DNA of 57,973 bases, from NCBI GenBank assembly GCA_035945995.1, contig DASYZR010000135.1, positions 1 to 57,973 of the forward strand. The letters run 5' to 3'. Positions 1 to 57,973 of the stretch are shown piece by piece (the stretch's first letter is position 1; each line of letters begins with the position of its first letter). The notes under the pieces were generated by a model. The model was not told where the DNA came from. It saw only the letters and a list, made by a program, of their open reading frames with translations, and did no database searches. Both the position numbers and the translations under genes were made by a program. This DNA is from a bacterium (GTDB taxonomy: Bacteria > Sysuimicrobiota > Sysuimicrobiia > Sysuimicrobiales > Segetimicrobiaceae).

Positions 1-127
1 TCCACCCCGTCTCAGGCCATCCACTAAGACAGTACAGGCGGAGGATGGCGGCCGGACATACGGTGCGAGGTTGATCTCGGCTCGGGCAGCCGTCCGATGG
101 GACCCGGGCTGGCACGCGCCCCGGCGG

Positions 128-577
128 TTACGGAGGTGATCCCGGGCCGCTCCGTGTCGGGCGCCTCCGGCGCCGCCGCGGAGCGGCCACGCGTCGGCGG
201 GCCGCGGAGAGCGCGGCGAGCGTCTCGAGGCGGAGCCCGAGACGCCGGCACAGCGCGTCATCCGGCCACCACTGATAGCGCTCGAGATCCACGGTCATGT
301 CCCGCCGGACCCGGACGCCGTCGGTTTCGAGATCCCGTTTGTGGCCGGTGCGGCCGCCCGTGTACCCGGATGCGAGGCCGCCGAAGCGGTTCACGACTCT
401 TCGCCAGGGAAGGCGGCGGCCGCCCTCGTGTGCGATCCATCCCACCTCCCGGCCGGCGCGCGGCCGGCCGGCGAGCAGCGCCAGCTGTCCGTACGTGACG
501 ACGCGGCCGCGCGGCACGCGCCGCAGGACGTCGTAGACGACGCGGCGGAAATCCGAGAGCCTACCGGTCGTGGTCAT
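128..577 (-). CDS. Alkyltransferase-like DNA repair protein (ATL, MGMT-related)
   Basis: The 149-residue protein has the DNA-binding fold of O6-alkylguanine-DNA alkyltransferases. RGRVVTYGQLA is at residues 23-33, and PWRRVV at 57-62 stands where MGMT has PCHRV. The alkyl-accepting cysteine is therefore a tryptophan (W58), the hallmark of ATL proteins, which bind O6-alkylguanine and hand it to nucleotide excision repair instead of reversing it. The arginine-rich C-terminal tail (about residues 115-149) is not part of the family fold. The start overlaps the end of the upstream secreted-protein gene by 17 bp, so the two are probably cotranscribed. The family assignment is firm; the in vivo role is inferred. 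Confidence 0.85.
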   Translation of the reverse strand: MTTTGRLSDFRRVVYDVLRRVPRGRVVTYGQLALLAGRPRAGREVGWIAHEGGRRLPWRRVVNRFGGLASGYTGGRTGHKRDLETDGVRVRRDMTVDLERYQWWPDDALCRRLGLRLETLAALSAARRRVAAPRRRRRRPTRSGPGSPP

Positions 578-962
578 GCTCCCCGGCCGATTCGGGCATA
601 CATCCTTCGACGGTGTTGACGAGACCGGCGACGAAGCCGAAGCCGGGCACCTCGCGGCCGACGACCTCGACGAGATGGCCGTTGAACTCGTCGGCCGTGC
701 CCCGGCCGCGGCCGCACCGCCGGAACCTCGTCATGCGGGTCAGCAGGACGGTGCGTGTGCCCACCGTCGCGAGTTCGATCGCCTGTTGAAGGTAGACGCC
801 GAGGATGCGCTCGATTGAATCGTCCGCATCGCCGGCGGAGCGCACCGCGCCGCCGGCGGATACAACGAGCAGTGTCTCGGCCGGCGCGGGCGCCGGCCCG
901 CCGGTTGCTATCAGCATCGCCGTCAAGAACGCGGCGCCGGCCGTGAGCGCTCCTCGGTTCAT
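561..962 (-). CDS. Small secreted protein of unknown function
   Basis: This 133-residue protein begins with a clear signal peptide: MNRG, a hydrophobic run to about residue 20, then a proline/alanine stretch with a likely cleavage after APAPA. The mature part has two cysteines (RRCGRG and EGCMPE) that could form a disulfide. I recognise no family. It lies upstream of the ATL gene on the same strand. A short dyad about 65 bp upstream of its start (1026-1040) could be an operator. Confidence 0.55.
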   Translation of the reverse strand: MNRGALTAGAAFLTAMLIATGGPAPAPAETLLVVSAGGAVRSAGDADDSIERILGVYLQQAIELATVGTRTVLLTRMTRFRRCGRGRGTADEFNGHLVEVVGREVPGFGFVAGLVNTVEGCMPESAGEHDHDR

Positions 963-1353
963 GCGGGATGGTTCACTGCGGCCGCGGTCCGTCCCCCCGG
1001 CGGCGGGAAACGTCCGCGCCGGCTGTGAGAATTGTTCTCAGCGCCGAGGCGCGGAGTAGGGCGTCCGGGTGAGACGGGGCTATCGTTCCGCTGTGCGGAA
1101 CGCTCGCCAGGCCGCAACGGACGCCCGTTCGGAAGGGTTTTGCTCGCGAACTTGCAACCCGCTAAGTGGAGGGCGGGCCGGGGAGATTCCCTCGATTCCA
1201 AGGCCTCAAGGCCCGGACCCTCGCGTTATCTCCTTTTCTTGAAAATTTTCTCGGTTTCCCAGCAGGAAAATAGTAACGACTGTCGTATGTGCGTAAACCG
1301 AGGGGCAGAGTGGCCCCCCTGGACACTAAAAATCGAAAGGAGGGCCCCGTTTC
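963..1353. other. Non-coding intergenic stretch between divergent genes
   Basis: I see no convincing gene in these 391 bp. Visible elements are the dyad at 1026-1040, a perfect 8-bp hairpin CGTTCCGC/GCGGAACG with a 3-nt loop at 1084-1102, and an A/T-rich island around 1231-1275 with the palindrome GAAAATTTTC at 1241-1250. The A/T-rich part is the likely promoter zone of the following mini-gene, but no good -35/-10 pair stands out. Confidence 0.5.
1026..1040. promoter_or_regulatory. Possible operator dyad
   Basis: A perfect inverted repeat, TGAGAA-TTG-TTCTCA, lies 64-78 bp upstream of the secreted-protein gene that starts at 962 on the minus strand. The position suits a repressor or activator site. 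No known consensus is claimed. Confidence 0.3.
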
Positions 1354-1398
1354 ATGGCAGCTAAGAAGAAGGCAGCCAAAAAGGGCAAGAAGCGCTAA
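1354..1398 (+). CDS. 14-residue lysine-rich mini-protein
   Basis: A complete short reading frame encodes MAAKKKAAKKGKKR. A strong ribosome binding site (AAAGGAGG, 1336-1343) lies 10 nt before the ATG, and a GC-rich hairpin at 1422-1458 follows the stop. A good RBS, a terminator-like stem and an unbroken basic composition together argue for a real translated gene. The sequence resembles the basic tails of histone-like, nucleic-acid-binding proteins, so nucleic acid or polyphosphate binding is a guess. It is far too short for standard gene callers. Confidence 0.6.
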   Translation: MAAKKKAAKKGKKR

Positions 1399-1421
1399 AT
1401 CGCGTTTTACCCGGGTTTCAC

Positions 1422-1458
1422 CCGGAGGGCGCTGTCCGCCGAGGACAGGGCCCTCCGG
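1422..1458. terminator. Hairpin after the mini-gene
   Basis: CCGGAGGGCGCTGTCC (1422-1437) pairs with GGACAGGGCCCTCCGG (1443-1458) with one mismatch and a 5-nt loop. No long U-tract follows. It lies between the 14-residue gene and the regulator starting at 1507, so it is a plausible terminator or attenuator. Confidence 0.5.
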
Positions 1459-1506
1459 CCGTCTGTCACGACGCCTCCGCCGTTTCGTCTCCCTCGGGGA
1501 CTCCGC

Positions 1507-3924
1507 ATGACCTCCTCCGGAACCGGACCCGCTCCGCATAACCTGCCCGCCGAACTGACGACCTTCATCGGGCGCCGGCGAGAGATCGCGCAGGTGAAGG
1601 CGTTCGTCTCCCGGACGCGCCTGTTGACGCTCATCGGCGCCGGGGGCGCCGGCAAGTCGCGCCTCGCCTTGCGTGTCGCGACCGAGCTCGTTGAGAGTGT
1701 TCCGGACGGCGCGTGGATCGTCGAGCTCGCTTCGCTGGCCGACCCGGCGCTCGTCCCGCAGCGCACGGCGGCCGCGCTCGACGTCCCCGAGCAGCCCGGG
1801 CGCGGAGTGGACGAGACCCTAGTGGAGGCGCTGCGGTCCAAGTCGCTCCTGCTCGTGCTCGACAATTGCGAACACCTCGCCGAGACCTGCGCGGACCTCG
1901 CCGGCCGGTTGCTGCGCAGCTGTCCCAATCTCCGGATTCTCGCGACGAGCCGGACTCCGCTCGGCGTGCCCGGTGAGACTCTGTGGCGGGTACCGTCGTT
2001 GTCGCTCCCGGATCCTGCCGGCGCCGCATCCGTCGACGAGGTGGAACGGTCCGAAGCCGTCCGGCTCTTCGTCGAGCGGGCGCGGGCCGGTGACCCGGCC
2101 TTCGCGCTGACGCCCGACAACGCGGCCGCCGTGGCCCAGGTGTGTCACCGCCTCGACGGGATGCCGCTGGCCATCGAATTGGCCGCGGCGCGCACCAACG
2201 TGCTGTCCGTCGAACAGATCGCGGCGCGTCTCGACGATCGGTTCGGGCTGCTGACCGGGGGAAGCGCGGCCGGCCTGCCCCGGCACCAGACGCTGCGCGC
2301 CACGATGGAGTGGAGTGACGGGCTGCTCGCTGAGCGCGAGCGGACGGTGCTGCGCCGGTTGTCCGTCTTTGCCGGCGGGTGGACGCTTGACGCGGCGGAG
2401 GCCGTGTGCGCCGGCGACGGTGTCGAGCGGGCCGAGGTGCTCGATGCGCTGAGCCGGCTCGTCGACGGTTCTCTCGTCATCGCGGAGACGCGGCACGGGG
2501 CGGCCCGGTACTGGATGCTGGAAACCGTCAGGCAGTACGGCCGCGATCGGTCGGCGGGGACGGACGACGCGGACCGGACCCGCCGCCGGCATTTGGCGTG
2601 GTATCTCGCCTTGGCGGAAGAGGCGGACGAGGGTCTCCGCGGGCCGCATGAAGCACTCTGGTTGGGGCGGCTGGAGACCGAACACGACAACCTCCTGGCG
2701 GCGCTGGACTGTGCCAGAACGGGTGCGGACGGCGAGCAGGCCGAGGTCCGGCTCGTCCGGGCATTGGAGTGGTTTTGGCACATCGTGGGATACTGGACCG
2801 AAGGCCGCGCGAGGCTCGAAGCGGTGCTCGCGCGGGCGGGCGGGGCATCGGCGCTCCTGCCCAAGGTCTTCGTGGGCGCCACGCGGTTGGCGTATCGGCA
2901 GGGCGATCGCCTGCGCGCGCGGGCGCGGTGCGAGGAAGGTCTGGCGGTGTCTCGTCGGGTCGGGGATCGCTCCGGGGAGGCGTGCTGCCTTCTGTGGCTG
3001 GGGATCCTCGCGATGGTCGAAGACGACGTCGATCGCGCGGCGCCCTTGCTCGAGGAGAGCCTCGCCTTGTACCGCGCGCTCCAAGACGGCTGGTGGACGG
3101 TCGAGGCGCTGTCGTTCCTCGGGAGTCTTGCGGTGATGCGGGGCGATTACGACCGGGCCCGGGCGCTCCATGAGGAGAGTCTCGCCGTCGCCCGGCAGAC
3201 CGGGAACCGCAACAACATCACTACGGCCCTCCGCAACCTCGGCCACCTGGCCCTCCGCCGGGGCGACGATGAACGCGCCGCGGCCTACTATTCGGAGAGC
3301 CTGCAACTCTGCAGAAACGCGGAAATCGTGACGGTCGTCGTCGATTCCCGCGAGCCTCTGGAGGGGCGATCCGGGGCGCCGGCGGTCCTGTTGCTGCCCG
3401 GGGTGATTACCGAGTGCCTCGACGGCTTGGCGCGCGTGGCCTGCGTACGCGGGGCGTATGAGGACGCGGCCGCGTTGTTCGGTGCTGCGGAGGCATCGCT
3501 TGAGAGTCTCGGCGGCCAGCTGCCGCTGTGGTCTGATATCGCCGAACACGACCGCTATACTGCGGCGGCGCGCACCGCACTCGGAGATGCGCGGTTCGCG
3601 GCCGCCCGCGCACAAGGCCGCGCGATGACCCTCGCGCAGGCGGTGGACTTTGCGTTGGCCGCGACGGCGGGGAGTCCGCCTCCGGTCCGCGCCGGGCGGC
3701 CCGCCGGCGAGGCCGGCGCGTTGACGGCGCGGGAGCGAGAGGTGGCCGGGCTGGTCGCGCAAGGCCTGACCAATCGTGAGATCGCCGCCGCGCTCGTGGT
3801 CGCGGAACGCACGGCCGAAACGCACGTGCAGAACATCCTCAACAAATTGGGGTTCGGCTCGCGGGCCCAGATTGCCGCGTGGGCGGCGGAGCGAGGGTTG
3901 ACGAAGCCCGTCGGGCCGCGGTAG
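1507..3924 (+). CDS. Large ATPase transcriptional regulator, AAA/NB-ARC + TPR + LuxR HTH
   Basis: At 805 residues this is a cytoplasmic signal-transducing ATPase regulator. The P-loop GAGGAGKS is at residues 44-51 and a Walker B-like LLLVLDNCEH at about residue 115. A winged-helix and TPR-like region fills about residues 280-640. The C-terminal LuxR helix-turn-helix (LTAREREVAGL ... TNREIA) spans about residues 739-800. The architecture matches LAL/AfsR-like regulators, in which the repeats sense a ligand or partner and ATP binding gates DNA binding. It stands alone, so its targets are unknown. The ATG is the first good start after the hairpin; the RBS is weak. Confidence 0.85.
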   Translation: MTSSGTGPAPHNLPAELTTFIGRRREIAQVKAFVSRTRLLTLIGAGGAGKSRLALRVATELVESVPDGAWIVELASLADPALVPQRTAAALDVPEQPGRGVDETLVEALRSKSLLLVLDNCEHLAETCADLAGRLLRSCPNLRILATSRTPLGVPGETLWRVPSLSLPDPAGAASVDEVERSEAVRLFVERARAGDPAFALTPDNAAAVAQVCHRLDGMPLAIELAAARTNVLSVEQIAARLDDRFGLLTGGSAAGLPRHQTLRATMEWSDGLLAERERTVLRRLSVFAGGWTLDAAEAVCAGDGVERAEVLDALSRLVDGSLVIAETRHGAARYWMLETVRQYGRDRSAGTDDADRTRRRHLAWYLALAEEADEGLRGPHEALWLGRLETEHDNLLAALDCARTGADGEQAEVRLVRALEWFWHIVGYWTEGRARLEAVLARAGGASALLPKVFVGATRLAYRQGDRLRARARCEEGLAVSRRVGDRSGEACCLLWLGILAMVEDDVDRAAPLLEESLALYRALQDGWWTVEALSFLGSLAVMRGDYDRARALHEESLAVARQTGNRNNITTALRNLGHLALRRGDDERAAAYYSESLQLCRNAEIVTVVVDSREPLEGRSGAPAVLLLPGVITECLDGLARVACVRGAYEDAAALFGAAEASLESLGGQLPLWSDIAEHDRYTAAARTALGDARFAAARAQGRAMTLAQAVDFALAATAGSPPPVRAGRPAGEAGALTAREREVAGLVAQGLTNREIAAALVVAERTAETHVQNILNKLGFGSRAQIAAWAAERGLTKPVGPR

Positions 3925-4050
3925 CCGCCACGTAGCTCCGCCTTCGGGCCCAAAGATACGTACCGGCTACGGGGTTTCCTCGATGCCTCGGGCCCCGTCC
4001 CTTCCTATAGTGGTCCTGCCACGACCACGCCAACGGGAGGGATGCCGGGC

Positions 4051-4326
4051 ATGCCAAAGTACGTGATCGAGCGCGATCTCGCCGGCGCGGGCACGCTGTC
4101 GCCTCACGAGCTCCGTGCCATTTCTCAGAAGTCCTGCGCGGTCCTGAACCAGATGGGCCCCGAGATCCAATGGGTCCACAGTTATATCACGGACGACAAG
4201 ATCTACTGTCTGTACGTCGCGCCGAACAAGGCGATGGTGCGCGAGCACGCCCTGAAGGGTGGGTTCCCCGCCAACCGCGTGTCGGCGGTCCTGACGACCA
4301 TCGACCCGACGACGGCGGAGGTCTAG
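4051..4326 (+). CDS. DUF4242 small protein
   Basis: This compact 91-residue alpha/beta protein of the DUF4242 type contains MPKYVIERDL, a WVHSYITDDKIYCLY strand pair, and a REHALKGGFPANRV helix. Members include small nickel-binding proteins, but no reaction is established for this one. Two in-frame ATGs exist at 4042 and 4051; GGGAGG (4035-4040) is 1 nt from the first and 10 nt from the second, so 4051 is preferred. It is followed after 11 bp by two secreted-protein genes and probably forms an operon with them. Confidence 0.7.
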   Translation: MPKYVIERDLAGAGTLSPHELRAISQKSCAVLNQMGPEIQWVHSYITDDKIYCLYVAPNKAMVREHALKGGFPANRVSAVLTTIDPTTAEV

Positions 4327-4337
4327 GAGGCGCGCCA

Positions 4338-4922
4338 ATGTGGAGACGTGTGCGGAGGACGGGTACTCTGATGCTGGCCGCGGCCGCGGTCTGGAGCGTG
4401 GGACTCGCCGCCTCGACGGCGCAATCCGCGCCGGACAGTGGCGTCGGCGCGCAACTCGCCGCGGCCCGGCTGGCGACGGCGAAGTACGCCACGGATCTGG
4501 CCCGGGCCGAGGCGGACGGCTACACGATCATCACGCCCATGATTCCCAACATGGGCTACCATTTTCTGAATCCGAAGATCCAGGGGTTCGACGTTACGAA
4601 GCCGCCGATTCTGGTCTACGTCCGGAAGGGCGGCGTCTGGCAGCTCGTCGCCCTCGAGTGGGTATGGCCCAAGACGCCGGCCGCGCCGCCGCTCCGCGGA
4701 GTCCGGTACGGCTCCTTCGGCGCTGCGTGCCACTACGCGGACGGATCCTTCCTCCCGTCCGGCATGGAAGTCATGTGCGCCAAGAAGAATCCCGAAACGG
4801 GCGCCGCCTTCGCGTTCTGGCATCCGCCGCTCGTGACGCTCCACGTCTGGATCTGGTATCCGAATCCGGGCGGGGTGTTCGGGGAGTTCAACCCGTTGCT
4901 GACGCCGTTCAACCGTGAGTGA
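4338..4922 (+). CDS. Secreted protein of unknown function
   Basis: This 194-residue protein has an N-terminal signal peptide (MWRRVRRTG, then an alanine/valine-rich run, cleavage near AQSA). The mature part has a conserved-looking block, PMIPNMGYHFLNP, and a tryptophan-rich C-terminus with HPPLVTLHVWIWYPNP, resembling unnamed periplasmic proteins found beside cupredoxins. The start is fixed by TAGGAGG (4324-4330), 7 nt ahead. The stop overlaps the start of the cupredoxin gene by 8 bp, so translation is probably coupled and the two products may act together outside the membrane. Confidence 0.7.
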   Translation: MWRRVRRTGTLMLAAAAVWSVGLAASTAQSAPDSGVGAQLAAARLATAKYATDLARAEADGYTIITPMIPNMGYHFLNPKIQGFDVTKPPILVYVRKGGVWQLVALEWVWPKTPAAPPLRGVRYGSFGAACHYADGSFLPSGMEVMCAKKNPETGAAFAFWHPPLVTLHVWIWYPNPGGVFGEFNPLLTPFNRE

Positions 4923-5418
4923 CGGAAGCCGGGGAAGGGCGCGCCGCGCCCTTCCCCGCTGCTGGCGTCGAGCCGCCCTCGCCGCCCTCGTCGCAGGCGC
5001 GCCCTTCTGGTGCCCCGTCCCACCGTCGACGGCCGCCGCCGCGTCCGCCCGGTCCGTCGCGTCGGTCGCGGGCGGGACCCTGCCGGCCTCGGCCCAGACG
5101 GTGCGCGTCGAGACGGCCGAATTCGTGTTTCGCCCGGCCGTGATCGCGGTGAGCGCAGGCCGTCCCGTTCGCCTCGTCTTCGCGAATCGCGGAAGGCTGG
5201 CCCACCAGTTCCAGGCGGACTACCTGCGCGCGCTCCCGGCGCGGATCTGGGATGACGCGACGCTCGCGGAGGTCCAGGGCGTCACCCTCGTTCGGGTCGA
5301 GCCCGCCGGCACGGCGTCGATCGAGTTCTATCCCCGGCGCCGGGGCCGCTTCGTCTTCGCCTGTACGATCGAGGGCCACCGCGAGGCGGGCATGCGGGGC
5401 GTGCTCGAGGTGAAGTGA
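4915..5418 (+). CDS. Secreted cupredoxin-like copper protein
   Basis: The 167-residue protein has an N-terminal export signal and one cupredoxin domain (about residues 62-167). All four type 1 copper ligands are visible: H97 (LAHQF), C150 (FVFACTI), H155 (EGH) and M160 (EAGM). An insertion between H97 and the C-terminal ligand loop carries an RIWDDATLAEV helix. The expected role is electron transfer or copper handling in the periplasm or cell envelope. It starts with GTG, overlapping the upstream secreted-protein gene. Confidence 0.8.
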   Translation: MSDGSRGRARRALPRCWRRAALAALVAGAPFWCPVPPSTAAAASARSVASVAGGTLPASAQTVRVETAEFVFRPAVIAVSAGRPVRLVFANRGRLAHQFQADYLRALPARIWDDATLAEVQGVTLVRVEPAGTASIEFYPRRRGRFVFACTIEGHREAGMRGVLEVK

Positions 5419-5461
5419 CCCCACGCTCCGCATGGTCTCCCCGCGCCCCGCGCAAGGGCCT

Positions 5462-5482
5462 GCCCCGCGCTCCGCGCGGGGC
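5462..5482. terminator. Short perfect GC hairpin after the cupredoxin gene
   Basis: GCCCCGCGC (5462-5470) and GCGCGGGGC (5474-5482) form a 9-bp perfect stem with a 3-nt loop. It sits between the cupredoxin stop and the aminopeptidase start and has no U-tract. It could be a terminator or a processing stem. Confidence 0.35.
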
Positions 5483-5519
5483 GGAGGATGCGCTCCCGTC
5501 GGGGCGGAAGCGGCATCGC

Positions 5520-6626
5520 ATGGCGGATCCCCGGATCGACAAATTGGCCCGCGTGCTCGTCCATTACTCGATGAAGGTCCGGAAGGGCGACCTCGTCCGG
5601 ATCGGGGGCACCGCGCTCGCCGCGCCCCACATCGCCGCTGCGTACCGGGAAGTGCTCCTCGCCGGCGGCCACCCGGCGGTGCGGTGCACGGTCGACGGCA
5701 TCGAGGAAGCGTACTACAAGCTCGCGACCGACGAGCAGCTGCGGTTCGTGTCCGAGCTCGACCGGCGCGAAGTCGACACCCTCGACTGCGAGCTGCGGTA
5801 CCTCGGCGCGTACAACACGCGCGCCCTCACCGGCGTGCCGCCCGACCGGATGCGGCTCCGCCGCGAGGCGATGCGCGACCTGATGAGCCGCTTCATGGAG
5901 CGGGCGGCCAGGCACGAGCTGCGCTGGTGTCTCACCCAGGCGCCGGCGCAGGCGGACGCGCAGGAAGGGGAGATGTCCCTTCGGGAGTACGAGGACTTCG
6001 TCTACACGGCGGGGCACCTCGACAAGGACGACCCGGTCGCGGAGTGGGAGCGGGTGGAGCGTGAGCAGGCGGCGGTCTGTGCCCGGCTCGGCACGGTCAA
6101 GACGATTCGCATCGTGGCCCCCGACACGGACCTCACGGTCGGCGTCGCCGGCCGGACATGGATCAGCGCGGCCGGCGAGCACAACTTTCCCGACGGCGAG
6201 GTCTTCACCGGCCCGGTCGAGACCGCGACCAACGGGACGGTGCGCTTTACGTTTCCGGCGATCTACGGCGGCCGCGAAGTCGCCGGCATCCGCCTCACGT
6301 TCAAGGAGGGGCGGGTCACCGACGCGCGCGCCGACAAGGGCGAAGAGTTTCTGCGGTCGATGCTGGACATCGACGCCGGGGCCCGGGTGCTCGGGGAATT
6401 CGCGTTCGGCCTCAACTACGAGATCCCGCGGTTTACGCGGAACATTCTCTTCGACGAAAAGATCGGCGGCACGCTCCACATGGCCCTCGGGGCCGCGTAC
6501 CCCGACACCGGCGGCAAAAACGTCTCCGGCCTCCACTGGGACATGATCCTCGACCTGCGGGCCGGCGGGGCCGAGGCGCTCGCCGACGGCGAGGTGATCT
6601 ACCGCAACGGGCGGTTTCTCGGCTGA
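5520..6626 (+). CDS. M29-family (thermophilic type) metallo-aminopeptidase
   Basis: The 368-residue protein matches aminopeptidase T/AmpS (MEROPS M29) in length and order. It begins MADPRIDKLARVLVHYSMKVRKGD; the central part has GRTWISAAGEHNFPDGEVFTGP with its E/H metal-binding block, and the end has GTLHMALGAAYPDTGG and NVSGLHWDMI, which carry further metal ligands. It removes N-terminal residues from peptides in the cytoplasm using two metal ions. The ATG at 5520 is chosen because the upstream 35 codons are low-complexity Arg/Pro/Ala sequence. The RBS is poor. It converges on the SDR gene with a 1-bp gap. Confidence 0.85.
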   Translation: MADPRIDKLARVLVHYSMKVRKGDLVRIGGTALAAPHIAAAYREVLLAGGHPAVRCTVDGIEEAYYKLATDEQLRFVSELDRREVDTLDCELRYLGAYNTRALTGVPPDRMRLRREAMRDLMSRFMERAARHELRWCLTQAPAQADAQEGEMSLREYEDFVYTAGHLDKDDPVAEWERVEREQAAVCARLGTVKTIRIVAPDTDLTVGVAGRTWISAAGEHNFPDGEVFTGPVETATNGTVRFTFPAIYGGREVAGIRLTFKEGRVTDARADKGEEFLRSMLDIDAGARVLGEFAFGLNYEIPRFTRNILFDEKIGGTLHMALGAAYPDTGGKNVSGLHWDMILDLRAGGAEALADGEVIYRNGRFLG

Positions 6627-6627
6627 C

Positions 6628-7374
6628 TCACCGGATCAGTATCCCGCCGTTTACGTCGAGCGTCGCCCCGGTGATCCAGTCCGATCGGCGCGAGGCCAGG
6701 AACAGCGCGGCGTCCGCGACGTCCGCCGGCGTGCCGTCCCGCGGCACGGCGCGGCCCGCGTTCCACGCGGCGAAGAGCTCCGGGGCGTACTGGCGCGTCT
6801 GGTCGGTCAGAATCGGGCCCGGCGCGATCGCGTTGACGTAGATCCCGGCGTCCCCGAGCTCTCTCGCGAGCGTCTGGGTCAGGCCGATCATCGCGGCCTT
6901 GGCCGCGGCGTAGTTGACCCCGACGCCGGGCCGCCCCGTCCGGGCGGCGAGGGACGAGACGTTGACGATCTTGCCGCGGCGCTGCCGCCGCATTGCCGGT
7001 ACGGCGGCCCGGCAGCAGATGAACGTACCCGTGACGTGCACCCGCATCACCGACTCGAACATCTCGACCGTCATCTCGTCGATCGGCCGGTGGCGCGAGA
7101 TCCCGGCGTTGTTGACGAGCACGTCGAGGCGGCCGAACCGCGCGAGCGTTTCCGACACCGCCCGGTCCACCGCGGACTCACTCGTGACGTCGACCGGAGC
7201 GCCGAGCACCGCAGTACCGTGGGAGTCCAGGCGGGCGGCGGCCTCCGCGGCCGCGTCGCCATCGACGTCCCACACCACGACCCGGGCGCCCTCGGCGAAG
7301 AACCGTTCGGCGATGGCCCGCCCGAGGCCGCGCCCGGCGCCGGTGACCACCGCCACAAGGCCGTCCAGCTCCAC
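6628..7374 (-). CDS. Short-chain dehydrogenase/reductase
   Basis: A classical SDR of 248 residues. The cofactor loop TGAGRGLG is at 11-18, NNAG at 88-91, the catalytic serines at 140-141 and YxxxK at Y155/K159. The C-terminus DWITGATLDVNGG is typical of FabG-like enzymes. Asp36 and Asp38 after the second strand (VVVWDVDGD) favour NAD(H). The substrate cannot be told. The GTG at 7374 has a GAGG-containing RBS that overlaps the upstream stop, and it gives the family's usual length; the longer open frame upstream is a shadow of the neighbouring gene. Last gene of the trxB operon. Confidence 0.85.
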   Translation of the reverse strand: MELDGLVAVVTGAGRGLGRAIAERFFAEGARVVVWDVDGDAAAEAAARLDSHGTAVLGAPVDVTSESAVDRAVSETLARFGRLDVLVNNAGISRHRPIDEMTVEMFESVMRVHVTGTFICCRAAVPAMRRQRRGKIVNVSSLAARTGRPGVGVNYAAAKAAMIGLTQTLARELGDAGIYVNAIAPGPILTDQTRQYAPELFAAWNAGRAVPRDGTPADVADAALFLASRRSDWITGATLDVNGGILIR

Positions 7375-7382
7375 CCGGCGCC

Positions 7383-7667
7383 TCAGCGGTCCCGGAACGC
7401 TTCCTCGACGAACGCGGTGAGTTTTTCGAACTCGGCCTGCGTCTGTTCGCTCACGGTCTCCGCCATTTCGGCGAACCGCGGCCCCTCGTGCGCCTTCACC
7501 TGGATGTTCGCGAGCATCATGCTCTCGAGCTCCTGCAGCAGCGCGAGCACGTCGTCCTTGGCGTAGGGGCCCCACTCGCCGGCGGCGAGCCGCCGGAGAA
7601 ACTCGTCGAGCGGCACCATCTCGTCCTGGCAGGTCTGCTGGTAGATCTCCCAGAGCGCCTCGTTCAT
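7383..7667 (-). CDS. Small acidic helical protein, unknown
   Basis: This 94-residue protein (MNEALWEIYQQTCQDEMVPL...) is rich in Glu, Leu and Ala and is predicted to be mostly helical, with a possible coiled coil around TVSEQTQAEFEKLTAFVEEAF. It has no recognised domain. Its ATG overlaps the thioredoxin reductase stop (ATGA at 7664-7667), and the SDR starts 8 bp after its stop, so it sits in a tightly coupled three-gene operon. A redox-linked accessory role is only a contextual guess. Confidence 0.65.
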   Translation of the reverse strand: MNEALWEIYQQTCQDEMVPLDEFLRRLAAGEWGPYAKDDVLALLQELESMMLANIQVKAHEGPRFAEMAETVSEQTQAEFEKLTAFVEEAFRDR

Positions 7668-8602
7668 TCGTGGTGCGCCTCGAGGTGCTTCTCCGCGTCC
7701 ATCGCCGCCATGCAGCCGAACGCCGCGGCGGTGACCGCCTGGCGGTAGCGGTGATCGTGGCAGTCGCCGGCCGCGAACACCCCCTTGACGCTGGTCATCG
7801 TGTGCCCGTGCAGCACCACGTAGCCGGCGGCGTCCAGCTCGATCTGGCCGCGGAAGAGCTCGGTGTTGGGATGGTGGCCGATCGCGACGAACAGGCCGTC
7901 GGCCCGGAACTCCTCCACGCGGCCGTTGGTGCGCAGCCGCAGGCCGGTGACCGCCCCGTCGCCGAGGATGTCTTCGACCACGGTGTTCCAGCGCACGCCG
8001 ATCTTCTCGTTGCGGAGCGCCCGCGCCGCCATGATCTTGCTCGCGCGGAACTTGTCCCGGCGGTGGATGATCGTGACCTTGTCGGCGAACTTGGCCAGGA
8101 ACAGCGCTTCTTCCATCGCGGAGTCCCCGCCGCCGACGACGGCGACCTCCTTGCCCCGAAAGAAGAACGCGTCGCACGGCGCGCACGAGGAGACGCCGTG
8201 GCCGACGAGGCGCCGTTCGTTCGGCAGGCCGAGCCAGTTGGTGCCGGCGCCGGTCGCGACGATGACGGCGCGGGCGCGGAGGACGCCGGAGTGGGTCGTG
8301 ATCTCGAACGGCCGGTGGCGGAGATCCACCGCGGTCGCGTCGTGGTCCACGAACTCGACCTCGAACCGCTCGGCCTGCCGGCGCATGGTCTCCATGAGCT
8401 CGGGACCCATGATCGCGTGCTCGAACCCGGGAAAGTTCTCGACCTCGGACGTCAGCGTCAGCTGCCCGCCCGGCTGGCCGCCGGCCACCACGACCGGGCG
8501 GAGCGCCGCGCGGGCGGCGTAGATGGCCGCGGTGAGGCCGGCCGAGCCGGACCCCAGAATCACCACGTTTCGGATGCCGTCGCTGCGCGTGTCGGTTGTC
8601 AC
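7664..8602 (-). CDS. trxB: Thioredoxin reductase
   Basis: A 312-residue FAD/NAD(P)H-dependent flavoprotein that reduces thioredoxin or a similar disulfide carrier. The FAD-binding motif GSGSAG is at residues 17-22, the redox-active C140-A-P-C143 sits in the central pyridine-nucleotide domain, followed by a GGGDSAMEEA nucleotide motif and the C-terminal AAGDCHDHRYRQA motif. The active site is CAPC where the common form is CATC, and the FAD motif has Ser in place of Pro; both occur in the wider family. The GTG start at 8602 has no strong RBS. No thioredoxin gene is in the window. Confidence 0.9.
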   Translation of the reverse strand: MTTDTRSDGIRNVVILGSGSAGLTAAIYAARAALRPVVVAGGQPGGQLTLTSEVENFPGFEHAIMGPELMETMRRQAERFEVEFVDHDATAVDLRHRPFEITTHSGVLRARAVIVATGAGTNWLGLPNERRLVGHGVSSCAPCDAFFFRGKEVAVVGGGDSAMEEALFLAKFADKVTIIHRRDKFRASKIMAARALRNEKIGVRWNTVVEDILGDGAVTGLRLRTNGRVEEFRADGLFVAIGHHPNTELFRGQIELDAAGYVVLHGHTMTSVKGVFAAGDCHDHRYRQAVTAAAFGCMAAMDAEKHLEAHHE

Positions 8603-8629
8603 GGATGCGTCACCCCAGTCCCTGGAACG

Positions 8630-10147
8630 TCACCAGGCCGCGGAATCTTCCCCCGGCGCGCGGCGCGACCCGAGCCGGTGTACGTGGACGAAATTCGTGC
8701 GGCCGCGGGCGATCAGCGGCATGGAGCCGACGAGCGCCACGATGTCCCCCCGGCCCGCCAGCCGCCGCCGGACCAGTTCGCGGTCCAGCACGCCGATCAT
8801 GATCTCCGTGCTCCGCTGGAACGGCAGGACGAGCGGCGTCACGCCCCACCACAGGGCGAGACTCCGCGCGACCCGCTCGTCCTCCGTGCACGCGAGCACC
8901 TGCGCCGGCAGCCGCCGCTGGGAGAGGAGGCGGGCGGTCCGGCCGGTCGTCGTCAGCGCGACGACCAGCGCGACCGCGAGATCCTCCGTGAGCGCCTGCG
9001 TCGCCGCGCCGATCGAGTACGCGACGCTCGGCCGCGGCAGGCGCCGCGCGCCCCCCGCGAATCCGCCGCCCGCGCCGATCCGCCCCGCGGCGTTGAGTCG
9101 CGCCCCCCGCTCGACGGCTTTCGCGATTTGGGCCATCGTCTCGACCGCCTGCACGGGAAACCGTCCGGCGGCGGTCTCGGCCGACAGCATTACCGCGTCG
9201 GTCCCGTCGAGAACGGCGTTCGCCACGTCCGAAGTCTCGGCGCGCGTGGGGCGCTCGGCCCGCACCATCGATTCTAGCATCTGCGTCGCGGTGATGACCG
9301 GGATGCCGCGCGCGTTGGCCCGGCGGATGATCCGCTTCTGCAGCAGGGGGACCTGTTCGGCCGGCAGCTCGACCCCGAGATCGCCGCGGGCGACCATCAC
9401 GGCGTCGGCCTCGTTGACGATCTCGTCGAGGTGGGCGATCGCCTCCGCCTTTTCGAGTTTCGCCACGAGCGGGACGGCGCGTCCGAGGCGGCGCAGCACG
9501 CGCCGTGCGTGGCGGAGGTCCGCCGCGGTGCGCACGAAGCTGAGCGCGACCACGTCCACGCCGTGCCGGAGCCCGAACGCCAGGTCCGCGATGTCCTTCG
9601 GCGTGAGCGCCCGCGCGCGGAGCCGCACGCCGGGCAGGTTGACGCCTTGATGCTCGCCCAGGAGCCCGCCGCGGACGACGCGGCAGAGGATCTCCGAGCC
9701 CCGCCGGCCCGTGACGGTCAGTTCGATCGTGCCGTCCTTCATTAGTATGCGCGATCCGCGGCGCACGACGCGCCCCAGGCCGGCGAAGGGAATGGGGATG
9801 CGGCCGCCCCCCGCCGTCCGCCCCGCCGTGAGGGCGACCGTGGTCCCGTCGCGGAGGTCGACGGGCGACGGGAGCCGGCCGACGCGGATCTTCGGGCCCT
9901 GGAGGTCTTGCAGGATCGCGAGGGGGACGCCCGCCTCGCGGGCGAGCCGCCGGAGCGCGCGGATCGTGCGGCCGTGCTCCGCGCGCGTCCCGTGAGAAAA
10001 GTTGAGCCGGGCGACGTCCATGCCGGCGGCGAGGAGGCGCCGGAGGACCGCCTCGGATTCGCTGGCCGGGCCCAGCGTGGCGACGATCTTGGTCCGCCGG
10101 AGGCGGTCCGAGTCGCCGGTGGGCGTGCGCGTGCCGTCGTCCGCCAT
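8630..10147 (-). CDS. pyk: Pyruvate kinase
   Basis: At 505 residues this is a full-length pyruvate kinase, which converts phosphoenolpyruvate and ADP to pyruvate and ATP in glycolysis. Visible motifs are TKIVATLGPAS near the N-terminus, ARLNFSHG, QDLQGPKIRVG (start of the beta-barrel B domain), the catalytic lysine in VAKLEKAEA, MVARGDLGVE, and the family signature ATQMLESM. The C-terminal allosteric-type domain follows (TTTGRTARLLS). It ends 28 bp before the trxB start region on the same strand and reads away from the MTH1187-like gene. Confidence 0.93.
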   Translation of the reverse strand: MADDGTRTPTGDSDRLRRTKIVATLGPASESEAVLRRLLAAGMDVARLNFSHGTRAEHGRTIRALRRLAREAGVPLAILQDLQGPKIRVGRLPSPVDLRDGTTVALTAGRTAGGGRIPIPFAGLGRVVRRGSRILMKDGTIELTVTGRRGSEILCRVVRGGLLGEHQGVNLPGVRLRARALTPKDIADLAFGLRHGVDVVALSFVRTAADLRHARRVLRRLGRAVPLVAKLEKAEAIAHLDEIVNEADAVMVARGDLGVELPAEQVPLLQKRIIRRANARGIPVITATQMLESMVRAERPTRAETSDVANAVLDGTDAVMLSAETAAGRFPVQAVETMAQIAKAVERGARLNAAGRIGAGGGFAGGARRLPRPSVAYSIGAATQALTEDLAVALVVALTTTGRTARLLSQRRLPAQVLACTEDERVARSLALWWGVTPLVLPFQRSTEIMIGVLDRELVRRRLAGRGDIVALVGSMPLIARGRTNFVHVHRLGSRRAPGEDSAAW

Positions 10148-10249
10148 GCGTGTGTTCCCCGCGGAGCATTCGCCGCCGCCGGGAGGGAACCCGTTTGAGG
10201 GGACGCAAGCCTACGGGGCGCCGTTAACTGAGGGGCCGGAGGTGCCGGG

Positions 10250-10546
10250 ATGGCCATCATGGCGATCAGCGTGACGCCGATCGGGACCGCGTCCACGGGC
10301 GTCGGCGAATTTGTCGCCGAAGCGGTCCGGGTGATCGAGCGCAGCGGGCTGCGGTACGAGCTGAACGCGATGCACACGGTCGTCGAGGGCGATCTCGCGG
10401 CCCTCCTGCGCCTCGTGGGCGACATTCATGGGGCGCTGTTTGCGCGCGGCGCGCGCCGGCTCTCCACGGTCATCAAACTCGACGACCGCCGCGACGCGCC
10501 GTCGACGATCGAGGGCAAGGTCCGTTCCGTACGGGCGCGAATATAG
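10250..10546 (+). CDS. MTH1187/YkoF-like thiamine-binding family protein
   Basis: This 98-residue ferredoxin-like protein belongs to the MTH1187 (formerly DUF77) family: ISVTPIGTASTGVGEFV at the start, SGLRYELNAMHTVVEGD in the middle, and RLSTVIKLDDRRD near the end. Family members bind thiamine-related ligands and oligomerise. No thiamine transporter genes are adjacent. The start has a GGAGGTG RBS (10239-10245) ahead of ATGGCCATC. It is followed after 51 bp by a YkoP-like gene on the same strand. Confidence 0.8.
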   Translation: MAIMAISVTPIGTASTGVGEFVAEAVRVIERSGLRYELNAMHTVVEGDLAALLRLVGDIHGALFARGARRLSTVIKLDDRRDAPSTIEGKVRSVRARI

Positions 10547-10597
10547 GGCCATGAACCGCCAAATCGTCGCGCCGCCGGCATCGGCGCCGTCGGCCGC

Positions 10598-11155
10598 GTG
10601 GTGAACTGGGTCGCGTGGGTCAACCGGTGGTTTGAGCGCCGGTTCGACATCCGGGAAATCGGGGCCGGCGGCTACATCCTCAAGCTGCAATTGGCCCGCC
10701 ATCACGGACCGCGCTACGTCTTCGGCGACGGGACCGTGGTGAACCCCGGTGATCCGGTCGGCGAGTTCCACATGGAGAACGAGCGGACGGCGCGGTTGCA
10801 CGACGAAGGCCGGCCCGGCCTCCGGTTCCGGCGGGAGGTGTTCCGGCTGCTTCCGGCGCTGGCCGAGGACCTGCGGGACCGGCCGGAATATCACGACATC
10901 CAAGCGATCTGCGGCGCGAGCCTGTTTTGGGCCGAGGCGGAGCGTGCCGGCTTCGAGCACCGCCCGCTGCCGGCGTTCACGCGATGGTGGCTCACCTGGT
11001 GGGAGCGCTTCCTCCTGGCGCGCTACCATCCCGAGGGCCGCCGGCGCCTCACTGAGGGGCGCCGCGTCGAACTGCGGCAGGTCTGGTTGACCCGCACCAC
11101 CATCGAGCGTCTCGTGGCGCGGCAGGCCGAGCGGACCGGCCGGGCGCGGCGGTAG
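10598..11155 (+). CDS. YkoP-like domain protein
   Basis: The 185-residue protein resembles the domain of Bacillus subtilis YkoP: FDIREIGAGGYILKLQLARHHGPRYVFGDGTVVNPGDPVGEFHMEN, then a helical second half with many Trp and Arg residues. Its biochemical role is unknown. The GTG codons at 10598 and 10601 are both possible starts. The stop is 7 bp from the convergent EamA gene. Its pairing with an MTH1187-type protein may be meaningful. Confidence 0.6.
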   Translation: MVNWVAWVNRWFERRFDIREIGAGGYILKLQLARHHGPRYVFGDGTVVNPGDPVGEFHMENERTARLHDEGRPGLRFRREVFRLLPALAEDLRDRPEYHDIQAICGASLFWAEAERAGFEHRPLPAFTRWWLTWWERFLLARYHPEGRRRLTEGRRVELRQVWLTRTTIERLVARQAERTGRARR

Positions 11156-11162
11156 CGCGGAT

Positions 11163-12023
11163 CTACCCGAGCGCGAGCCCTGCGAGGCCCGCCACCATCG
11201 CGCCGGCCGCCACGATGCGGCGGGGCGCGTCGCCTTCGCCGAGCAGGCGGGTCCCCATCAGCGCGCCCACCAGGATGCTGATTTCCCGCGCCGGGGCAAC
11301 GTAGCTCACCGGGGTGAACACCATCGCGGTCAACACCAGGATGTACGGCATCGGGCTCAGCAGGCCGACGAGGAGGATCTCGCGCCGGCTGCGCGCCCAC
11401 AGGTCCCGGACGCCGGCCCGGCGGGCCAGCGCGACCGGGGCCAGCAGGGCGGCGCGCCCGAGATTGTCGCCCCAGTCCAGCACCACCGGCGGGATCGCAA
11501 ACGTCGTCACCGCGCGTTTGTCCCACAGCGAGTAGCCGGCGATGCACACGCCGGTCAGCAGCGCGTAGGCCGCCGCCTGGCGCGCGTGGCGCTGCCGCAA
11601 CGCCTCGGGGCCCATGGTCAAAAGGATGATCCCGCCGGCGATGAGGGCCGTGCCGGCGAGGGCGGCCGGCCCGGGCCGTTCGCCGAAGAATACGAGCGCG
11701 GCCGCGGTCGTGAGGATCGGGCCGGTGCCGCGCGCGATCGGGTAGACCAGCGACAGGTCGCCGAGCCGGTACCCGCGCTGCAGCAGCAGGAAGTACGCGC
11801 TGTGCAGCACCGCCGTGCCGGCGATCATGACGAGCTGCACCGGGCCGAACTGGGGCCGCTGCCAGAGCACGACGGCGATCGCCAGCGGCAGATACAGGAT
11901 CGCCGCGACGAGCGAGAACAGACAGAGGAACACGGCGCCGCCGTGGGTGCGTTTGGCGATCAGGTTCCAGGTGGCGTGAACGGCGGCGGCGGCGAGGATC
12001 AGCGCGAGCGCGGCGCCCGTCAC
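11163..12023 (-). CDS. EamA/DMT-superfamily membrane transporter
   Basis: The 286-residue protein is almost entirely hydrophobic, with about ten membrane segments arranged as two EamA repeats. The first repeat ends near VFFGERPGPAALAGTALIAGGI; the second is at residues 150-286 with SYVAPAREISILVGALMGTRLLGEG. Family members export metabolites such as amino acids, but the substrate here is unknown. It starts with GTG and lies 82 bp downstream of the MFS gene on the same strand. Confidence 0.8.
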   Translation of the reverse strand: MTGAALALILAAAAVHATWNLIAKRTHGGAVFLCLFSLVAAILYLPLAIAVVLWQRPQFGPVQLVMIAGTAVLHSAYFLLLQRGYRLGDLSLVYPIARGTGPILTTAAALVFFGERPGPAALAGTALIAGGIILLTMGPEALRQRHARQAAAYALLTGVCIAGYSLWDKRAVTTFAIPPVVLDWGDNLGRAALLAPVALARRAGVRDLWARSRREILLVGLLSPMPYILVLTAMVFTPVSYVAPAREISILVGALMGTRLLGEGDAPRRIVAAGAMVAGLAGLALG

Positions 12024-12105
12024 GGCGTCGAGTGCCGGGCGAGGCTGCGCGCGGCGCCGGTCACGCCGGCGGAGGGGCGGGTTCGGCGAGCAGCTCGCAG
12101 GTCAC

Positions 12106-13263
12106 TTACGGCTCGGCCGCGTCGACCCGCCAGCGCGTCGAGGCCCCGGCGGCCACGAGCAGCAGCCCGCCGCTCAGATAGAAGGGCGATGCGGGATTGG
12201 CCCACTGCCAGAGGAGCCCGCCGATGAGCGGCCCGACGACGCCGCCCATGCCCTCGATCGTCATCGCGAACCCCAGCCCGGCGCCGCGCACGTCTTGGGG
12301 CAGCAGGCGCACGAGGATGCTGTTCCACGCCGGCAGCACGAAGGCGTAGCCGACGCCGATCGCGGCGAAGTCGAGCGCCAGGAGCCACAGCGTGTTGCAG
12401 AAGGGGATGAGCAGGAGCAGCACCGCCACGCTCCCGAGCGCAAGCGCGTAGGTCCGCCGCCATCCGAGCCGGTCGCCGAGGTGGCCGGCGTGGGTCATGA
12501 GCGCCAGGCCCATGCCGGGTCCGAGCAGGAGCAGCAGCAGCAACTCCCGTTCGTCGAGGCCGCGGACGATCTCGAGGTACGGCACCATGATCGGGATCAG
12601 GATGCCCGCCGCGATGATCTGGGGCACGAGACTCGCCGCCAGCATGACGAGCGAGCGAAGCATCTCGGCGAGCGCGCGGCGGGGGGACGTCCGGGGCCCG
12701 GCGCGCAGCTCCCGCGGCTCGGCCGGGATGCGCTGCGCGATGATGGCCGCGGCCAGGAGCGGCAGGACGAACAGCCGGAGGGAGATCGGATGCTGCGCGC
12801 GGCTGACGAGGGTCGCGACGGCGATGCCGAGGCCGCCGCCGAGGAACCATGTCGAAAAGACGCGTCCGAGTTCCCGCCCGACCTTCGGCGCCGCGCCGCG
12901 GGTGAGCCGCGTCAGCGCCGCCGGCCACAGGGGCGACGCGCCGGCTCCCATCGCCGCGAGCGCGACGAACACTTCCCACGTGTGCGTCGCGTAGACGAGC
13001 CAGGCAAACGCGCCGACGTAGATCCAGAATCCCCACAACAACATCTTCCGCGTGCCGATCCGGTCCACCATCCAGCCGGCCAGCAGCTTGAGGGCGACCT
13101 CGGTGAAGAAGTAGGTCGAGACCGCGGCCCCCGTGGTCCCCATGGCCCATCCGAAGCGGATCGTGAGCATGGTGGGCAGGAGGACGAGCAGCAGCGCGCC
13201 GTGGACAAACTCGACAAGCGCGATGGTGAGGGCCAGCAGACCTGTTTCGTTGCGGGGCGTCAC
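12106..13263 (-). CDS. MFS transporter
   Basis: At 385 residues with about twelve membrane segments, this is a major facilitator superfamily carrier. After helix 2 there is a loop motif AGWMVDRIGTRKM, a variant of the DxxGRR/K family motif, and the second half repeats it as GHLGDRLGWRR. The substrate is unknown. Its GTG start overlaps the stop of the glycosyltransferase gene by 4 bp, so it belongs to the lipid-kinase/glycosyltransferase operon and may move a lipid-linked product or precursor. Confidence 0.82.
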   Translation of the reverse strand: MTPRNETGLLALTIALVEFVHGALLLVLLPTMLTIRFGWAMGTTGAAVSTYFFTEVALKLLAGWMVDRIGTRKMLLWGFWIYVGAFAWLVYATHTWEVFVALAAMGAGASPLWPAALTRLTRGAAPKVGRELGRVFSTWFLGGGLGIAVATLVSRAQHPISLRLFVLPLLAAAIIAQRIPAEPRELRAGPRTSPRRALAEMLRSLVMLAASLVPQIIAAGILIPIMVPYLEIVRGLDERELLLLLLLGPGMGLALMTHAGHLGDRLGWRRTYALALGSVAVLLLLIPFCNTLWLLALDFAAIGVGYAFVLPAWNSILVRLLPQDVRGAGLGFAMTIEGMGGVVGPLIGGLLWQWANPASPFYLSGGLLLVAAGASTRWRVDAAEP

Positions 13264-14426
13264 CGGGCCGGTTGGGGGATCGTGAGCGACGTCTCCGCCG
13301 GTTCGCGATGCAGGGACAGCAGACCGGCGAGCTGTGCCGTCACGATCTCCGCCGCGTCCGGCCGTGCCAGCGAGTCCGCGGCGTCCGCCATGGCGGCGAG
13401 GCGGGCCGGGTCGCCGAGGAGCGTTTCGAGGTGGGACACGAGCTCCTGAGGGGTCCGGGGCGCGAGCGCGGCGCCGCGTTCCAGGAGGAAGCGCGTGTTG
13501 CCTTCCTCCTGGCCGGGAATCGGCCGGTAGATCACCATCGGCAGCCGCTTGACGAGCGCTTCGCTGACCGTGACGCCGCCCGCCTTGGTGATCAGCACGT
13601 CGCTGACCGTCATCAACTCTTCCACCGTGTCCACGTACCCGACGACGTGGAAGGGATGCGGCGAGCCGGCCGTGCGGGCGCGCACCTGGTCGGCGAGCCC
13701 GCGATCGTACCCGCAGACGACGAGCACTTGGATCGGCTGCGGGAACTCCGCGAGGACCCGCACCACGTCGAGCACGCCGCCCAGCATCGCGTAGGCCCCC
13801 GCCATCACGAGGACCGCCGGCGCGCCGCGCCCGAGCCCGTACGCCTCACGCAGCGCCGCGCGGTCGAGCGGACGCAGGAACTTGCGCTCGACCGGCAGGC
13901 CCGAGACGACGATCCGCTCCGCGGGGATCCCGCGCGCCACGAGGCCGTCCCGGACGTTCTCGTTGGGCACGCAATAGACGTCGACCCCGGGATGGATCCA
14001 CTGGCTGTGCGTGACGTAGTCGGTGATGACAGTGAGGCACGGGACCGTCGTCCGTCCGGCCAGCCGCAGGTCCGACATCGTCCCGGCCGGCGTGCAGTGG
14101 ACGCAGCAGACGGCGTCGGGACGGGTCTCGGCGAGGTAGCGGCCGAGTCGCTCCATCCCCATCCGGTTGATGAGCCGCTGGATCGTCGAGTCCGGGCGGA
14201 TCTCGCCCGTGAGCTTGTAGAAGAGCCCGTACAACCCCGGCGCCCGGCGGACGCTCTGGATGTACGAGAACTTGGTGAACGCGTCGAAGATGGGATGGAC
14301 GAAGCGGGCGAAGTAGTCGACGATCTCGGCGCTGCCGCCGGTGCGGGCTTCCCACTCCGCGGCCACGGTCTCCGCGACGCGCTTGTGCCCCCCGCCGTAA
14401 TTGCAGGACAGGATCGCGAGCCGCAT
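13260..14426 (-). CDS. MGDG synthase/UgtP-type GT28 glycosyltransferase
   Basis: A 388-residue GT-B glycosyltransferase related to monogalactosyldiacylglycerol synthase and processive diacylglycerol glucosyltransferase. The N-terminal domain starts MRLAILSCNYGGGHKRVA (a glycine-rich, lipid-facing loop) and has TDYVTHSQWIHPGVDVYCVPNE. The C-terminal sugar-nucleotide-binding domain has LITKAGGVTVSEAL and PIPGQEEGN, the GT28 signature. It would transfer a hexose from UDP-sugar to diacylglycerol at the membrane. The start at 14426 (MRLAIL) is 7 bp after the stop of the diacylglycerol-kinase-like gene, which acts on a related lipid. Confidence 0.85.
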   Translation of the reverse strand: MRLAILSCNYGGGHKRVAETVAAEWEARTGGSAEIVDYFARFVHPIFDAFTKFSYIQSVRRAPGLYGLFYKLTGEIRPDSTIQRLINRMGMERLGRYLAETRPDAVCCVHCTPAGTMSDLRLAGRTTVPCLTVITDYVTHSQWIHPGVDVYCVPNENVRDGLVARGIPAERIVVSGLPVERKFLRPLDRAALREAYGLGRGAPAVLVMAGAYAMLGGVLDVVRVLAEFPQPIQVLVVCGYDRGLADQVRARTAGSPHPFHVVGYVDTVEELMTVSDVLITKAGGVTVSEALVKRLPMVIYRPIPGQEEGNTRFLLERGAALAPRTPQELVSHLETLLGDPARLAAMADAADSLARPDAAEIVTAQLAGLLSLHREPAETSLTIPQPAR

Positions 14427-14433
14427 TTCGGAC

Positions 14434-15399
14434 CTACGCGCGCCCCGCCAGGCTCCCGGCCGGCACCGTCGTGAGAACCGGTGTCGCAACCAGCGCCGGC
14501 GGCGTCGGGTGGATCACGGCGATGCGCGCGGGCAGGAGCGACAGCGTAAACGCGCTCGCCGCCCCCGCGAGGCTGCCGTCGACCTGCGCCTCGCGCCGCT
14601 GGTCGAGGCGAATCGACACCTGCGAGCAGCGCTGGACGCTCAGTTCGGGCACCGGCAGGCGCCGGAGCAGCCGCGCGGTCTTGCGGAACCGCCGCGTCGC
14701 GAGTTCTTGCAAGAGATAGACGTCGAGGAGCCCGTCCGTGAGGCTCGGCGACGGCAGCGCGAGCAGCCGCTCGCCGTAGATGCGGCCGTTGGCGACCGCG
14801 ATCATCAGCGCCCGTCCGCTGAAGGACCGCCCGTCCGATTCGATCTCCACGTTGAAGGGCTCGAAGCCGGACGACAGCAGCATGAGCGCCGCCACGTAGT
14901 ACACGGAGCGGTTGCGGGCGAACCGATAGCGGGCGCGCAGCGCGTTCGTCATCTTGACCACCTCGACGTCCGCGCCGAGCCCGAAGGTGTTGAGGAAGTA
15001 CCGGCCGTTCACCACGCCGACGTCGATCGGGCACACGCGTCCGCGCAGGAGCGTCTGGATCGCCTTGCGGGGATTCTTGGACAGCCCGAGCGAGCGCACG
15101 GTTTCGTTGCCGGTGCCGCAGGCCACGATGCCGAGCGGGACGTCCGCGCCGCTGGCGATGAGCCCGTTGACGGCGCCGTTGATCGTGCCGTCCCCGCCGA
15201 GCGCGACCACCTGCCCGACCTCGTCGGCCCTGGAGTGCAGCGCGGACGCCAACAGCGACGCCGTTGCATCGCCGGTCGGCGTCACGATGAGGTCGTACTC
15301 GCGTCCGGCGCGTCGCAGGGCGCTCGTGACAAGGGGCAGCGCGTCACGCGCGCGTCCGCCGCCGGAGCGGAGGTTGGCCACGATCAGCGTCAGAGCCAT
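14434..15399 (-). CDS. Diacylglycerol/lipid kinase family protein
   Basis: This 321-residue protein has the DAGK catalytic fold, with nucleotide-binding GGDGT at residues 68-72, GTGNETVRSLGL, and the downstream lobe with GLGADVEVVKMTNALRARYRFARN. It would phosphorylate diacylglycerol or a related lipid at the inner membrane face. It is the first gene of the operon with the GT28 glycosyltransferase and the MFS transporter. GGAGGAG stands 5-7 nt before its ATG. DgkB and YegS are alternatives within the same family. Confidence 0.85.
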   Translation of the reverse strand: MALTLIVANLRSGGGRARDALPLVTSALRRAGREYDLIVTPTGDATASLLASALHSRADEVGQVVALGGDGTINGAVNGLIASGADVPLGIVACGTGNETVRSLGLSKNPRKAIQTLLRGRVCPIDVGVVNGRYFLNTFGLGADVEVVKMTNALRARYRFARNRSVYYVAALMLLSSGFEPFNVEIESDGRSFSGRALMIAVANGRIYGERLLALPSPSLTDGLLDVYLLQELATRRFRKTARLLRRLPVPELSVQRCSQVSIRLDQRREAQVDGSLAGAASAFTLSLLPARIAVIHPTPPALVATPVLTTVPAGSLAGRA

Positions 15400-15693
15400 T
15401 CCATCACTCCTCCGCGGCGGCCGAGCATACGATGTGCTTCAATGGGCTCAACCCTACCATTATGGCCGGAGGAGCCTGGGCATGTCAAACCACGACCCTA
15501 ATACTTAGCATCCGGAGTCCTCCGTCCCTTCCCCGCGCCGCCAGGAATCGCCCCGGGCGGATCGAAATGCCAACAGGCCGGCGCGCGTTCGCGCCGTTGC
15601 CCCGTCGCATTCCGGCTCACGCCGCAGGCCCAAGAGGCAGGCCGCCCGGGCTTGTATGCCTGCGGCGTCATCATCTTCCGTGGAGGTGCGGGC

Positions 15694-17421
15694 GTGGCGT
15701 ACAGCTGTGGCGCGTCGGAGTTCGGGGTGCGGCCGCAGGCTGCCGGACGCCGCGGCATGGTCGCGTCCGCCAACCCGCTCGCGACGCAGGCCGGGCTGCG
15801 CATGTTTGCGGCCGGCGGCAACGCGGTCGACGCCGCGATTGCGACGGCCGCGGCGATCACGGTCGTGGAGCCGTACTTCTCGAGCGTCGGGGGCATCGGG
15901 CTCGCGGTGGTGTCGCTCCCCGGCGGGGAGACGCGCACCCTGAACTTCATGGGCCGCAGCCCGCGCGCGGTGCGGCCCGATCTGTTCACGGTCGAGACCC
16001 AGGATCTCGGTCCTCTCGCCGCCATGGTGCCCGGCAACGTCGCGGGGTGGGCCCGCCTGCTCGCCGAGTACGGCAGCCTGCCGTTTGCGCAGGTGCTCGA
16101 GCCGGCGATCGAGCTCGCGGAGCGCGGCGTGCCCGTGACCGCGTTCGATCACGCGCGGACCTCCGCCGTGGTGCAGCGGCTGCTGCCGTTCCCCGACGCG
16201 ACGCGCACGTACCTCAACCGCGGGCGGCCGTATCTGCCCGGCGAGATCCTGCGCCAGCGCGGGCTCGCGGCCACGCTGCGAACCCTGGCCGCCGACGGGT
16301 GGCAGGCGTTCTACGAAGGCAGCATCGGCGATACGATCAGCGGGTACCTCGGGGCGCAGGGCGGGCTCATAGCGCGGGCCGATCTGCGGGACTATCCCGC
16401 CACGCTGCGTTGGGAGGCCCCGATCGCCGCCCGGTACCGGGGCTACGAGATCCGGACCACGCCGCCGCCGAGCAGCGCCGTCCAGGTGCTGCAGACGCTC
16501 CGCGTCCTCGAGGCGTTCGACGTGGCGGGGCTCGATCCGCTCGGTCCCGACTATCTTGCGCTCGCCGCGGAGGCGATTCGCCTCGCCCGCCTGGACGCGG
16601 CCGCCCACGTCGCCGATCCGCGGTTCGTGGACGTGCCGATCGCGTGGATGCTCTCCGACGAACGGGTGGCCGAGCTGACCGCCGAGGTCCGCCGCCGCCT
16701 CAAGCCGGCGCGGGCCTCACGCGGGCGGCGGCCGGTGCGCGCCCGGATCCGCAAAGCCCGCCGCGCTCCCGAGCGGTCGACGACGCACCTCGCCGCCGCG
16801 GACGCCGGCGGGCTCGCGATCAACATCACCCAGACGATCGGGAGCGGCTACGGCTGCGGCGTCGTGGTCGGCGACACCGGGATCGTGCTGAACAACGGGC
16901 ACCACTGGTGCACGCTGATCCCGGGCGACAAGAACGTGATCGCGCCCGAGAAGCGCCGCGAGTCGCCCGCGGGCCCGACGCACGCGTTTGGCGTGCGCGA
17001 GTCCCCGATGTCCTCGGCCCAGTCCTTCGGCATCGATCCGCTCGGCCCGGCGCACGCCGCGCGGGCGGGCCGGCTCGTGTTTCTCATCGGCACGCCGGGC
17101 TCCTACGGCATCCCGCAGACCACGGCGCAGATGATCGTCGGCCTCATCGACTTCGGCCGCGGCATCCAGGACGCGATCGCGGCGCCGCGATTCCGGTGGA
17201 AGGACGACGTCGGCGACCCGATGCCGCCCAAGACCCTGCTGATCGAGAGCCGCTTCACCCCATCGGTCCGGAAGACGCTCGCCTCCCGCGGGTACGCCCT
17301 CGAGGTGCTGGAAGACTGGTCGGTCCGCGTCGGCGGCGCGCAGGGCATCGTCGTGCGCGAGGACGGGTGGATGATGGGCGGGGCCGATCCCCGCCGGAAC
17401 GGCTATGCCATGGGATGGTAA
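15694..17421 (+). CDS. Gamma-glutamyltransferase family protein (Ntn hydrolase)
   Basis: A 575-residue proenzyme of the gamma-glutamyltranspeptidase family, which cleaves gamma-glutamyl amides such as glutathione. The large subunit has GMVASANPLATQAGLRM and MVPGNVAGW. Autocleavage is expected before the TTHL motif, making T363 the N-terminal nucleophile of the small subunit, followed by ITQTIGSGYG. A GTG start at 15694 is favoured by TGGAGG (15681-15686) ahead; the longer ATG form at 15652 adds 14 residues. I see no signal peptide, so a cytoplasmic member active on other gamma-glutamyl compounds is possible. Confidence 0.87.
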   Translation: MAYSCGASEFGVRPQAAGRRGMVASANPLATQAGLRMFAAGGNAVDAAIATAAAITVVEPYFSSVGGIGLAVVSLPGGETRTLNFMGRSPRAVRPDLFTVETQDLGPLAAMVPGNVAGWARLLAEYGSLPFAQVLEPAIELAERGVPVTAFDHARTSAVVQRLLPFPDATRTYLNRGRPYLPGEILRQRGLAATLRTLAADGWQAFYEGSIGDTISGYLGAQGGLIARADLRDYPATLRWEAPIAARYRGYEIRTTPPPSSAVQVLQTLRVLEAFDVAGLDPLGPDYLALAAEAIRLARLDAAAHVADPRFVDVPIAWMLSDERVAELTAEVRRRLKPARASRGRRPVRARIRKARRAPERSTTHLAAADAGGLAINITQTIGSGYGCGVVVGDTGIVLNNGHHWCTLIPGDKNVIAPEKRRESPAGPTHAFGVRESPMSSAQSFGIDPLGPAHAARAGRLVFLIGTPGSYGIPQTTAQMIVGLIDFGRGIQDAIAAPRFRWKDDVGDPMPPKTLLIESRFTPSVRKTLASRGYALEVLEDWSVRVGGAQGIVVREDGWMMGGADPRRNGYAMGW

Positions 17422-17465
17422 CCTCTCACCGGCTCGAATGGGCACGTCATAGACGGAGGGCGCGG

Positions 17466-17621
17466 ATGCGCGTTTCGAACTGGGGGATGTTTTTGCTCGC
17501 AATCTATCTCATCTTGGTGGGTTTGGAACCGTTCGGGTTGTTTTTCACTCTCGGCCGGCTGACGAGCTACGTGGCGCTGATCGCGGGCGTGCTTCTGTTG
17601 ATGGAACATTGGCGGCGGTAA
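17466..17621 (+). CDS. Small two-helix membrane protein
   Basis: A 51-residue protein, MRVSNWGMFLLAIYLILVGL..., with two hydrophobic segments (about residues 7-24 and 29-46) and an LLMEHWRR end. ACGGAGGG precedes the ATG at a good distance and a perfect 17-bp hairpin follows the stop, which together support a real gene. It has no known function and lies 44 bp behind the gamma-glutamyltransferase gene. Confidence 0.6.
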   Translation: MRVSNWGMFLLAIYLILVGLEPFGLFFTLGRLTSYVALIAGVLLLMEHWRR

Positions 17622-17639
17622 GGCGCGAAGGGTAGTGTG

Positions 17640-17678
17640 CGTGGGCCGCGCGCGCCTCGACGGCGCGCGCGGCCCACG
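17640..17678. terminator. Strong bidirectional terminator hairpin
   Basis: A perfect 17-bp stem (17640-17656 with 17662-17678) closes a 5-nt loop TCGAC. It sits between the convergent small membrane protein and STAS genes. The stem is entirely GC-rich apart from its outer end and is followed by GTTGTT, so it can serve both strands. Confidence 0.75.
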
Positions 17679-17699
17679 GTTGTTCGGCACGTCACCGCC

Positions 17700-18092
17700 T
17701 TACGGCGCGCGTGTCGATGTCCCGTCTCCCCCAAGGTCCCGCAACGCCGCGTCGACGGTCGGGAAAATCGGGATCATCTTGTCGACGCCGACCACGCGCA
17801 GAATCTTGAGGACCATCGCAGAGACAGCGGCCAGCGCGAGCCGCCGTCCCCGGCGCGCGAACGCCCGGTGGGCGTCGAGCATCGCCTTGATGCCGGTCGA
17901 ATCGATGTAACGGAGCTCGCCGAGATCCAGGATCAGGTGGTCCTCCGTCTCGGCGACGGCGTTCATCTGTCCCGACAGCGTCGAGACGGTCGCGAGGTCC
18001 AGTTCCCCCGTGAGCGCCACGCACGCCACACCGCCGAAGTCCCGCCGCCGGCACAGCAGCGTGTTGGACCAATTCGAGCCCCCCGTAGCCAT
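17700..18092 (-). CDS. STAS-domain protein (anti-sigma factor antagonist type)
   Basis: This 130-residue single-domain STAS protein contains ALTGELDLATV, the loop LRYIDSTGIKAMLDAHRAF with the conserved phosphorylatable serine, and MIPIFPTVDAAL. Such proteins bind an anti-sigma kinase (SpoIIAB/RsbW type) when unphosphorylated and so release a sigma factor. No kinase or sigma gene lies nearby, so its partner must be elsewhere. GGAGGGGAG precedes the ATG. Confidence 0.85.
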   Translation of the reverse strand: MATGGSNWSNTLLCRRRDFGGVACVALTGELDLATVSTLSGQMNAVAETEDHLILDLGELRYIDSTGIKAMLDAHRAFARRGRRLALAAVSAMVLKILRVVGVDKMIPIFPTVDAALRDLGGDGTSTRAP

Positions 18093-18223
18093 GGCGGTGC
18101 TTCTCCCCTCCAGGCGACCACCACTCGCGGTACAATGCGCCGGCGGACGTGACGAGTCCTCCCCGCCGAAATGATTACTTAGCGGCTAAGTCATCACTTC
18201 GAGTCTTGTCAACGGCGGACGGA

Positions 18224-18433
18224 ATGGGTAAGTATTTGCTGATGGCGAAGAAGAGAACGAAAAGCACCACCAAGAAAAAGCGCAGCATCTGGGTACGACT
18301 GGGACGGAAGGGCGGGAAGGCGAGAGCTGCTCGCCTCTCGGCTGTTGAGCGTCGGCGCATCGCCATGCTCGGCGTCGAAGCGCGTCGCGCCAAGAAGATG
18401 GGCAAGACTCCCCCCGGCGAGCCCGCCCTGTAG
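18224..18433 (+). CDS. Small basic KGG-motif protein, copy 1
   Basis: A 69-residue, strongly basic protein with a lysine-rich head (MAKKRTKSTTKKKR), then SIWVRLGRKGGKARAARLSA and ERRRIAMLGVEARRAKK. The LGRKGG...LS..ER..IA pattern resembles KGG (con-10-like) and related small DNA- or stress-associated motifs. The starts at 18224 and 18242 are both possible; neither has a strong RBS. It is a tandem paralogue of the gene at 18601, and the two share the identical 20-bp block CGCATCGCCATGCTCGGCGT. Nucleic-acid binding is likely from charge, not proven. Confidence 0.65.
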   Translation: MGKYLLMAKKRTKSTTKKKRSIWVRLGRKGGKARAARLSAVERRRIAMLGVEARRAKKMGKTPPGEPAL

Positions 18434-18600
18434 GGACCCAGTTGTCACTCCCTTCTGCGCACGCCGCCGCGCGGCCGGTGCGGATCACATCTTGAGGTCT
18501 GTAGCGTTTTCGCGCGCGTTTGCCTCTTTGCGCCCTCGGCATGTTGACCGCCTCTGGCGCGCCAAGTAAAATGAGCGCGGGGGTCACAGGAGTTCGCCCG

Positions 18601-18813
18601 ATGCCGCGGCCTGTCAGCAGGAGGGTACGCAAGAAACTGGTTAGCATTTGGGCAAAACTCGGAAGCAAAGGAGGCCGTGCCCGCGCCAGGCGTCTCAGCG
18701 CAAAGGAACGATACCGCATCGCCATGCTCGGCGTGCAGGCCCGTCTCGCCAAGAGCAGAAAGCGGAAGAAGGCACGATCCCGCCGTAAGTCAGCCGGCGC
18801 GAGCCGATCTTAG
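18601..18813 (+). CDS. Small basic KGG-motif protein, copy 2
   Basis: A 70-residue paralogue of the protein encoded at 18224: MPRPVSRRVRKKLVSIWAKL, then GSKGGRARARRLSAKERYRI, AMLGVQARLAKS and an Arg/Lys tail. The core is conserved while head and tail differ, which fits a duplicated functional unit rather than random sequence. ACAGGAG precedes the ATG by about 8 nt, so this start is well placed. It lies just upstream of the tRNA-Thr promoter. Confidence 0.7.
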   Translation: MPRPVSRRVRKKLVSIWAKLGSKGGRARARRLSAKERYRIAMLGVQARLAKSRKRKKARSRRKSAGASRS

Positions 18814-18901
18814 ACCCACCAACCCGTCTGGCCCCGGCGAGGCGCGCCGGGCCCCTCGAGGCTGCCCATAGCCCCTGTAGCGGCAGTTTGAGGCCGTTCG
18901 A

Positions 18902-18930
18902 TTGTCCCGTCCGTGATCCTCTTGTATACT
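18902..18930 (+). promoter_or_regulatory. Promoter of tRNA-Thr
   Basis: TTGTCC (18902-18907), a 17-bp spacer and TATACT (18925-18930) form a near-consensus sigma-70 promoter ending 16 bp before the first base of the tRNA. Confidence 0.7.
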
Positions 18931-18946
18931 CCGGGTTGTCAGGCGG

Positions 18947-19021
18947 GCCGGCGTAGCTCAGCGGTAGAGCAGCGCATTCGTAATGCGCAGGTCATCGGTT
19001 CAAATCCGATCGCCGGCTCCA
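18947..19021 (+). tRNA. tRNA-Thr (anticodon CGT)
   Basis: The cloverleaf is complete: acceptor stem GCCGGCG/CGCCGGC, D-arm TAGCTCAGCGGTAGAGC, anticodon stem GCGCA/TGCGC around the loop TTCGTAA with anticodon CGT (18979-18981), and T-arm ATCGG-TTCAAAT-CCGAT. CCA is encoded (19019-19021). Its 3' half, from the anticodon loop onward, is the integration site of the following island and is duplicated at 28625. Confidence 0.95.
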
Positions 19022-19031
19022 GTAAAATAAG
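18977..19031 (+). repeat. Left attachment site (attL), 55-bp direct repeat
   Basis: Bases 18977-19031 run from the anticodon loop of tRNA-Thr through its 3' end into AGTAAAATAAG. They are identical to 28625-28679. A perfect repeat of a tRNA 3' end is the usual footprint of a tyrosine-recombinase-type integration, which restores the tRNA. Confidence 0.9.
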
Positions 19032-19049
19032 GATTTTCGAAAACCGCCT

Positions 19050-19090
19050 GTCGTCCAAAACCCCTCCGTTGGGGCACCCTTGGGGCACCG
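19050..19090 (+). repeat. att-adjacent 41-bp block with tandem TTGGGGCACC, copy 1
   Basis: This block is identical to 30226-30266. It contains the 10-mer TTGGGGCACC twice, at 19069-19078 and 19080-19089, an 11-bp period (one helical turn). Position just inside attL, repetition and helical phasing are typical of integrase arm-type sites. Reduced similarity continues on both sides (19031-19110 versus 30207-30286). Confidence 0.6.
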
Positions 19091-19110
19091 TTCAGACAGT
19101 CCGCCTCGGC

Positions 19111-19583
19111 CAGTTTCCCGGAGAGCCACGAAAATGAGGGATTCCGACGATCTTTCCGAGATAAGTTTGAGTGGATCTTCTCAAGACAGTTTTCAACGAA
19201 CGGTCAGCGAACAGGCTCAGGTGCTTCTCAGCAAGCGGCTGATCGGCGCTCACCTCTCCAAGAGACCCGCCCGTAGCACCGTTCCAGCCAGCTGCTCCTG
19301 CCCCGCTCGGGTCGGTAGGACTGTGGCGTGGATTCGCACGTGACCGACATGGTGAGTCGGGTCGTGGGCTCGATACTTCCTTCTCCGCGCCCTCATCACC
19401 GACCGGCTACCTGAGGGTTGGCGTCTCAAGCTGAAGAAATCGGATACCCTGCGAACCATCTCGAGTTGGTCGCTGTCCTCGCCACTTTGGCCAGCGCTCA
19501 ACGGAGCCCCTCGAGCGGTTGCAGCGCGATTAGGACAAAAAGCCCGATGCCGAACGACGCGGATGTACGCCGAACGGTCGTGA
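19111..19583. other. Island left end, no recognisable gene
   Basis: The roughly 470 bp between the att-adjacent repeat and the MFS gene have no reading frame with a convincing start, RBS or family match. It may be decayed coding sequence, for example a lost integrase or transposase. Confidence 0.4.
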
Positions 19584-20981
19584 TCACAACTCTCCGTGCC
19601 TACGGGGCAGTAGTTGAACGAAACCGACTACCGTGAGGCTGATAACCAGCAACGCGACAACGGATCGACTAAACGCAAGGTCGTAGCCCGCGGCACGGGT
19701 TGGGTCCAGCGCCCGGAAGAAGACCGCCCCGATAACGGCGACCCCTAACGCGTTGCCAATCTGCTGGGTCGTCGTCAGCACACCGGATGCGGCTCCGGCA
19801 TGCTCCGGCATGACACGGACCAGGATGATCGAAACCAGCGGGGCCAGAGCAATCCCCATACCGGCACCTTCGAAGATCAGGCCGGGCACGAGCCACCCGA
19901 GGGGCACGCGACCCGGCAGCACTGTCAACGACAATATGCCGAGGCCGGCGGCCATCAAAAGCGCGCCAGTTGAGACGACCTGCCGGCCGAGCCGCCGTGC
20001 CAAGCGCGTTGCGATAAGAGATGTAGCCAAGTAACCTCCGCCAATCGCCATGAAGGTCGCCCCAGCCTCCAAGGCACTCAGGCCGCGGCCTTGCTGCATG
20101 TACAAGGCAAATATGAGGAAGAACGAGGCAATACCCATCCAGAACACCAACTGGGTCAAGAGCCCTGCGGTAAACGCCCGCTCCTCAAAGAGGGCCGGAT
20201 TGACCATTGGAGCGCCCCCTCGCTTGTTCAGGGCGCGTTCCCAGGCGGCGAACACAATGAGGAGTAGCGGCGAGGCCAGGAAACTTCGCAACGCCCATAT
20301 GGGCCAGCCGCGCTGTTGTCCTTGAATGAGCGGCCACAGAAGCGCGAGGAGCGCCACGCTCAGTATGCCGACCCCAACGACATCCAACCTGCTGTGTGTA
20401 GGTGGCCGCAACTGCGGGATGACCTTCGGAACAAGCGCCATGGCGGCAAAGCCGATGGGAGCATTGATAAGAAAGCAGGTTCGCCACCCGAGATTGAGAA
20501 TGTTCGCCTGGATGAGCAGCCCGCCTATCAGTTGCCCGAACACGGCCGCGATACCCAGCGTTAAACCGTAGGCTTGAAACGCCCGGGCGCGCGCCTCACC
20601 GGCGAAGATTGTACTGACGATGGCAAGCACTTGCGGACTGAGTAGTGCGGCGGAAGCACCCTGCAATATGCGCGAAAGGACAAGGACAGCCGGATTAGGT
20701 GCTAATGCGCAAAGGGTCGAGGTGATCGTGAAGAGGAGAAGCCCCAGGAATAGTACTCGGCGCCTCCCGTAATGGTCACCCAACCGTCCCCCGGTCACCA
20801 AGCCACAACCGAATGCCAGGGCATAACCGGCCACAACCCATTCGATCGCAGCTGGTGATGCGCCGAGGTCGTGCTGCATCGACGGGATCGCGACATTGAC
20901 AATAAAGAAGTCGAGCGTAGACATGAAAGTACCGATCAGTAGGACTGGCAAGATCAGCTCATGCAACGCACCGGTGTCCAT
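19584..20981 (-). CDS. DHA2-family (EmrB/QacA-like) multidrug efflux MFS
   Basis: A 465-residue, 14-helix-type proton-driven drug antiporter of the inner membrane. The signature STLDFFIVNVAIPSMQ in helix 1 (D with NVAIP), TGGRLGDHYGRRR after helix 2, and LSRILQGASAALLSP (motif C region) are all present. The start at 20981 (MDTGALHEL) is preferred, because the open frame upstream would overlap the NTF2-like gene and reads as its shadow. It lies downstream of an NTF2-like and an AraC gene on the same strand and is probably controlled by that AraC protein. Confidence 0.85.
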   Translation of the reverse strand: MDTGALHELILPVLLIGTFMSTLDFFIVNVAIPSMQHDLGASPAAIEWVVAGYALAFGCGLVTGGRLGDHYGRRRVLFLGLLLFTITSTLCALAPNPAVLVLSRILQGASAALLSPQVLAIVSTIFAGEARARAFQAYGLTLGIAAVFGQLIGGLLIQANILNLGWRTCFLINAPIGFAAMALVPKVIPQLRPPTHSRLDVVGVGILSVALLALLWPLIQGQQRGWPIWALRSFLASPLLLIVFAAWERALNKRGGAPMVNPALFEERAFTAGLLTQLVFWMGIASFFLIFALYMQQGRGLSALEAGATFMAIGGGYLATSLIATRLARRLGRQVVSTGALLMAAGLGILSLTVLPGRVPLGWLVPGLIFEGAGMGIALAPLVSIILVRVMPEHAGAASGVLTTTQQIGNALGVAVIGAVFFRALDPTRAAGYDLAFSRSVVALLVISLTVVGFVQLLPRRHGEL

Positions 20982-21102
20982 TATCTGAGGGGATGTCTTG
21001 GACTGCGGGGCCGCCGCAAGGCCCTCGAATGCCGGCGTGCCGGGACGCCGCACGAAGGCCGTTGGTCCCGCGCTCGGATTGGCGTGGCAACTGTTTGCGC
21101 GG

Positions 21103-21483
21103 TCAGGCATCGGGGAATTGATACACGGCCCGCGCGCGGCCGTCATCGCCGAGGATGAGAAAGTCGGTGCCGGCGGATCGGGCTGCTCCGCCGCTTTGCG
21201 GTACCATCTCCCAGCGAAACTTCAGCACGCCGTGATGCTGGGCGGGCTCCTCTCGCACGCGGAACCGGTACCCTTCGGCGGCGACCCATCGCGTGTGCGT
21301 CCGCGTGATCCGCTCCTCGAGTTGCTCGTACCCGCGCACATAGTACGACGGCGAGGCATGCTCGCCGTCTTCCGGCCAAATCTCTCGAATCGCCGCCCGC
21401 CGTCGTCCCACATCGTCTTCATTCCAGACGGCCACGTAGCGTTCTACCAGATCTCTATGAGGTGTTTCCGCCCGTCGGCTCAT
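21103..21483 (-). CDS. NTF2-like/SnoaL-type protein
   Basis: A 126-residue alpha+beta cone-fold protein: LVERYVAVWNEDDVGRRRAAI, a typical SnoaL-like first helix pair, then strands through GVLKFRWEMVPQSGG and GTDFLILGDDGRARAVYQF. Members are small hydrolases, isomerases or ligand-binding subunits; the ligand here is unknown. Its start overlaps the AraC stop by 4 bp, so the two are translationally coupled. Confidence 0.75.
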   Translation of the reverse strand: MSRRAETPHRDLVERYVAVWNEDDVGRRRAAIREIWPEDGEHASPSYYVRGYEQLEERITRTHTRWVAAEGYRFRVREEPAQHHGVLKFRWEMVPQSGGAARSAGTDFLILGDDGRARAVYQFPDA

Positions 21484-22334
21484 GCATGGGAGTATACGGT
21501 GACCGCGACTGGGCGGTCTTGGAAAATCTTGCGGCCTCCCCGGGCGGCCCTTTGGAACTCTCCGGGGGACACGCCGGCCGCCCGCCGGAACGTTCGGACG
21601 AAGTTGGAGAGATCGCCGAACCCGACGTCGGCGGCGACTTCCGTAATCGACGTCGCCCCGGCGGCCAACAGTTGTGCCGCGTGTCGCAGCCTCGCGCGAA
21701 TCAGATACTGGTGTGGTGTCAGGCTGAGAACGCGGGTGAACAGGCGCAGGAAATGGAACATGCTCAATCCGGCTTCCCGCGCGATTTGTTCAAGGTCGAT
21801 CGTTTCGCCCGAGTGCGCGTCGATCCAGTACGCTGCCTCGATGGCGCGCCGGCGGTCGCGAGGCGTTGCCTGCAAGGCACGGGGGCTCTCACGCCAAACA
21901 GTCCGTGCGACGCGCGCAGCCAGTAGCAGGCCCGCTTCGTCCAGGCCGATATCGCTGTGGCCGTCCGCGGCGGCGACCGCAAGCTCGCCGAACACCGACA
22001 CGTCCCCGATCGGAGGGAGGCCGTTCGCTCGGCCGAACCACCGTCGGCCGCCGATCGCCGAGACTGCCGAGGCGGAAAATTCGAAGGCAAGGCACTCGTC
22101 GCCGAACGAGTCCTCGTGCGTGCAGACATACTCATCGCCTGCTTGGCCGATCAGCACTGACCCGGTTACAAGTTCGGACACCTGCCCGCGGGCGTGATAG
22201 GCGAAACTGCCGCGTCGTACGTACGCCACGGTGACGGCCCGGTGCACTGCGGCTAACGGCCGGTCGCCCGGTTTGAGGGCACAGCGGTAATCGATCACAG
22301 AAATCGGTCCGGATTGCAACTCGTGAACGATCAT
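21480..22334 (-). CDS. AraC-family transcriptional regulator
   Basis: A 284-residue regulator with an N-terminal cupin-like sensing part (AVTVAYVRRGSFAYHARG, TGSVLIGQAGDEYVC) and a C-terminal double helix-turn-helix (about residues 175-275: DLEQIAREAGLSMFHFLRLF and SITEVAADVGFGDLSNFVRTFR). First gene of a unit with the NTF2-like protein and the DHA2 pump, which it likely regulates in response to a small molecule. An inverted-repeat element lies about 45 bp upstream of its start. Confidence 0.88.
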   Translation of the reverse strand: MIVHELQSGPISVIDYRCALKPGDRPLAAVHRAVTVAYVRRGSFAYHARGQVSELVTGSVLIGQAGDEYVCTHEDSFGDECLAFEFSASAVSAIGGRRWFGRANGLPPIGDVSVFGELAVAAADGHSDIGLDEAGLLLAARVARTVWRESPRALQATPRDRRRAIEAAYWIDAHSGETIDLEQIAREAGLSMFHFLRLFTRVLSLTPHQYLIRARLRHAAQLLAAGATSITEVAADVGFGDLSNFVRTFRRAAGVSPGEFQRAARGGRKIFQDRPVAVTVYSHA

Positions 22335-22377
22335 GGTTATCTCTTTGATAGCCTAACATACCAGTGAACGTGCCACG

Positions 22378-22443
22378 CTGACGTCCTCCCCAAAAGGTGG
22401 TCCAGTCCCGGGTTCAAAATTTACCTTTTGGGGAGGACGTCAG
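22378..22443. repeat. Miniature element made of two IS3-type ends (21-bp perfect inverted repeat)
   Basis: CTGACGTCCTCCCCAAAAGG and one further base (22378-22398) are exactly complementary to 22423-22443, with a 24-nt spacer. The sequence resembles the TG-and-C-run ends (TGA..T..CCCCAAAAG) of IS3-family elements. With both ends head to head and no transposase, it looks like a 66-bp remnant or MITE; a strong RNA hairpin could also act as a terminator. Confidence 0.6.
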
Positions 22444-22534
22444 GGGTTGGAGCTCTTCGACCCTTCTCTGTTCGGCGCTCGAGGATCATCGAAAGCGCGC
22501 TGAACTACCACACCCATATCGTTCGAAGCTCACG

Positions 22535-22972
22535 CTATTCTTCTTTTCGCATCAATGGAGTAAATGTGACTCCGACCAACAATCCTTCCGGCGTGATGAA
22601 GCGGCTGACAATCTGGCCCCACGGTTCTTTCTTATTTTTGACGAGCATTCGAAGCCCTCGAGATTCACACTCTGCCGTTGCCTTTTCGACATCGTCAACG
22701 TCAAACTCAAGCCACGCTTGTGGCACAGGAATATCCTTGGGCCAAGAATCCGTTCCGAAGCAGGACTGCGCTGCTTGCGAAAGTGGCCACAGGGCGAAAC
22801 TTTTTGCGCCTCTCAGAGCCTCCGTATGGAGGTAACCGTCATTCTCCTCTTTGAAGCGAATACCGAGGATCTGGTTGTAGAGTTCGCGACTCGCAGTTGC
22901 CTCACGGACGATTGGACCAAAACCCGCGATGAACAGTACCTTGATGTTGCCCACCTCGTCCGGAATTTTCAT
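22535..22972 (-). CDS. VOC/glyoxalase-superfamily protein
   Basis: The 145-residue protein (start MKIPDEVGNIKVLFIAGFGP) has a VOC-type beta-alpha-beta-beta-beta layout: GFGPIVREATASRELYNQIL, AWLEFDVDDVEKATAECESRG, and EPWGQIVSRFITPEGLLVGVTFTP with a conserved glutamate before the last strand. Possible roles are antibiotic binding or ring-cleavage-like chemistry; nothing decides this. The start at 22972 is preferred because the 21 extra upstream codons overlap IS debris. It is flanked by IS3-type remnants on both sides. Confidence 0.75.
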   Translation of the reverse strand: MKIPDEVGNIKVLFIAGFGPIVREATASRELYNQILGIRFKEENDGYLHTEALRGAKSFALWPLSQAAQSCFGTDSWPKDIPVPQAWLEFDVDDVEKATAECESRGLRMLVKNKKEPWGQIVSRFITPEGLLVGVTFTPLMRKEE

Positions 22973-23029
22973 TTCGGCTCTGTCCCCTTCCGTTTGAAGA
23001 GCTTCGATCAGTTTCTTTTGACTTGGTGG

Positions 23030-23260
23030 CCTCAATTATGACGAGACCTGCCCCATGGGGTTGGAGCTGTTCGGCTCGTCTGAGCTCGGCCCTCGCGAAC
23101 TCCTCCGGCGTGACGTACCCGAGCGCACTGTGCGGCCGGATCCGATTGTAGGTCGTCCGCCCTCGGCCAGTGTCTGCTGTGTGTCGGCGAGATTCAGGAA
23201 CCAGTGCCATTCAAGTACTCGTCCCGCAGCTTCCCCTGAAACTCTCCACGCACGCGCTCT
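23030..23260 (-). pseudogene. IS3-family transposase C-terminal remnant
   Basis: Three minus-strand frames join into the C-terminus of an IS3-type OrfB integrase: QGKLRDEYLNG (about 23243-23205), HWFLNLADTQQTL (about 23209-23165), then TTYNRIRPHSALGYVTPEEF (about 23159-23095). At least two frameshifts separate them, so the gene is dead. The block GGGGTTGGAGCT at its end (23057-23068) recurs at 22443-22454 beside the miniature element. Confidence 0.75.
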
Positions 23261-23410
23261 GGACGGGCTTCCCACGGTCGATAAAGTGGAGCCGCACGCC
23301 CTGTTGCCGTCGTCACACTCCTGACGCCAATGGTCGGCGCCATGACACATCTTCTCAAGGTGGCTGGTGGCTGTCTTGAAAAAAACGGACGTTCGGGGGA
23401 CAATCACCCT

Positions 23411-24148
23411 ATGAATTGTGCTCCTGGTTACCGTGAGTGGGCGGCTCCCGACGCGTTGCAACCGGCAATAGCGTGTCTGTGGATGCGTGTCGTTCCTACG
23501 GAAGGCACTCCGCCGACCCTTGTATTACCGGATGGCTGCGTGGACCTGATCTGGCACAAAGGCCGGGTCGCTCATGTGGCCGGACCGGACACCGGCCCAA
23601 TGCCTACCCCGCTGTTACCGGGGACGATTCTCGTGGGAGCGCGATTTCGTCCGGGCGCCGGCGGACCCGCTCTGGGGATCCCCTTGCACAGCCTTCTGAA
23701 CCGCCGCGTCGACCTTTCCCACCTCCGTCCGGAGCTTGCCCAGCGGCTGCCGGCGAGTCTGGATTTGTCGAGGGCTATGCAGCTGGTGGCGGAGACTGCA
23801 TACGAACTCGCAGGCTGGGGCCCACCAGACGTTCTGGTGTGTGAGGCATGCGATCGGCTTGCCCAGCCCAGGGCTCGTGTTGAAGTTCTCGCAACGGAAT
23901 TCGGGCTAAGCGACCGGCAATTCCGGCGCCGTTTCCAGGCAGCTGTCGGCTATGGCCCGAAGACTCTCCAAAGAGTGCTGCGGTTCCAACGCCTTCTTGC
24001 GCACATCGATGCTATGCCAGTCAAGACCGACTTGGCAGGGGTCGCGCTCGACCTCGGCTACACCGACCAGCCGCATCTGACTCGGGAATGCGCGCGCCTT
24101 TCCGGCCTCTCGCCCGTAGCGCTCGCGCGGACCCGGGCGCTCCGTTAG
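23411..24148 (+). CDS. AraC-family regulator with DUF6597-type N-terminus
   Basis: A 245-residue protein. The N-terminal half (LQPAIACLWMR..., LVLPDGCVDLIWHKG, AGPDTGPMPTPLLPG) is the sensing domain often fused to AraC HTHs. The C-terminal half has a VEVLATEFGLSDRQFRRRFQ helix-turn-helix and LAGVALDLGYTDQPHLTREC, with the ending LSGLSPVALAR. The ATG at 23411 (MNCAPGYREW) is the best start. It stands alone on the plus strand; likely targets are the neighbouring island genes. Confidence 0.82.
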   Translation: MNCAPGYREWAAPDALQPAIACLWMRVVPTEGTPPTLVLPDGCVDLIWHKGRVAHVAGPDTGPMPTPLLPGTILVGARFRPGAGGPALGIPLHSLLNRRVDLSHLRPELAQRLPASLDLSRAMQLVAETAYELAGWGPPDVLVCEACDRLAQPRARVEVLATEFGLSDRQFRRRFQAAVGYGPKTLQRVLRFQRLLAHIDAMPVKTDLAGVALDLGYTDQPHLTRECARLSGLSPVALARTRALR

Positions 24149-24183
24149 CACGTGTCCAGGGCCCGCAACAAGAAATCGACGCC

Positions 24184-24257
24184 CTAGTGCACCATTGCTG
24201 AAGTCCGTTGACGGTACCATTGATGCATCGCCTGCCGGGTGAATGATGGTGCACTAG
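24184..24257. repeat. 74-bp IS630-related miniature inverted-repeat element
   Basis: CTAGTGCACCAT (24184-24195) and its exact complement ATGGTGCACTAG (24246-24257) bracket 50 bp. The same 12-mer forms the outer end of the IS630 remnant at 27308. The interior (minus strand CACCCGGCAGGCGATGCATC) also matches the remnant near 27590, so the element is an internally deleted copy of that IS. It lies in a 275-bp gap that holds nothing else I recognise. Confidence 0.65.
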
Positions 24258-24424
24258 CCTCCGGTCCCGGAGGGGGCATGCCCGCGCGTATAGGGTTCTA
24301 GACTTGATTGACCTACGCGAATCCTGTGACAGCAGGGCCGTGATAAACACGGTCTGCCGGGTCTGGAGTGGCTACCTGGGCGTCGGATTTCTCGTGTCGC
24401 CGCGTGGACGTTCCTGCCACGCCC

Positions 24425-25114
24425 TCAGCACATCCATCGCGATACCTGTGACGGAGTGGACCTGCCGAAGCCCTCACCTTCCCGTCTTTCCGCATGCGCG
24501 TCGTTCACGCCGAGCACGCAGACCGCGGGCGGATCGAGGTCGAGGGTCTCGATGCGGATTCGGGAGTAGCCGGCTGCTTCGAGCAGTAATCGGATCTGGT
24601 GTGCCGCCCGCTGGGAGGTCTCGCTCGTTGCACCGGGACAACGCGGTTGGGAAGCGATCGCGATCTGCCCCCCGGGTCGCAGTCTCGCCCGCAGCTGCCT
24701 CAGCGTCCGGGCGGGGTCGGGCCAGAATCCCATCGAGTTGACGGCCAGGACCGCGTCGAGTGGTTCCCCAAACGTTGGGAGGTCGTCGGCCGAACCCCGC
24801 CGGAGATCAACCCGCCCGGCGCGGATAGCGTGCGCGTTGCGCCTGCAGGCCTGGCGGACCATCACCTGCGAGTGATCTACGCCGTAGACGTGGCCGGCGG
24901 TAGCAAACCAGCTCAGCTCTTGGATCGCGATGCCCGGCCCGAAGCCGATCTCCAAGACCCGGTCGGTGGGCTGCACATCGAGCAACGAAACCACCCAGCG
25001 GTTGCGCTGCCGGTTGGACGGGCGATACGCCATGACCCAGCCGGTAACCCGCCCAACGGTGCCCCGAGGGTGACCAAACTGACCAACGATGGCCGCGATC
25101 ACGGCCCGCTTCAT
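24425..25114 (-). CDS. Class I SAM-dependent methyltransferase
   Basis: A 229-residue Rossmann methyltransferase. Motif I is VLEIGFGPGIA (about residue 54), followed by VYGVDHSQVMV, the acidic loop RRGSADDLPTF, LDAVLAVNSMGFW and LRPGGQIAIASQP. The N-terminal RPSNRQRNRW segment is common in UbiE/Coq5-like and small-molecule methyltransferases. The substrate is unknown. The ATG at 25114 is chosen over the upstream TTG. A separate methyltransferase fragment lies immediately upstream. Confidence 0.8.
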   Translation of the reverse strand: MKRAVIAAIVGQFGHPRGTVGRVTGWVMAYRPSNRQRNRWVVSLLDVQPTDRVLEIGFGPGIAIQELSWFATAGHVYGVDHSQVMVRQACRRNAHAIRAGRVDLRRGSADDLPTFGEPLDAVLAVNSMGFWPDPARTLRQLRARLRPGGQIAIASQPRCPGATSETSQRAAHQIRLLLEAAGYSRIRIETLDLDPPAVCVLGVNDAHAERREGEGFGRSTPSQVSRWMC

Positions 25115-25116
25115 GG

Positions 25117-25422
25117 CTATGGCCTGCTCCCGGTGACGAGCCAAGCCCGGGATCCCAGCAGCAGGCCATCAGGCGTGACGTACGGTTCGAGCGCGGACTG
25201 GACGGCCTCTGTTACCCGGGCGACCGTCGGCGGGTCGGCGTCTTGGAGCAGGGAGCTCCTGATCCCGGTTGCCTCGAGGAACGCGATCGCGTCGGCGACG
25301 CCGGGGCCCATCAGAGCGGCTCGGGCGATTGGCTCGGTGGTGATGTCGCTGAGCGCCGAGGTGCGCAACGCGCTGGCAATCCGGCGGCCGTTACAGATGC
25401 CGGCTGGGCGGGATGTTGGCAT
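25117..25422 (-). pseudogene. Truncated methyltransferase C-terminal fragment
   Basis: The 101-codon frame ends with LLGSRAWLVTGSRP, preceded by PPTVARVTEAVQSALEPYVT and GPGVADAIAFLEATGIRSS. This is the typical tail of a different family of SAM methyltransferases, with no Rossmann core in front. Its beginning overlaps the end of the FAD oxidoreductase gene, so I read it as a leftover of a gene cut by recombination. Confidence 0.5.
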
Positions 25423-26794
25423 TCAGGTGAAAGACATTCGTCGGGTCGTAGCGGTCCTTGAGCGCAGTCAGCCGCTGCAAGCGCCCACCGTAGGCGGCCT
25501 CCACGCCGGAGGCGCCCTCGTCGGAGAGGAAGTTCGCGTAGACGCCGGTGCTGAACGGCAGCATCGCCTCCCAGCCCTCACGCACCCAGGCGACATGGCG
25601 CTGGCTGTCGGCGTCTGCCGGCGGCCAAGCGGCGGCGATGTTGATCTCGAAGCCGACCTCGCGCTCGCCGACCGCCGTTGCCGCCGGGTCGCCGCGGCTC
25701 ACTGCCCCGCCGATGGTGAACATGACGATCTGCGAGAAGGGGGAGGTGATCGAGGAGATCCGCCTCACGATCTCGTCGATGATCGCATCGGCCAACCTCC
25801 GTACGCGATGCGACTTCCAGTAGTAATGCCGGCCGTGCGGGGACCCGTCGTCGAGCATCGATTGCAGCGCGACGTACGGCGTCGGGCGTACCAACTCGGC
25901 GACCGGCGAGCCGATCGCCTTCAGTGGCGCAATCGCCTGCGCGCCCGCGTTCGGATCGCCGGCCCAGACGACCATCATGGCCAGCGCCGGCTGTCCATAA
26001 CGATCTGCGGGCAGAATCGGCATCGGCGGCGCTAGCATGGCGGCCATCGTCATGCCCAGCTCGTCCGGCGCCTCGGAGGCGTAGTCGCGGACGAACCGTA
26101 GCACCTCCGGCGCGTCCGCCAGCGGCCATAAGATTGGTCCGCCGAGAACGAGTGGTCCCACCGGGTGGAGCCGATACTCGAAGGATGTGACGATCCCGAA
26201 GTTGCCGCCGCCGCCGCGCACTCCCCAGAAGAGGTCCGGCTCGCTTTCGGCGTCGATGTGGATCCGCTCGGCGTCAGCCGTCACCAGATCGACGGACATT
26301 AGGTTGTCGACGGTCAGGCCGTACTTGCGCATGAGATGCCCGAGGCCGCCGCCCAGGGTCAGCCCGCCGATCCCAGTGTGGCTGATGACCCCGCCCGTCG
26401 TGGCGAGAGCGAACGGCTGAGTGGCGCGGTCGAGCTCGTTCCAGAGGACGCCACCCGCGGCCCGCGCCATGCGCGCCGACGGGTCGACGCGGATCGCCTT
26501 CATCAGCGAGAGGTCGATCATGACGCCGCCATCGCAGACGGCGTGACCGGCCACCGCGTGCCCGCCGCCGCGAACAGAGATAAGGAGGTCGCGCTCGCGG
26601 GCGAACTGGACGGCGGTCGCTACGTCGTCCGCGCCCGCGCAGCGGGCGATGAGGGCCGGGTAGCGGTCGATGCCACCATTCCAGATGCGCCGGGCTTCGT
26701 CGTAACCTTCCTCGCCCGGCCGCAGCAGCGCGCCGCGGAACTGGCCACGTAGGCGTGCTTGTGGTTCGATTATCTCCGCAAATCTCGGCACCAT
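25391..26794 (-). CDS. FAD-dependent oxidoreductase, BBE-like (PCMH fold)
   Basis: A 467-residue enzyme of the berberine-bridge/6-hydroxynicotine-oxidase group. The FAD domain has RGGGHAVAGHAVCDGGVMID (the His is the covalent-FAD position) and GGVISHTGIGGLTLGGGLGH. The cysteine of bicovalent members is replaced in this second motif (TGIGG, not a GYCxxVG form), so mono-covalent FAD is expected. The C-terminus ends RYDPTNVFHLNANI, as in the family. The start at 26794 has AAGGAGA 7 nt ahead; an upstream ATG at 26824 is less good. Divergent from a MerR gene with a MerR-type promoter between them. Confidence 0.85.
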   Translation of the reverse strand: MVPRFAEIIEPQARLRGQFRGALLRPGEEGYDEARRIWNGGIDRYPALIARCAGADDVATAVQFARERDLLISVRGGGHAVAGHAVCDGGVMIDLSLMKAIRVDPSARMARAAGGVLWNELDRATQPFALATTGGVISHTGIGGLTLGGGLGHLMRKYGLTVDNLMSVDLVTADAERIHIDAESEPDLFWGVRGGGGNFGIVTSFEYRLHPVGPLVLGGPILWPLADAPEVLRFVRDYASEAPDELGMTMAAMLAPPMPILPADRYGQPALAMMVVWAGDPNAGAQAIAPLKAIGSPVAELVRPTPYVALQSMLDDGSPHGRHYYWKSHRVRRLADAIIDEIVRRISSITSPFSQIVMFTIGGAVSRGDPAATAVGEREVGFEINIAAAWPPADADSQRHVAWVREGWEAMLPFSTGVYANFLSDEGASGVEAAYGGRLQRLTALKDRYDPTNVFHLNANIPPSRHL

Positions 26795-26831
26795 CGGATC
26801 TCTCCTTGCGGACCAAGTCTCCATAGCCCGC

Positions 26832-26862
26832 AGCCTACGCCTTCAAGTACACTTGATGTCAA
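26832..26862 (-). promoter_or_regulatory. MerR-type promoter with 19-bp spacer and operator dyad
   Basis: On the minus strand TTGACA (26862-26857) and TAGGCT (26837-26832) are separated by 19 bp, the overlong spacer typical of MerR-activated promoters. The spacer contains the perfect dyad TCAAGT-GT-ACTTGA (26843-26856), close to the CAAGT/ACTTG half-sites of SoxR-like regulators. It drives the FAD oxidoreductase and is next to the divergent merR-type gene. Confidence 0.75.
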
Positions 26863-26894
26863 GATGTTCGATCGATGGTGAAGAAGGAGCTCCA

Positions 26895-27311
26895 ATGCTG
26901 ACCATCAGTGAGCTGGCCCGTCGCGCCGGGATTGCCCCCTCGGCCCTGCGCTACTACGAGGACCTCGGCCTGCTTCCGACGCCCGCCAGGATCTCAGGGC
27001 AACGCCGCTACCCCGAATCGGCAGTCGAGCTCGTCGGGATCATCCTGCTCCTGCGCGACGTCGGGTTCTCGCTCGCCGAGCAGAAGGCATTCATGGCCGC
27101 ACGGGCGATTGCGCCGAACGAGTGGCGGCGGCTCGCTCGGCGCAAGCTGGCCGAACTCGACGAGCAAATCGCCAAAGCTCGGGCCGCCCGCGAGGCCGTC
27201 GACCACGCCCTGCGCTGTCCTCACGAGGACATCCTGCAATGCCCCAACTTCCGCCGCCTCATCACCGCCCGCCTGGCCGGCCAGCCGCTCCACGAAGCCC
27301 ACTCGCACTAG
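26895..27311 (+). CDS. MerR-family transcriptional regulator
   Basis: A 138-residue regulator: N-terminal winged helix TISELARRAGIAPSALRYYE, then QRRYPESAVELVGIILLLRDVGFSLAEQ, a coiled-coil dimer helix, and a C-terminal CPHEDILQCPNF ligand region with two cysteines that does not match the four-cysteine Fe-S motif of SoxR. AAGGAG precedes the ATG at 26895. It likely distorts the adjacent 19-bp-spacer promoter to switch on the FAD oxidoreductase. Its stop codon TAG coincides with the terminal repeat of an IS630 remnant (27308), so the natural C-terminus may have been altered. Confidence 0.88.
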   Translation: MLTISELARRAGIAPSALRYYEDLGLLPTPARISGQRRYPESAVELVGIILLLRDVGFSLAEQKAFMAARAIAPNEWRRLARRKLAELDEQIAKARAAREAVDHALRCPHEDILQCPNFRRLITARLAGQPLHEAHSH

Positions 27312-27720
27312 TGCACCATAGCCCAAGTCCTGAGAGAGAAGCCAGGAGTTCCGGCCATGGGCCCGTATGCTCGGCTCCAAATTCATCGCAGCATACGTCG
27401 CAGCAGAGGTCACAGCTTCCATGGACCCAGCAATCGGTATTCGTCGAAAGGGTCCTCCACCTGCGGTCGTCATCGCGCTCACCCCCGAGGAGCGCGCCGC
27501 TCTTGAGCATCTCTGCCGGGCCGGCACGACCGAACGCCGGCTGGTCGACCGCGCGCACGTCGTCCGTTCACGTGGTCATTCACCCGGCAGGCGATGCATC
27601 AGTGGTACCGTCAAGTCCTCGGGTCACATCCGATCGCTGGCGTGGCGGAGTCCGGTTGAGCTTCAGTTGACTGCCGGCGCCGGTCGCCACGCCAGAAATG
27701 CCGGTGAAACCACCTAGCTT
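27308..27720 (+). pseudogene. IS630-family remnant
   Basis: The outer terminal repeat CTAGTGCACCAT is at 27308-27319. A transposase N-terminus follows from ATG 27421, with VIALTPEERAALEHLCRAGT and TERRLVDRAHVV, the helix-turn-helix start of IS630 transposases. The frame then jumps near 27570 into unrelated sequence, and the DDE domain and right terminal repeat are missing. The rest of the gap up to 27765 holds no gene I can support. Confidence 0.65.
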
Positions 27721-27765
27721 CGGGTCAATCGCCAAGCCCTGTGGGCGACGTTCGACTGACCTCTA

Positions 27766-27794
27766 TCGACAAACCGAAGCCGCTTGGGTATAAT
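27766..27794 (+). promoter_or_regulatory. Promoter of the DUF4160/DUF2442 operon
   Basis: TCGACA (27766-27771), a 17-bp spacer and the perfect -10 TATAAT (27789-27794). The predicted transcription start is at about 27801, on the GTG start codon, so the mRNA would be leaderless. Confidence 0.65.
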
Positions 27795-27800
27795 TCTTGT

Positions 27801-28055
27801 GTGGTCACGATTCATGCTCGAGGGGTTCGCTTTCGAGTGTACCCTCAAGATCATGGTCGTCGCCACGTCCACGGCCTGTACGGCGGCGTTGCGGTGATCG
27901 TGGAGCTTAGACAGGACGGAACGGTCGCTCTCGCAGACCGCAAGGACTCTATTCGGCCGGGCGATGCGAAGCGTAGCGACGTGCGATGGGTGCTGGAGGT
28001 GGCCGCGGAGCATTTTGAGCCCCTTGCGGCCGCGTGGGAGAAGATGCACAGATGA
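27801..28055 (+). CDS. DUF4160 protein
   Basis: The 84-residue protein has the DUF4160 pattern: VRFRVYPQDHGRRHVHGLYG with the conserved H-x-x-x-H/VHG segment, followed by a beta-rich part and the helix SDVRWVLEVAAEHFEPLAAAWEKMH. Such genes often pair with DUF2442 genes in accessory regions and are sometimes proposed as toxin-antitoxin-like modules without proof. A GTG at 27801 is favoured by the promoter position. The stop overlaps the next ATG (ATGA). Confidence 0.75.
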   Translation: MVTIHARGVRFRVYPQDHGRRHVHGLYGGVAVIVELRQDGTVALADRKDSIRPGDAKRSDVRWVLEVAAEHFEPLAAAWEKMHR

Positions 28056-28537
28056 CACAAGATCGGGTCATTACAACGAATACAGAGATCGATGCCGCCA
28101 TTGCACAAGCGCGCGCGCAAGAGAATGATCGGCCCCGCGCGATTGAAGCACACTATGACACATCGAGCGATAAAGTTGTCATCCGTCTCGCCTCTGGTGT
28201 CGATGTCGCCATTCCTCGCACTAATCTTCAGGGCCTTGAGAGGGCAACGGGCGCCCAAGTGGCTAAGATCGAGCTGGAGGGAGCAGGTTCGGGGCTCCAC
28301 TGGGCGTCCTTGGATGTCGACCACTATATCCCCGGTCTTCTCGCTGGCGTGTTCGGAACGAAACGCTGGATGCGCGAACTGGGGCGCAAGGGCGGGGCTG
28401 TCCGAAGCGCGGCAAAGGCCGCGGCCGCGCGAGCCAATGGCCGCAAGGGTGGCCGTCCTCGCCGGCATACTCGGGCCGTCGCGGTGAGCAGTCTCACCGC
28501 ACGCCGGAAGCGCAAGCGTGCCGCACGGCACGCGTAA
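28052..28537 (+). CDS. DUF2442 protein with basic GRKGG/AT-hook-like tail
   Basis: A 161-residue protein with two parts. Residues about 30-110 form a DUF2442 domain (EAHYDTSSDKVVIRLASGVDVAIPRTNLQGLE, ending in a WASLDVDHYIPGLLAGVFG motif). Residues 115-161 are a basic tail with GRKGG twice and a GRKGGRPRR AT-hook-like sequence. It resembles DNA-binding antitoxin-like partners of DUF4160. Its start overlaps the DUF4160 stop by 4 bp, so the pair is translationally coupled. The tail recalls the KGG motif of the small proteins at 18224 and 18601. Confidence 0.75.
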   Translation: MTQDRVITTNTEIDAAIAQARAQENDRPRAIEAHYDTSSDKVVIRLASGVDVAIPRTNLQGLERATGAQVAKIELEGAGSGLHWASLDVDHYIPGLLAGVFGTKRWMRELGRKGGAVRSAAKAAAARANGRKGGRPRRHTRAVAVSSLTARRKRKRAARHA

Positions 28538-28624
28538 TCAAGTGTCGAAGGGCACCAGGGCTGTGTTAACGACGGCTCCCTTCGGACAATAGTCTGAACG
28601 TGGTCGGAGGTTGGCCGCGGGGGC

Positions 28625-28679
28625 TTCGTAATGCGCAGGTCATCGGTTCAAATCCGATCGCCGGCTCCAGTAAAATAAG
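28625..28679 (+). repeat. Right attachment site (attR), 55-bp direct repeat
   Basis: A perfect copy of 18977-19031: the tRNA-Thr from the anticodon loop to the CCA, plus AGTAAAATAAG, without the 5' half of the tRNA. It marks the right end of the island. The IS110-family element begins immediately after it. Confidence 0.9.
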
Positions 28680-28778
28680 ATAAGATGGAAGGACCGGTCT
28701 CCTAGCTCGCAGTCACGAAGATTACGCTGCGAGCGGATCTGCGCACAGCGCAGAGCTTCATACGAGAGGAGGCCGGTC

Positions 28779-29876
28779 ATGACGCAGGATACCATCTTTG
28801 TTGGGTTGGATGTGCATAAATCGTCGATCAATGTCGCTGCAGCGGATCGCGACGGTGAAGTACGGTCTTTGGGAGCTGTAGCGAACAGCCCTGAAGCTGT
28901 GGCGAAGCTGGTGAAGCGCTTAGGTCCTGCCTCGCGGCTGTCCGCGTGCTATGAAGCGGGGCCATGTGGCTATGTGGTGGCCCGTCAGCTCAACCGGCTT
29001 GGTGCAGCGTGTGTCGTGGTGGCTCCCAGTTTGATTCCCCGCAAGCCGGGCGATCGCGTGAAAAATGATCGCCGCGATGCCGTCAAGCTGGCACGGTTAC
29101 TGCGCAGCGGTGACCTGACTCCAGTATGGATCCCTGATGAAGCCCACGAGGCGTTGCGGGATCTCAGTCGCGCGCGGGGGCACGCCTCTATCGATGTCTT
29201 GCGTCACCGCAATCAATTGGGCAAGTTCCTGCTGCGCCTCGGCGTCCGCGCTCCAGAGGAAGGCCGCGCATGGGGCAAAGCGCACCGGGCCTGGCTCCAG
29301 TCCCTGCATGTCCCGCACGCGAGTCAGCAGGTCGTGCTTCGCGATTACCTCGCCACGATCGACCAGGCCGAGCAGCGCTTGGAGAACCTGGAAGCTGAGC
29401 TTACCTTGCTGGCGGCGCAGACCCCTCACGCGCCGCTGATTGCCGCGCTTCAAGCTCTGCGGGGCGTGGATGTGCTGACGGGGGTCACATTGGTGGCTGA
29501 ACTGGGCGACTTGCGGCGGTTCCCCTCGCCGCGCGATCTCATGGGCTACACGGGCTTGGTGCCGAGCGAGGATTCCTCTGGGGAGCGGCGCTGGCGTGGG
29601 CACATTACCAAGACCGGCAATGCCCATATCCGCCACGCGCTGATCCAAGCCGCCTGGCACTATCGCCATCCGCCGGGCGTGTGGGGCGCGCTCAAGAAGC
29701 GCCAAGCGGGCCTTCCCCCCACGGTCCTCGCCATCAGTCGGACCGCCCAGCAGCGCCTTCATCGGCGGTTCCGCCGGCTCGTGTATCGGGGCAAACTGCC
29801 TCAGGTCGCTGCCGTGGCCGTCGCGCGGGAGTTGGTGGAGTTTATTTGGGCGGTCGCGCAGGCGATTCCGGCCTAG
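28779..29876 (+). CDS. IS110-family transposase (DEDD recombinase)
   Basis: A 365-residue transposase. The RuvC-like N-terminal domain carries the DEDD residues D11 (GLDVHK), E59 (CYEAGP), D97 and D100 (KNDRRD). The C-terminal Tnp_20 domain has LRGVDVLTGVTLVAELGD and LMGYTGLVPSEDSSGERRW, which holds the expected catalytic serine, then GHITKTGNAHIRHALIQAAW. It appears intact. IS110 enzymes work with a bridge RNA that pairs with donor and target DNA. GAGGAGG precedes the ATG. Confidence 0.92.
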   Translation: MTQDTIFVGLDVHKSSINVAAADRDGEVRSLGAVANSPEAVAKLVKRLGPASRLSACYEAGPCGYVVARQLNRLGAACVVVAPSLIPRKPGDRVKNDRRDAVKLARLLRSGDLTPVWIPDEAHEALRDLSRARGHASIDVLRHRNQLGKFLLRLGVRAPEEGRAWGKAHRAWLQSLHVPHASQQVVLRDYLATIDQAEQRLENLEAELTLLAAQTPHAPLIAALQALRGVDVLTGVTLVAELGDLRRFPSPRDLMGYTGLVPSEDSSGERRWRGHITKTGNAHIRHALIQAAWHYRHPPGVWGALKKRQAGLPPTVLAISRTAQQRLHRRFRRLVYRGKLPQVAAVAVARELVEFIWAVAQAIPA

Positions 29877-29908
29877 GTGGCCTTCACGACATCGCGCGAT
29901 ACATGAGG

Positions 29909-30124
29909 ATGGACAGCGCGGGTGCTCAGGACCGGGCCACGGTTGGGAGAATCCTCGGCAAACCCTTTGCGCTCAGGGTTTCGATCCGAACGCGCGCAAT
30001 AAGAGCGAGGCAGCTCCCGACGGCTCCCTATCATGCGGTGGGATGCATGCATCCTGTGACCCGCGACTACCAGGGTGATCAACCGTCGACAATACGGCCG
30101 CATCCTGGCACCCGCGCTGTCCAT
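29909..30124 (+). ncRNA. Candidate bridge RNA of the IS1111-type element
   Basis: In IS1111-group elements the bridge RNA lies downstream of the transposase. Here the 330-bp non-coding right end contains a perfect 17-bp inverted repeat (29909-29925 with 30108-30124), extendable by 5 bp across one bulge, enclosing about 180 nt with smaller hairpins such as GGGATGCATGCATCCT near 30042. Exact ends and the target- and donor-binding loops cannot be assigned by eye. Confidence 0.45.
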
Positions 30125-30225
30125 GCCCGACCACCAACGCGCTATCGCATCAGGTACTTAAGCCGGAAGGATTGAACCAAGGGACTTGACCGGTCCTTCC
30201 ATACCAGGATTTTCGAAAGTCGCCA

Positions 30226-30266
30226 GTCGTCCAAAACCCCTCCGTTGGGGCACCCTTGGGGCACCG
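30226..30266 (+). repeat. att-adjacent 41-bp block with tandem TTGGGGCACC, copy 2
   Basis: Identical to 19050-19090, including the two TTGGGGCACC units at 30245-30254 and 30256-30265. The flanks (30207-30286) are about 92% alike to 19031-19110 by eye. Here the block is outside the island's right repeat, separated from it only by the IS110-family element. Confidence 0.6.
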
Positions 30267-30918
30267 ATCAGACAGCCTGCCTCGGGCATCTTCCGGGGGC
30301 GCCCACGATTCATCGCGGACCGATCTCGTGATTGCGGTCGCAACGGACGGCAAGAGTCCCGCTTGTGCTGCGCCTGAGGGGTCCAATCGGCGCCGGCGTA
30401 GGACCGGAATATGGGGCGCTGCTCAGCCTCCTCGGTGAGCTCCGGCACGAGAACGTCGCGCATGAGCCGGGACTTCGCGCGCCGGATGGCACTGTGGTAT
30501 CGTTTCCTCGACCTCGATCTCGCCGAGCACCCCCCGATTGAAACATGCGGCCAGTCGGTCGTACCCTTGGCAGGAGGTGCCGCGCGGGGCCTCCCGACTA
30601 CCACGCCGCGCTCGACTCCGCTATGATCGGCCCAATCGACAACGCTTTCGGTATTGTCGGCAGGATAAATCATCTTTGTCGGCGTGACATATTGACTTGA
30701 GACGGTCTATACATTCGGTCAGCCAGGTGAAGGCATCTTAGAGACAGCACAATTGACGCTCTAGTTGGTGCGAGCGGTGGGCGGCGACGGACACTTCGTC
30801 GCCACGAAGGGACATCCTATCGCGAGTGCCAATGACGAAGTAGGCGCCGCGTGAGTGCCATAATTTTCGACCAACGCTCATTCGACCGTACAGGGACGGG
30901 GACAGTTCCGGACACGTT
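30267..30918. other. Junction stretch, no supported gene
   Basis: About 650 bp between the att-adjacent repeat and the LysR gene. A minus-strand frame (30158-30673) is open but reads partly through the IS end and has no family match. I see only possible decayed sequence and an A/T-richer part around 30690-30720. Confidence 0.4.
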
Positions 30919-31869
30919 TCAGCAGTCGCGAGATGTCCTTGGGGTGATCTTTGTCGGATCGCAAAGAGTTATAGATCTCCGGGCTGTGCAACGTTCTTTG
31001 ACTACGTTGAGGAACGTTCGCAAGTTTGTCGAAAACATGTCCCCCCTCCATGCGACTGCGACCTCAACGATAGGCCTTGACTCTGGCACGGTCCGGTAAA
31101 CTACCCCGGTCCGTCTAAGATTCTGTAGCGAGGCGGGCACCAAAGCAACACCTATTCCGGCCGCCACCAAGCTTACTATGGTCTGCATCTGATCGGTTTC
31201 TTGTACGACATGTGGTGTGAACCCTGATCGCTGGCAGAGGCGAATGATTTGATCGTAGAGTCCGGGGCCAAGGCGGCGAGGGAAGAGAATGAACGGCTCT
31301 CTCGCGAACAATCGCAACGAGGGTGCTGCGTGAGCGGCAAGCGAATGGTGCTCCTCTAATGCCATAACCAGAGCCTCTCGCAGTACCGGAAGTAGACTCA
31401 GGACATCGCCGTCGATGGGGGGGCGGAGAAACCCAACATCAATACTGCCACTGCGCAGACTCTCAACCTGACGTTCTGTGCTCAATTCGTGCAACGTCAC
31501 CGCCACGTCGGGGAAGCGCGTCCGAAACGCTTGGAGGATATCTGGAAGAATACTAAAGGTCGCGGCGTTGACGAACCCGATCACTAGCTTACCTGTTTCT
31601 CCGCGGCCGGCTCGCTGTGCAGCCAGCACAGCCCGATCCACGTGATCCATGATCTGTCGTGCTTCGTCCAGAAAGATCCGCCCAGCATCGGTTAACTCGA
31701 CCCGCCGCTTGGTGCGAAAAAGCAGTTGGGCCCCAACCATTTCTTCAAGGCGGCGGATTTGTAGGCTCAACGGAGGCTGAGCGATGTTCAAGCGCTTCGC
31801 CGCGTGACCGAAATGCAATTCCTCGGCGACGGCGATGAAATATCGAAGATGGCGCAAGTTTACGCTCAC
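30919..31869 (-). CDS. LysR-family transcriptional regulator (CatR/BenM-like)
   Basis: A 316-residue LysR-type regulator: N-terminal winged helix MSVNLRHLRYFIAVAEELHF ... NIAQPPLSLQIRRLEEMVG, linker helix, then the periplasmic-binding-like effector domain (GKLVIGFVNAATFSILPDIL, SIDVGFLRPPIDGDVL). The closest flavour is the catechol/benzoate regulators. It reads divergently from operon A, with an ATAC-N7-GTAT box in the shared 121-bp gap, so it most likely activates that operon on binding a catabolic intermediate. The start is GTG at 31869. Confidence 0.88.
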   Translation of the reverse strand: MSVNLRHLRYFIAVAEELHFGHAAKRLNIAQPPLSLQIRRLEEMVGAQLLFRTKRRVELTDAGRIFLDEARQIMDHVDRAVLAAQRAGRGETGKLVIGFVNAATFSILPDILQAFRTRFPDVAVTLHELSTERQVESLRSGSIDVGFLRPPIDGDVLSLLPVLREALVMALEEHHSLAAHAAPSLRLFAREPFILFPRRLGPGLYDQIIRLCQRSGFTPHVVQETDQMQTIVSLVAAGIGVALVPASLQNLRRTGVVYRTVPESRPIVEVAVAWRGDMFSTNLRTFLNVVKERCTARRSITLCDPTKITPRTSRDC

Positions 31870-31873
31870 ATTG

Positions 31874-31923
31874 ATACCAAGATGGTATTAATCACAATAA
31901 CAATTATATTGGACTTCTATAAT
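31874..31923 (+). promoter_or_regulatory. Divergent LysR-controlled promoter region of operon A
   Basis: ATACC-AAGAT-GGTAT (31874-31888) fits both T-N11-A and the ATAC-N7-GTAT box of BenM/CatM regulators. For operon A a TATAAT lies at 31918-31923 with only a weak -35 (CAATAA, 31895-31900), as expected for an activator-dependent promoter. For the LysR gene a minus-strand TATAAT lies at 31908-31903, so the box would fall just downstream of its start and allow self-repression. Confidence 0.6.
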
Positions 31924-31990
31924 CTCGATTCCTACTGTGATGTCGTAGGGTATTAGCTCCCGCACGAGCGCAGGCGCCGCGGAGGGGGAA

Positions 31991-32233
31991 TTGGCGAAAA
32001 CACCGATCGTACTCGATCAGTCGTTGTTCCGAGAAGATCCAGAGGTCGAACTAATCGCCTGGCTTGCGGAGGATGAGACTGTGGTTGAAGCCGACCAGGC
32101 CATCGCTCAGATCTCGACGGCGAAGGTCATCGTTGAGATTGCGTCCCCGACCGCAGGGCAGCTCAGGCGCCTGCGGCAGCCTCATGACCTCATCCACGCA
32201 GGCGAAGTCATCGGGGTGATCGAGCATGACTGA
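31991..32233 (+). CDS. Free-standing lipoyl-domain carrier protein (operon A)
   Basis: An 80-residue protein that is nothing but a lipoyl/biotinyl-like barrel. The turn is STAKVIVEI with K45 as the attachment residue; the second half has SPTAGQLRRLRQPHDLIHAGEVIGVIE. In normal 2-oxoacid dehydrogenases this domain is the N-terminus of E2. Here it is a separate gene directly before E1 alpha, and the only E2 in the window (56993) lacks it. The TTG at 31991 follows GGAGGGGG. Lipoylation is expected over biotinylation, since no AMKM motif is present. Its stop overlaps E1 alpha by 8 bp. Confidence 0.85.
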   Translation: MAKTPIVLDQSLFREDPEVELIAWLAEDETVVEADQAIAQISTAKVIVEIASPTAGQLRRLRQPHDLIHAGEVIGVIEHD

Positions 32234-33224
32234 TACTGATCGAATGAACCGGTCGCTGTGGCTTCAGCTTTATGGATCCCAAGCGCTGCGGTTGATGATG
32301 TCGATTCGCGAACTTGAAGGACGTCTCGGCGAGTACTCCAAGCGGGGATACATTCGCGGGACGACACATCCTTCCGTCGGCATGGAGGCAGTTGCAGTGG
32401 GGATTAGCCTCCAACTGGAACGCGAGGACAAAATCACGAGCACTCACCGCGGTCATGCGCACTGCCTCGCGAAAGGCGCCGATCCAGAGCGAATGCTGGC
32501 TGAACTCTTTGGACGGTCCACGGGATATTCCGAGGGCAAGGGTGGGTCCATGCACCTCGCCGTGCGAGAGCTTGGGATCCTGGGGACGAACGGCATCGTG
32601 GGCGCCAGCATCGGTCTCGCGACGGGCGCCGCCCTTGCTGCTCAGCAGACCCGGGCGCCATGGATCGCTGTCGCGTACTTTGGCGAAGGCGGCATCAATC
32701 AAGGGATCTTTCACGAGTCGCTCAACCTCGCAGCCATCTGGAAATTGCCCTGTGTCTATGTGTGCGAAAACAATCACTTTGCCCAATCATCGCGGGTCGA
32801 AGAGATGGCAAGCGTGCCTGATCTGACGGTGAGGGCAGTGGCATACGGGATTCCCGGCACGAACGTTGATGGTATGGATGTCTATGCGGTCTGGAGCGGC
32901 GTGCGCCCGGCCATCCTTCGAGCGCGCAAGGGCGAAGGGCCGGCTCTCATTGTGGCCGACACGTATCGATTCCTAGGGCATCATGCGGGCGATACTGAGA
33001 TCTACCGGACAAACGAGGAGCGCGAGGCATGGCGGGTGCGTGATCCGATTAGCCGCCTCGAAGGGGAACTACTCGACGGTGGCGTCCTGACGGACCACCA
33101 CCTCGCGGAGTTGCGGGATGATGTGGCACGGATGGTTGCGCGAGCGGAGAAAACTGCTCTTGCGGCGCCCGTCCCGCCTCCGAGCGCGGCCTACACGCAG
33201 GTGTATGGGGGTTTCTACGGATGA
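32226..33224 (+). CDS. 2-oxoacid dehydrogenase E1 component, alpha subunit (operon A)
   Basis: This 332-residue ThDP-dependent subunit is close to the AcoA/PdhA type. The ThDP/Mg motif runs from FGEGGINQG (residues 152-160) to CENN (180-183). STHRGHAHCLAKG (72-84) and EGKGGSMHLA are typical active-site elements. The motif reads GEG where the family has GDG, with Glu in place of the Mg-binding Asp. With E1 beta it decarboxylates a 2-oxoacid and transfers the acyl group to the lipoyl carrier. The ATG overlaps the lipoyl gene's end, and the stop overlaps E1 beta (ATGA). The substrate is uncertain: pyruvate, acetoin or branched. Confidence 0.9.
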   Translation: MTDTDRMNRSLWLQLYGSQALRLMMSIRELEGRLGEYSKRGYIRGTTHPSVGMEAVAVGISLQLEREDKITSTHRGHAHCLAKGADPERMLAELFGRSTGYSEGKGGSMHLAVRELGILGTNGIVGASIGLATGAALAAQQTRAPWIAVAYFGEGGINQGIFHESLNLAAIWKLPCVYVCENNHFAQSSRVEEMASVPDLTVRAVAYGIPGTNVDGMDVYAVWSGVRPAILRARKGEGPALIVADTYRFLGHHAGDTEIYRTNEEREAWRVRDPISRLEGELLDGGVLTDHHLAELRDDVARMVARAEKTALAAPVPPPSAAYTQVYGGFYG

Positions 33225-34249
33225 GTGAAATGACGTTGTGGCGGGCCCTCAACGACGGGCTGCGCTCGGCCATGGCGGAGGACGCTCGGGTCTTTATCAT
33301 GGGGGAGGAGTTGACCCGTTGGGGCGCAGGTGGTGGCATCCACGGCGTCACGCGTGGCCTGTTGGCCGAGTTTGGCCCCGGGCGGGTTCGGGACACGCCA
33401 ATCAGTGAGGAGGGCATCCTCGCTGCCGGCGTAGGGGCGGCGTTGTGCGGGTGTCGTCCCGTGGTCGAGATCATGTACTCAGATTTCTCACTACTCGGCT
33501 TCGATCCGATCGTCAATCAAGCCGCCAAGATCCGCTACAAATTTGGCGGTCAGTTTGACGTCCCGCTCGTCATTCGAAGCAATACGGGCTGGGGCGCTGG
33601 CAAGGCCGCGCAGCACACGCAATCGCTTGAGACCCTCTTTGCGCATATTCCCGGTCTTGAGGTCGTCCTGCCCTCGACTCCGCACGACGCCCGTGGGCTC
33701 CTGCGGTCCTCCATCCTCAGTCCCAACCCGACGATCTTTCTAGAACACAAGAACTTGTATAATGTCCGCGGCCTTGTGGACGACACCCCCGTTCCCTTGG
33801 GCGTAGGGCGGGTTGCTCGGAAGGGCCGGGATGTCACGATCGTGGCGACCCAATTAATGCTACATCGCAGCATCGCCGTTGCCGACCGCCTCGCTGCTGA
33901 TGGGATCGACATCGAGATTGTTGATCCGCGAACCTTGTATCCGCTCGATCTCGATACGATCGTGACGTCCGTCCGCCACACTCGCCGCGTTCTCGTCTGT
34001 CACGAAGCCCCGGTCCTCTACGGGTTCGGGGCGGAGATTGCGTCGAGCATTACGGAGGCATGCTGGCGGGAGCTCGACGTTCCGGTGCGGCGACTCGGAG
34101 GCGCCAGGACGCCGATGCCCTACGCCGCCGAGCTCGAAGATGAGGTCATCCCATCAGAGGCGCGGATTGAGGCAGCGGTGCGCGGCCTGGTGACTGGCAA
34201 CCGGGCTCGAGCGGAGGATAGTGGAGTGAAGACCTTCGACAAGGATTGA
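33221..34249 (+). CDS. 2-oxoacid dehydrogenase E1 component, beta subunit (operon A)
   Basis: A 342-residue transketolase-like beta subunit. RDTPISEEGILAAGVGAAL contains E63, which activates the ThDP aminopyrimidine; SDFSLLGFDPIVNQAAKIRYKFGG and KAAQHTQSLETLFAHIPGL (H132) complete the active site, and a C-terminal transketolase-type domain (EIVDPRTLYPLDLDTI) follows. It forms an alpha2beta2 tetramer with the preceding gene. The same gene order recurs at 44861-47101. Confidence 0.9.
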   Translation: MSEMTLWRALNDGLRSAMAEDARVFIMGEELTRWGAGGGIHGVTRGLLAEFGPGRVRDTPISEEGILAAGVGAALCGCRPVVEIMYSDFSLLGFDPIVNQAAKIRYKFGGQFDVPLVIRSNTGWGAGKAAQHTQSLETLFAHIPGLEVVLPSTPHDARGLLRSSILSPNPTIFLEHKNLYNVRGLVDDTPVPLGVGRVARKGRDVTIVATQLMLHRSIAVADRLAADGIDIEIVDPRTLYPLDLDTIVTSVRHTRRVLVCHEAPVLYGFGAEIASSITEACWRELDVPVRRLGGARTPMPYAAELEDEVIPSEARIEAAVRGLVTGNRARAEDSGVKTFDKD

Positions 34250-34263
34250 AATTGGGGGGGACC

Positions 34264-35868
34264 ATGCGAAATCCCGTGCACGTGCTCGGGTTTATCGTAG
34301 CGATATGCGGATGGTTAGCATCTGCCGCGATCGAACCTTTGCCCGCCAGCAGCGATGTCCGTTCCCCAATTGTAATCATGCAAGACATGTCACCGGTCAT
34401 CACCTATGATCCTGGCCGGTTCTTCGAGTTCGTCTCCGCTCCTATCATCGCCAATACATACGACACGCTCGTGACGTACGAGCGGGAAAACTACACGCGA
34501 GAAGTCCCTCGACTGGCGGAGCAGTGGACCGTGTCAAGGAACGGCCGAGTCTACACGTTTCGGCTGAAGCGTGGCGTGCAATTCGCCAGCGGGAATGAAG
34601 TAACGGCGAATGATGTGGTGTGGTCGTTTCAGCGGCTCAAGAACCTAAAGGACAACCCGTCGTTCCTGGCCGATTCCATCGCGGTCATCGACGCTCCGGA
34701 CAAGTATACTGTTGCGATCAACCTAAGGACACCCGACATTACGTTCTTGTCCCGGCTCACCGCTCCGCAGTTCAGTGTGCTCGACAGCAAGACCGTGGCA
34801 GCCCACGGAGGGACCGATGGTTCAGATGCCGCGAAGGGCGATACGGCCACGCCGTGGTTAAACGCGCATTCCGCCGGGAGTGGGCCCTGGATGCTCACCA
34901 GCTACAGCCCGTATCAGCGGGCCGTGCTCGAGCCGAATCCGCACTACGCGCGTGGGACTGTCTACGGGGGGAATGTGATCTTTCTGCATGCGAAGGAGCC
35001 GGCGGCGAGATTGCTTGCGTTTCGATCGCGGCGAGCTCAGATCGCGCTGGGGTTGCCGATTCAGCAGGCCATCGAGCTGAAGCGATTGAACGGCGTTCAC
35101 ATCCTCGCCGGGAAGTCGTTCAACGCGATCTACGTCGGGATGACAACCAAACCAGAGATATCCCGTCCCCTGAGTGACCCGCGCGTGCGGACGGCGGTCC
35201 GATACGCGGTGGATGAGGATGGTATCGTGGACGGTATGCTGCAGGGGCAATCGGAAAAGCCGGCGACGCCCATTCCTGTGGGCATCCTTGGATCAGATCA
35301 GATCTTCAACGACCGCATACGGATCCGCCGCGACATCGCAAAGGCAAAAGAGTTGTTGCGGGCCGCAGGTTACCCAACCGGCTTCGCAGTGACCATGAGC
35401 TATCCTGGCGGTACAGTGGACTACGGGGTCTCATACGACGCGCTAGCCCCCAAAATCGCCGCGGACTTGAGCGAGGCGGGCATTTCGGTCAAGCTCGACC
35501 CCGGGACTCGGCCGAAGGTTCTCGCCGCTTATCGCGCGGGCAGCCTCCCGATGGTCCTGTTCATCCTCGGGCTCGACTATATCGGGCCCAGCGAACCCGC
35601 GGAATTTGTCGGCCCAGGCGGGGCAGTCGCCCGCCGCCTGGGGTTCGAAGACCCGCAGCTGCACCAGTTGATTGCCGGAGCATTTGACACCATCAGCAAA
35701 GCGAAGTTTGTCGAATCATACCGCGAAATTATCCAACGGGAGTTGGCGAACGGTCCGTTCGCCGTGGTCGCGCAACCCAAATTGCTGATCCCGGTGTGGG
35801 ATGTGATTCAGGGAGACCGCTTCTCAGCCATCGCGTCCGTCGATCTGACTGGCGTGGCTGTCAAGTAG
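34264..35868 (+). CDS. ABC transporter substrate-binding protein, family 5 (peptide/nickel/opine type)
   Basis: At 534 residues the protein has a signal peptide (hydrophobic run in VLGFIVAICGWLASAA) and an SBP_bac_5 fold: ANTYDTLVTYE, PRLAEQWTVSRNGRVYTFRLKRGVQFASG, DVVWSFQRLKN, and LSDPRVRTAVRYAVD. It would capture a peptide, opine or similar compound outside the membrane for the two following permeases. The start at 34264 is close behind a G-run RBS; ATG 34246 overlaps the E1 beta stop and is an alternative. Confidence 0.87.
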   Translation: MRNPVHVLGFIVAICGWLASAAIEPLPASSDVRSPIVIMQDMSPVITYDPGRFFEFVSAPIIANTYDTLVTYERENYTREVPRLAEQWTVSRNGRVYTFRLKRGVQFASGNEVTANDVVWSFQRLKNLKDNPSFLADSIAVIDAPDKYTVAINLRTPDITFLSRLTAPQFSVLDSKTVAAHGGTDGSDAAKGDTATPWLNAHSAGSGPWMLTSYSPYQRAVLEPNPHYARGTVYGGNVIFLHAKEPAARLLAFRSRRAQIALGLPIQQAIELKRLNGVHILAGKSFNAIYVGMTTKPEISRPLSDPRVRTAVRYAVDEDGIVDGMLQGQSEKPATPIPVGILGSDQIFNDRIRIRRDIAKAKELLRAAGYPTGFAVTMSYPGGTVDYGVSYDALAPKIAADLSEAGISVKLDPGTRPKVLAAYRAGSLPMVLFILGLDYIGPSEPAEFVGPGGAVARRLGFEDPQLHQLIAGAFDTISKAKFVESYREIIQRELANGPFAVVAQPKLLIPVWDVIQGDRFSAIASVDLTGVAVK

Positions 35869-35933
35869 CAACTACAGCCGAATGTTAAAGCTGACGAGGC
35901 TCCAATCGGCGCCGAATTGAAGACAGCGGACAC

Positions 35934-36944
35934 ATGGCGCGGTTCATAGCGAAGAGACTGCTCGCATTTCCAGTTCTTCTCTTGGGCATCACGGTACTAA
36001 CCTTTCTGGTCTCTCACCTGACACCGATCGATCCGGTGGTCGCCAACCTCGGAGATGTGGCCGTCACAAATCCGCAAATCGTCGCCGCCTACCGGGCGCG
36101 CTGGGGTCTCGATCGACCTCTTATCGTTCAATACGGCGTCTACGTGACACACTTGATGCGTGGCGAGTTCGGCGTATCGTTGACATCCCGACGTTTCGTC
36201 GCCGACGATCTTAAGGAGTATTTCCCTGCGACACTGGAGCTCGCCACGGCGGCGATCATCGTAGCGGCCAGCATCGGTGGGGTTCTGGCGATCCTTGGAA
36301 CGCTTGCCGGCAGTCGCGGCGTTCGAGTGATCGATCTCCTCGCGTTGGTTCAGGTCAGCATCCCGATCTTCTGGCTCGGGCTTGTCGTGTTGGCCCTCGT
36401 TAACCTCTACCTTCCGGCCATTCCGACCCTGGGGCAGTTGGATCCGGGTCTGGTGCCGCCACCTCATGTGACCGGGCTGGTGCTGGTCGATGCCGGTCTG
36501 TCAGGGAACTGGGGCGTGTTCAGTAATGCACTCGCTCATCTCTTCATTCCCGCGCTGGTGCTGGCCAGTTACTGGATCGGCGTAATCGCGATCCTTCTAC
36601 GCGGGAATCTAGCCGACGCACTGTCGGCCGACTACGTGCGGACCGCACGCGGGAAGGGATTGCCGCCACACGCGATCGTGCTACGCCACGCACTGCGGAA
36701 TGCGGTGTTCCCGGTCTTGACGATCCTGGGCGTTCTGTATGGTCAACTGTTGGGCGGGGCAGTCCTCACTGAGTCGATCTTTTCCTGGCCTGGGTTGGGA
36801 TTCTATGCTTTCCAGGCCGCCACCAACATCGATTTCCCTGGGATCATGGGTGTCACGCTCATCGTGGCCGGTAGCTTTGCCTCGGTGAACCTGTTGGTGG
36901 ATCTGTCCTACGCTCTCCTCGATCCTCGGATCCGTTTCGAATGA
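35934..36944 (+). CDS. ABC transporter permease, DppB-like
   Basis: A 336-residue inner-membrane permease with six segments: N-terminal RFIAKRLLAFPVLLLGITVLTFLVSHL, and the cytoplasmic EAA-type loop YVRTARGKGLPPHAIVLRHALRNAVFPV, which contacts the ATPase. Partner of the family 5 binding protein and the DppC-like gene, whose ATG overlaps its stop. No cognate ATP-binding genes (DppD/F type) are found in the window. Confidence 0.88.
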   Translation: MARFIAKRLLAFPVLLLGITVLTFLVSHLTPIDPVVANLGDVAVTNPQIVAAYRARWGLDRPLIVQYGVYVTHLMRGEFGVSLTSRRFVADDLKEYFPATLELATAAIIVAASIGGVLAILGTLAGSRGVRVIDLLALVQVSIPIFWLGLVVLALVNLYLPAIPTLGQLDPGLVPPPHVTGLVLVDAGLSGNWGVFSNALAHLFIPALVLASYWIGVIAILLRGNLADALSADYVRTARGKGLPPHAIVLRHALRNAVFPVLTILGVLYGQLLGGAVLTESIFSWPGLGFYAFQAATNIDFPGIMGVTLIVAGSFASVNLLVDLSYALLDPRIRFE

Positions 36945-37843
36945 CGGGCGCAAGATTGGGACGAGTCGCCACACAACGGCCCTCAGACGGTGCCCGGATG
37001 AGCGTGCTGCTCCGATTGACGGGACTGAGTGTGTTCCTGGGGAACGGGTATCTGGCGGTGGGCATAACGCTGTCAGTGCTTGCGCTTGTGGTTGCTGCGG
37101 CCGGTTCCTCGTTCGTCCACCACTCTCCGTATGCACAGGATCTGACCAAAGTGCTGAAGGCGCCGGCGCGCGACCATCCCTTTGGGACAGACGAGTTGGG
37201 GAGAGACGTGCTGAGCCGCGTTCTATACGGGGGAAGACTTACGCTTGGTGCCGGGGTTGTCGTCGTCGTTTGCGCGTTTCTGATCGGCTCGACGGTGGGC
37301 GCGCTCAGCGGATATATCGGCGGCGGCGTCGACGACATCGTCATGCGGTTCACCGATTTGATCTTGAGCTTTCCATCCATAGTCTTGGCAATGGCGATCG
37401 CCGCCGGGCTCGGGCCGAGCGTTGCCCACGCGATCTTATCGCTGACCGTGGTATGGTGGCCGGTCTATGCCCGAGTCACCCGCGGAGAGGTACTTCGCAC
37501 GCGGAGTCTTGACTATGTCGAAGCGAGCAGAGCGTTGGGCGCGCGCGACGGCCGAATCTTAACGCGGACCGTCCTCCCAAATATCATGGTTGTTCCGGTC
37601 AGTCTAATCCCCTTGGACCTCGGCCGCGTCCTGAGTAACCTGGCCGGCTTGTCATTCCTCGGACTGGGCGCGCGGCCTCCGGCCGCCGAGTGGGGAGCGA
37701 TGCTCAACGAGGCCCGAATCGCCCCCACCGAGTGGTGGCTCAGTCTCTTTCCGGGAATAGCCCTAACCTTCAGCATTCTGGGGTTCAACATGCTCGGCGT
37801 CGGACTTCGCCGCCGGAACTTGTCGCGATTGACCCTAAGTTGA
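36941..37843 (+). CDS. ABC transporter permease, DppC-like
   Basis: This 300-residue second permease has the DppC hallmarks: HPFGTDELGRDVLSRVLYGGR, the EAA loop YVEASRALGARDGRILTRTVLPNI, and LSFLGLGARPPAAEWGAMLNE. The start at 36941 overlaps the DppB-like stop (ATGA); a start at 36998 would remove a non-family N-terminal stretch of 19 residues and is possible. The ATPase subunits must be supplied from elsewhere. Confidence 0.88.
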   Translation: MTGARLGRVATQRPSDGARMSVLLRLTGLSVFLGNGYLAVGITLSVLALVVAAAGSSFVHHSPYAQDLTKVLKAPARDHPFGTDELGRDVLSRVLYGGRLTLGAGVVVVVCAFLIGSTVGALSGYIGGGVDDIVMRFTDLILSFPSIVLAMAIAAGLGPSVAHAILSLTVVWWPVYARVTRGEVLRTRSLDYVEASRALGARDGRILTRTVLPNIMVVPVSLIPLDLGRVLSNLAGLSFLGLGARPPAAEWGAMLNEARIAPTEWWLSLFPGIALTFSILGFNMLGVGLRRRNLSRLTLS

Positions 37844-37906
37844 TCGTCCACCGAACCCCTGTGGCGAGAGAGACAAGTCCGCCAAGAGCAAGGAGGGATA
37901 GCACAA

Positions 37907-38869
37907 ATGGAATTTCAGCCCGTCGATTCTCTCAAACTCCCACGGTTCGCCGGCATCCCAACGTTCTTTCGCCTGCCCCATATCGAGGATCCGCGGGGTC
38001 TCGACGTGGCCATCTTCGGCGTGCCCTTTGATGGTGGACAAAGCTATCGCACGGGGTCACGGTTCGCCCCGGCGGAGGTTCGCCGGATGTCTGCAGCCGT
38101 AATCAAACCGTTCCATCCCTCCTTCAATGTGAGTCCGTATGATGTCCTTAAGATCGCGGACCTCGGCGACAGTCCGATCAATCCTCTCGACCCGGCAGTG
38201 TCGAGACAGTTGATCCAAGACACGGTCGCAAAGATTGTGGACGCCGGCGTACTGCCGGTCGCCGTGGGCGGCGACCACTCGATCTCCCTGCCGATCTTGC
38301 GTGCCGCTGCCAAGACTCACGGTCCTTTGGGACTGATTCAGGTGGACTCGCATGTGGATACTGGAGATGAATACTTCGGGAGCAAGTACGGCAACGGAAC
38401 ACCCTTCCGCCGAGCCGTGGAAGAGGGCCTGATCGATCCGCGAAAGTGGGCGCAGATTGGCATCCGTGGTCCTGTGTACGGAGACGAGGAGTTCAGTTTC
38501 ATTCGCGAGCACGGGGTTCGGAGCCTAACCATGGATGAGGTTTCAAGAAATGGGCTCGACTGGGTGGCGCAGCAACTGGTCTGGCTGAAAGACACCAAGT
38601 GTTATGTCACGTTCGACATCGACGCGATCGACATCGCGTTTGCCCCGGCCACGACATCGCCCGTCCCCGGGGGGCTGACAAGCCGTGAAGCACTCGTGTT
38701 GATGAGGCATCTTGTCGACTTTCCATCCATCGTGGGATTTGATCTTGTCGAGGTCCAACCCATGTATGATGTGGCCAGCATCACCTCAATCCTTGCTTCA
38801 CTGCTTATTTTTGAGTTTCTCTGCACTCGGGCCGTCGTTCGTCGTGACGACGGTCGGCGCGTCAGGTGA
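37907..38869 (+). CDS. Ureohydrolase (agmatinase/arginase family)
   Basis: A 320-residue binuclear metal hydrolase that cleaves guanidino compounds to urea and an amine. Metal ligands are visible: H124 (GGDHS), D147/H149/D151 (DSHVD), D237/D239 (FDID). VEVQPMYD near the end is the family motif VE.NP.YD. The usual DPAFAPGTGTPEPGG segment is altered to DIAFAPATTSPVPGG, which borders the substrate pocket, so the substrate may be guanidinobutyrate, guanidinopropionate or another compound. AAGGAGG precedes the ATG. It follows the opine-type permeases, which fits import and deguanidination. Confidence 0.88.
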   Translation: MEFQPVDSLKLPRFAGIPTFFRLPHIEDPRGLDVAIFGVPFDGGQSYRTGSRFAPAEVRRMSAAVIKPFHPSFNVSPYDVLKIADLGDSPINPLDPAVSRQLIQDTVAKIVDAGVLPVAVGGDHSISLPILRAAAKTHGPLGLIQVDSHVDTGDEYFGSKYGNGTPFRRAVEEGLIDPRKWAQIGIRGPVYGDEEFSFIREHGVRSLTMDEVSRNGLDWVAQQLVWLKDTKCYVTFDIDAIDIAFAPATTSPVPGGLTSREALVLMRHLVDFPSIVGFDLVEVQPMYDVASITSILASLLIFEFLCTRAVVRRDDGRRVR

Positions 38870-38940
38870 AAATCCGGCGTCTCGCGCGCGAGGGCGACTG
38901 CTTGCGATGAAAGCTCCACAGAAAGAGGAGGACTGTTAAG

Positions 38941-39840
38941 GTGAAGGAATTCGCTCGTACGGCGACCGACGGGATCATCTACGTCAATGGTCGGTTTTTT
39001 CCGCGTGATCAGGCGGCTATCTCAGTCTTCGATCATGGCCTCTTACACGGCGACGGAGTCTTCGATACCCTTATGGCCTGGAAGGGAGCCATCTTCAAAT
39101 TGGATCAACATCTCGATCGCTTGTTTCGCTCCGCCCGAGCGGTGAAGATTCGGCCCCCGCTGGACAAGGAACGGATTCGGGACGTGATCACGGAAGCAAT
39201 CCGGATGGCCCGACTTGAGAACGTCTACATCAAATGCATTATGACGCGAGGAACCAGCCCGGCCCCATATATGGACCTGTTGCGTTCCGTCCCGAGCCTG
39301 ATCGTCATTGCCGTGCCGTACCCGGAGAAGGCTAACCCGTTCGTGGACAGGCCGGGCGTTCGCGCCACGATCGCATCGATCCGGCGGACCCCGGACGATG
39401 TGTTCGACTCAAGGATCAAGAGCCTGAACTACTTGCCGTTTGCGCTCGCCCGGCTTGAGGCGCTCGAGGCCGGATACGATGAAGCACTCATGCTGGATGT
39501 CGATGGATGCGTATGCGAAGCTCCCGGCTGGAACATTTTCGTGGTCCGCGGAGGCGAGGTGATTACCCCCGGCCGCTCGATCCTCGAGGGGATAACTCGC
39601 GAGACGGTCATTGAGATTTGCAAGAGGCTCTCCATTCCCTGTCGGATAGGCGTGATCACCTCATACGATTGCTGGGTGGCGGACGAGGCGTTTCTCACCA
39701 GTACCGTAGGTGGTTTGCTGCCGCTCAGCGAGGTGGACGGCAGACCGATCGGCACTGGTGAGCCCGGACCGATTTTCCGTGCCATTAGGACGGAGTTTCG
39801 CGCGATGCTGGAGGGAGGAGAGCATTGCACAAAGGTCTGA
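38941..39840 (+). CDS. Class IV PLP aminotransferase (IlvE/D-amino acid type), operon A
   Basis: A 299-residue fold-type IV aminotransferase. IYVNGRFFPRDQAAISVFDHGLLHGDGVF at the N-terminus, the PLP lysine K160 in SRIKSLNYLPFALARLEA, and EAFLTSTVGGLLPLSEVDGR at the C-terminus are conserved features of branched-chain and D-amino acid aminotransferases. The product 2-oxoacid could feed the E1/lipoyl proteins at the head of the operon. The start codon is GTG behind AGAGGAGGA. A paralogue lies at 41126. Confidence 0.88.
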   Translation: MKEFARTATDGIIYVNGRFFPRDQAAISVFDHGLLHGDGVFDTLMAWKGAIFKLDQHLDRLFRSARAVKIRPPLDKERIRDVITEAIRMARLENVYIKCIMTRGTSPAPYMDLLRSVPSLIVIAVPYPEKANPFVDRPGVRATIASIRRTPDDVFDSRIKSLNYLPFALARLEALEAGYDEALMLDVDGCVCEAPGWNIFVVRGGEVITPGRSILEGITRETVIEICKRLSIPCRIGVITSYDCWVADEAFLTSTVGGLLPLSEVDGRPIGTGEPGPIFRAIRTEFRAMLEGGEHCTKV

Positions 39841-39983
39841 GGTGTCGGTGTGCCGGTGAGAACACCCAGTACTGCGATGGTCGTATGTCGCGTGGAGAGT
39901 GGCGCTGGCTCGGAAGCGAGACCATGGCCAGACCGGCAGCATAAGAACGGGCAGTATCGGAACGCAATGCGACTAACAATCCA

Positions 39984-40156
39984 CCGGCGGGGAAAGGAAG
40001 ACCGACATCAACGTTGCCGTTTCGCAGACTCTGGACTTCGGTGGCATTGTGCTGAAGCGCGTCCGAAACGGCAGGAAGAATGTCCGGAAGAATACTGAGG
40101 GTTGGCAGATTGACAAGCCCGACGACCGTCTCTCTGGTCTCACCGAGGCCTGCTCG
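39984..40156 (-). pseudogene. LysR-family regulator relic
   Basis: The minus strand reads RAGLGETRETVVGLVNLPTL, then SILPDILP and VQSLRNGNVDVG, clearly matching residues about 96-160 of the LysR protein at 30919 (RAGRGETGKLVIGFVNAATF, SILPDIL, VESLRSGSIDVG). Both ends and the DNA-binding domain are gone and a stop lies just upstream. The rest of the 39,841-40,281 gap shows nothing else. Confidence 0.75.
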
Positions 40157-40281
40157 CTAGTAACCAAGATAATGCCATAGATCCACAATAAAAGAACGAC
40201 ATTTTCGTAGCGTCGAGAAGCATTTCGCAATAATTCAGTGATTCAATCGAATTTATCGATGATTTCACCATAATTACTGAT

Positions 40282-40336
40282 TTGACTCTCTATCGGATTG
40301 CGTCTATAAATAGGTTAAACCAATATGGTTAGACCA
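40282..40336 (+). promoter_or_regulatory. Operon B promoter with FadR-type operators on the start codon
   Basis: TTGACT (40282-40287), a 17-bp spacer and TATAAA (40305-40310) give a near-consensus promoter. Two GntR/FadR-like sites follow directly: AGGTTAAACCA (40312-40322) and TGGTTAGACCA (40326-40336), fitting a TnGTnnnACnA pattern. The second overlaps the ATG at 40325. The leader would be only about 8 nt, without an RBS. Confidence 0.7.
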
Positions 40337-41062
40337 ATTGTTAGAGGGACACTAGACCACACTCTGGAGGGCCTGAAACACGTCCTTTCGGAAGTGGGGA
40401 CTTCCACTGGATCCAACGCTCGTTTGCCCACCGAACGAGAACTCGCCGATGCGTTGGGTGTTAACCGCACCTCTCTTCGGGAACGTCTCGCGGCGCTCGA
40501 AAGCCTCGGCCTAATTCGGCGAACACAGGGGAGCGGAACGTATCTTTCGATGCCGGATCCTGCGTTCGTTCAGCTCTACTTCGAAATGGCGCTGAAACTC
40601 CACTACTTCACGCTTGAGCAGCTTGAACAAGCCCGCGAGCTCCTCGAACGTGAACTGGCGTATGCCGCCGCGCAGCACGCAACGCCCGAGGATGCCGCCG
40701 CGCTGAGCCGTGCAGCGGCGCGGCTCGGCGCGGCCGAGACGGCGGAGGAGGGCGCTGTAGCGGACTACGACTTCCACCTTGCGCTAGCCCGAGCATCGCA
40801 TAACCCCGTGTTGTTGTTGATAATCGAAGGACTCGCTTCTGTGCTTTTGCCGGTGCTCCAGTATCGCAACCGAGTGGCTCACATGTCACCCGAAGCCGAT
40901 GCCCGGTTGACGGCCGTCCATTTTCCCATCCTCGAGGCAGTCCGCGCTCACGACCCAGCGGCGGCCGCCGGTGCCGTCGATGCGCATTTCCGAGCGTGGA
41001 ATGAGGAATACGCGAGAGCATTTCCGGAGGCTCCCGATGAGTTTCAGTCCACGTCGGACTAG
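40325..41062 (+). CDS. GntR/FadR-family regulator (FCD domain)
   Basis: This 245-residue regulator has the GntR winged helix LPTERELADALGVNRTSLRERLAALESLGLIRRTQGSGTYL (residues about 38-78) and a helical FCD effector domain, with DYDFHLALARASHNPVLL and a later AHDPAAAAGAVDAHFRAW carrying the Asp/His metal ligands. It leads operon B and probably represses its own promoter until a carboxylate ligand is present. The ATG has no RBS, consistent with a near-leaderless message. Confidence 0.88.
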   Translation: MVRPIVRGTLDHTLEGLKHVLSEVGTSTGSNARLPTERELADALGVNRTSLRERLAALESLGLIRRTQGSGTYLSMPDPAFVQLYFEMALKLHYFTLEQLEQARELLERELAYAAAQHATPEDAAALSRAAARLGAAETAEEGAVADYDFHLALARASHNPVLLLIIEGLASVLLPVLQYRNRVAHMSPEADARLTAVHFPILEAVRAHDPAAAAGAVDAHFRAWNEEYARAFPEAPDEFQSTSD

Positions 41063-41125
41063 CTCAGGGGCACTCTCGCTGGGGCTGGCGTTTACACCAC
41101 TGTCGGGGGGGAGGTTCGCTTCCGC

Positions 41126-42052
41126 ATGTTACCTGTGAGCGAGCAGGAACGCGTTCCCAAGGTATCGTCGTCAGAACGGGTTGTGTTCTTGAACGACAAG
41201 TTTGTCGCGGAACACGAGGCGGCTCTTTCGATTTTTGATCGCGGCGTGCTATACGGTGACGCCGTGTTCGAGACGGCGTTCGCCTGGGACGGCAGGATTT
41301 TCAAGCTGGATCGGCACCTTGAGCGCCTGCGGCAATCGCTTCAGGTCGTCTGCATCGAACTGCCGATGACGTTCACCGCGCTACGGGAGGCTATCGTCGA
41401 GACCGTCCGCCGCAACCAACTCCAGAATGCCTACATCAAGTGGCTGGTGACCCGCGGGACCGGCCCGATGCTCTCCTTCGATCTACGCAAGTGCGAGCCG
41501 AGTGTGATCGTCTTTGCGCGAGACTACCTCTACCTCATGGATCCCGCGAAGGCGGCTCAGGGGATTTCCGTCAACATCCCCAAAACGAGACGGATTCCTC
41601 AGGAGTGCCTAGACCCGCGCGTCAAGAGCGTCAACTACCTGAGTTTCGTCGTGGCGCGAATTGAGGCGACCCGCGCCGGATACGATGAAACGATTTTGCT
41701 CGACATGGCTGGACGATTGACGGAAGCCTCCGGGTACAACCTTTTTGTCGTCAAGAACGGCGGGATTGCCACGCCGTCGGAGGGAGTCCTCGAGGGCGTG
41801 ACGCGGGAGACCATCCTCGATCTCTGCGCCGAGTTGCGCATCCCAGCGACGGCCCGGTCGCTCACTCCCTACGACGCGTACACGGCGGACGAGGTGTTCC
41901 TGACCAGTACGGCCGGCGGGCTGGTACCGGTTCGGGCGATTGACGGTCGCCAGGTGGGCACCGGACAACCCGGGCCGGTCTTCTACCGGCTTAAGGACGC
42001 ATACGAGGCACTGATCGCGAGCGGCACTCACGGTACGCCAATTTATTCCTAA
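41126..42052 (+). CDS. Class IV PLP aminotransferase, operon B
   Basis: A 308-residue paralogue of the enzyme at 38941, with IFDRGVLYGDAVFETAFAWDGRIF, the PLP lysine K167 in PRVKSVNYLSFVVARIEA, and EVFLTSTAGGLVPVRAIDGR. It would convert an amino acid taken up by the following ABC importer to a 2-oxoacid. GGGAGG lies about 14 nt upstream of the ATG. Having one such enzyme in each operon parallels the duplicated dehydrogenase genes. Confidence 0.88.
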   Translation: MLPVSEQERVPKVSSSERVVFLNDKFVAEHEAALSIFDRGVLYGDAVFETAFAWDGRIFKLDRHLERLRQSLQVVCIELPMTFTALREAIVETVRRNQLQNAYIKWLVTRGTGPMLSFDLRKCEPSVIVFARDYLYLMDPAKAAQGISVNIPKTRRIPQECLDPRVKSVNYLSFVVARIEATRAGYDETILLDMAGRLTEASGYNLFVVKNGGIATPSEGVLEGVTRETILDLCAELRIPATARSLTPYDAYTADEVFLTSTAGGLVPVRAIDGRQVGTGQPGPVFYRLKDAYEALIASGTHGTPIYS

Positions 42053-42141
42053 CGTTGGGCCCAACGGGAGCAGAGGCCACCGCGTTTTCGCATCGTTATC
42101 GAGCGGAGGAACGATTGTTAGATGTGAGAGGGGGCGATGAA

Positions 42142-43035
42142 ATGGATCTGCGGCTACGAAGACTGGCCCTGAGGACTCTGCTCGTAACTGGGATCCTCGC
42201 AATGGGCTCGTTATTGGCGTTTGCCAGCGTAGTAGACGAATTCGGGACCTCGGGACCCATTCTCGGAGTTTCCTTCACCGGCGGCGACGGGTCGTACAAG
42301 CGCGCGGTACAAAATGGAGTCAGGCTCATTATTGCCTCCGATTTTCCCTGGACATACCAGGACCCCAAGACTCACGAGTTTGCCGGAATCGACGTCGACG
42401 TTCTAAGGGACGCCGTCCGACGCCTGGGAATCTCGAAGGTGTCGATTCAGCTGGTGGCCCCCGATGCGATGGTTCCGACGCTCCTGTCCAACCGTGGCGA
42501 TGTCATAGGCGATAATATTCACGAGAATCCGAAGCGGTTGAAGGTAATTGCATTTACCGGCCCAGCCTACTGGTACGGCGGCGGTGTCGCCGTCTTCAAA
42601 GGCAACCCGAAAAGTGTTCACTCTTGGGCGGATCTCTCCGGAAAGGTTGTTTCCACATATCGGGGCACATTCTATCAGCCCATCTTAGAGGCGCGAAAAG
42701 ACATCAAAGAAATAAAGCTGTATACGACGAGTGAAGCAGAATTCGCGGATCTCTCGGCGGGGCGCATCGATGTGGCGGTTGACGATTTCATGAAGATCAA
42801 GCAAGTGATCAAAAACAACCCGGGCCTCAATATCGAACTGACGGATGTACGCATCCCACCCGCGCAGGAACTGGGCTACGCGCGCTATGCTCTTCGCAAA
42901 CAAGATGTGGACCTCAACTCGGCGCTCTCTCGAGCGCTTGAAGAGATGCGGGCCGATGGCACGATCATGAAGTTCATCGTGAAGGGTGGATTGCCCGCCA
43001 GCTACGTTTTCAATTATCCCGTCCCGACTCAGTAG
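42142..43035 (+). CDS. ABC transporter substrate-binding protein, family 3 (polar amino acid type)
   Basis: The 297-residue protein has a signal or anchor segment (LRTLLVTGILAMGSLLAFASVV) and an SBP_bac_3 fold: VRLIIASDFPWTYQDPKTHEFAGIDVDVLRDAVRRLG, IGDNIHENPKRLKVIAFTGPAY, and a second lobe with DLSAGRIDVAVDDF. It binds an amino acid or related ligand for the following permease and ATPase. The start at 42142 is set by GAGAGGGGG (42126-42134), 7 nt ahead. Confidence 0.87.
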   Translation: MDLRLRRLALRTLLVTGILAMGSLLAFASVVDEFGTSGPILGVSFTGGDGSYKRAVQNGVRLIIASDFPWTYQDPKTHEFAGIDVDVLRDAVRRLGISKVSIQLVAPDAMVPTLLSNRGDVIGDNIHENPKRLKVIAFTGPAYWYGGGVAVFKGNPKSVHSWADLSGKVVSTYRGTFYQPILEARKDIKEIKLYTTSEAEFADLSAGRIDVAVDDFMKIKQVIKNNPGLNIELTDVRIPPAQELGYARYALRKQDVDLNSALSRALEEMRADGTIMKFIVKGGLPASYVFNYPVPTQ

Positions 43036-43247
43036 AGGGGCTGGTCGGCATCATGCTCCGCCTGAAGGGTGCATCCGTGACTACCGGTGTCGTGCCTTGG
43101 CAGGGGCGCGTCGCTCGCTGTCCTCGCGCCCAAAGACGTCGGTTACTAAGCACTCACGGCGACCAGGCGGGCGCATCCAGCTGTTGGCGGCCGGGACTTG
43201 CCACGAACCCCGCCGCCTTCGCGCACACGAGGCCGGGGGCGTAGGAC

Positions 43248-43970
43248 ATGTTGCGGAATTTCGTCTCCTTGTTCGACTTCCGCGCTTCGGTGGGCTATTT
43301 GCCGGATCTGGCCAAAGGCGCACTGGTTAGTGTCGAACTGACAGTGACGGTCATGGCGCTCAGCCTCGTTTTCGGGTTATTCGTCGCCTTGGCGCGCATT
43401 ACTCGACTCAAATCAATTCGGGCTGTGGCGACCATTTACATGGAGCTTATCCGCGGCACGCCGGCCCTGCTGCAGCTATTTTACGTGTACTTTGTGCTGC
43501 CCGTGTTTGGGATCCGATTCCCGCCGTTCACCGCCGGGGTAATCGGCCTGACCCTGAACTACTCGGCATATCTGTCCGAAGTGTACCGGGCCGGGATTCA
43601 AGCAGTGGCGAAGGGTCAACTCGAGGCGGCGCAAGCTCTGGGGATGTCCCGGATGACGACGATGCGCTTGATTATCCTCCCGCAGGCGATCCGCATCGTC
43701 GTGCCGCCGCTGGGTAACTACTTCATCGGTCTCTTCAAGGACACCGCCCTCGCATCCATCATCACGGTGAAAGAACTCTTCTTTTCGGGGCAGATCGTGT
43801 CCTCGGTTAACTACCAGTACTTCACCGTGTTTACGCTGATCGGGCTGTTTTACCTGGCGTTGTCCTACCCAGGATCTTTGGGTGTGCAGTTCTTGGAGCG
43901 TCGTCTGCGGATCGGGACGCGTCGACAACCCCCCGCATCCACGGCTCGCGTGCCGCAGGAGGCCGTCTGA
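43248..43970 (+). CDS. ABC transporter permease, polar amino acid type
   Basis: This 240-residue HisMQ-type permease has IRGTPALLQLFYVYFVLP, the conserved EAA loop QLEAAQALGMSRMTTMRLIILPQAIRI, and LFKDTALASIITVKELF. It forms a homodimeric channel with the ATPase encoded next. The 212 bp between it and the binding protein gene hold no gene I can support. The ATPase ATG begins directly after the stop. Confidence 0.88.
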   Translation: MLRNFVSLFDFRASVGYLPDLAKGALVSVELTVTVMALSLVFGLFVALARITRLKSIRAVATIYMELIRGTPALLQLFYVYFVLPVFGIRFPPFTAGVIGLTLNYSAYLSEVYRAGIQAVAKGQLEAAQALGMSRMTTMRLIILPQAIRIVVPPLGNYFIGLFKDTALASIITVKELFFSGQIVSSVNYQYFTVFTLIGLFYLALSYPGSLGVQFLERRLRIGTRRQPPASTARVPQEAV

Positions 43971-44774
43971 ATGATCCGGTTAGAGCAGGTCAGCAAGTGG
44001 TACGGCCGGCATCAGGTCCTGCGCGACGTGACGTTGGAGGTAACCAAAGGCGAGGTCGTATGTATCATTGGACCTTCGGGCTCCGGAAAGACAACCCTCC
44101 TGCGCTGCGTCAATCATCTCGAGCGCATTGACGGCGGAACGATCTATATCGAGGGTACTCCGGTTTACCGATTCACGCGAAGCGGCGTGGTGCGAGTGGA
44201 TCCCGACCATCGGATCGAAGCGCTCCGCTCTCAAGTGGGAATGGTGTTCCAGTCGTTCAACTTGTTCCCGCATTTCACGGCACTGGAGAACATCATGGTG
44301 GCTCCCGTACACGTCCGTCGAGAGCCACGCGACGCGGCACGAGTCAGCGCGCTCGATCTTCTGGCCAAGGTCGGGCTGTCTGACAAGGTCGACGCGTATC
44401 CTCATGAGCTCAGCGGCGGACAGCAGCAGCGAGTGGCGATTGCGCGAGCACTGGCGATGCGCCCCAAGGTGATGATGTTTGATGAGGTGACGTCGGCCCT
44501 GGATCCTGAACTCGTCGGAGAAGTACTCCGGGTCATGCGTCAACTTGCCGCGGACGGGATGACCATGCTCGTGGTCACTCACGAGATGGGGTTCGCGCGT
44601 GATGTCGCCGACCGCGTCGTGTTCATGGCTGACGGGATTGTGATTGAAGAAGGGACTCCTCAACAGATCTTCGCCGCCCCGAGGAACGAGCGCACACGAC
44701 AGTTCCTGCGCTCTATTCGCGAGCGAGACGAGTCGTTGGGAAATCAGCGAGTTTCGACGCTGAACGACGCATAG
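43971..44774 (+). CDS. ABC transporter ATP-binding protein, GlnQ-like
   Basis: A 267-residue ATPase of the polar amino acid uptake family. Walker [10 protein letters not shown], the signature [33 protein letters not shown] (Walker B inside) and the switch His in [16 protein letters not shown] are all intact. It powers the importer formed with the two preceding gene products. The start abuts the permease stop. Confidence 0.92.
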
Positions 44775-44860
44775 CAAAGCAGCCTTCTTGCGCGGTGGGC
44801 CGGGTGGCAACGGTTGGGTGTGACTCCGTGGGTCGGCGCGCGCTACTGGGGGACACGAAC

Positions 44861-45106
44861 TTGTCAGAAGCGATTGTCACAGTGGAGGATGAAAAGTTGT
44901 TCACTGAGGAGCCGGAGATTGAGTTGGCGGCCTGGCTGGTTGACGACGGGTCGACCGTGGCTGAAGGACAGCCGATCGCCCAGGTCATGACGGCCAAAGT
45001 CACGGTGGAGGTCCCGGCGCCCGCCGCGGGTCGTCTCCGGATCGAGTGCCAACCTGGTCAGCTGCTTCGCCGTGGTGGCCGGCTCGGGGTGATTATCAGT
45101 GAGTGA
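44861..45106 (+). CDS. Free-standing lipoyl-domain carrier protein (operon B)
   Basis: An 81-residue single lipoyl barrel, paralogue of 31991: EEPEIELAAWLVDDGSTVAEGQPIAQ, the turn VMTAKVTVEV with K46, and APAAGRLRIECQPGQLLRRGG. The TTG at 44861 after CTGGGGGA matches the TTG start of the operon A copy; a GTG at 44795 is the alternative. The 8-bp overlap with the E1 alpha start is also the same, which shows that the whole three-gene module was duplicated as a unit. Confidence 0.83.
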   Translation: MSEAIVTVEDEKLFTEEPEIELAAWLVDDGSTVAEGQPIAQVMTAKVTVEVPAPAAGRLRIECQPGQLLRRGGRLGVIISE

Positions 45107-46094
45107 CGCGACGCTGCTACGGGCGGAGTGGCTGCCACGGTACGGCGCCCAGGCGTGGGGCTTGATGTCTCTCATTCGAGAGATCGAGAACCGGCTTGCG
45201 GGGTACTTGCAACGCGGCTATATCCGTGGATCGACGCACCCCTCTGTCGGCATGGAAGCCGTCGCGGTCGGCGTCAGTCTCAATTTGCAAGCAGCGGACC
45301 TGATTACGAGCACCCATCGCGGCCACGGGCATTGTCTTGCCAAAGGGGCCGAGCCGGAACGTGTGCTGGCCGAACTGTTCGGGCGCTCGTCCGGGTACTG
45401 CGGGGGCAAAGGCGGCTCAATGCATTTGGCGGCCCGTGAACTCGGCATCCTAGGCACGAACGGGATCGTGGGTGCGAGCGTGGGCTTGGCCACCGGAGCC
45501 GCGCTGGCCGCGCGACAGCGAGCGACGGGACGGGTTGCGGCCGCATACTTCGGCGAAGGCGGGATCAACCAAGGAATCTTCCACGAGGCGCTCAATCTCG
45601 CGGCGATCTGGAAGCTCCCGTGTATTTACGTGTGTGAGAACAATCACTACGCCCAATCGTCGCCGGTGGAAGAAATGGCGAGCGTGCGGGACCTGTCCAT
45701 CCGCGCGCACGCGTACGGGATTCCTGGCGTGAACGTCGACGGCATGGACGTCTACGCGGTCTGGACGGCGGCCCACGAGGCAGTGGCGCGCGCTCAGCGT
45801 GGCGAGGGTCCCACGCTAATTATCGCCGACACCTATCGATTTCTCGGACACATGGTGGGTGATACCGAGATGTATCGATCGGCGACGGAGCGCGATTCGT
45901 GGAAAGGACGGGATCCAATCACGCGACTAGAGACCGAGCTCATTAACGCCGGCGTCGCAAGCGACCGGTCGCTCAACGAGATGCAGGGTGCCATTGCCGC
46001 GTGCGTAGACGTCGCGGAGAGGAACGCGTTGGCCGCCCCCGAGCCGGCGCCAGAGGAAGCGTATCAAGGGGTCTATGGAGGCGTCTCGCCGTGA
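45099..46094 (+). CDS. 2-oxoacid dehydrogenase E1 component, alpha subunit (operon B)
   Basis: The 331-residue paralogue of 32226 has the same motifs: STHRGHGHCLAKG, GGKGGSMHLA, FGEGGINQG (residues 151-159) and CENN (179-182). It too has GEG in place of the usual GDG at the Mg-binding position. GTG start. Its substrate probably differs from that of the operon A enzyme, since each copy travels with its own importer, aminotransferase and regulator. Confidence 0.9.
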   Translation: MSDATLLRAEWLPRYGAQAWGLMSLIREIENRLAGYLQRGYIRGSTHPSVGMEAVAVGVSLNLQAADLITSTHRGHGHCLAKGAEPERVLAELFGRSSGYCGGKGGSMHLAARELGILGTNGIVGASVGLATGAALAARQRATGRVAAAYFGEGGINQGIFHEALNLAAIWKLPCIYVCENNHYAQSSPVEEMASVRDLSIRAHAYGIPGVNVDGMDVYAVWTAAHEAVARAQRGEGPTLIIADTYRFLGHMVGDTEMYRSATERDSWKGRDPITRLETELINAGVASDRSLNEMQGAIAACVDVAERNALAAPEPAPEEAYQGVYGGVSP

Positions 46095-47101
46095 ACGAGA
46101 CCTTGCTCTGGCGCGCTCTCAACGAGAGCCTGCGGTCCATCCTGGCCGAGGACGACCGGGTCTTCGTCATGGGCGAGGACCTGTCCCGGTGGGGGTCGGG
46201 CGGCGGCATCTACGGGGTGACGCGCGGGCTGCTGGCTGAATTCGGGCCCGATCGCGTTCGAGAAACCCCAATCAGTGAAGAGGGCATTTTGGCCGCGGCG
46301 GTGGGCGCGGCGCTCGGCGGCTGCCGGCCAGTTGTGGAAATCATGTACTCTGATTTCTCGCTGCTCGGGTTTGATCCGATTGTCAATCAAGCTGCGAAAA
46401 TTCGGTACATGTTCGGAGGCCAGTTTGATGTCCCGCTCGTGGTTCGGACACCGACGGGGTGGGCGCCCGGAAAGGCCGCCCAGCATACCCAGTCGCTCGA
46501 CACCCTCTTTGCCCATATCCCGGGGCTCGAGGTGGTCGTCCCATCCACCCCGGACGACGCGTACGGGCTCCTTCGGTCCGCCGTCGCCAGTCCAAACCCC
46601 ACGATTTTCCTCGAGCACAAGCAGCTGTACAACGTCCGTGGCCCGCTCACAAGAAGCGCAACGCCGCTTGGGAAGGCCAACATCATCCGGAGCGGGCAAG
46701 ACGCGACGGTCGTGGCGACGCAGTTCATGGTGCATCGCAGCCTCAGCGTGGCCGATCGAATGCGCGCCGAGGGCGTCGAACTCGAAATCGTGGACCTGCG
46801 CACGCTGTATCCCCTTGATCTGGAGACCGTGATCGCATCTGCGCGCAAGACGCGGCATGCGCTGGTGTGCCATGAAGCACCGCTGCTCTATGGCTTCGGC
46901 GGCGAGCTCGCATCGGCGATCTCCGCCGCCTGCTGGCGCGATCTCGACGCGCCGGTCCAACGCGTGGGCGGGGCCAGAGCGCCGATGCCCTATGCGGCGG
47001 CGCTCGAGAAGGAAGTGATTCCGTCGGAAGCCACGATCGAAGCCGGCATACGCGCGGTCCTCCGCGAGGGACGCGGCGAGCAGATGTCGATCAGCGGCTG
47101 A
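46091..47101 (+). CDS. 2-oxoacid dehydrogenase E1 component, beta subunit (operon B)
   Basis: A 336-residue paralogue of 33221 with RETPISEEGILAAAVGAAL (E63), the His in QHTQSLDTLFAHIPGL, and the C-terminal transketolase-like domain. The GTG at 46091 overlaps the E1 alpha stop (GTGA), as in operon A; the longer open frame upstream is a shadow of E1 alpha. It completes the E1 tetramer that would load the free lipoyl carrier. Confidence 0.9.
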   Translation: MNETLLWRALNESLRSILAEDDRVFVMGEDLSRWGSGGGIYGVTRGLLAEFGPDRVRETPISEEGILAAAVGAALGGCRPVVEIMYSDFSLLGFDPIVNQAAKIRYMFGGQFDVPLVVRTPTGWAPGKAAQHTQSLDTLFAHIPGLEVVVPSTPDDAYGLLRSAVASPNPTIFLEHKQLYNVRGPLTRSATPLGKANIIRSGQDATVVATQFMVHRSLSVADRMRAEGVELEIVDLRTLYPLDLETVIASARKTRHALVCHEAPLLYGFGGELASAISAACWRDLDAPVQRVGGARAPMPYAAALEKEVIPSEATIEAGIRAVLREGRGEQMSISG

Positions 47102-47159
47102 GCCGTGCTCCTTCGCTCACGCGACGTCGACGCGCGACGAATCACCAACGAGGAGATCG

Positions 47160-48377
47160 ATGAAACCTGATACGGCCCTGGCACACGCCGGCGGGGACCC
47201 GCAGAACCGCTTCGGCATTGTGAATCCACCGGTGTATCGAGCGTCGACCGTGCTCTTTCGCACCGTGGAGGATTTCGAACGGCGGGCGGAGCGCAAGTAC
47301 ACGGGGTTTTGGTATGGCACGCATGGCACGCCAACCACGTTCGCGCTGACCGAGGCACTCGCCGAGCTCTCGGGCGGCCACAAGTCGCTTGTCACATCGT
47401 CTGGTCTCTCCGCGATCGCGCAAGCCCTGACCGCGTTCCTTCGGCAAGGGGACCACGTGTTGGTGGCGGACAGCGTCTATGGCCCGACTCGCCTTTTCTG
47501 CACCTCGGTGCTGGCGCGCTTCGGCGTTGACGTGACGTTCTATGATCCGGATGCTGGCTTGGAAATCGCCGCGCTCATGCGGCCGACCACCAAAGTGGTC
47601 TACGCGGAAGCCCCAGGGTCCCTGACATTCGACATGCAGGATATACCGGCAATCGCGAAAGTGGCCCACGCGCACGGGGCGGTGCTGATTTTCGACAACA
47701 CGTGGGCCACGCCCCTTAACTTCCGCTCGTTCGATCACGGGGTCGACGTAGAGCTTCAAGCGGCCACTAAATATCTGGCGGGCCACTCAGATCTCCTGCT
47801 CGGCGTAATTACGACTCGATCTGAATGTCTTTTCCGCGCGGTGAGAGACGGCGTAGAAGAATTTGGCGACTGTGTCGCGCCTGATCTTTGCTACGAGACC
47901 CTCCGCGGACTGCGCACATTGGCAGTTCGCCTTCGTCACCACGAACGCTCCGCGATCCAAATCGCAGAGTGGCTCTCGTCGCGGCCCGAGGTGTCCCGCG
48001 TGCTTCACCCGGCACTCCCCAGCGATCGCGGACATGATCTCTGGAAGCGAGACTTCCTTGGCGCTTCAAGTCTATTCGGCGTGCTCCTGCGATCCGAGTC
48101 CGAACCCGCAGCCGCTGCGATGCTTGATGGTCTTCGACTGTTCAAGATCGGTGCCAGCTTCGGCGGATTCGAGAGCCTCATCATCCCTGCGCGTCCGGCA
48201 GAACACCGTACTGCGCGGCCGTGGCGGGAATCGGGGATTCTGCTGCGGCTGCATGTTGGGCTTGAGGCCGTGGAGGATTTAATTCTGGACCTCCAGCACG
48301 GATTCGATCGTCTCAGCGCCCGGTTGCGCGCGGATCGGTCTGGTCCAGCGACGCGCCGAAGTTCGGTCCCTTCCTAA
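47160..48377 (+). CDS. Cys/Met-metabolism PLP enzyme (cystathionine beta-lyase-like)
   Basis: A 405-residue fold-type I PLP enzyme with PVYRASTVLF, YGTHGTPTTFALTEALAELSGG, D179 (VLIFDNTWATP) that pairs with PLP, and the Schiff-base lysine K204 in AATKYLAGHSDLLLG. The overall pattern is closest to proteobacterial MetC. It would break C-S bonds in cystathionine-like or S-alkyl-cysteine substrates, releasing thiol, pyruvate and ammonia. In this cluster, C-S cleavage of a catabolic substrate is more likely than methionine synthesis. GAGGAGAT precedes the ATG. Confidence 0.85.
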   Translation: MKPDTALAHAGGDPQNRFGIVNPPVYRASTVLFRTVEDFERRAERKYTGFWYGTHGTPTTFALTEALAELSGGHKSLVTSSGLSAIAQALTAFLRQGDHVLVADSVYGPTRLFCTSVLARFGVDVTFYDPDAGLEIAALMRPTTKVVYAEAPGSLTFDMQDIPAIAKVAHAHGAVLIFDNTWATPLNFRSFDHGVDVELQAATKYLAGHSDLLLGVITTRSECLFRAVRDGVEEFGDCVAPDLCYETLRGLRTLAVRLRHHERSAIQIAEWLSSRPEVSRVLHPALPSDRGHDLWKRDFLGASSLFGVLLRSESEPAAAAMLDGLRLFKIGASFGGFESLIIPARPAEHRTARPWRESGILLRLHVGLEAVEDLILDLQHGFDRLSARLRADRSGPATRRSSVPS

Positions 48378-48491
48378 GAGCCTCATGCGATCAGGGCCCA
48401 ACACGATCAGCCAGTTCGACAACCGTCGCTGTCGCCAATCGGGGAGCAGGTCGCGGAACGACGCGGTTTCGTCTTCGAGGAGGATCCGCGT

Positions 48492-48932
48492 ATGGCACTT
48501 GTTGATCGTCTGGACCATATCGTGCTCACCGTCCGAGACATCGAGGCAACCTGCGCCTTCTACTCTAACGTGCTTGGGATGAGGCCTGTCGTGTTCGATG
48601 GAGATCACTGGGCGCTGCATTTTGGTTCTCAAAAAATCAACTTGCATAGGACAGGCCACGAATTCGAACCGAAAGCCGAGCGTGCGACCCCGGGGGCGGC
48701 CGATTTGTGCTTCATCACTCTCACCCAAATGGATGTCGTCGTAGCGCATCTCCAAGCCCATCAGGTCAGGGTAATTGAGGGACCCGGACCCCAGGTCGGC
48801 GCCATCGGGCAGCTCACCTCTGTATATTTCCACGACCCTGACGGAAACCTAATCGAGATCTCCAATTACGACCAACCAAACATGGTCACAGAATCTTGCA
48901 ACGCTCGATCAAGGGAGTCGGGAGCGCAGTGA
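48492..48932 (+). CDS. VOC-family (glyoxalase/dioxygenase-like) protein
   Basis: This 146-residue two-repeat VOC protein contains DRLDHIVLTVRDIEATCAFYSNVLGM with the N-terminal metal His, HWALHFGSQKINLH, and YFHDPDGNLIEISNY with the metal Glu. Such small VOC proteins isomerise, hydrolyse or cleave small metabolites. GAGGAGG precedes the ATG. Its stop overlaps the lipoyl synthase start (TGATG), so it is coupled to lipA. Confidence 0.8.
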   Translation: MALVDRLDHIVLTVRDIEATCAFYSNVLGMRPVVFDGDHWALHFGSQKINLHRTGHEFEPKAERATPGAADLCFITLTQMDVVVAHLQAHQVRVIEGPGPQVGAIGQLTSVYFHDPDGNLIEISNYDQPNMVTESCNARSRESGAQ

Positions 48933-49867
48933 TGGGGGGCATGCCACATGATGGGCACGAATCCCCGCGCGCCTACGTAGGAGACGCGGCGAGCGGTGCG
49001 CGGCGACGACACCCAGAGTGGTTGAAAGTAAGGCTTCCGACCGGCCCGTACTTCCGCGAGTTAGTCGCGATCGTGCGTACGCAGGCGCTGCACACCGTCT
49101 GCGAGGAGGCGCGCTGTCCCAACATCGGCGATTGTTGGAACCGCCGGACGGCGACCTTCCTGATCCTCGGCAACGTGTGCACGCGGCATTGCGCGTACTG
49201 TGCGATCGCGCATGGACTGCCGGCTGAACTGGATCTGCAGGAGCCAGTCCGCGTCGCAGAGGCGGTCGAGAAGATGGGCCTCCGGCATGCGGTCATCACT
49301 TCCGTAGACCGTGATGATCTGGCCGATGGTGGAGCTGGAATATTCGCGGCGACGATCCAAGCGATCCGCAAGCGCACGCCGCGTTGCTCTGTCGAAGTGT
49401 TGATTCCAGACTTCAAGGGCCATCATACTGCTCTTCGCACCGTTCTCACCGCTGAGCCGGACATTGTGAACCATAACATTGAGACGGTGCCGCGATTGTT
49501 CCGCGCCGTGCGTGTCGGTGGCAACTACCGGCGCTCGCTCGACCTTCTGGCCCGGGCAAAGACATGGGGACGACGTGGCCTTACGAAAAGCGGCATAATG
49601 GTTGGCCTCGGTGAAACGCGCGACGAGGTGCGTTCGACCATGCGCGATTTGCGCGAGGTCGGCTGCGACATTCTAACTATCGGACAGTACTTGCGGCCGG
49701 GCAAGGACTACTTACCGGTCGTTCGTCACTATGACCCGCGCGAGTTTGCCTTGTTCAAAGTCGAAGGACTTGAGATGGGGTTCCGCTATGTCGAGTCGGG
49801 GCCGCTCGTCCGCAGCAGCTATCACGCCGACGAACAAGCGGCGGCGATCGGACGTGAGGGGCAATAG
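48932..49867 (+). CDS. lipA: Lipoyl synthase
   Basis: A 311-residue radical SAM enzyme that inserts two sulfurs into octanoyl groups on lipoyl domains. The auxiliary cluster cysteines are C57, C62 and C68 (CEEARCPNIGDC), the radical SAM cysteines are C83, C87 and C90 (CTRHCAYC), and the conserved RSSYHA motif is near the C-terminus. A lipA inside the catabolic operon, with two free lipoyl carriers upstream, suggests dedicated lipoylation of those proteins. No octanoyltransferase gene is in the window. The ATG at 48932 overlaps the VOC stop. Confidence 0.93.
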   Translation: MGGMPHDGHESPRAYVGDAASGARRRHPEWLKVRLPTGPYFRELVAIVRTQALHTVCEEARCPNIGDCWNRRTATFLILGNVCTRHCAYCAIAHGLPAELDLQEPVRVAEAVEKMGLRHAVITSVDRDDLADGGAGIFAATIQAIRKRTPRCSVEVLIPDFKGHHTALRTVLTAEPDIVNHNIETVPRLFRAVRVGGNYRRSLDLLARAKTWGRRGLTKSGIMVGLGETRDEVRSTMRDLREVGCDILTIGQYLRPGKDYLPVVRHYDPREFALFKVEGLEMGFRYVESGPLVRSSYHADEQAAAIGREGQ

Positions 49868-49871
49868 ACGT

Positions 49872-51473
49872 ATGAGAGCCTCGACGGCGACCGGTGGAGC
49901 CGAAGTACGCGCGCCGATTGGTGACCGGTTTCCCGAAGTCCTGACGCGCGAAGCCGTGGAGTTCGTCCTCGCGCTGCACCGCGAGTTCGACGAACGCCGC
50001 CGCGCGCTGCTCGCCAGGCGCGCTGAGCGCTGTGCGGAGATCGCCGCCGGACGCCTTCCGGATTTTCTCCCTGAGACGCGCGCGATCCGAGAGGCCGCGT
50101 GGAGCGTGGCTCCCGTACCGCGCGATCTCGAGGACCGCCGGGTCGAGATCACCGGGCCGGCCGATCGGAAGATGATCATCAACGCCCTCAACTCGGGGGC
50201 GAGCACCTTTATGGCGGACTTCGAGGACGCCAACGCCCCGACGTGGGACAACGTCATCGACGGTCACGTAAACATCATGGACGCCGTCCGCCGGACGATC
50301 GCCTACACCGGGCCGGACGGCAAAGCGTACCGGCTCGGCGAAGAGACCGCCACGCTGATCGTGCGGCCGCGCGGCTGGCACCTGCCGGAGACCCACGTGT
50401 ACTTCGACGGACGGCCGGCTTCCGGCAGCCTGGTCGACTTCGGTCTGTATGTGTTTCACAACGCCCAGGCGCTGCTCGATCGCGGCACCGGCCCGTACTT
50501 CTACCTGCCCAAACTGGAGAGTCATCTCGAGGCGCGGCTCTGGAACGACGTCTTTGCGTTCGCCGAGGAGGCGCTCAGGATTCCGCGAGCGAGTATCCGA
50601 GCCACGGTGCTGGTCGAGCATATTCTCGTCGCGTTCGAGATGGAAGAGATCTTGTACGAACTCCGCGACCGCTCGGCGGGGCTCAACGCCGGCCGGTGGG
50701 ACTACATTTACAGCATCATCAAGACGTTCCGCGAGCGGCCGGAGTTCGTGCTGCCCGACCGGTCGCAGGTCACGATGACCGTGCCGTTCATGCGCGCGTA
50801 CACCGAGCTGCTGGTCAGCACCTGCCATCGCCGCGGCGCGTACGCGGTCGGCGGGATGGCGGCGTACATTCCGACGCGCCGCAATTCCGAGGTCAATCGC
50901 CAGGCGCTCGCCAAGGTCCGCGACGACAAGATCCGCGAGGCGACGGACGGGTTCGACGGCACGTGGGTGGCGCACCCCGGGCTCGTGGACGAGGCGATGC
51001 GCGCGTTCGACGGCGTGCTCGCGGGGCGCCGGCAGCAGCTTGCGCGGACGCGGGACGACGTGCGCGTTGCAGCGCGCGACCTGCTCGACGTGCGCGTGCC
51101 GGGCGGAACGATCACGGACGCCGGCCTGCGGACGAACGTACGGGTCGGCATCGAGTATCTCGAATCATGGCTGCGCGGCACGGGCGCCGCGGCGCTGTAC
51201 AATCTGATGGAGGACGCCGCCACCGCCGAAATCGCGAGATCGCAGATCTGGCAGTGGGTCCGCCACAGCGCGCACCTAGACGACGGCCGGCCCGTGGCCG
51301 CGCGCCTCGTGCGGGCGGTGGCCGACGACGAACTGCAACGGATCCGGCAGTATCTCGGCCACGCGTTCGACCTCCGCCGCTTCGGGGAGGCGCGGGCGAT
51401 CTTCGAGCGTGTCGCCCTCACCGACCCGTTCGTGGAGTTTCTGACGATTCCGGCGTACGAGCATCTCGCGTGA
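49872..51473 (+). CDS. aceB: Malate synthase (form A)
   Basis: At 533 residues this is the size of malate synthase A, which condenses glyoxylate with acetyl-CoA to malate. Recognised blocks are [53 protein letters not shown], the active-site segment [20 protein letters not shown] and [14 protein letters not shown]. The ATG at 49872 lies 4 bp after the lipA stop and gives the correct length. Codon use is much more GC-rich than that of the surrounding genes, like the left flank of the window. Confidence 0.93.
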
Positions 51474-51490
51474 CCCAGGAGGGCAAGGCG

Positions 51491-52834
51491 ATGGTGAACG
51501 AGGTCAGCACGCGGATCGACGAACAGGCGGCGATTCTGGCGCGACGTTGGGCCGCCGACCGCCGGTGGGGGGGCATCCGCCGGCCGTATGACGCCCGCGA
51601 CGTGGTCCGCCTGCGCGGCTCGGTGGACGTGCAGTACAGTCTTGCCGCAGCGGGCGCGGCGCGCCTGTGGCACCTTCTCCACACCGAGGAGTACGTGCCG
51701 GCGCTCGGTGCGTTGACCGGCAACCAGGCGGTGCAGATCGTCCGAGCCGGCGTGCGGGCGATCTATTTGAGCGGCTGGCAGGTGGCCGCCGACAACAATT
51801 TGGCCGGCGAGATGTATCCCGACCTCAGCCTCTATCCGGCGACCAGCGCGCCGTCCCTCGTGCGGCAGATCAACAACGCCCTGCGCCGCGCTGATCAAAT
51901 CGAGTGGGCGGAGGGTCGGCTGCGCCGCGATTGGCTGGCGCCGATCGTCGCCGACGCAGAGGCCGGCTTCGGCGGGCCGCTCAATGCCTTCGAGCTGATG
52001 AAACAGATGATCGAGGCCGGCGCCGCCGGCGTGCACTTCGAAGACCAGCTCGCTTCTGAGAAGAAATGCGGCCACATGGGCGGCAAAGTGCTCGTGCCCA
52101 CAGCCCAATTCGTGCGGACCCTCACCGCGGCGCGTCTCGCCGCTGACGTGTTCGGCGTGCCGGCTGTGCTGATCGCGCGGACCGACGCGTTGGGCGCGAC
52201 CCTGCTCACGAGCGACATCGATCCAGAGGACGGACGGTTCCTCACGGGCGAACGGACGCCGGAGGGCTACCACATCGTGACCCCCGGCCTCGACGCGGCA
52301 ATCGCGCGGTCGCGAGCCTACGCGCCGTACGCCGATCTGTTGTGGTTCGAGACGGCCCGGCCGGACCTCGCGGAGGCCCGCCGGTTCGCCGAGGCGGTGC
52401 ACCGCGACTTCCCGGGCAAGCTCCTCGCCTACAACTGCTCGCCTTCCTTCAACTGGAAGCGTCATCTCGACGACGCGACGATCGCCAGCTTCCAGCGCGA
52501 GCTCGCGACGATGGGCTACAAGTTTCAGTTCATCACGCTCGCGGGATTCCACGCGCTCAACGCGTCGATGTTCGAGCTGGCGCGCGGATACGCCGAGGCG
52601 GGCATGCCCGCATTCGTGCAGCTGCAGGACCACGAGTTTACGCTGGAGCGGCACGGCTACACTGCGACGCGCCACCAGCGCGAAGTCGGCGCTGGCTACT
52701 TCGACGCGGTGTCCGAAGTGATCGCGGGCGGGGCCAGTTCGACGCTTGCGCTGCGCGGGTCGACGGAAGAGGAGCAGTTCTCGGCCGACGATGCCGCCGC
52801 AGCGGAGGCCACGGTCGAGGCTGGCGAGGAGTAG
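51491..52834 (+). CDS. aceA: Isocitrate lyase
   Basis: The 447-residue enzyme splits isocitrate to glyoxylate and succinate. The signature K191-K-C-G-H195 with catalytic C193, followed by MGGKVLVPT, is intact; [23 protein letters not shown] and DAEAGFGG are also conserved. CAGGAGGG stands 6 nt before the ATG. With malate synthase it forms a complete glyoxylate shunt for growth on acetyl-CoA. The longer open frame upstream is a shadow of malate synthase. Composition is GC-rich, unlike the flanking catabolic genes. Confidence 0.94.
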
Positions 52835-52948
52835 CAATGAGCGGCCCAACTTCCACCCGACCGTCCCTTGGACATCGAATCCCACGACATTGAGCAGGCA
52901 GTCGGGGGATCCGCAATCGACACAACGAGTCGGTCTGAGGAGCTCGGT

Positions 52949-54145
52949 ATGAGAGTTACCGATATCGAGACACTCTCTTGCGATGCGGGGTGGAGAAACT
53001 ACCACTTCGTCAAACTGACCACGGACGCGGGGATCGTAGGCTGGAGCGAATTCGATGAGTGGTACGGGTCTCCGGGCGTCACAACTGTCATCGAACATCT
53101 CGCCGGGCGCGTAAAGGGACAGCCCGTCATGGCCCACGAGCGAATTCATGCCGAGCTCTACGCCGCTACCCGGATGGCGAATCGGGGCGTCGTGGGTGAG
53201 GGCATCGGGGCCATCGAGAACGCTCTATTAGATGCAAAAGCAAAAGCGTTACAGGTGCCCTGCTATCAGCTCCTGGGTGGCAAGCTGCGCGACCGCGTCC
53301 GCCTCTATTGGTCACACTGCGCGACGTGGCACATTCTGCATCCGCGATTCTACCCGCCGGCGATCACAAACTTAGAGGGTACCGAAGCCACCGCGGAGCA
53401 AGTCCGAGCGCGGCGCTTCACCGCATTGAAAACGAATATGTTCATATACGAGCAGGGGTCGGTCCGCGGCTGGCATCCCGGATTTGCGCACCCGTTCGTG
53501 CCCGAACTCACCGTAGACAAGACGGTAAGGCGAAATCTGCGAGCCCATCTGGAGGCCCTTCGGTCCGGTGCCGGACCGGACATTGAAATCCTGCTCGACC
53601 TCAACTTCAATGCAAAAACTGCAGGTTATCTCGAGATCCTCAGCGATGTTGCGGATCTCGATCTATCGTGGGTCGAAATTGATACCTACAGCCCCAAAGC
53701 GCTTGCGTATATCCGCGCTCGCAGTGCCCACCCTGTGGCGTCCTGTGAGACGCTGTTCGGACTTCGTGACTTTCTGCCGTACTTCCACGAACACGCGATG
53801 GACATCGCTATCGTCGACGCGGTGTGGAACGGAGCATGGCAGACGATGAAGATTTCGGCTGCCGCCGAGGCGTACGAAACGAATGTGGCGCTGCACAACT
53901 TCTACGGTCACTTGAGCACCATGATCAACGGTCACATCGGCGCAGCTATCCCGAATCTCCACATCCTTGAGTATGACGGCGATCGACTGTCGTGGGATGC
54001 GGAGCTGTTCACACATGTGCCGGAAATCGACGACGGCCACCTCATCGTCCCGGATAGGCCGGGGTGGGGCACCGAGCCGAACGAAGACGCGATCCGACGT
54101 CGTCCACCCCAAGCGCGGTCCGGCACGATGACCATCAGCACCTAG
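52949..54145 (+). CDS. Enolase-superfamily (mandelate racemase/muconate lactonizing type) enzyme
   Basis: A 398-residue two-domain enzyme. The N-terminal capping domain runs to about residue 115; in the barrel, K161 (ALKTNMF) is the likely base, with metal ligands D217 (LLDLNFN), E243 (VEIDTYS) and E267 (SCETLFG). It would abstract a proton next to a carboxylate for dehydration, racemisation or cycloisomerisation. Its neighbours suggest a substrate in the same pathway as the urocanase-like protein. GAGGAGCT precedes the ATG at 52949. Confidence 0.85.
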   Translation: MRVTDIETLSCDAGWRNYHFVKLTTDAGIVGWSEFDEWYGSPGVTTVIEHLAGRVKGQPVMAHERIHAELYAATRMANRGVVGEGIGAIENALLDAKAKALQVPCYQLLGGKLRDRVRLYWSHCATWHILHPRFYPPAITNLEGTEATAEQVRARRFTALKTNMFIYEQGSVRGWHPGFAHPFVPELTVDKTVRRNLRAHLEALRSGAGPDIEILLDLNFNAKTAGYLEILSDVADLDLSWVEIDTYSPKALAYIRARSAHPVASCETLFGLRDFLPYFHEHAMDIAIVDAVWNGAWQTMKISAAAEAYETNVALHNFYGHLSTMINGHIGAAIPNLHILEYDGDRLSWDAELFTHVPEIDDGHLIVPDRPGWGTEPNEDAIRRRPPQARSGTMTIST

Positions 54146-54161
54146 GCTCTGAAGCCCACCA

Positions 54162-55820
54162 ATGACTCTGTCGCGGCAGATTACGGTCCAGACCGGCGCT
54201 CGGCTCCGCTGCAAAGGGTGGCGGCAAGAATCCATCCTGCGTTTGCTCGAGAACAACCTCGTAAACGCCGAACGTCCCGAGGATCTCGTCGTGTACGGGG
54301 GTGGATCCAAGGCTGCACGGGACTGGGAGAGTCTCGATAAGATCGTACGCTCTCTCCACTGCCTGGAGACCTGCGAGACACTCGTCATTCAGTCCGGGAA
54401 ACCCATTGGCATTTTTGAGACGGGGGAGAACGCCCCTCTCGTTATCATGTCAAACGGGACAACCATTACTGCGACCCAGGAGGAGATAGCGAACTTACGG
54501 CGACGTAATCTCACGATTCACCCGGGCATGACCGCGGCCGCATGGCAGTACATCGGCAGCCAGGGGATCATCCAGGGCACGTACGAGACCTTTATGGCCG
54601 CTGCGCGGCGATTCTTTGGTGGGAGCCTGGTGGGCCGAACTATTCTCACGGCAGGCTCGGGTGGCATGGGCGGTGCTCAACCTCTGGCCGGCGTACTGGC
54701 AGGCGCTGCAATTCTCGTCGCAGACGTTCGCCTCGATCGTTTGGCCCGCCGCGCGCGAGAAGGGTATCTCGAGCGACTCGCGCCGACGGTGCCGGAAGCT
54801 GTTCGCCTGTGGATGTTGGCTGCCCGGGAGCGTAGAGCTGCCTCGATCGGCGTCGCTGCCAACATCGTGGACGTGCTGGAGCATTTCGAGCGTCACAGCA
54901 TCGTTCCGAACATCGCCACGGATCAGACGACACCGGATCCATTGTTGGGCTATGTCCCTGCCGGCATCAGCGGGGAAGAGTGTGATCGTCTCGCATGGAC
55001 GGATCCCGGGAAATTGATCGACCTAGCGGGAGCGACGCTGGCTCGGCACGTTCAGGGCTTGTTGGCACTAATGCGCAAAGGGACGGTCGTGTTTGAGTAC
55101 GGCAACGGCTTGCGCGAGCGCGCTCTGGCCAACGGGGTTGCGAACGCGTTTGATATCCCCGGATTCGTTGATCTGTTCATTCGCCCCATGTTCTGCGAAG
55201 GGATCGGCCCGTTCCGTTTCATCGCGATCGAAGGCCATCCCGACACAATCTTCCGAATCGACGAAGCGTTGATGGAGATGTTTCGGGACGTGCCGCGGAT
55301 TACGGAGTGGCTCACGAAGGCATCCCGTGTCAAGTTCACAGGGTTGCCCGCTCGAGTCTGCTGGCTTGGGCACGGAGAGCGCACGGAAGCCGCGCTGGCC
55401 GTGAACGATCTCATCGAAAAGGGGGACATCGCCGGCCCAGTGGCGTTGACTCGAGATCATCTGGACTCTGGAAGTGTCACGTGCCGCTTTCGTGAGACGG
55501 AGAACATGCGGGATGGTAGCGATTGCATCGCCGATTGGCCGATTCTGAACGGTCTGCTGGACGCCATCGCGGGAGCCGATCTCGTCGCGATACACGAGGC
55601 CTACGGACGTTCGCTAAACGCGGGCCCCACGGTCATCGCGGATGGAACGGCGCACGCTCGGGAGCGCATCCGACGCGTGATGCACGCAGATACGGGGCTC
55701 GGCGTGCTCCGCCATGCCGATGCGGGGTACGAGACCGCCATTGCCGCCCGGAATCGGCATCAGCTTGGGCTCGACGTACGATTGGCCAGACATGACGACA
55801 CGCCCACGACTCCGCAGTGA
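54162..55820 (+). CDS. Urocanase-family hydratase with altered active-site loop
   Basis: The 552-residue protein matches urocanate hydratase in length and domains: YGGGSKAARDWE, MTAAAWQYIGSQGIIQGTYE, NAD-binding GSGGMGGAQPL (165-175), and ARVCWLGHGER with the family cysteine. After ADLVAIH (H478) the usual glycine-rich HHGGGVGMG...H loop is replaced by a shorter EAYGRSLNAG (479-488). Ordinary urocanate may not be the substrate. S-methyl-thiourocanate hydratases are urocanase relatives, and the next gene is DUF917/S-methyl-thiohydantoin desulfurase-like, so an S-methylated imidazole acrylate is a reasonable candidate. No hutH, hutI or hutG is nearby. Confidence 0.85.
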   Translation: MTLSRQITVQTGARLRCKGWRQESILRLLENNLVNAERPEDLVVYGGGSKAARDWESLDKIVRSLHCLETCETLVIQSGKPIGIFETGENAPLVIMSNGTTITATQEEIANLRRRNLTIHPGMTAAAWQYIGSQGIIQGTYETFMAAARRFFGGSLVGRTILTAGSGGMGGAQPLAGVLAGAAILVADVRLDRLARRAREGYLERLAPTVPEAVRLWMLAARERRAASIGVAANIVDVLEHFERHSIVPNIATDQTTPDPLLGYVPAGISGEECDRLAWTDPGKLIDLAGATLARHVQGLLALMRKGTVVFEYGNGLRERALANGVANAFDIPGFVDLFIRPMFCEGIGPFRFIAIEGHPDTIFRIDEALMEMFRDVPRITEWLTKASRVKFTGLPARVCWLGHGERTEAALAVNDLIEKGDIAGPVALTRDHLDSGSVTCRFRETENMRDGSDCIADWPILNGLLDAIAGADLVAIHEAYGRSLNAGPTVIADGTAHARERIRRVMHADTGLGVLRHADAGYETAIAARNRHQLGLDVRLARHDDTPTTPQ

Positions 55821-56971
55821 GAACGCTAACGACTGGAGATGTTGAGGCTGCCGTGTACGGGGGCCTCGTGTTGGGGGCCGGAGGGGGAGGCCTCGAGGAG
55901 GGCCTACGGCAGGCTCAAATGGTGCTTGAGTTTGGCCAGCCAAGGCTGGCGGATCTGGATGATTTCGAGGACGGCGACTTGGCGATCGTGACGACCGGCG
56001 TTGGTGCTCCCGGAGGGCACACAAGCAGTGTCTTTCCGAGGGACCGGCTGCGCGCCTTCGAGTTGATCCGCGCGGCCATCGCCCAACGCGAGGACACCCG
56101 AAACGGGAGACTCGTCGGCACAGTGATGGGGCACCCGAGTGCGCGTGTGGCGACGTCGTGGCTGCACGCTGCGCTTGACCCGAACATTGTGGTACTCGAT
56201 TGCGCGACGAACGGTCGCGGCCACCCGTCCGTGCGGATGGGCGGAATGGGATTGGCTTCGCGCCTCGACGTTGCGATCTTCCAAGCGGCAGTGGGCGGCA
56301 CCCTCGCTGACCGCGGTCGCATGGAATTGGTGGTCTGGGGGCCGCTTGCGTTGACGTCCGATGTCGTCAGACGCGCTTCCGATGTGCTGGGCGGAGGCAT
56401 CTCCGCGTGTCGAGGTCCGGTTTCAATTGGCTTCTTGCGCACGGCCGCAGCCGTCGGTTCGGTCAGCATGAGCATTCATCTTGGCCGAGCGATGATCGCC
56501 GCGCTCGGTCGGGGACCCGACGCGTTCATTGACGCGATCGTGTCGACGCTGAACGCGAACGTTGTGCTGGCGGGATTGGTGACGGAGCAGACCGTTCGCC
56601 TCCGGGGAGCGTACGACGTCGGTTGCGTCGTGGTGGCGGACGGCGGCCACGTCGCAGAGCTTGGCGTGGTGAACGAGTTCCTCACGCTCGATGTCGACGG
56701 AATTCGAATGTCGTCCTTCCCCGACCTGATCGTGCTTCTATCGCAGAAGGACGGTATGCCCATCGGCATTACTGCGTTGAAGCGCGGGGACCCGGTGATT
56801 ATTGTCACCGTCCCGCATGCTTCGATACCACTTGGCGCGGGCGTGTGGGACGTACAAGCCTACCGAGGGGTGGAGGAACTGCTCGATCGCGAGTTGGTTC
56901 CTCCCGCATGTCGACGAGATTCGGCGGCGGATGGTCACGCAGAAGGCACAGAAAGCGCTCGCCGATCTTAG
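55817..56971 (+). CDS. DUF917 family protein (S-methyl-thiohydantoin desulfurase type)
   Basis: A 384-residue protein of the DUF917 family: YGGLVLGAGGGGLEEGL near the N-terminus, IVTTGVGAPGGHTSSVFPRD, a mid-protein CATNGRGHPSVRMGGMGL, and a C-terminal beta-rich domain with FPDLIVLLSQKDGMPIGITALKRGDPVIIVTVPH. The family is linked to hydantoin metabolism and includes enzymes that remove methanethiol from S-methyl-thiohydantoins. Its ATG overlaps the urocanase-like stop by 4 bp, so the two steps are tightly coupled, as expected if it acts on the hydratase product. Confidence 0.8.
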   Translation: MRTLTTGDVEAAVYGGLVLGAGGGGLEEGLRQAQMVLEFGQPRLADLDDFEDGDLAIVTTGVGAPGGHTSSVFPRDRLRAFELIRAAIAQREDTRNGRLVGTVMGHPSARVATSWLHAALDPNIVVLDCATNGRGHPSVRMGGMGLASRLDVAIFQAAVGGTLADRGRMELVVWGPLALTSDVVRRASDVLGGGISACRGPVSIGFLRTAAAVGSVSMSIHLGRAMIAALGRGPDAFIDAIVSTLNANVVLAGLVTEQTVRLRGAYDVGCVVVADGGHVAELGVVNEFLTLDVDGIRMSSFPDLIVLLSQKDGMPIGITALKRGDPVIIVTVPHASIPLGAGVWDVQAYRGVEELLDRELVPPACRRDSAADGHAEGTESARRS

Positions 56972-56992
56972 AGAGGAGATGACGCTACGCCG

Positions 56993-57805
56993 ATGATACC
57001 GCCTCATGCGATTCCTGGGCCGTCTTCGTCTTCGGCGCGTCCAGCCGAGGCAGGAGTGAGGCCCTCGAGGATGCGAGCGATTATTGCCCGGCGCATGCTC
57101 GACAGTCTCAAATCAACCGCCCAATTGACTTTGACGACTGAAGTGAATATGGAGGAGGCCGCCCGACTGCGAACCGAGGTCGGACCGGAACTCGCGCGAC
57201 GTCACGGCATTCACCTCACCTATACCGACCTCATCGTTCGGGCGGCAGCATTGGCGCTGCGGGCGCATCCTCGTCTGAACGCACGATGGGAAGACGAGGG
57301 GATCCGGCGCCTTCCGGACATCCATGTCGGGTTTGCCGTGGCGCTCGACGAAGGACTCATCGTCCCCGTGGTGCGCCACACCGATCACGCGACGCTCCAG
57401 CAAATTTCCGCGTCGATTCGCGACCTTGCCGAACGGGCGCACGCCAATCGACTGCGGCCGGAAGAGGTACGCGGCGGCACGTTCACGGTCACAAACCTCG
57501 GCATCTACGACGTTGACGCGTTTACGCCGATTCTTAATCCACCCGAGGCCGGCATTCTGGGGGTAGGCCGAGTGCGCCGGTGCGCCGTCGTCGCGGCCGA
57601 GCAGATTGCCCCAAAGCTGACAATGGTATTGTCTTTGACGTTCGACCACCGGATTGTAGATGGAGCACCGGCTGCACAATTCTTGCAACACGTCAAATCG
57701 ATTCTTGAACGTCCGTATTTGCTGCTTCTTCCGCCGACTCCAGGATCTCAAGTGCCAACACCGGAGCATCACTCGTCCAGGACGGGCGTCGCACAGTCCG
57801 GGTGA
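56993..57805 (+). CDS. 2-oxoacid dehydrogenase E2 acyltransferase core lacking lipoyl and binding domains
   Basis: A 270-residue E2 that consists only of the catalytic domain: MRAIIARRMLDSLKSTAQLT (start of the core), TFTVTNLGIYDVDAFTPILN, and the active site FDHRIVDG with H219 and D223. Usual E2 proteins have one or more lipoyl domains and a peripheral-subunit-binding domain before this; here about 25 linker-like residues precede the core. The free lipoyl proteins at 31991 and 44861 probably supply the missing domain in trans. AGAGGAG is present 14-20 nt upstream of the ATG. Confidence 0.88.
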   Translation: MIPPHAIPGPSSSSARPAEAGVRPSRMRAIIARRMLDSLKSTAQLTLTTEVNMEEAARLRTEVGPELARRHGIHLTYTDLIVRAAALALRAHPRLNARWEDEGIRRLPDIHVGFAVALDEGLIVPVVRHTDHATLQQISASIRDLAERAHANRLRPEEVRGGTFTVTNLGIYDVDAFTPILNPPEAGILGVGRVRRCAVVAAEQIAPKLTMVLSLTFDHRIVDGAPAAQFLQHVKSILERPYLLLLPPTPGSQVPTPEHHSSRTGVAQSG

Positions 57806-57973
57806 CCTGGACCGCGTCAACGTCGCGGCCGGAACTTCGGGGCGCGGCAGTCTCGGATGAGGACATCGAATACTACCTGTCTTATCTAGACGATCAAAAC
57901 ACAAAACATGGACTGGTAGAGTTACCGCAATGGCTCCTGCGTTCGTTGTGGCGTTCGGAACCGCGCGGTGTCC
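57802..57973 (+). CDS. Start of an unidentified gene, cut by the window end
   Basis: A GTG overlapping the E2 stop (GTGA) opens a frame that runs without a stop to the end of the window (VTWTASTSRPELRGAAVSDE, then DIEYYLSYLDDQNTKHGLVE). The overlap matches the coupling style of this operon. At 57 codons nothing is recognisable; a dihydrolipoyl dehydrogenase start would show a GxGxxG motif by now, and none is seen. Confidence 0.4.
   Translation, partial: MTWTASTSRPELRGAAVSDEDIEYYLSYLDDQNTKHGLVELPQWLLRSLWRSEPRGV

Follow-up and report, generated by a model that had tools for sequence, protein, structure and literature searches.

A divergent urocanase-DUF917 gene pair related to the S-methylthiourocanate hydratase and S-methylthiohydantoin desulfurase module

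Results

An overlapping urocanase-DUF917 pair

Near the end of the window, by which we mean the whole 57,973-nt stretch of DNA that was analysed, two overlapping genes lie on the forward strand. The first (54162..55820, +) encodes a complete urocanase of 552 aa, in which the Pfam domains Urocanase_N, Urocanase and Urocanase_C all score far above their cut-offs, and which Pfam, NCBIfam, Foldseek and a phylogenetic tree place as a hydratase of a short-loop clade that resembles S-methylthiourocanate hydratase. The NAD loop (GSGGMGGAQPLAG) and the CWLGHGER motif (residues 400-407) are kept. Directly after the conserved His478 the protein carries EAYGRSLNAG (residues 479-488; codons at 55596..55625, +), the counterpart of the C-terminal glycine loop that in canonical urocanases (HutU) reads HHGGGVG[IM]GxSxHAG, and it is 4 residues shorter there (alignment of 115 urocanases). 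These features, as well as the overlap with the next gene, had been pointed out in a preliminary description of this DNA, and the alignment, the Pfam search and a direct reading of the sequence bear them out: the urocanase stop codon TGA (55818-55820) overlaps, through the shared string GTGA, the GTG start (55817-55819) of a gene encoding a 384-aa protein of the DUF917/S-Me-THD family (55817..56971, +; Pfam S-Me-THD_N/_C, PF20906/PF06032, together with NCBIfam and Foldseek matches). Both reading frames are intact.

The AlphaFold model of the hydratase (mean pLDDT 88.9) has as its top Foldseek matches 8q9u/8q9v (TM 0.94-0.97, 53% identity), the S-methylthiourocanate hydratase of Variovorax sp. 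RA8, whereas the sole confident match of the DUF917 model (pLDDT 87.8) is the structural-genomics entry 2o3i, which is also found by the DUF917 sequence profile. Most strictly conserved residues are retained; the hydratase sits on a long branch in the tree, and several residues conserved across the family are changed in it (N116, N250, F353, T362 and R442).

The short loop marks a clade linked to DUF917

A scan of named genomes yielded 80 urocanase loci. The 4-residue loop deletion was common to 21 sequences, PDB 8q9v included, and in these the segment PG-TAA-WQYIG replaces the HutU segment GQMTAGSWIYIG. When a tree was built without the loop columns, a single branch set the 21 sequences apart (SH-aLRT 93, good although short of the 95 that the tool stars) from 28 HutU proteins and the thiourocanate hydratase 7ned, so that the phylogenetic check suggested in the preliminary description groups the window protein with 8q9v and apart from true urocanases. 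DUF917 genes occurred near the short-loop urocanase in 16/19 loci (the exceptions being L035, L037 and L063), as compared with 0/47 HutU loci with 3 kb or more of flanking sequence on each side (p about 1e-12, Fisher).

Because the loop-sharing sequences group together even without the loop columns, and because of this difference in DUF917 linkage, the deletion is not a chance event. As the clade holds 8q9v, and the fold search ranks 8q9u/8q9v first, sequence comparison indicates that the short loop is a clade mark of S-methyl-type enzymes and no defect. Reading the loop as a substrate signature, as had been proposed earlier, is reasonable for the clade as a whole; the exact C2 substituent is not assignable from sequence. 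Two Burkholderiales MAGs (L035 and L037) have a short-loop hydratase adjoining genes that resemble the window's ABC transporter ATPase, in loci without DUF917, an arrangement that possibly represents a further functional split inside the clade.

The two proteins diverged together with those of an Actinomycetes MAG

Among the NCBIfam models, the hydratase scored best against NF058531 (S-methyl thiourocanate hydratase; 745 bits, below the cut-off of 880), followed by NF058530 (thiourocanate hydratase; 611 bits, cut-off 930). Likewise, the best model for the DUF917 protein was NF058532 (S-methyl thiohydantoin desulfurase; 302 bits, below the cut-off of 450) and the second best NF058529 (thiohydantoin desulfurase; 250 bits, cut-off 440). 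The NF058531 and NF058532 cut-offs were reached by 9/10 of the other short-loop hydratases and 9/10 of the other DUF917 partners sampled, respectively, and in both sets the one that fell short came from the same Actinomycetes MAG, L032 (798 and 301 bits). For each of the two window proteins, the nearest relative is likewise the one from L032 (59% identity for the hydratase and 48% for the DUF917 protein, which is 36-42% identical to the other aligned partners). Since both proteins miss the cut-offs, with the L032 pair being closest and falling short likewise, the hydratase and the desulfurase appear, from these comparisons, to have diverged together within a branch of two known members. We found no closer members among 43 genomes of the organism's own phylum, among samples of some 400 genomes apiece from the phylum and from the order to which the L032 host belongs, or among the plasmids searched. 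The L032 genome carries, separately, a fuller thiourocanate-type cluster with HAL-fold lyases and ErtD-like and ErtE-type enzymes.

The hydratase also passes the cut-off of the hutU model TIGR01228 (610 bits, cut-off 375) and keeps Tyr45, Cys400 and Arg444, as an ordinary urocanase would that acts on plain urocanate while the DUF917 protein does something else. However, this cut-off was passed by all ten other short-loop proteins scanned and is thus not discriminating; moreover, the protein groups away from HutU and is linked to DUF917, and the genome already has a canonical HutU on contig 83 (L004, 6830-8623). We consider it unlikely that the window enzyme is an ordinary urocanase.

Diagnostic residues are mixed

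Position 46 of the hydratase, which adjoins the conserved Tyr45, is Met in 18/19 other short-loop proteins, Gly in the window protein and Ala in that of L032. Position 400 is Gly in 19/19 others and Cys in the window protein, that of L032 and almost every HutU, Gly46 and Cys400 of the window protein both being HutU states. The Pseudomonas putida equivalents of Tyr45 and Cys400 we take to be active-site residues. Conversely, P121, G122, A126, A127 and Q129, together with the loop deletion, are states of the S-methyl group that differ from those of HutU. In the DUF917 protein, the sequence GHVPG, present in all 14 S-methyl-type partners aligned, has become GHPSA (SHPGA in L032), so that His106 is kept and VPG changed, and the NGRGHP motif is kept as well; the thiohydantoin-type desulfurase of L135 and that of L139, for which the two models give no clear answer, have Ser or Ala in place of His106. 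Some of the unusual substitutions of the window proteins are thus common to L032, and judging by these positions the branch retains some S-methyl-type marks and loses others, a mixture that leaves the C2 group unfixed by sequence.

Compared with known enzymes, the hydratase shares with the Variovorax protein its fold, the loop deletion and the PG-TAA-WQYIG segment, and its Arg444 corresponds to R450 there, but it has Gly rather than Met at 46 and Cys rather than Gly at 400; it also scores below the NF058531 cut-off and resides in a genome without the lyase. With 7ned it has in common Gly122, Gln129 and Ala126/Ala127, whereas 7ned keeps the long loop and reads IMTE where the window protein has RETE. 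HutU proteins resemble it in fold, NAD loop, CWLG motif, Cys400 and Gly46, but they differ in the HHGGGVGxG loop and the GQMTAGSWIYIG segment, fall in a separate clade and have no DUF917 neighbour in the 47 loci. The DUF917 protein, for its part, is like the S-methyl thiohydantoin desulfurases in its best model, His106 and NGRGHP, and unlike them in having HPSA for HVPG.

The joint divergence with L032, the loss of Met46 and Gly400 and the change of HVPG to HPSA or HPGA would also fit a third specificity class, in which the window and L032 pairs carry out the same two reactions on a C2 group other than thio or S-methyl, in an organism that, in the case of the window, has no HAL-family lyase releasing ammonia or trimethylamine. 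The group could be, for example, an S-cysteinyl thioether or another substituent, although any substituent named here is speculation.

Genomic setting of the pair

Directly upstream of the pair lies a gene for an enolase-superfamily (MR/MLE) protein of the 2oo6 family (52946..54145, +; assigned by domain search and relatives), and downstream the catalytic domain of a 2-oxoacid dehydrogenase acyltransferase (E2; 56993..57805, +; PF00198) is encoded by the last gene before the contig stops at 57973, which is also the end of the window. Farther upstream, all on the forward strand, are genes for a lipoyl-domain protein and the E1 alpha and beta subunits of a 2-oxoacid dehydrogenase complex (44864..47101; Pfam), for a member of the MetC-type cystathionine beta-lyase/cysteine-S-conjugate beta-lyase family (47160..48377; TIGR01324, 467 bits, cut-off 366), the PDB matches of which are MetC and cysteine-S-conjugate beta-lyase, and for lipoyl synthase and two proteins of the glyoxylate shunt, malate synthase and a member of the isocitrate lyase family (48896..52834, with approximate starts; Pfam).

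The position of a C-S beta-lyase and pyruvate dehydrogenase-like genes on the same strand is in keeping with the third class, under which they would process the thiol amino acid or the pyruvate that is set free; we infer no more than that the MetC-like lyase might act with the pair. Against this, the upstream genes can be explained in ordinary ways and the class would consist of two members only, and the absence of the C-S lyase and dehydrogenase genes from the L032 contig counts against it further. On balance, a third specificity class seems to us a tentative, rather doubtful proposal.

The MR/MLE gene was considered as a third conserved partner and rejected: a gene of this superfamily lies upstream in L032 too, but the two proteins are only 25% identical, that of L032 is galactonate-dehydratase-like and adjoins an alcohol dehydrogenase-like gene, and the 2oo6 family of the window is found on plasmids without a urocanase (two neighbourhoods read). 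The gene is probably not specific to the pair.

The G+C content is about 70-73% in the first 18 kb of the window and mostly about 57-68% over 18000-57973, and it looks as though the pair is located in an acquired region or the contig is a chimeric MAG contig. An IS110-type transposase lies in the lower-GC part (28779-29876), and the malate synthase and isocitrate lyase genes stand out with a GC3 near 0.86. Such a region, the missing pathway neighbours, the changes at family-wide conserved residues and the long branch might together be read as signs that an S-methyl-ergothioneine cluster was transferred and that the pair is a decaying remnant of it, the substitutions reflecting relaxed selection. 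The frames, however, are both intact and overlapping, most strictly conserved residues are retained and L032 has some of the same unusual changes, and we regard decay as very improbable.

In the segment 32226-44774, another E1 alpha/beta pair is accompanied by ABC transporters of the peptide and amino-acid types, two genes for class IV aminotransferases and one of the arginase family, possibly a cluster for guanidino-acid catabolism. The arginase-family gene (at 37907) was dropped as a candidate formimidoylglutamase, its closest solved relative being 3-guanidinopropionase.

The genome has no detectable HAL-family lyase

The preliminary description had noted that the window holds no trimethylamine-releasing lyase, and a PF00221 search of the whole genome (98.8% complete) agrees, finding no HAL-family (ergothionase-type) lyase, whereas both same-genus genomes searched have one. 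It had also advised looking for pathway genes past position 57,973; the contig ends there, and the rest of the genome offered no HAL lyase and, as candidates below their cut-offs, an ErtD-like gene on contig C88 (493 bits, cut-off 650) and an ErtE-like match (377 bits, cut-off 520), both unlinked to the pair. The ErtD-like gene was rejected as the missing step because it occurs in most same-family genomes without the pair. No gene for GST, for ErtE, the N-carbamoylglutamate hydrolase, or for ErtD, the hydantoin-5-propionate amidohydrolase, adjoins the pair, in contrast to canonical clusters, where they are present. The canonical HutU gene on contig 83 adjoins an aminotransferase and an arginase-family gene, and the lack of a HAL lyase in a genome with HutU reflects either loss or an assembly gap.

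Related clusters on plasmids

The best plasmid matches to the window hydratase are the urocanases of Agrobacterium pAt (L157) and a Lichenihabitans plasmid (L158), where the urocanase homologue likewise occurs with DUF917. Unlike the surroundings of the window pair, these clusters, which are of the S-methyl-ergothioneine type, also encode a GST, a Zn-dependent hydrolase and an amidohydrolase, and L158 a HutH-like lyase; the order is DUF917, GST, Zn hydrolase and urocanase, then a molybdopterin S/N-oxide reductase or the HutH-like lyase, and then the amidohydrolase. A small protein family recurs beside DUF917 in L033, L038, L041, L042, L044, L047 and L050 and in both plasmids, recognised as GST by Pfam in L047 and annotated as such in L157 and L158, and hints that the S-methyl pathway includes a step with glutathione. 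Also recurrent is a molybdopterin oxidoreductase (L033, L034, L042 and L157).

Discussion

The S-methylthiourocanate hydratase/DUF917 desulfurase pair to which these genes are related was already known; what is new is a hydratase-desulfurase branch that has co-diverged, with near-invariant residues altered, in a genome where no lyase was detected. The known chemistry of these families, addressed in work by the Seebeck group, suggests together with the present results that a C2-S-substituted urocanate is hydrated and its C2-S bond then hydrolysed. We think it somewhat probable that the pair represents a divergent sister branch of this module that acts on a C2-S-substituted urocanate, with S-methyl, as far as sequence can suggest, the likeliest substituent. 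The urocanase homologue would add water, in an NAD+-dependent manner, to a urocanate bearing a sulfur substituent on the imidazole C2, giving a C2-substituted imidazolone propionate, and the co-translated DUF917 protein would hydrolyse the C2-S bond to release a thiol (methanethiol, if the substituent is S-methyl) and hydantoin-5-propionate. Given that the genome yielded no ergothionase-like lyase, the organism may import a ready-made urocanate derivative produced by others, and not S-methyl-ergothioneine itself.

The S-methyl-type reading draws on the clade shared with 8q9v, the top fold matches, the residues in common, the best NCBIfam models, the DUF917 linkage and His106, and is weakened by the missed cut-offs, the replacement of Met46 and Gly400, the lack of the lyase and of neighbouring GST, ErtE and ErtD genes, and the two members of the branch. 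The original proposal, that the pair hydrates an S-methylated substrate and removes methanethiol, was in our view largely right in kind: clade, fold and best models favour it, and its details are unproven given the cut-offs and the two changed residues. Its wider setting in S-methyl-ergothioneine breakdown holds for the kinship of hydratase and desulfurase, and not for the starting lyase or the pathway neighbours, which are missing.

Were the branch to use some other C2 group, the substrates of a small and only recently recognised family of urocanase relatives would grow by one, and the residues that determine C2 specificity would come into view. If instead S-methylthiourocanate is the substrate, the two-step module would be used without its lyase, as would fit bacteria that feed on the ergothioneine breakdown products of others. 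One published account cites cross-feeding on thiourocanate (PMC13405746). A HAL-family lyase was absent from 8/19 genomes with a short-loop hydratase (L036, L038, L039, L040, L045, L046, L047 and L048), several of these genomes being drafts or MAGs, and a wider use of ready-made urocanate derivatives is possible; three of the lyase-free hosts (L036, L038 and L040) have a canonical HutU nearby.
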